Shown here one piece after another: positions 1 through 20,308 of a stretch of 20,308 nucleotides of DNA. The notes under the pieces are model-generated. The model saw nothing but the letters and a program-made list of their open reading frames with translations. It had not been told where the DNA came from and did not search any database. Source of the DNA: a virus; the IMG/VR virus record IMGVR_UViG_3300021440_000144, positions 1 through 20,308 of that record; one strand, written 5' to 3'. Position 1 is the first letter of the stretch; each line of letters opens with the position of its first letter. The translations under genes and the position numbers were made by a program.

Positions 1-2702
1 TAAATCCTTAGGCGTTTGTTGTTCGCTGTATTAGCGAACTGACCAGCCATATCAATTTCTATTGAGTCGTCGTTAACCAGGAGCGTATTGGCAGGCATGG
101 ACCATGACATCAAGTCATCCTCGCCAGTCCCAACATTCCCAACGGTCGAGGTACCAATTACTAGAGCGCCAGATGATGTTTGTCTCCATGTCCCAGGCGT
201 TCCAGCCGTGATACATTTTCCGCCAACTATCGCATTTGTTCCCGAGCTGTATTTATAGGTGCTGCCAGCCCTCCAATATCCGGTACTAGGTGCTGAGGAT
301 GCAACTATCTGGACGTCGGTATCGTTTGGCGTGTAAACTCCAGTATATGCCAGTCTCGGGTTATTGGCTAGGCCAGTAATCGCTAAAGACCCATCTGTTT
401 GGAATGACGCTATCCAATTCCCCTCTGGTGTTGAGGCTGGGTCCGATCCGTATTCGATTAAATAAGGGTTGCCACCAATCCCAACAAATACCCTATACCA
501 TTTAGATGCTGTGACGGGCCTTAATCTAAATCTTTGGAGATTTCCCGTCGCGCTCCCTGTATACCATTTTAGTGCGACCTGTTGTCCGCTCTCCCTCATG
601 AATACACCACAAGTGATTTCCACATAATACCCAGAAGATGCGGCAACTGTTGGCGTATATGTTGGGTTAGACCCAGAGGTAACTGTATACCCTGTCAGGA
701 TTTTTGGAATTACAATCCTATCTAAGCTATACGCTCTTGATGCGTCTTCTGTTATTCCTAATTTTTCCGTTCCCGAAAACTCACAGGTATCAATGATGTT
801 TTCCACATCGTCATTTGGGCCACTGTTTGCAATGGTTTGACGATATCGGCCACCGTATGAAATAATAGACGCCCTAACAAGCCATCCTTGAGACGCGGAG
901 ATACCGCTATTCGTGGTTTTGAAAAGATTACCGCCACCATTGCGCATCACGTATCCGCGATACACTTCAACTATTTGGTCATTGTGGCCACTGTTTAAAA
1001 ATCTATCGCCTTCGCAGTATGTGTAGTAGTCGTTTATTTCGCCTATGTGTACAGAGCTTTCCCGAGTCACTTTTACAAGTGTTTCGGTTGTTCTCATTGT
1101 TTCGATGTTTAAACCGGTAAATCGACCAACGCTGCTTTCAATGTATAGGGCGTGCTTTGATCTTGGAGCAAACGTTCCGGCCCCATTGGTGAATGTGTCG
1201 TAATTAGTTAATCCCCATTCAATGTTTGTGGCTTCGGAAGAGAATCCAACAGAATCATCAATCATGATAGGTGCAAAACCAGTAACACCACCGGTTACAA
1301 TCGTGCAAACCCTAAAAGTCCTAATGCAAATACGGCAGGCATTCATTGAGTTTAGATGAATGGGGGCGTGATTCGTTCCCCACACTTGCTCCCATTCGGC
1401 CTGGCTTATTCCTGCACTCCCAACGGCATCGCAAGTCGTGTTCGTGCATCGGATATTTATATCAGATAAATACCCAAGACCTACGTAGATTTGGCCAACT
1501 CCTCCATTGATTTTAATATCGATCTTACTGCCTTCATTCAGATTTTCATAATAAAGGAAGTATTTTGTTTTCCCTAGGCCGAAGTGTAAAGCCTCAAGGG
1601 AAAAATTACTCATTCTTATCCAGCCCTCGCCAAGGGTATCGCCTTCAAAGCAATTGATAAAGGTAGCGGGGTCGTGGGCGATTCCGCTTGCATCTGCCGA
1701 CACGCCTTCAATGATGATAGACCTTTGAGGTATCGTGATAGTTCCGGTTACTCGATACCAACCAGTAAAAAAGGCTTTGCGCGACCCCGTAGCCATGGCC
1801 GTCATGCACGCCTGAACCGCTGCCGTGTTATCTGTCGCCGTGGTATAGGCATCAGGGACGCCACCCCAATGTTCAGGGCTGCAAACGAAATCACACCCAG
1901 TAGCAAACTCCACAACTCCGCTCCCGGTGTAGCTAAACGCTCGGCGCATTCCCCATGAAAAAGGGCCGTTTATGGTCAGGGTATAATCCCCATGCGCAAA
2001 CACCCCGCCGCCGTCACGGATGGAGATGTTTGATAGTATTGTAACATTTGAAGCCAAATCAACTTGGACATCGATTATAATCGAGCCTTCGGCGACACCA
2101 AATGAAGAGTAAGCGGCAATAAGCGCATCAGTATCAACTGCTGCCGAGATATCACCAGCACCAAAATCACTTATTCTGACTTCGTTTTGATTTTCTAATA
2201 CTCTGAACCATCTACCGGTCCCACTGGAGACAGTTGGGGCTATAATCGTTCCGCCATTGTCAGATGCTGTGCTTGTTGAATCCCAATAGAATAATCCACC
2301 ACCAGGAGTTCCATATCCATTATACCCGATCACCTCAACTGTGGTAAACTGGCCCTCATCTAACCCACGAAGCTCGGCAATTGTCCCGACAATTCCACTT
2401 CCGCTTCCAGAAGAGTTGCTGATATTGATATTGTCCCATGTTTTTATCGCTGCCGCAGGCGGGTCCGTATCAGTTGATGGAGAGTTAACAATCTTATATC
2501 CACCAGAACCTAACCAGAGGTTACACTCGCCATTTGAACCTAGGATAATTGGGTTGGTATTAGCTGCGCCTGACTCGCTTACATAGGTCGTCTTTTTGGT
2601 GGTTGTTCCCGGTTCATAAGTAAAAACCTTTCCCCCTGCGTTTGGGGTAACTCCGTCAGCCAAGTAAAACTTTTGATCAATCCATGGAGGCAGTGTAGCC
2701 AT
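1..2702 (-). CDS. Tailspike with tandem pectate-lyase-like beta-helix entries (3' end outside window)
   Basis: The frame is open without a stop for 900 codons from an ATG at 2700-2702 to the left edge, so the C-terminus is missing. An AAGGA ribosome site lies 7 nt before the ATG, inside the end of the preceding gene. Residues about 12-75 (FYLADGVTPNAGGKVFTYEPG, then GSNGECNLWLGSGGYK) match the particle-binding head common to podovirus tail fibres and spikes. Residues about 136-170 carry the GLFYWDSTST...GTGRWFRV motif frequent before spike beta-helices. ISDFGAGD...VDTDALIAA (about 177-197) and HWGGVPD...DNTAAVQA (about 278-298) both look like N-terminal entries to pectate-lyase-type right-handed beta-helices. 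Near the edge, DDLMSWSMPANTLLVNDDSIEI resembles a C-terminal beta domain shared by phage tail proteins. Inferred role: trimeric receptor-binding spike that binds and perhaps cleaves a surface polysaccharide. Catalytic residues cannot be assigned. Confidence 0.88.
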   Translation of the reverse strand, partial: MATLPPWIDQKFYLADGVTPNAGGKVFTYEPGTTTKKTTYVSESGAANTNPIILGSNGECNLWLGSGGYKIVNSPSTDTDPPAAAIKTWDNINISNSSGSGSGIVGTIAELRGLDEGQFTTVEVIGYNGYGTPGGGLFYWDSTSTASDNGGTIIAPTVSSGTGRWFRVLENQNEVRISDFGAGDISAAVDTDALIAAYSSFGVAEGSIIIDVQVDLASNVTILSNISIRDGGGVFAHGDYTLTINGPFSWGMRRAFSYTGSGVVEFATGCDFVCSPEHWGGVPDAYTTATDNTAAVQACMTAMATGSRKAFFTGWYRVTGTITIPQRSIIIEGVSADASGIAHDPATFINCFEGDTLGEGWIRMSNFSLEALHFGLGKTKYFLYYENLNEGSKIDIKINGGVGQIYVGLGYLSDINIRCTNTTCDAVGSAGISQAEWEQVWGTNHAPIHLNSMNACRICIRTFRVCTIVTGGVTGFAPIMIDDSVGFSSEATNIEWGLTNYDTFTNGAGTFAPRSKHALYIESSVGRFTGLNIETMRTTETLVKVTRESSVHIGEINDYYTYCEGDRFLNSGHNDQIVEVYRGYVMRNGGGNLFKTTNSGISASQGWLVRASIISYGGRYRQTIANSGPNDDVENIIDTCEFSGTEKLGITEDASRAYSLDRIVIPKILTGYTVTSGSNPTYTPTVAASSGYYVEITCGVFMRESGQQVALKWYTGSATGNLQRFRLRPVTASKWYRVFVGIGGNPYLIEYGSDPASTPEGNWIASFQTDGSLAITGLANNPRLAYTGVYTPNDTDVQIVASSAPSTGYWRAGSTYKYSSGTNAIVGGKCITAGTPGTWRQTSSGALVIGTSTVGNVGTGEDDLMSWSMPANTLLVNDDSIEIDMAGQFANTANNKRLRI

Positions 2703-2705
2703 CTT

Positions 2706-4655
2706 TTAATCCTTTAATTTCTGGGCAGTTGCTGCCGATGCTTTTGGGAGTTGGTCAATTATTTCGTTCAGTGCTTTTTCAAAAGCAGGAGAGCCTATTT
2801 TGTCAGATGCTAGCGCAAGCCTATACCCTTTGGTTCTCATTAGGCTGGTCAGCTTAGTCAACACACCGGCACCAATACCAGCTGCAGCCGTTGCTACTGG
2901 GTTGGTCGCTCCACCATAACCAACCGCCGCCATCATACCCGCCTTTAGATATGGAATTAAAGACATGCCATTTGATGGGCTTTCGTTCAATTGTCCATAC
3001 CTTTCGGCATGCCGCATGATTTTAGCCAATCCCTTGACCTGTTCTAATTCTTTTCCTTTTAGGGTTGACTCGATAGGGTCTGACATCCTCTCAAGGTATC
3101 CAGCTAGTTTAGCAGGAGATACACCAGATTCAGTAGTTGCGCCTTTAATGGCGTTATCAATCAGACCATCTTTTAAAGCGTCTTTGCCTTTGTCGGCTAA
3201 AAGGTTGTAGAAGTTTGCCGCCCTATCTCCTTTGCCTTTTTTGATGAACTTGTTGAAAATCTCATCGGGCGTGTCGGACTTTATGGCATTGATTATGGTC
3301 CTGTCATTATACGGAACCACATTAGCTTTGTAATGCTCTTGAGCAGTATGGAACGCTTCTTTAAGTCGTTGGTCTTGGGTGTTCATTATCTTAGGCGCAC
3401 CGCCTATGGTACCTATCTCGACCCGCTTGTTAACCAGTAAATCAATGTCATTTTCGATTCCGGTTTTAACATCATTAAGTTGCCTAGCTAGGTTTCTATC
3501 ACCCGCATCAGATGCTTTTTGTGCTGCCTTTTGTAGATCGGACCTGTCCTTTCTCAGTTGAGAGAATGTCCGTCCACTCTTGGATAGGTTTTGGCGAATT
3601 TTGGTAAAAGGATTTGCCTCATTCCCCATGATGTTATCAGCTATGTCCGCTTCATGTTTTGCCGCTTTTTCAATCGCATTTTTAGGTTCAATTGAAACAC
3701 CAGAACTAAGCTGCTCTACTTTGTCGTAGTTGATTTTTGCCTGCGCCCTTCCGGCTTGAGATTTTCTAGCCAATGATTCTTGAATGGCCTCATCCCATGA
3801 CGGGTTGACCTGAGAAGCTTCTTTCTTAATGGCTTCCTGTACCTTTTGCGCACCTTCTTTTCTGAATCCTCCCATACCAACACCTGGAACGCCTTCGAGG
3901 GCTTTCTCGGTCATCTTTCCCTTGCCCGTTACGTCAGCCCGGCTTAAAGGGATATCGTACTTCTTTGAAAGGTCCATCAACTCCTGAACGCCTGAATCTG
4001 AAAACTTTCCTTTTAAAGCATTAAACGCCTTGACTCCAATTTTCTTAACAAGCATTCCTGCGCCGGCAGTACCAGCACCGAACAAAGCCCCATATAGGGT
4101 GTTTTTTGCTCTGGTCTCGTTATCGTCCACAAACTCAGTCGCGCCTATTCCTGCGCCTGCTGTGGCCCCTGTACCAAGAGCTATCCCAACCTTTGCTAGT
4201 GGGTTGGCGACATTTTTAATCGCGTTCAGACCACTAACCCCTGGGATTAGAAATGTTGGAGAGGTGGCCGCGATTCCACCTAAGATTTCCCCGGCTAAAG
4301 CGGTTTTGCTTCCCTTTGAAGCATCCATGTATGCCGCTTTGTCTTCTTTATAACCAGAGACATCACCGCCAACAAGCTGCTTGATCCCGTTGTAAACATC
4401 CAACATACCCTCACCGGCTCCCGCCATAAAACGAGAATAACCAGATAAAGCCCCAAATTGCTTTTGGCGATCTTTGGATACTTGCTTAGAAACGGATTCG
4501 TTAGAGACCTTGATTAGGTCTTGGCGATCAACAGATTGGAGAAGTTCTGGCTTCTTTTTGGCAACCATTTGAATCAAATCAACATCGTCCAAATGAGCGT
4601 ATTCGGGTTTTCTTTCCCTAACCCTGTCCGAGAACTCTTTTACTGATAGCGGCAT
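2706..4655 (-). CDS. Putative DNA ejection (internal virion) protein, 649 aa
   Basis: The N-terminus (SVKEFSDRVRERKPEYAHLDD, then LIQMVAKKKPELL) is the short helical motif at the head of many podovirus internal virion or ejection proteins. Glycine- and alanine-rich hydrophobic stretches follow at roughly residues 120-165 (AGEILGGIAATSPTFLIPG), 187-207 (LYGALFGAGTAGAGMLV) and near the C-terminus (MMAAVGYGGATNPVATAAA, then GIGAGVLTKL). Between them lies a long charged helical region. This pattern fits a protein that leaves the virion with the DNA and enters the host envelope, as P22 gp16 and gp20 do. The start ATG follows GAGG by 7 nt. The preceding gene ends 12 nt upstream and the tailspike begins 3 nt after the TAA. 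The role rests on architecture and position, not on recognised homology to one P22 protein. Confidence 0.78.
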   Translation of the reverse strand: MPLSVKEFSDRVRERKPEYAHLDDVDLIQMVAKKKPELLQSVDRQDLIKVSNESVSKQVSKDRQKQFGALSGYSRFMAGAGEGMLDVYNGIKQLVGGDVSGYKEDKAAYMDASKGSKTALAGEILGGIAATSPTFLIPGVSGLNAIKNVANPLAKVGIALGTGATAGAGIGATEFVDDNETRAKNTLYGALFGAGTAGAGMLVKKIGVKAFNALKGKFSDSGVQELMDLSKKYDIPLSRADVTGKGKMTEKALEGVPGVGMGGFRKEGAQKVQEAIKKEASQVNPSWDEAIQESLARKSQAGRAQAKINYDKVEQLSSGVSIEPKNAIEKAAKHEADIADNIMGNEANPFTKIRQNLSKSGRTFSQLRKDRSDLQKAAQKASDAGDRNLARQLNDVKTGIENDIDLLVNKRVEIGTIGGAPKIMNTQDQRLKEAFHTAQEHYKANVVPYNDRTIINAIKSDTPDEIFNKFIKKGKGDRAANFYNLLADKGKDALKDGLIDNAIKGATTESGVSPAKLAGYLERMSDPIESTLKGKELEQVKGLAKIMRHAERYGQLNESPSNGMSLIPYLKAGMMAAVGYGGATNPVATAAAGIGAGVLTKLTSLMRTKGYRLALASDKIGSPAFEKALNEIIDQLPKASAATAQKLKD

Positions 4656-4667
4656 CTCATGTCCTCT

Positions 4668-6068
4668 TTATAGTCCGTCGATTCCATTATCAAGCTTCTC
4701 TTCCTCGGTGGGCTCTGGGCCTAAAATATCATTCGATTCACGAAATAACCCACGGGTTTCACGCTGTCTCTTTTCCATAATGGAAATAACCCTCCCAAGT
4801 TCTTCCCTTTTCTTGTTTGGGGATATTTTCGTGTTTCCGATTATCGAAAAAGCGTTCTGGATAACGCTCATTTCCTTTTCGGATAAAGCACCAAACCCAG
4901 AGGCACCGGTAGGAGATTGGGATTTAAGATTTCTAAGAGTTTCGATTACTCCAGACGATACAAGAAAGTCAATGTCAGCCTGTAAATCCGCCGCAGGAGT
5001 ACCCGGTACCAATCTTACAACCCCACCGGCACCCGTGACATATTTCATATTCGGGTTTTCTTTTACCGAATGAGCCTTGTCTAGGAAGGTTTGAATCGAT
5101 TGAATTGCCTCAGAGTTTTCCTTTTCGTAAGACTTGGCCTTCTTTGCCAAATCAAGCTTTTTAGCCTTGAACTCTTCTTCTTTTCTGGCGTTATCGGCTT
5201 GTTTAAGAGCTAAATCTGCCCCCTTCAGCGCCAAATCTTGCTTTTTACCTGGGTCAATTCCCTTGTTTATGGTCCCAATCGCTGTTCCTGATTTATCGAA
5301 CATCCCAATCTGACCACCAAGGTCGTGAAAAGTCACTCCAGGGGTTAAAGTGATGCCATCTGGTAGTTGAATTTCTTTAACTCCACCGCTATCACTTGCT
5401 TGAAGAGCAACTATTTGGTCTCCACGCTTACCGTAAATAGGAGTCAATCCGAATTTCGTATCCGATGGCTTATCACCGTTCGCTTTGGCTCTGGCGATTC
5501 TCTGTTCAGGAGTTAAAAATCTCTCTCCAAGGTATAAAAGCTCTTGGCCAACCTTTGGGTTTGCAAACTTTCCTGAAGCGATTTCTTGATCCGAAGGGTT
5601 GTATTCCAACAACCCAGGAGACATCTTCCAGCCCTTTTTCAATCCTTCGTCTCTGGCTAGAAGAAATGATTGGACCGGGTTCTTAGAATCCACAACCCCC
5701 AGAAAAGCACTAGACATATCCTTCGCTTGCGCTTCTTGCTGTGATTGTCTTTCTTGTTGAGCCTTGGCCATTCGCTCTTCAATGTGAGACGCCTCATCAT
5801 AAAACCCAGCCCGGTTAAGGCTTACATAGGCTTTCTCGCTGTCGATATGCCCGTCTGGTGTGAGACTGCTCTTAATAATTCCTTGAAGCTCTGCGGCCCG
5901 TTTTTGTTCGGTTTCTTCTTTTGTCAGAGTTAAATCAGACAGTCTTTGCGCCCTGGCATCTTGGCGCAATGATGTGTACATATTGACCGGCGTAGCCAAA
6001 TCAATCTTAGATTCTCTCACCCCTTGGGTAACAAGTGATGGGTCAGCAATTCCAGGGTTAAACGGCAT
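4668..6068 (-). CDS. Putative virion-internal / ejection protein, 466 aa, coiled-coil rich
   Basis: The ATG overlaps the TAA of the preceding gene (TAATG) and follows a GGGGGA ribosome site. The N-terminus (MPFNPGIADPSLVTQGVRES) is extended and proline-containing. Residues about 30-120 and 270-330 are Lys/Glu/Gln-rich predicted helices, including EERMAKAQQERQSQQEAQAK and a run built from ALKGADLALKQADNARKEEE. The middle (about residues 200-265) contains the GLTPIYGKRGDQIVALQASD region and looks beta-rich. The C-terminal third is again helical. No enzymatic motif is visible. As the middle gene of three between the tail genes and the tailspike, it occupies the place of the P22 ejection genes 7, 20 and 16. 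The ejection role is inferred from that context. It could instead be a tail-chaperone or minor head protein. Confidence 0.72.
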   Translation of the reverse strand: MPFNPGIADPSLVTQGVRESKIDLATPVNMYTSLRQDARAQRLSDLTLTKEETEQKRAAELQGIIKSSLTPDGHIDSEKAYVSLNRAGFYDEASHIEERMAKAQQERQSQQEAQAKDMSSAFLGVVDSKNPVQSFLLARDEGLKKGWKMSPGLLEYNPSDQEIASGKFANPKVGQELLYLGERFLTPEQRIARAKANGDKPSDTKFGLTPIYGKRGDQIVALQASDSGGVKEIQLPDGITLTPGVTFHDLGGQIGMFDKSGTAIGTINKGIDPGKKQDLALKGADLALKQADNARKEEEFKAKKLDLAKKAKSYEKENSEAIQSIQTFLDKAHSVKENPNMKYVTGAGGVVRLVPGTPAADLQADIDFLVSSGVIETLRNLKSQSPTGASGFGALSEKEMSVIQNAFSIIGNTKISPNKKREELGRVISIMEKRQRETRGLFRESNDILGPEPTEEEKLDNGIDGL

Positions 6069-6991
6069 TAGGTTCCCCCAAAAGCTTTAACAGCAAGAGC
6101 ACCTAACTGAAGTCCGGTATTGACCAGGTTTACACCACCTTGATATCCTGCTTGAGAGCGCTGTGCCCCTATGTTTCCCTGTTGCATGGCGATGTTGGCC
6201 AGATTACCGCCTTGTTCAATTTGCTGGTTTCCAATACTATTTGCAGTTGTTTGGCCAACACCAGCCAATGATGCCAACCGGTTATACCTATCAGTGTTTC
6301 CCGCCCTGTTCATGTTGTATTGGTCCATGGCCTGGCCGTATCCAAATGACCGTTCGGACTCAAAAATACCACGCCCAAAAGACCTGTCTGATTCGTATTT
6401 GCCTCGGTTGTAGTTTCGCTGATCCTGGTATCGTCCGTATGCGTTCGCATATTCCTGGGATGCTAACCCCTGGGAGTAGTCTTGCAAATCGGTTCCGGTC
6501 TTACCAGAGAATAATCCACCCCTAGCGGCTGCGCCTGCCTGTACAGATTTATTTCCCTCGGATAATCTGAACTGATAACCGGGATCAGCTTCAAAGTCAA
6601 ACTTCAAATCCTGAAAGGCTGCCGGTCCCTGATATTGAGGGGATTCATATTGCATCGGCTTGGTATCAAATGAACCCGAGTTAATCCCTGCCTCAAGCTG
6701 ACTCAAACCCCTTGAACCAGCCTCTAGCCATGGCTTTTGGGTGTCTAAGGCTTGCTGGAACATCTTTTCCTGGATTGCTTGAGCGTTTGCTAATCCAGCC
6801 CTTTCAGCCTCTGCTGCACCCTTTGCCGCCGTTACACCACTAGCGTCTTCCCAAAGATTTCCAAGCTGTCTAGGTGCTCTGGCGACATTATCCAATAGAC
6901 CAAAGTCTTGATTGCCAGCTAACCCTCCGGTCACTATCCCAAGACCCGCACGGCCCACTTTTTTAGCTTGTCGAGTAAAATAATTTGACAT
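6068..6991 (-). CDS. DNA ejection protein, P22 gp7-like family, 307 aa
   Basis: The body carries the signature of a widespread podovirus ejection family: FDFEADPGYQFRLSEG (about residues 131-146), then AAARGGLFSGKTGTDLQDY, ASQEYANAYGRYQ and NRLASLAGVGQTTANSIG (about 237-254). The C-terminal 50 residues are Gln/Gly/Asn-rich. A local duplication, YESDRSFGRG followed by FESERSFGYG, lies near residues 199-218. Two ATGs are possible. The one at 7001-7003 sits 1 nt after GAGGG, too close for ribosome binding. The one at 6989-6991 gives an MSNYFTRQAKK start 2 nt beyond the stop of the preceding gene, so it is preferred. The family acts inside the virion and is released during infection. It is the first of three consecutive putative ejection genes. 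Confidence 0.85.
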   Translation of the reverse strand: MSNYFTRQAKKVGRAGLGIVTGGLAGNQDFGLLDNVARAPRQLGNLWEDASGVTAAKGAAEAERAGLANAQAIQEKMFQQALDTQKPWLEAGSRGLSQLEAGINSGSFDTKPMQYESPQYQGPAAFQDLKFDFEADPGYQFRLSEGNKSVQAGAAARGGLFSGKTGTDLQDYSQGLASQEYANAYGRYQDQRNYNRGKYESDRSFGRGIFESERSFGYGQAMDQYNMNRAGNTDRYNRLASLAGVGQTTANSIGNQQIEQGGNLANIAMQQGNIGAQRSQAGYQGGVNLVNTGLQLGALAVKAFGGT

Positions 6992-6993
6992 GA

Positions 6994-7374
6994 TTAGTAC
7001 CATCCCTCAATGGAATCGAATCTTACTTCTAAAACTTGTCCATCGGTAACAGCCTGAGATGCCGCTCCCTTTATGTTCTCGCTATTGCCATTAACCGTTA
7101 CACTATTCCCAGACGACCCAACATTCACAACACGAACCAAAACGCCTTGTTCACCCTTGGCCAGATTAACAACTATCGCGCCTGAATTTGTATTGCAAAC
7201 TAGGTTAATACCTTGATTTGTGACACTATAAGGTGAATTCGTGCTGGTAATTCTTATGGTTTCGATTGCTACCGTACCTAAAAGATTCTGGACAAGTTGA
7301 AACCATCCAATCCAAACCCTTGAGGCTAGACCACTCGATTCAGATAGAACTTGTTTAATTGGTGCCGGTTGCAT
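6994..7374 (-). CDS. Small beta-rich tail-associated protein, 126 aa, unknown function
   Basis: The start overlaps the gp10-like stop as TAATG, with a strong GGAGG site 7 nt upstream inside that gene. After a short helical N-terminus with WIGWFQLVQNLLG (about residues 22-34), the rest is a run of beta strands: INLVCNTNSGAIVVNLAKG, GVLVRVVNVGSSGNSVTVNG, and a C-terminal VLEVRFDSIEGWY. This NTxxGAIxVxL...GNSVTVxG pattern recurs in small phage tail and fibre-associated domains. No coiled coil is visible, so it does not look like the P22 gp26 tail needle, although it sits in the corresponding place between gp10 and the ejection genes. It may be a minor tail or plug protein. That is inference from position only. 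Confidence 0.75.
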   Translation of the reverse strand: MQPAPIKQVLSESSGLASRVWIGWFQLVQNLLGTVAIETIRITSTNSPYSVTNQGINLVCNTNSGAIVVNLAKGEQGVLVRVVNVGSSGNSVTVNGNSENIKGAASQAVTDGQVLEVRFDSIEGWY

Positions 7375-8798
7375 TATTCAACCTCCAGATAAGCACCTAG
7401 AACAATCCATTTCACTGGGTCGGTACACTTTATTCTAAAAATCCTATCACGCGAAGACCCTAAACGATTCCACTTGACTCGTTTTCTATACTCGCCCAAT
7501 TTACCCGCGCTTCTCCATCTCTCGCTTCCCCAAGTATGCCCACCATCATTAGATATTTGGAGCATGATTTGAGGGTCTTCTCCTTGTCCAGAAACAAGCC
7601 CAATACCAGATTCTACATCAAGTTGGAATGAGCCATAAAACGACCTGTCGAGGTTATTCCAAATGTGTGGAGATGTTCTCTCTCTGTGGATTAAATCCCC
7701 ATCGTCTGTATAGGTGTCGGAATCAACCTCGAAAACGCTAGATGACCTCCAATCCCCTACAAATACCTCACCGAAGGCAAAGTCTTGAACAATTCCCCTA
7801 GCCATGTATGAGATGTTATTAGAATTCGTCCAGCTTTCCTCATGCCATAAACTAGTGGTAGCGTCATACACCCAAGTTACTGAAGGAGTTGGGAAGCTTA
7901 TTTGATAAAAATCATGCCCTAGTTTTTGGTATGAATATCCAATAGCGTCATCAATTTTTGAATATCTCTGGATAGCTTGCTCGATTGCATGAGTTGAGAT
8001 AACCCTGGGTTGATACCCTTCATTGGTGTAAACCCTTCCCCATCCACCGTCATCTCCACCGATCCAAAATATATTCGTGTCACTTTTGGCTAGAGAATAA
8101 GGAGCAATGTTCCCTACCCCATGATTTGACCCTTGAATCCTCGCGAAGGTTCCGTGAGATAGACCGGTATTATAATGGATCTCATACGATTGAGGACCAA
8201 ATAACCAAAGCTCTCCATTTAACGCAATTAGAGAGGTTAGGTAATCTGGGCTTCCTTCAGAAGATGCAATGTTAAGGCCAGGCCATGAAGTACCATCAGC
8301 TAAATCTGACCACTGATAGCTCTGGGTGTTTGGTTTGTTTGATATGAAGTATTGGTCAATGAATGCTACATGAGTCCCACCAGGATAGCCTAAGTCGGTT
8401 ATTTCTGCAAAAGAGTCATCCGAGAAGTTAAGGATGTACCCCTTTCCATTTGATCCATCAACTAGAATAAGTTGAAATCCGTTATCAGTCATTTTGACGA
8501 TTCCGGTGGTACTTGTAATCGTACCCCTGGAAATAGAAGTACCATTGCTATAAATTTCGCTCAAAGTATTTCCGCAAACTCCAAAAAACCTATCATTCGA
8601 TGCGTTGTATAGCGCACGAATCGATCCGCCTCCATCAAGGGTAGCGAAAGGCTTTAATCCAGGTCTAGGCTTTAATGAGAGCGAAGACTTACTATTTGAA
8701 TCGTCAACCTCTGGATACCAATTCAAACATCTCTGACAGTTTATGTTCAGGGAGTCATTTGTATAAGCTGGCCCAACAAATGGAATTGGTGTTGACAT
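7374..8798 (-). CDS. P22 gp10-like packaged-DNA stabilisation / tail hub protein, 474 aa
   Basis: At 474 aa the product is close to the 472 aa of P22 gp10. The N-terminus has the family layout: FVGPAYTND, then the CQRCLNWYPEV segment, SLSLKPRPGLKPFATL, and GGSIRALYNASNDRFFGVCG. Gly/Asp/Trp-rich strand repeats follow, including TSWPGLNIASSEG, LWLFGPQSYEIHYN and IFWIGGDDGGWGRVY, and the end is charged (WNRLGSSRDRIFRIKC). In P22 this protein joins the gp4 ring to the needle and helps hold packaged DNA. The gene begins in a TAATG junction with the gp4-like gene and has no clear Shine-Dalgarno, so translational coupling is likely. Confidence 0.87.
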   Translation of the reverse strand: MSTPIPFVGPAYTNDSLNINCQRCLNWYPEVDDSNSKSSLSLKPRPGLKPFATLDGGGSIRALYNASNDRFFGVCGNTLSEIYSNGTSISRGTITSTTGIVKMTDNGFQLILVDGSNGKGYILNFSDDSFAEITDLGYPGGTHVAFIDQYFISNKPNTQSYQWSDLADGTSWPGLNIASSEGSPDYLTSLIALNGELWLFGPQSYEIHYNTGLSHGTFARIQGSNHGVGNIAPYSLAKSDTNIFWIGGDDGGWGRVYTNEGYQPRVISTHAIEQAIQRYSKIDDAIGYSYQKLGHDFYQISFPTPSVTWVYDATTSLWHEESWTNSNNISYMARGIVQDFAFGEVFVGDWRSSSVFEVDSDTYTDDGDLIHRERTSPHIWNNLDRSFYGSFQLDVESGIGLVSGQGEDPQIMLQISNDGGHTWGSERWRSAGKLGEYRKRVKWNRLGSSRDRIFRIKCTDPVKWIVLGAYLEVE

Positions 8799-9505
8799 TA
8801 TGGGTTACCAAACAATAGCCCTAAGTCACGGAATGACCTAACGGCCATCCTAGCAGGGTTTGCCATTTGTGGTTTATCTTGTGAGTTCATTCGCTTTATA
8901 TTCGCGATTGAATTCTGCGCCTCCATCAAAACAATTTGAGACGGGTCTTTGTACTCAGGGCTAATCGCAATCGCTAGGTTATACTTGAGAGCCTTCAAAT
9001 ATCCTGGAGGCAAATTAATAGTATCCGATATTGCCGAATACGTAGAAAGTGCAGCTTGGCACTCAAGATAAAGGGTATATCCTGCTGTTGGGGTTGGGTA
9101 AAGCGTTACCACTCCTAAAGGGTATTCGCTCCTGTAATACAGATTATAGGGGTATGAAGATGAAATGGATTTAAAAGGGATCTCATCGTATTCATCCGTT
9201 CCGATTATTCTAACCGGGTAATCATTCTGACCGGTAGGATCTCGGATAAATGCTTTGAAAATTGTAATTGGACGTGTCGAGTTATCCCCTCCACTACCAA
9301 AGGTGTACTCTGATGCGGTTGTCAAAACCTGATAAATCTGAGTTTTGGCGGGTTGCATTAGAGGTTGCGTATTCCACGACTCAATGATGTCGTTTAACGC
9401 AATTAACCCATCGGCGGCTTCATTGGCTTCTGGGGCCTCTCCGGCTTGATTTACCTTAAGCAGTCTAAGGGCTGCGCCTATAACCGCTCCGACTGTCTCA
9501 GCCAT
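8798..9505 (-). CDS. P22 gp4-like head-to-tail adaptor / tail accessory factor, 235 aa
   Basis: The protein opens with a helical segment, VIGAALRLLKVNQAGE, then EAADGLIALNDIIESWNTQP. This pattern is typical of the gp4-type adaptor proteins of short-tailed phages. The beta-containing middle (EYTFGSGGD, ITIFKAFIRD, YPLGVVTLYPTPTAGYTLYL) and the helical LPPGYLKALKYNLAIAISPE also fit that family. P22 gp4 is shorter (166 aa), so this is a long variant. Gene order supports the call: coat and decoration upstream, gp10-like protein immediately downstream. A GAGG site lies 8 nt before the ATG, just downstream of the intrinsic terminator. The TTGAGG of this site therefore sits beyond the terminator's T-run. 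Confidence 0.78.
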   Translation of the reverse strand: MAETVGAVIGAALRLLKVNQAGEAPEANEAADGLIALNDIIESWNTQPLMQPAKTQIYQVLTTASEYTFGSGGDNSTRPITIFKAFIRDPTGQNDYPVRIIGTDEYDEIPFKSISSSYPYNLYYRSEYPLGVVTLYPTPTAGYTLYLECQAALSTYSAISDTINLPPGYLKALKYNLAIAISPEYKDPSQIVLMEAQNSIANIKRMNSQDKPQMANPARMAVRSFRDLGLLFGNP

Positions 9506-9516
9506 CTAAAGACCTC

Positions 9517-9549
9517 AAGAAAAGTAGGGGGCAGTCTCCCACCCCCTAC
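9517..9549 (-). terminator. Intrinsic terminator after the decoration gene
   Basis: Read on the minus strand, an 8-bp perfect stem GTAGGGGG / CCCCCTAC (arms 9542-9549 and 9524-9531) encloses a 10-nt loop and is followed at once by TTTTCTT. The stem has six G-C pairs. It stands 3 nt after the TAA of the decoration gene and before the ribosome site of the gp4-like gene. It is the best-formed terminator in the window. Confidence 0.85.
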
Positions 9550-9552
9550 GGT

Positions 9553-9960
9553 TTAAGCAGCAACGGCGCGGATAATGGCAAAGTTGATAAGGATTGCTCC
9601 CGTTTCAGCCGTACCAGCAGCAGCATTGTTATTGATAACGGTAATCGAGAACTGTCCATCAGCCACCGCCGAAACCTGAATGGAAGTGTTCAGTGCGACC
9701 GAACCGCTCTTGATGCTAGTGACTACTACGTCTCCAGCCTTCACAAAGCTATTGGTCACCACAAACACAGCCGAAGCCTCAGCCGCAAGTGAAGCGTTAT
9801 TGGTGGTAATGGTTCCGCACATGGCGTTAATGGTCACGCCAGTTGCGCGGTTTGTGGCCTGGGTTACTGCCGATCCCTGTCCAGTGGTATAACCAAATGG
9901 TTGACCATAGGACGCGGCGGTAGTCGCTGGAGCCTGATTTGAATTTGTCGAAGTAGGCAT
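9553..9960 (-). CDS. Probable capsid decoration / head protein, 135 aa
   Basis: This belongs to a small beta-rich protein type often found directly after phage major capsid genes. The Ser/Thr/Asn/Ala-rich N-terminus is followed by AVTQATNRATGVTINAMCGT, LAAEASAVFVVTNSFVKAGD, VVVTSIKSGSVALNT, and the closing ILINFAIIRAVAA. The strand pattern suggests a single beta-sandwich. The ribosome site is the strongest in the window (AGGAGG, 6 nt before ATG), implying high output. Only 56 nt separate it from the coat stop, and an intrinsic terminator closes the pair. The decoration role is inferred from position, size and expression signals; no assay-defined homologue is claimed. Confidence 0.78.
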   Translation of the reverse strand: MPTSTNSNQAPATTAASYGQPFGYTTGQGSAVTQATNRATGVTINAMCGTITTNNASLAAEASAVFVVTNSFVKAGDVVVTSIKSGSVALNTSIQVSAVADGQFSITVINNNAAAGTAETGAILINFAIIRAVAA

Positions 9961-9984
9961 CTTAGCCTCCTATAAAAATGGTTT

Positions 9985-10010
9985 ACCCCTGTCGCGCTAT
10001 GCTAAGGGGT
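9985..10010 (-). other. Coat-decoration intergenic hairpin
   Basis: On the minus strand the 6-bp arms ACCCCT and AGGGGT (10005-10010 and 9985-9990) flank a 14-nt loop just after the coat stop codon. A T5 tract occurs only 6 nt further on, so this is at best a weak terminator or a transcript-stabilising hairpin. Confidence 0.4.
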
Positions 10011-10016
10011 TAAGGG

Positions 10017-11216
10017 TTAAGGGGTGTAGATGCGGCAAGCCATCGAAGGCTCAACCACTACGGCTCCCATGAGGATATCCCAGCGCATGTATTGTTGGCG
10101 TGTCAGGATATTGTAACCCGTGACCACCGACATGGACACTCCATCCTCCACCATTCGCGTACCGGTGGCACCGGAACCGGGAGCGGGATTCTCCAAGTCA
10201 CAGAAGCCAACGGCAGCGAAGTCGGGATGGAATGCCAGACCTTGAGGATAAGCAGTAGAAGCCGCACCCAAAAACAAGACGGCATCATTGGCAGCCGGAA
10301 GACCGGTCACGTTCTGATATTGTCCGCTTGAGATAATGGGAGGGCTAAAGGAAACTGAACCAGCACCACCGGCATAATCAGCGGTAACAACGAATTTCTT
10401 CAGGTCTCCGGTTGATTGCTTGGTAAGCTTGTTCACCGAGTAAACCCCGGCAATAGTGAAAACATCACCCTTCTTCGCTGTTCCGGTACCGGTCTTAACC
10501 ACCAGGGTAGTCGCACCAGAAGCAGGAGCGGATGTCACCTGGTAAGCGGTGTCAAAGCTTCCCGTGGTGTGGGTGTAGACGTTTTGGCTCATGCCGAAAT
10601 TGAAGCCAAGCGAAGGAATCGTGATGATACCGTCACTATATTGCTGGCTGATGTTCTTGGCATTGTTGAACAATGCTGCAGAACTCGAAACAAGCTGCTT
10701 CATACCTTTTGGCGAAAGAACAACTGTTCTTCGTCCGTCGCGAGGGCAAGAGGCATTGTCCAAGTCAACACCAGCATTCAGGATGTCATCGGAATCCAAG
10801 TTCGTCACCGGAAGGGTAACGGCATTGGCCACACCTTGGGCGCAGGTCTGGTAGACGTATTGGTCAACCTTGGCGGCGAGGGTAGCCATGATTGGCTTGA
10901 CTCGATACTCAAGGAATCCATCGACGTCTTGGGTGAGTTCGGCATCAGTGTATGAGATATCTACACCGAAAACCTTAGAGCGAACCATGGGAACGCTCTT
11001 TTGCTCCATGTCTTGTACTGACATATTGAAGGTATCGGTGCGAACCGTCACCTCTTGGTGGGTGCGAAGGTTGATTGCTTGTCCGGCCTTAGCACCATTG
11101 AACTTGTAGGTGTCGTCGTAGTGTGGGCCTAAAGCGTTGGTAATAACCGAGTTATTACGGAAGCTGACCATCGATCCTGGTAGGACGATGTCATTGATAA
11201 GGTTTGTGTTAGCCAT
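10017..11216 (-). CDS. Major capsid (coat) protein, P22 gp5-like, 399 aa
   Basis: The sequence follows the P22-type coat layout on the HK97 fold. The N-terminal arm is followed by TDTFNMSVQDMEQKSVPMVR, YTDAELTQDVDGFLEYRVKP and the spine-helix segment IMATLAAKVDQYVYQ (about residues 60-123). An inserted I-domain lies at about residues 225-320, with the typical KKGDVFTIAGV and NKLTKQSTGDLKKFVV. The P-domain resumes with AYPQGLAFHPDFAAV, and the C-terminus has SMSVVTGYNILTRQQYMRWD. P22 gp5 is 430 aa. The ATG has an AGGAG site 7 nt upstream. Sampled 60-nt lines of this gene reach 47-63% GC against about 40% in a sampled ejection-gene line, consistent with codon selection for a highly made protein. 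Scaffold lies upstream, decoration downstream. Confidence 0.93.
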   Translation of the reverse strand: MANTNLINDIVLPGSMVSFRNNSVITNALGPHYDDTYKFNGAKAGQAINLRTHQEVTVRTDTFNMSVQDMEQKSVPMVRSKVFGVDISYTDAELTQDVDGFLEYRVKPIMATLAAKVDQYVYQTCAQGVANAVTLPVTNLDSDDILNAGVDLDNASCPRDGRRTVVLSPKGMKQLVSSSAALFNNAKNISQQYSDGIITIPSLGFNFGMSQNVYTHTTGSFDTAYQVTSAPASGATTLVVKTGTGTAKKGDVFTIAGVYSVNKLTKQSTGDLKKFVVTADYAGGAGSVSFSPPIISSGQYQNVTGLPAANDAVLFLGAASTAYPQGLAFHPDFAAVGFCDLENPAPGSGATGTRMVEDGVSMSVVTGYNILTRQQYMRWDILMGAVVVEPSMACRIYTP

Positions 11217-11271
11217 GATAGGCTCCTAAGCTGTTTTGGTTTAGCGAATAGGAGCGACATAAAGTCGGGGT

Positions 11272-11304
11272 TGAGGGCGCACACCCTCAGCGGTTTTCGC
11301 GCTG
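11272..11304 (-). promoter_or_regulatory. Two overlapping hairpins in the scaffold-coat leader
   Basis: Immediately after the scaffold stop, the minus-strand transcript can form CAGCG-(7)-CGCTG (arms 11300-11304 and 11288-11292) or TGAGGG-(6)-CCCTCA (arms 11284-11289 and 11272-11277). The arms share two bases, so full forms of both compete. There is no T-run, so termination is unlikely. Scaffold and coat are needed in different amounts, so mRNA processing or pausing here is plausible but unproven. Confidence 0.45.
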
Positions 11305-11305
11305 T

Positions 11306-12100
11306 TTAACGAAGACGATTTATACGAGCAGCATACTCTGGAAAGGTTTCCTTTGACTTATCAAAGGCTTTTCCTGTTGGAGCCTGTACTCGTGGTGCGC
11401 TGCCTCTTTCCGAACGTGTCGGATTTGGCGCGGTGCTAATGGTTTTGACTGGTTTAGCTTCCAGCTTTGCAACTAACTTGCCCATTAGAAAGATTCTTTC
11501 TTTTGGCGACGCGCTGGCGATCTCCTCCAGTTCATCGGGATTGGTACCGAGGTACTTAACAATCTTTGGGCCTTGTTTCTTAGCTGCTAAAATCGTGTCT
11601 TGGATTTCTGGGGCATCATACACCTCAACAATCCGGTCAATCTCTTTCTCGTAATCATGGAACTTCGGTTCCTCTTTGATTACTTCAGCTCGTCCGGCAA
11701 TGTAAGCCTTTTGCTGCTCGTCAAGCCTAGCCTTTCGGTCTTCATCGGCTTGTTTAATTTTCAGCTTTCGCTCTTCCTCAGAACGAATCTTTTCCCGCTC
11801 CTGATTCTTCCAGGCTTCGCGGTCCTCATTGTACTTGTCCCGGTCTGAATAATCGTCAGGGTCCGGCTCCCGCTTGATAACCGTTTTGGACTTGATTTCG
11901 TCCAGCTCCCTTTGAAGGGCTTCGGCTTTTCGCTCGGCCTCTCTTCGGTGGAATGTCTGGGCTTTTAATCGGTCACTTAGGCGGTTACGGGCCTTCTCTT
12001 TTGCCTCTTGGTCTTGCTCTTTATTCTCGGCGACTTCGGTTTCTGAGCCTTCGGTTTTAACTTCGGTCTCAGTTGCGGTATCTTCGATTTGTTCTAGCAA
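11306..12100 (-). CDS. Scaffolding protein, 264 aa (TTG start)
   Basis: The product is highly charged and mostly helical. An acidic N-terminus (ETEVKTEGSETEVAENKEQD) is followed by a long coiled coil (about residues 30-135) with FHRREAERKAEALQRELDEI. Next come the PDPDDYSDRDKYNEDREAW motif seen in podovirus scaffolds, a helical domain, and a basic C-terminal tail ending in EYAARINRLR. The basic end is reminiscent of the coat-binding helix-turn-helix of P22 scaffold. Position directly before the coat supports the call; P22 gp8 is 303 aa. The only plausible in-frame start is TTG at 12098-12100, with only a weak GGGG 5 nt upstream. The frame is also open back to the TAA of the preceding gene, so a non-standard start further upstream is possible. 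Confidence 0.85.
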   Translation of the reverse strand: MLEQIEDTATETEVKTEGSETEVAENKEQDQEAKEKARNRLSDRLKAQTFHRREAERKAEALQRELDEIKSKTVIKREPDPDDYSDRDKYNEDREAWKNQEREKIRSEEERKLKIKQADEDRKARLDEQQKAYIAGRAEVIKEEPKFHDYEKEIDRIVEVYDAPEIQDTILAAKKQGPKIVKYLGTNPDELEEIASASPKERIFLMGKLVAKLEAKPVKTISTAPNPTRSERGSAPRVQAPTGKAFDKSKETFPEYAARINRLR

Positions 12101-12154
12101 GGTTACCCCGTTTTCCCTAAATATATCACTTCTTGGTGTTTCCGGCCATTTATT

Positions 12155-13213
12155 TTAGCCGATAGCCTCGATAATAGCCAAAATTAGAGCTATATCGTCC
12201 TCTTCTTCGATAATTTGAGGCGCATTTCCGGATACAGCCTCAGATTTTTGGCTGTAATCTGGGAAACTATCAAGTATTGACTCAATGGTTTCCTCGATTA
12301 CCGGAGCGATTTCCTCAGGCTCTTTCTCGATAACCGGAGATTCTTGGATAGTCTTACGCATGGGGATTCCGTAGACGGCCTCCATGCCTTTTATTTGGTC
12401 TTCGGTGAATTCCTGGGATACCTCTGGGGCTACTTGGCTGATAGCCTCAATGATTTTTTCCTCTTTTTTCTTCTTTGATTTCCTCTTTTTTGGGAGATCA
12501 ACAATAACAGAACCGCCTGTGGTGATCCGGTTACCGGCGGACCCGAAAGATGACATGGTATCGTCGGATTCGGTGACAGATATTGTTCCATCTGTCGATG
12601 TGAACCCCATAATAGCGGCAACGTCATCGGCTTCAGTTTGGGCGATTACGCCTACAATTATCGGAGTTCCTGAAATTGCGACTACGTCATCATCATCAGT
12701 AACGGAAATAGTTCCATATACCCCATTCCCAGATGATCCAGAGATTGATGATGTATCGTTAGACTCTGTTTGAGCAATCGCCCCGACAATTGTTGTTGTT
12801 CCAGAAACCGAAATAGCATCATTAGATTCCGTGACAGCTAAGGAACCAACTATGGTTGTGGTTGCGGTGATTGATGAAGAATCATTCGCCTCGGTTTGTG
12901 CTATTGTGCCATCTACTCCAGTATTTCCGATTATCGAACTTGCGTCATTCGTCTCTGTTTGAGCAATAGACCCGATTATGGTTGTAGTGCCGGATATTAC
13001 CGAAGTGTCGCTTGATTCAGTTTGAGCGAGTGCTCCAGATACAACAGGAGACCCAGAGATTGAAGATGTATCCGAATCCTCGGTTACAGCGATGGTTCCG
13101 GTAATCGAAGACGCTAAATCAATTAAATCCTTATCAAACCAGGCTAAATTGATTAACAGGGGGTCGAACCACGCATCCCCCACGGTCAATTCATCAAAAA
13201 AGCCCAGAGACAT
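12155..13213 (-). CDS. Repeat-containing putative structural protein, 352 aa
   Basis: The start chosen is the ATG at 13211-13213, which forms TAATG with the preceding stop; a TTG nine bases upstream is less likely. The N-terminus (FFDELTVGDAWFDPLLINLA) is a short amphipathic segment. Nine imperfect repeats of about 21 residues follow (about residues 37-230) with the pattern G-[TSAV]-[IL]-[AS]-[QV]-T-[ED]-x-x-D, for example AIAQTESNDTSSISG. Then come a Lys-rich patch (LPKKRKSKKKKEEK) and an acidic, helical C-terminus rich in Glu and Ile. Repeats like these occur in phage structural proteins and probably fold as short beta hairpins. The function is unknown; attachment to the head or tail surface is an inference. 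It is the last gene of the block before the scaffold. Confidence 0.75.
   Translation of the reverse strand: MSLGFFDELTVGDAWFDPLLINLAWFDKDLIDLASSITGTIAVTEDSDTSSISGSPVVSGALAQTESSDTSVISGTTTIIGSIAQTETNDASSIIGNTGVDGTIAQTEANDSSSITATTTIVGSLAVTESNDAISVSGTTTIVGAIAQTESNDTSSISGSSGNGVYGTISVTDDDDVVAISGTPIIVGVIAQTEADDVAAIMGFTSTDGTISVTESDDTMSSFGSAGNRITTGGSVIVDLPKKRKSKKKKEEKIIEAISQVAPEVSQEFTEDQIKGMEAVYGIPMRKTIQESPVIEKEPEEIAPVIEETIESILDSFPDYSQKSEAVSGNAPQIIEEEDDIALILAIIEAIG
12526..13105 (-). repeat. Nine tandem ~63-nt coding repeats
   Basis: Within the repeat protein gene, units of 63 nt (one of 69 and one of 72) repeat in frame. The strongest shared words encode the Ala-Gln-Thr-Glu and Asp-Asp positions and the TTTIVG linker. 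Copies differ at many synonymous sites, so the array is old or selected for protein pattern rather than freshly duplicated. Confidence 0.8.
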
Positions 13214-14067
13214 TAGGCCCAAGTCCCAGAAGTTGCAACCGTGTTGTCACCTATGGCGGTCAGACGGAAAAAGGAATTTCTCTTAACCGTAATCGTTCCG
13301 GTAGGATTTGCGCTGAAAGTGAACTGAGGTATTAGGGTGCCCGTCGCATTAATTCTGATAACACCCTTGATTTGGATATATGTGGCAGCTTGGGTGCCAG
13401 CAGCATCAACAGTTGCATTAGATGCCGAAGTAACATTAATTCCGCTAAAGGTTGAGCTAATGGTGTCGGCTGCGGTTCTATGGGCTTGCGCGTAATAGTC
13501 GATAGATGTAAGCGTCGCTGTTCCGCCAAAGCTAAGACCAGTCGAATGAGATGTTGCCCCATGGGTAATCTTAAGCATGCCATCCATTAAAAAACTGGTT
13601 GTAGCGGGTACCGTAAGGCTTCCGTTAGTCGGGAACCATGGCTGCGCCGAAGTACCTGCCGTTCCGCCAGTATCATCAGCAGTAAGAACTTTGAACAGGC
13701 TAGGTCCAGTGTTTGCAGTATACAGATACCAGCCAACCCCCTCTACATACGAAAGGGTTTCACCGGCTTGTAGAACTGTTTTGAACAGTTCGTAAAGCGT
13801 TCCATTCGCGTTGTATTGGACGGTGATATAGGTCGCTATTGAGGCGTCCTTATTCCTGATATTGATGTTCTTCGCATTTCTCGTAGTTGATGCGCCAGGA
13901 GATCCGACTATGGTTGTTCCAGTTGTCGCCGTGGTAATTGCGGTATTCGTCTTTCCGAAGGAAATGGTTCCCGCATTGTTATCAACCCAAGAGGCATGAA
14001 CATCGATTGTTGATGTTGTGCTCGTGATAACTGAAATAAGGTCTGTGGTTGCTGCAAGGAGAAGCAT
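13213..14067 (-). CDS. Beta-rich putative virion accessory protein, 284 aa
   Basis: The N-terminal half resembles a protein type common in phage structural clusters: MLLLAATTDLISVITSTTST, then VDVHASWVD-like strands, NAKNINIRNKDASIATYITV, and LFKTVLQAGETLSYVEGVGW. The second half, from about residue 140, forms another beta-rich domain: FPTNGSLTVPATTSFLMDGM, HGATSHSTGLSFGGTATLTS, and a final KRNSFFRLTAIGDN. The content is Thr/Ser/Ala-rich with almost no Cys and no enzyme motif. An AGGA site 5 nt before the ATG overlaps the previous stop codon, and the stop overlaps the start of the repeat-protein gene. A head-surface or fibre-associated role is inferred from fold style and location only. Confidence 0.75.
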   Translation of the reverse strand: MLLLAATTDLISVITSTTSTIDVHASWVDNNAGTISFGKTNTAITTATTGTTIVGSPGASTTRNAKNINIRNKDASIATYITVQYNANGTLYELFKTVLQAGETLSYVEGVGWYLYTANTGPSLFKVLTADDTGGTAGTSAQPWFPTNGSLTVPATTSFLMDGMLKITHGATSHSTGLSFGGTATLTSIDYYAQAHRTAADTISSTFSGINVTSASNATVDAAGTQAATYIQIKGVIRINATGTLIPQFTFSANPTGTITVKRNSFFRLTAIGDNTVATSGTWA

Positions 14068-14069
14068 GT

Positions 14070-15236
14070 TTATCCTAACGGAGGGAATTTCCTCAATGTT
14101 GGTCTAACGCCCGGCGTTTCAATTGAACTGTTGTAGAAGTAAAGCGAATCCGTTGCTTTATTCATCAGGATATATCCGCGAATATCCGTGTTATTGTTTA
14201 CGCATTGGAATCGGCCATACGTGCCATTTGCCCATGGGCTTGTGGGGGTGCTTCCAGAGCCTGGGGTAATGAGTTTCCATGTCCAAGGGTCACCGTTCTG
14301 ATACGGATTCGCAGCGGGAGGGATTAACTCGTAAATCTTTTTACCAGCACCATCGAACCAAAAGACGAATCTGTCCCTCAGTGAATCCCACCCCAATGTT
14401 CCAATGGTAGCGGTTCCGGTTCCGTCTGCACGCGCCGGAATATCTCCCCTAGTTCTGGGACGATAATAATCCCCAGTTAAACCATTTACAGCATCGAAGA
14501 AGGATAGACCGTTTGAGTTGTCCCACAAACACCAAATCCCTCGGGTATTATCCATTGCAGACATACCGCCGCCACCATATCCTAGGGGGCTTTTGAATGT
14601 GTCATCACTAAAAGTCCCAGCCGCAACATTAAAGTAACCGGCATGGTTTGCGGAATTCTTATGATAAAAAACCCTACCAGCAGCAGGATAATAAGCGGCG
14701 ACATCGCAGTTTCCAGATGTCAGGTTTGCAAATGTTGACCACGGTTGATTGGTATTCGGTCCGGTCTGATTGAAATTGAATGCATGCATTTCCGTTCCAC
14801 CGCCCGAATCGATGTAACGGAAAATGACACCCATCATCAGCATGATGTTGTTGGTACCATCATTGATATAAACTGCGGTGTTGTAGGTATGCCGAGAAAC
14901 AGGATTACCACTTCCGTCTGTATTGATGTCTTGAGGCGCGGGAGATGTTGGATTCCTTAGCTTATTCCATGCTGGGGAATTATTCTCAAGCGGGCCAAAG
15001 GCGTAGATCTCATTACCCGAATAATCGGTATGTCCACCTCCCCAAGGAATCAAGAAAGTCCCAGTGGTTTGGGTGGAGCCTATGTAAAGCCCACCAGTGA
15101 CTAGAATAGCCCCACCCCACGCTTCCATTTGCTTTCCACCACTGGTTTCCATAACCCCACTAGAGCTAAGGACGGAGCTAGGAATAGCCGCCCATTCGCC
15201 CTTTGGAATCGCTTGGTACCAGGTTGGTGAAGCCAT
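14070..15236 (-). CDS. Putative beta-propeller (kelch / galactose-oxidase-like) protein, 388 aa
   Basis: The sequence is rich in Trp, Gly, Asn and Tyr and shows blade-like repeats: the N-terminal WAAIP region, then FLIPWGGGHTDYSGNEIYAF (about residues 61-80), PVSRHTYNTAVYI, MLMMGVIFRYIDSGGGTEMH, DVAAYYPAAGRVFYH, TLGWDSLRDRFVFWFDGAGK, and WANGTYGRFQCVNNNTDIRG. GGGHTDYxGNExYAF is typical of kelch or galactose-oxidase-like propellers. No Cys-Tyr copper site or hydrolase signature can be assigned, and there is no signal peptide. Start and stop are tightly packed between neighbours. A carbohydrate-binding or surface role in the virion is an inference. It could instead be an unrelated all-beta protein. 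Confidence 0.75.
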   Translation of the reverse strand: MASPTWYQAIPKGEWAAIPSSVLSSSGVMETSGGKQMEAWGGAILVTGGLYIGSTQTTGTFLIPWGGGHTDYSGNEIYAFGPLENNSPAWNKLRNPTSPAPQDINTDGSGNPVSRHTYNTAVYINDGTNNIMLMMGVIFRYIDSGGGTEMHAFNFNQTGPNTNQPWSTFANLTSGNCDVAAYYPAAGRVFYHKNSANHAGYFNVAAGTFSDDTFKSPLGYGGGGMSAMDNTRGIWCLWDNSNGLSFFDAVNGLTGDYYRPRTRGDIPARADGTGTATIGTLGWDSLRDRFVFWFDGAGKKIYELIPPAANPYQNGDPWTWKLITPGSGSTPTSPWANGTYGRFQCVNNNTDIRGYILMNKATDSLYFYNSSIETPGVRPTLRKFPPLG

Positions 15237-15237
15237 T

Positions 15238-15633
15238 TTATGCGTTACCTCGGGTGATGGTTGCGCTCGAAATGCTGACCGGCTGGGTTGCCACGATTGT
15301 CGTGGTCGTGAGATTCAAATCAGAACCGGAAGTACCGACGTTTCCATCCATAACATGCGTAGTACCATCTGATTTTACAATACGAAACCATGTAGCCGTA
15401 CCTGATGCATTTGCCGATGAGTCCTGAGTAATTGAATTAAGCGTAAGCACGCCTGATGATGCCGATGGGGCAAATGTTGCGTTGCAAGTTAATTCGGCCA
15501 ATAGAGTTGTCGCGGTTCCGCCTGTTGCTGGGCGCGTGCCGTCGTAAATGCGAAGCAAGCAGCTACCAGCCGCAAATGTAGTGATGGCGTCAAGCTGGTC
15601 GTTTCTTAGGAGGACGTTATAACCTAGAGCCAT
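15238..15633 (-). CDS. Conserved phage structural-cluster protein, 131 aa, unknown function
   Basis: This belongs to a recognisable small family found in many phage morphogenesis regions. It has FAAGSCLLRIYDGTRPATGG near residues 20-39, LLAELTCNATFAPSASSGVL, ITQDSSANASGTATWFRIVK, DGTTHVMDGNVGTSGSDLNL, and a closing ISSATITRGNA. The strand pattern indicates one beta-sandwich domain. No catalytic motif is visible. An AAAGGGG site lies 6 nt before the ATG, and the preceding 54-aa gene ends one base upstream. A part in virion decoration is possible. The family's function is not known to me. Confidence 0.8.
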   Translation of the reverse strand: MALGYNVLLRNDQLDAITTFAAGSCLLRIYDGTRPATGGTATTLLAELTCNATFAPSASSGVLTLNSITQDSSANASGTATWFRIVKSDGTTHVMDGNVGTSGSDLNLTTTTIVATQPVSISSATITRGNA

Positions 15634-15634
15634 T

Positions 15635-15799
15635 TTAAGCCCCTTTCTTTAAGATGATTTTTGCCGCACTACCTGCGACTTGCCAAATCAAGCTAAAGGT
15701 CGAATTGGCTTTGATTGGTAACTTTTCTACAACGTATTCCCAGATGAAGACAATGACAGCCGTTGCAATCTCTGGGTGATTTTTGATTGATTCGATCAT
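15635..15799 (-). CDS. Small hydrophobic membrane-associated protein, 54 aa
   Basis: The start ATG overlaps the previous gene's TGA as ATGA, with GGGAG 5 nt upstream, and the TAA is one base before the next ATG. The product begins MIESIKNHPEIATAVIVFIW, continues with EYVVEKLPIKANSTFSLIWQ, and ends in a basic IILKKGA. Residues about 11-24 could be one membrane segment or an amphipathic helix, and the KANSTFSLIW part resembles a motif in small conserved phage proteins. There is no Cys, so it is not an Rz1-type lipoprotein. The tight coupling to the upstream membrane protein suggests the two act together. A holin-like role is possible but unproven. Confidence 0.72.
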   Translation of the reverse strand: MIESIKNHPEIATAVIVFIWEYVVEKLPIKANSTFSLIWQVAGSAAKIILKKGA

Positions 15800-16260
15800 C
15801 GTCGCTCCCTCAAGTCTCTTGCTATCTCGTCCATTTTATTCATGATAGCGACTTGATTTTGGGTGTATTTGCTTTGGTTTTCTTCGATTCTCTTCATGTG
15901 CTCGTGTCCAGTTTTATGAAGAGTCTCCGTAACTTGTTCTCTATTGTGAATCTTGAATCCCATTTCAATAAATGCCGTACTCTGTTGGCGAATGGCCTCG
16001 GCGATCTTCTCGTCCGTGGTCTCCATTCTTACAAAGCCCTCTTTTATCACACCCATGATTTGGGTGAGGATTTCGCGATTGTTTTCCCGCAGAGCCTTCA
16101 TTAACTCTTCGGCAGTAATCGACCCCTGAGACTGAGCCTTAGCCATGGCCTCAGCTTTGACATGGGAGGGAGGGAAATACTTTACCAGAAAACCATACAC
16201 GGCTAGGAGACAGGAGATAAATAAGCCAAGGTCCGTCCAGGTGAAGTCGTGTAGGTTCAT
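15796..16260 (-). CDS. Membrane-anchored coiled-coil protein, 154 aa (spanin- or holin-like architecture)
   Basis: One membrane segment near the N-terminus (LGLFISCLLAVYGFLVKYF, about residues 11-29) is preceded by a short MNLHDFTWTD tail. About 120 charged helical residues follow, including ITAEELMKALRENNREILTQ, EKIAEAIRQQSTAF and KRIEENQSKYTQNQ. This one-helix plus coiled-coil layout is shared by inner-membrane spanin (Rz-type) proteins and by some phage anchors. No lysis enzyme is visible in the window. An AGAGG site 6 nt upstream gives the start, one base after the previous TAG. The gene overlaps the next small gene by 4 nt (ATGA). The function is open. Confidence 0.78.
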   Translation of the reverse strand: MNLHDFTWTDLGLFISCLLAVYGFLVKYFPPSHVKAEAMAKAQSQGSITAEELMKALRENNREILTQIMGVIKEGFVRMETTDEKIAEAIRQQSTAFIEMGFKIHNREQVTETLHKTGHEHMKRIEENQSKYTQNQVAIMNKMDEIARDLRERR

Positions 16261-16261
16261 G

Positions 16262-16423
16262 CTAATCCTCTACCATTTCCGGCTCTTCTTTAGTGATAAC
16301 CTTCCAACCATCACCTGATTTTGTAATGACTGAACGCTTTAAAACATTCCCGCCATTTCCAGACTCTTTTACCACAACATCATAGCCGTTTTTGGACTTG
16401 GTTACAGTTGACTCCTTAACCAT
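16262..16423 (-). CDS. Small protein of 53 aa after the portal, in frame with the portal amber stop
   Basis: From the ATG at 16421-16423 the product is MVKESTVTKSKNGYDVVVKE, then an SGNGGNVLKR segment, SVITKSGDGWKVITKEEPEM and a VED end. It has two similar beta-hairpin-like units, TVTKSKNGYDVVVKE and VITKSGDGWKVITKE. GAGGAG lies 12 nt upstream, a long spacing. A short AGGA-GTC-TCCT fold over that stretch could shorten it. The frame is also open without a stop back to the portal TAG (16469-16471), through an acidic ILDTPEEPEEESPKV stretch that looks coding. The real product may therefore start earlier or arise by readthrough. The next gene starts one base after the TAG. The function is unknown. 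Confidence 0.65.
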   Translation of the reverse strand: MVKESTVTKSKNGYDVVVKESGNGGNVLKRSVITKSGDGWKVITKEEPEMVED

Positions 16424-16468
16424 AACCTTAGGAGACTCCTCTTCCGGTTCTTCTGGAGTATCAAGAAT

Positions 16469-18625
16469 CTATTGGTTGTGGAGTTCGCGAATCCTATGGG
16501 CATTTGTGGACTCTGTTTTGATTAAATCAGTAGCCAACGTGTCATGGTTAATCTTTAATGCTACTTCAGCTTGTAAATCAGCTTTCATAGCCTCCTGATC
16601 GACCTTCTTTGCTTCTAGTTCAAGCTTGGCTTGTTCTAATTGCATCTCGCCTTGAATCTTGGCTTGTTCTAATTCAAGCCTCTTAATCTCAATTTGAACC
16701 TTGGCCCTTTCAATCTCTACCTGACCGGCTGCGGCAGCGTTCTTGTCGGCGTTCGACTTTTGTAAGGCTTCGTTAAGCTGTTGTGCTTGTAGGCTGACCT
16801 GTTGAAGTTGCGCTTGGCATTGATTCAATTGCTGTTGAAGGAAGGCTAATTGCTCATCACCTTTTTCAGGTTTAGATTGGGTGGTAATGCCTGGGAACTG
16901 CTTTTCAATGGCGAATTCAAGTCTATCAGCTAAGGCATCTTTTCCAACCCAATCCTGAGACCTTACTACAAGGTCAGGAGCCACGTTTTGGGCTAAAGGT
17001 ACAGCAGAAAGAAGCTCAAGCATGCCAGCCGCCTGCTCTTCTCTTTGCGTGTTAAACGACGGCCCAATAGAAACAGTTACATTGAAATTGCCAGAGCTAA
17101 ATCCATCGTTATCACTGGAATTTATGAGGATTAACTCCTCTTCTTCATTGTCTTTTCTGGTTGTCACCGTTCGCTTGGTATCGTAAACGATATGAATCGC
17201 TGAATTTATAACCCTTCCTTCATGGTTCATCGCCATGGCCAGGTTATCCATATAATGGAAATTAGCGGTGTTTGTCTGTGCTTCGCGACGCTTTAAGGCT
17301 ACACCAGAAGTCTCATTTGACCGGTTTCCAACCGAGGCATCGTAAATGCCTGTGATGGCCTTGATGTCCTCAATTATGTTCGCCTTTTGCATGGCGATGT
17401 TGGACAAATCAACCGAGTACTGAGCCCTTTGTGGAGGTGGGGCTATGGCTCCATTAAGGGTTACCGGCTTGTACTCAAGATATGGAACATCCGATATGTT
17501 TGAATTGGCGAACTCTTGCTCATGGCCTTCAAACTGACCTTCGGCACCAATCCAAGGAGCCCTAGGGGCTTTTGCAATGATGTCGGCTTCATTGGATGAA
17601 ACGAAATTATAAAGCCTTAGTGGGGCTTTGATGTCCCTGATAAGGCCCTTACAACTCCATTTTCCCTTGACAACGTTCTCTTTACCGATGACTGTGATAA
17701 TCGGGATTTCTTTCCAGGGTAGAGGCTCTTCGTCCACTATCTCTGAGCCCGTCATCTTGTACCACATCCAGTAAGGGTCTTGAACCTCTCTGGACTGAAG
17801 TATCGCTACCTCTTTACCTTTTGGTAGTTCGTCCTGCCAAATGGTTCTGGTTGACTCTCTACCGTTATCATCTAACCCTTGGACCTCGATTAGCGTCCTG
17901 GTTCGATATTGTTTGCAGTAATACTCTGCAATCGTAATGTCTTTTTGTGTGTACCAGAAGTTATTCGCCGATCCATCCCATGGAGTTAAGGCTATATCTG
18001 GAAACTCTTCTTCAAACTCTTTGCGCGGCTTATTGGTAACGACAAAACCATACTCACAATCAGAGTAATCCGGCCTCTGGCGTCTCCAATCCATATAAAC
18101 GGATTGGGAGTCTTGAATGGGTTCAATTACAATCTCACGATTAAACGTCCCATCGATAAACTTTGTCTTAACAATCCAATGCCCTCGACCCTCGTCAACC
18201 GCATCATCAAATCCTGCTTGCCTGGCTTGCGCTGCTTTTGACTCGTACTGAATACGACGAATAAGACCTTGGCGTCTCTTGGCCTCATCTTCGTCAGCCC
18301 CCTCATCTGTCGGGGATATTTTGATAGCTGGCTTATTTTGGCGGTTCTGGTTCTTTATATGGTCCGTGAACTGATTGGACCGCATGATTGTCAGGAATGA
18401 CCTACCAGAACCACTTCTGCTTGCAACGTCTTGAGGATTCCATTGGGCGTCGTTTTCGCCTACTGCGAAGGCTTTATCATCAAGCATCATTAAACGCTCG
18501 TGATTCTCGAAATCCTGAATTTCCTTGAACCGCTCTTTGGCTAGAGTATGAATCTCAGCCCACTCGTCAGCTTTTGATTCGCTGGCTTCGTGAGACTTCG
18601 ATTCTCCCTCTATCTTTTCGTCCAT
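16469..18625 (-). CDS. Portal protein, P22-like, 718 aa
   Basis: P22 portal is 725 aa, and this product matches its layout. An acidic N-terminal segment is followed by QDVASRSGSGRSFLTIMRSN (about residues 65-84), NRQNKPAIKISPTDEGAD, and wing and clip segments with IEPIQDSQSVYMDWRRQRPD and KWSCKGLIRDIKAPLRLYNF. Next is the ANIIEDIKAITGIYDASVG region leading to the crown. The last about 130 residues (from about 588) are a long Gln/Glu/Lys/Ala coiled coil, corresponding to the helical barrel inside P22-type capsids. Twelve copies form the DNA channel and the terminase docking ring. The ATG has no strong ribosome site. The stop is TAG, whereas most genes here use TAA, and it is followed in frame by the next small ORF. 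Confidence 0.93.
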   Translation of the reverse strand: MDEKIEGESKSHEASESKADEWAEIHTLAKERFKEIQDFENHERLMMLDDKAFAVGENDAQWNPQDVASRSGSGRSFLTIMRSNQFTDHIKNQNRQNKPAIKISPTDEGADEDEAKRRQGLIRRIQYESKAAQARQAGFDDAVDEGRGHWIVKTKFIDGTFNREIVIEPIQDSQSVYMDWRRQRPDYSDCEYGFVVTNKPRKEFEEEFPDIALTPWDGSANNFWYTQKDITIAEYYCKQYRTRTLIEVQGLDDNGRESTRTIWQDELPKGKEVAILQSREVQDPYWMWYKMTGSEIVDEEPLPWKEIPIITVIGKENVVKGKWSCKGLIRDIKAPLRLYNFVSSNEADIIAKAPRAPWIGAEGQFEGHEQEFANSNISDVPYLEYKPVTLNGAIAPPPQRAQYSVDLSNIAMQKANIIEDIKAITGIYDASVGNRSNETSGVALKRREAQTNTANFHYMDNLAMAMNHEGRVINSAIHIVYDTKRTVTTRKDNEEEELILINSSDNDGFSSGNFNVTVSIGPSFNTQREEQAAGMLELLSAVPLAQNVAPDLVVRSQDWVGKDALADRLEFAIEKQFPGITTQSKPEKGDEQLAFLQQQLNQCQAQLQQVSLQAQQLNEALQKSNADKNAAAAGQVEIERAKVQIEIKRLELEQAKIQGEMQLEQAKLELEAKKVDQEAMKADLQAEVALKINHDTLATDLIKTESTNAHRIRELHNQ

Positions 18626-18726
18626 TAGCTAGCCCGTTTCGAAGTTTAAGGATTGGGCGCTATGGAGCGGGGAGCCTATGGCTCAGGCGTTAAAATAACA
18701 CATTTTATGGTATCGCGGTATACCTT
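18626..18726 (-). other. Terminase-portal intergenic spacer with two small hairpins
   Basis: This 101-nt spacer is the longest fully intergenic stretch inside the operon. On the minus strand it can form GGTAT-(6)-ATACC (18709-18724) and GAGCC-ATA-GGCTC (18672-18684). Neither is followed by a T-run, so they are not convincing terminators. I see no clear -35/-10 promoter and no ORF of worth. Confidence 0.5.
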
Positions 18727-20142
18727 TTATCCAAAGCTGGTTCCACCAATAGGCCGATATACCGGTTTTTGTTTGTTTTCTGGGTCAACCCACTTATCCA
18801 CAATGGCGAACATAATACGCATCATATCGCTGAAATCCTTAAAATTCTCGCTTTCACGTTCTGAGTCATCTTCCAATCGGTGATTCAGTAAGCTAGCGAT
18901 CAGGTTCTTGCATTTGGCTGAAACCGAGAACTGCGGACCATTAAACGGACTGATAGGTATCATCCTGTTGTAGTCCATTAACTTATGGATAAATTGCCTC
19001 TGACTGTCGATCATGGATTCTTGAGGCATAGTGAATAGTAATCCGCCGTTTTCTTTCTTAGCGTACTGCTCCACAATCCCCTGAGTCGTACCTGTGGCCC
19101 AATTCCACCCTCCAGATCCCTTAGCGAAGCGGGTATCGATGCCGCGCTTGCGAATCTTGAACCCATGTTCCACCCCATCGGCGGCATAGATTGACCGCGC
19201 CAAATCCTCTAAGGTTCCGTTAAAAGTAAGCTTCTTCCTCATATCGTGGTAATAACCACCCAAATCCTCAAATAGCGGGTATTCGTTGTAAATGTGGAAA
19301 TGGAAATCGTCGGGCCAGTTTCGGCGCTCGTTTACCGGGAAAACGCACATCCACCCATTAGCTGGGTAGTAGTGGGCGTGAGGGTCTTGGCCGTGGTAGA
19401 AGTTGCCTATTTTGGCCAATTCCTTGTAGTCGAACTCACGGACGTGAATGGACTTATCAAAAGCAGACCACACCCTTCCGCCCATACCCATAGGCTTGCC
19501 TAGCCACTTTTGCTCATACAGCTTGAAGTCGTGGGCTTTATCGTGCTCCATCTCGATCCGCAAGACTTCTGGGAAATAAGGGTTGTCGGTGTAGTTAATT
19601 AGCCTAGAAACGCAATTTGGAGGAGGATTTATTACCCATCTCTGGTAGGTTGCGTCGTGCTCAAACTTTGGATTGAAATCAATCCAGATTTCTGAGTCCT
19701 CGGCGCGAACGGTAGGCAAAAGCAAATCCCAAGACTCATCGCTTACGTTATGAGCTTCAGACACCCAGCAGATATTTATCCCCTCGGTGGATTTAATTTG
19801 GTCCACATTACGCAAAAGGCCCATAAAAATGAACTCGGACCCATTATGGCAAATGATTGAGCTATTGGTAATTACAAAGATATGGCCAAGCTTTAGACGC
19901 TCGATGGTGTCGCTCAGTAACTTGTGAACCGACTCTTTGATGGAATTTTGAATCTCGCGGGTGCAAAGAACGCGAATCTTTGAGGCATTGGGAAATAAGA
20001 TTTTAGGGGAAATCGCAAGAATTATCAGAGCCTCAGCGATGGACCAGGACTTCGCCGAACCTCGGCCACCGTATGGAGCCTTATACCGTGATGGCGAGAA
20101 GAGGAACCGGAACGCCTCGGGGAAGCTGGCTTTAACTCTCAT
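18727..20142 (-). CDS. terL: Terminase large subunit (packaging ATPase / nuclease), 471 aa
   Basis: The motor domain opens with FPEAFRFLFSPSRYKAPYGG. A Walker A-type GGRGSAKS follows at residues 25-32, and a Walker B strand INICWVSEAHNV at about 122-133, with Glu129 the likely catalytic acid. The nuclease domain shows acidic positions in GQDPHAHYYPANGWMCVF (Asp253), YAADGVEHG (Asp322) and KDFSDMMRIMFA (Asp439), matching the usual three-carboxylate order. The N-terminus resembles PBSX-type (Terminase_3) enzymes. It packages DNA into the procapsid through the portal, whose gene follows 101 nt later. The ATG is the only usable start, since a TAG lies three codons upstream in frame. No Shine-Dalgarno is visible, and the leader can fold. 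Confidence 0.95.
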   Translation of the reverse strand: MRVKASFPEAFRFLFSPSRYKAPYGGRGSAKSWSIAEALIILAISPKILFPNASKIRVLCTREIQNSIKESVHKLLSDTIERLKLGHIFVITNSSIICHNGSEFIFMGLLRNVDQIKSTEGINICWVSEAHNVSDESWDLLLPTVRAEDSEIWIDFNPKFEHDATYQRWVINPPPNCVSRLINYTDNPYFPEVLRIEMEHDKAHDFKLYEQKWLGKPMGMGGRVWSAFDKSIHVREFDYKELAKIGNFYHGQDPHAHYYPANGWMCVFPVNERRNWPDDFHFHIYNEYPLFEDLGGYYHDMRKKLTFNGTLEDLARSIYAADGVEHGFKIRKRGIDTRFAKGSGGWNWATGTTQGIVEQYAKKENGGLLFTMPQESMIDSQRQFIHKLMDYNRMIPISPFNGPQFSVSAKCKNLIASLLNHRLEDDSERESENFKDFSDMMRIMFAIVDKWVDPENKQKPVYRPIGGTSFG

Positions 20143-20220
20143 TAATGTCTAGGTATTTTGGCATTAAACTACATCGCCGACCGGCAAGCAAGGAATTTAA
20201 CCTTGTTCTCCTAGACATAA
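20143..20220 (-). promoter_or_regulatory. Potentially structured leader of terL
   Basis: On the minus strand an outer inverted repeat ATGTCTAGG / CCTAGACAT (20210-20218 and 20145-20153; 10 of 11 pairs when extended outward) encloses a CAAGG-(7)-CCTTG hairpin and a GCCG-GT-CGGC hairpin. The 3' arm ends 2 nt before the terL ATG, which has no ribosome site of its own. A three-way-junction-like RNA is possible. The short arms mean chance cannot be excluded. Confidence 0.4.
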
Positions 20221-20308
20221 TCAATCGATGGCCTTATAGTCGCCATCATATTTAAGAGCGTCAACGGCATCAGATAGCTGGTGCATGGCCTCGCCTATGT
20301 CATTTGCA
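20221..20308 (-). CDS. C-terminal fragment of an unidentified gene (5' end outside window)
   Basis: An open frame enters from the right edge and ends in TGA at 20221-20223. The last 28 residues read ANDIGEAMHQLSDAVDALKY, then DGDYKAID, an acidic and probably helical end. In many phages the terminase small subunit lies just before the large subunit, so this could be its C-terminus. Nothing in the visible residues confirms that. Only the presence of a coding end is supported. Confidence 0.55.
   Translation of the reverse strand, partial: ANDIGEAMHQLSDAVDALKYDGDYKAID

Follow-up and report, generated by a model that had tools for sequence, protein, structure and literature searches.

The window analysed here, a stretch of 20,308 nucleotides from an uncultured short-tailed phage (IMG/VR record IMGVR_UViG_3300021440_000144), contains a P22-type morphogenesis cluster in which seven tightly packed genes divide the portal from the scaffold. 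Our best explanation, held with moderate confidence, is that this block is a modular, horizontally exchanged adhesin (host-attachment) cassette lying inside the morphogenesis operon. Similar cassettes are found repeatedly among environmental phages, many of them carrying one; in particular, the 131-residue product p131 is accompanied time and again by propeller genes or by genes of the p284 or p355 type, often beside the portal gene, in phages with dissimilar portals. A surface or host-interaction role gains support from the homology of p131 to a phage 7-7-1 protein that is associated with the tail fibres and has a solved structure, from the kelch propeller p388, which adjoins p131 in other phages, and from the pectate-lyase-type tailspikes found in the same interval of two related phages. 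In uncultured podophages, genes for receptor binding easily escape notice, since annotation seeks tail genes. If this interval is a recurrent host-recognition slot, with p131 as a frequent marker, the host-range genes of many metagenomic phages could be located by position and one profile.

Organization of the block

The block and its flanks are as follows.

16469–18625, minus strand: portal (flank), phrog_156, E = 7.3e-106
16262–16423, minus strand: p53, open reading frame of 53 aa, first gene of the block
15796–16260, minus strand: p154, N-terminal membrane segment (hydropathy) and coiled-coil-like stretch (by reading)
15635–15799, minus strand: p54, small membrane protein (hydropathy), with homologues directly before p131 elsewhere
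15238–15633, minus strand: p131, garland-family virion structural protein, phrog_3758, E = 1.1e-31
14070–15236, minus strand: p388, kelch-type beta-propeller (AlphaFold2, Foldseek and VIA)
13213–14067, minus strand: p284, two predicted beta-sandwich domains (AlphaFold2)
12155–13222, minus strand: p355, repeat protein with an N-terminal 'WFD' motif, repeats, a basic linker and an acidic-hydrophobic C-terminal tail
11306–12100, minus strand: scaffold (flank), phrog_8865, E = 7.7e-30

From the portal side, the seven reading frames (12155–16423) encode 53, 154, 54, 131, 388, 284 and 355 aa. The portal and p53 are 45 nt apart, and p355 and the scaffold 54 nt; between these, the gaps are 1 nt (p53/p154), −4 nt (p154/p54), 1 nt (p54/p131), 1 nt (p131/p388), 2 nt (p388/p284) and −10 nt (p284/p355, from the listed TTG). 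The earlier note's description of seven packed genes on one strand, with most junctions overlapping or spaced by 1–2 nt, is thus accurate: all lie on the minus strand and the six internal junctions are tight. Judged from the sequence, the likelier start of p355 is the ATG at 13213, three codons in, which would give 352 aa and a 1-nt overlap.

The terL, portal, scaffold, coat, gp4- and gp10-type genes stand in the order of P22 (Lederbergvirus), the whole reading terL–portal–(block)–scaffold–coat–gp4–gp10–...–gp7–...–tailspike candidate. The departure from P22 lies in the position of the scaffold, which does not directly follow the portal. In P22 it does, as the earlier note had stated: the portal ends at 3879 and the scaffold starts at 3893, a gap of 13 nt compared with 4.4 kb in the window. 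The further large candidate tailspike, encoded at the open left end of the genome, is separate from the block, which is therefore not the only possible adhesin of this genome. Base composition was rejected as a sign of recent foreign insertion, the GC content of the block (0.467) being no different from that of the two flanks (0.466 and 0.462).

The portal–scaffold interval in related phages

The two loci closest by portal, L026 (58%) and L029 (53%), carry 3.5-kb blocks at the same site. Their middle genes differ from those of the window, and BLASTP found no p131, propeller or p284 in either; the C-terminal module of the last gene is homologous, and the L026 block includes a LamG-type domain (1e-12). 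The interval holds no such block in loci L027/L028 (coat 54%, terL 57%) or in L030 (coat 52%). We also selected 80 loci by portal and dropped L122, the contig of L026; in 31 of the remaining 79, the visible stretch included neither a labelled scaffold nor a labelled coat. Among the 48 readable loci, the gap from portal to scaffold or coat, which unrecognised scaffolds can inflate in some cases, was at least 2 kb in 13 and below 200 nt in 21. The short gaps, together with L027/L028 and L030, indicate that the block is dispensable for the P22-type plan, while the long ones and the blocks of the relatives overturn the impression of an isolated oddity.

In L193 and phage DSL-LC05, pectate-lyase-type tailspike proteins are encoded in the portal–scaffold interval. 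DSL-LC05 and related uncultured phages resemble the window in having a block there, of about 4.8 kb and with an annotated tailspike, but it consists of different genes, the first of them encoding 120 aa; searches of the DSL-LC05 block for p131, for p388 and for the acidic-hydrophobic C-terminal tail found none of them.

p131 belongs to a garland-protein family

Besides its match to phrog_3758 ('virion structural protein'), p131 profile A1 matches PDB entries 44nx_B (3.1e-14) and 9rkv_A (5.7e-6), and its family HMM matches gp014 (1e-10) and gp012 (1.6e-20) of Agrobacterium phage 7-7-1, these two E-values being for a small set. PDB entry 9RKV is the tail-fibre model of 7-7-1, and the printed 9rkv_A stretch is identical letter for letter to gp014, the garland protein round its tail fibres. 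p131 is related in sequence to gp014 and, more strongly, to gp012, and is of similar length. Together with gp014, Milano gp125/gp127 are the probable closest known counterparts; the garland proteins of phage Milano are described as resembling the dimers of T4 gp8 and A511 gp105, which link receptor-binding proteins. However, 7-7-1 and Milano have contractile tails with a baseplate, whereas the p131 gene stands behind the portal in a P22-type cluster.

IMG/VR holds 272 p131 relatives, of which the best 80 loci, near-duplicates among them, were examined. A portal-sized reading frame of 649–830 aa lies directly upstream in 51 of these 80, forming 21 clusters at 70% identity. Of nine such upstream frames scanned, eight match portal families, and the ninth, in L063, matches an internal virion protein; the frame before p131 in L016, outside the 80, also matches a portal. 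Seven of the 51 portal-side loci show a labelled coat beyond the cassette, the rest ending earlier or having coats unlabelled by profile. Other relatives lie near tail genes (Vibrio phages, Fowlmouth) or close behind capsid-type genes (Rhizobium phage RHph_TM3_14A, L046, L286 and L299). Given these mixed locations, a tail role for p131 in a short-tailed virion is an extrapolation.

Propeller and beta-sandwich proteins

The AlphaFold2 model of p388 (pLDDT 84, pTM 0.88) gave 767 PDB matches at E ≤ 1e-3 in Foldseek, with a kelch domain at the top, and a VIA Z-score of 26.4 (r.m.s.d. 2.7 over 278 aligned residues). The 'probable propeller' of the earlier note is thus a kelch-type fold, at 8–16% identity to the solved structures listed; fold matches of p388 and p284 are those among the structures listed, and families absent from the lists may also fit. 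None of p388, p284 and p355 matches a Pfam family at its cut-off. Neither tblastn in phages nor searches of IMG/VR and genomes with 8-residue peptide patterns found relatives of p388, but homologues were retrieved with a degenerate pattern based on the GGHTDYSGNE stretch of the protein. At five of the nine homologous loci the propeller directly follows p131 (L243, L278, L286 and L282) or a portal-sized frame (L213), and L243 reads portal-sized frame, p131, propeller, repeat, repeat, two genes, scaffold-like, coat-like. We propose that p388 is a host-surface binder.

For p284 (pLDDT 75, pTM 0.60), no fold match was obtained at E ≤ 1e-3, the weaker ones including the phi812 spike knob (1.4e-2). 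Its N-terminal module occurs in 14 other loci and its C-terminal module in four, many of these loci having been fetched with p284 itself; in other phages the former is fused to different C-terminal parts.

p355 and its C-terminal tail

The earlier note rightly called the last product a repeat protein: p355 has nine units of about 21 aa. It matches phrog_38872, of unknown function, weakly (1.1e-4), and its homologues lie behind p284 homologues in L012 and L015; in MW202496, p131, the p284 C-terminal module and p355 are colinear. Recurrence of its N-terminal part rests on six loci, and the N-terminal profile collapsed to one match in an enlarged locus set. The C-terminal module is homologous to that of the last block gene of L026 (BLASTP 3e-4); in this last gene the C-terminus is the conserved end and the N-terminal part varies.

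p355 ends in ...IIEEEDDIALILAIIEAIG, and other such tails, acidic then hydrophobic, end in ...QEDEELLLLL or ...DDEEDEEYLLLMMV. A rule for these tails, framed on the first 120 loci and passed by p355, is passed there by 33 of 1820 genes. By reading, 27 of the 33 belong to a cassette that follows a portal or p131, three precede terL (L033, L034 and L036) and three are located elsewhere (L003, L044 and L110). With one locus per portal cluster, tails occur in eight of 95 genes at most six from p131, compared with two of 177 elsewhere (p 0.004), and in eight of the 14 clusters that extend 3.5 kb or more downstream; these figures depend on the loci that framed the rule. One of the two genes elsewhere, that of L092, in fact belongs to a cassette, at place seven. 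The sole out-of-sample figure comes from the portal-selected set, with four of 100 interval genes against one of 944 elsewhere (Fisher p 3.7e-4, genes taken as independent). The rule misses the last gene of L026, despite its homology to the p355 C-terminus, and look-alike ends in L141 and L163.

T4 Hoc has stalk-like N-terminal repeats and a C-terminal anchor; p355, as seen in its sequence, has a similar layout of repeats followed by an anchor-like tail. We tentatively suggest that the tail is a portable virion-loading signal, which phages of several portal families have grafted onto otherwise unlike stalk- or lectin-like proteins whose genes come a short way before the scaffold gene. It is conceivable, if doubtful, that any adhesin could then be plugged into the assembling particle and that the cassette is a general plug-in host-recognition system. 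Were such a loading tail real, it would offer a simple rule by which these proteins are attached and swapped.

The same tail could instead bind the coat lattice while the head assembles, with N-terminal repeats or lectin-like domains facing outward, the cassette then encoding capsid-surface decorations or head fibres that work in the manner of T4 Hoc. The genes stand beside scaffold and coat rather than tail genes, the acidic-hydrophobic tails are concentrated in the portal–scaffold interval, and the conserved C-terminus of the last gene and the p131 relatives behind capsid-type genes fit this reading. We nevertheless consider it rather unlikely, as gp014, the relative of p131 with a solved structure, is associated with tail fibres, tailspike-type genes occupy the same interval, and p131 relatives also lie near the tail genes of Vibrio phages and Fowlmouth.

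If the block is an adhesin cassette, as we prefer, p131 dimers may act as garland-like connectors that keep its binding proteins attached to the virion. The propeller of p388, the sandwiches of p284 and the stalk of p355 would be exchangeable parts touching host surface glycans or proteins, and the C-terminal tail would dock p355 on the virion. Translated together with the portal and scaffold, these parts would be available as the particle assembles.

Small and membrane-type genes

The membrane character ascribed to two of the products fits p154 (top 19-residue hydropathy 1.92, residues 11–29) and p54 (1.56). p154 matches phrog_1009, of unknown function, weakly (5.7e-5), and tblastn found no relatives of p154 or p54 in the phages collection. 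The L026 and L029 blocks open with p154 lookalikes of weak pairwise similarity (score reached by 4/500 and 23/500 shuffles). Homologues of p54 lie directly upstream of p131 in L114 (50% identity, 3e-5) and L044 (0/500 shuffles each). Family searches gave no holin, spanin or lysis match for p154 or p54, and none of any kind for p54; an i-spanin assignment of p154 is unsupported, comparable L029 and L044 genes carrying the hydrophobic segment at the opposite end. The first gene, p53, has no family match of weight in Pfam- and PHROG-type profile searches, and we dropped the idea that it is a detached portal C-terminal tail, its similarity to the L026 and L029 portal ends not being significant (30/500 and 3/500 shuffles).

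p154 and p54 look separable from the adhesin genes; to judge from the p54 homologues before p131 and from L282, where membrane-type genes and an M15 peptidase, suggestive of lysis, come after the cassette, they are probably not surface proteins and may be lysis-related membrane proteins. The earlier proposal of a distinct virion-surface or host-interaction module gains support through p131, p388 and the tailspikes of related intervals, and probably does not extend to these two. Their membrane type, like the genes after the cassette in L282, would also suit an accessory insert of mixed content that rides in the operon and carries genes for lysis, exclusion or other cargo rather than for the virion. 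Such an insert is improbable, since the family of p131 consists of virion structural proteins, solved ones among them, and p284- and p355-type genes recur with it. An assembly artefact or chance reading frames, conceivable for a single metagenomic contig, can be dismissed almost entirely: L026 and L029, which come from other contigs, carry blocks at the same site, the internal junctions are tight, and homologues of p131, p388, p284, p355 and p54 identify the frames as genes.

Layout of the portal–scaffold interval

The seven genes between portal and scaffold constitute a real, recurrent and modular cassette that includes a garland-family gene and a kelch-type propeller, and its candidate function is most likely host attachment. 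The window is a virus record of 20,308 nt. Its minus strand carries terL, portal, the block, scaffold, coat, a gene for a 135-aa protein, gp4-, gp10- and gp7-type genes, and others. This is the P22 order except for the portal–scaffold distance, which is 4.4 kb here and 13 nt in P22. An ORF and gap check of the window bore out the earlier note, which had described seven tightly spaced genes: from the portal side, p53, p154, p54, p131, p388, p284 and p355, named by length in residues. One further ORF lies at the left end:

3-2702, minus strand, candidate P22-type tailspike, 900-aa ORF broken off by the contig end

Its N-terminus, judged by eye, presumably resembles that of a P22-type tailspike; a Pfam scan of the ORF gave no match.

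Scaffold directly follows portal in Rhodoferax phage P26218, EBPR podovirus 1, Xanthomonas phage PBR31 and Vibrio phage D478, with no insert. MW202573 has a single 165-aa gene there, ending in an acidic-hydrophobic C-terminal tail, and DSL-LC05 has 4.8 kb that includes an annotated tailspike matching a pectate-lyase family (3e-11). Among the fetched comparison loci (L numbers), the nearest by portal are L026 (portal 58%, coat 65%) and L029 (portal 53%, coat 51%), both with intervals of about 3.5 kb. Their first block genes appear to encode small membrane or coiled-coil proteins, and their middle genes are unlike those of the window; one in L026 encodes a lectin domain of the LamG type (1e-12). 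The C-terminal module of p355 recurs in the last block gene of both (BLASTP: window versus L026, 3e-4; L026 versus L029, 2e-11), and for each of the three pairs none of 500 shuffles reached the score. The block is absent from L027/L028 (coat 54%, terL 57%, portal 37%) and L030 (coat 52%, terL 51%, portal 37%). In the set selected by portal similarity, scaffold or coat was visible after portal in 48 of 79 loci, with gaps below 200 nt in 21, 200–700 nt in 6, 700–2000 nt in 8 and at least 2000 nt in 13. Given this spread, and relatives both with and without a block, the interval is a recurrent, optional insertion slot.

In a DSL-LC05-like subgroup (many of L149–L201), a 120-aa gene directly follows portal, often with long beta-rich genes next; a different C-terminal ending is common to two late genes of such blocks in L158 and L180.

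The C-terminal tail

In many proteins encoded last in a cassette, the C-terminus consists of an acidic run and then a hydrophobic end. A pattern rule for this tail, fixed on the first loci and run unchanged on the portal-selected loci, detected 4 of 100 genes within the portal–scaffold interval and 1 of the 944 lying outside it (Fisher p 3.7e-4). Of the 14 p131 clusters whose downstream sequence is long enough, 8 have the tail, and the rule did not detect the last block gene of L026; the tail is thus common in cassettes, not universal. Its putative role would be to dock the protein on the particle. Proteins with a similar tail lie upstream of terL in L033, L034 and L036, as does a gene with the N-terminal module of p284 (p284N) in L034; the cassette can therefore occupy the other side of terL.

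The garland-family gene p131

p131 matches phrog_3758, a virion structural protein (1.1e-31), and tblastn found it in 47 phage records (40 Mycobacterium, 6 Vibrio). A four-sequence profile matches two solved chains, 44nx_B (3.1e-14), for which a literature search found no describing paper, and 9rkv_A (5.7e-6). PDB 9RKV is the tail-fibre model of Agrobacterium phage 7-7-1, whose garland protein gp014 is located round the tail fibres (PMC12796354). We equate 9rkv_A with gp014 because both have 141 residues and the aligned stretch is identical. The p131 family HMM scores gp014 at 1e-10 and gp012 more strongly, at 1.6e-20; gp012 (L295:6334-6765) is a second family member near gp014, and the portion of the phage's account covered holds no discussion of it (PMC12796354). 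The garland proteins of phage Milano are described as having the fold of T4 gp8 and A511 gp105, which are dimers linking receptor-binding proteins; the account includes an unknown 'string' (PMC10811340).

Relatives of p131 are encoded in 272 IMG/VR stretches, and the best 80 of these (67–84% identity to the window) served as the locus set. An ORF of 649–830 aa ends at most 98 nt upstream of p131 in 51 of these 80 and falls into 21 clusters at 70% identity. Ten upstream ORFs were scanned: that of L016 plus nine from among the 51. All match portal families (phrog_156, 12082 or 1216) except that of L063, which matches an internal virion protein. In some of the remaining loci p131 lies near tail genes, and in L041, L046, L286 and L299 capsid-type genes, several named by reading, lie shortly upstream. 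The p131 of L054 is 82% identical to that of the window, though its portal belongs to another family with no match to the window portal, which points to horizontal exchange of p131 between phages. A p131-only search confirmed the gene in four bacterial contigs (Nitrosospira, Pelagibius, Kiloniellaceae and Acidisoma); its surroundings in the Nitrosospira contig nearly copy the L063 neighbourhood.

The propeller p388

Neither tblastn in phages nor exact peptide patterns found relatives of p388. The pattern GGHxDYxGNE retrieved 91 viral stretches, several with full-length homologues (best 47%). An AlphaFold2 model from an alignment of 24 sequences (pLDDT 84, pTM 0.88) matches 767 solved chains at E<=1e-3, and VIA aligns it with the LZTR1 kelch domain (Z 26.4, rmsd 2.7, 278 residues). 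Among nine loci examined, the homologue directly follows p131 in L243, L278, L286 and L282, of which L243 and L278 score identically and could represent a single phage. In L213 it comes straight after a portal-sized ORF; such an ORF lies two genes upstream in L224 and four upstream in L215, which also has p131; L285 and L210 have neither near it. In L243 a portal-sized ORF is followed by p131 and then the propeller; after these come two repeat proteins, a further two genes and finally a scaffold-like and a coat-like gene (both by reading). The second repeat protein ends in ...YEDEEIAILAMLA.

The remaining cassette genes

The p284N module occurs in 14 other loci, in some joined to a different C-terminal part, and the C-terminal module (p284C) in four, many of these loci having been fetched using p284 itself. 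The AlphaFold2 model of p284 comprises two beta-sandwiches at moderate confidence; it has no PDB match at E<=1e-3, and among the weak ones are TNF-type folds and the knob of a phage spike. Homologues of p131, p284C and p355 stand side by side in MW202496 (L012). In Curvibacter phage P26059A a homologue of p355 comes two genes after a member of the p131 family, in a region downstream of terL, and the N-terminal motif of p355 is present in six loci with p284N genes.

Homologues of p54 directly precede p131 in L114 and L044, and two genes past the propeller in L282 comes a gene of membrane/coiled-coil type (by reading), with genes for a DUF7940 protein and an M15 peptidase after it. These contexts suggest that p154 and p54 are a pair separate from the putative adhesin genes, perhaps lysis-related; family searches with both gave no lysis assignment.

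Individually, the components of the cassette belong to known kinds. The way they are combined, their position and the common C-terminal tail are seemingly undescribed in the literature covered. No description was found in work, mostly non-subscription papers, on portal–scaffold genes, tail kelch propellers and head fibres, or in the portions of PMC10386132 and PMC10611076 covered.

Genes beyond the block

The gene after coat, p135 (9553-9960), is 59% identical to one at L286:5053-5424, which sits behind a 309-aa protein that is capsid-like by reading; the two are possibly a shared head decoration protein. Further on, p126 (6994-7374) aligns solely with the C-terminal 85 residues of a protein of 793 aa that occupies the equivalent position in L026 (14257-16638), as if a fibre body had been lost or gained.
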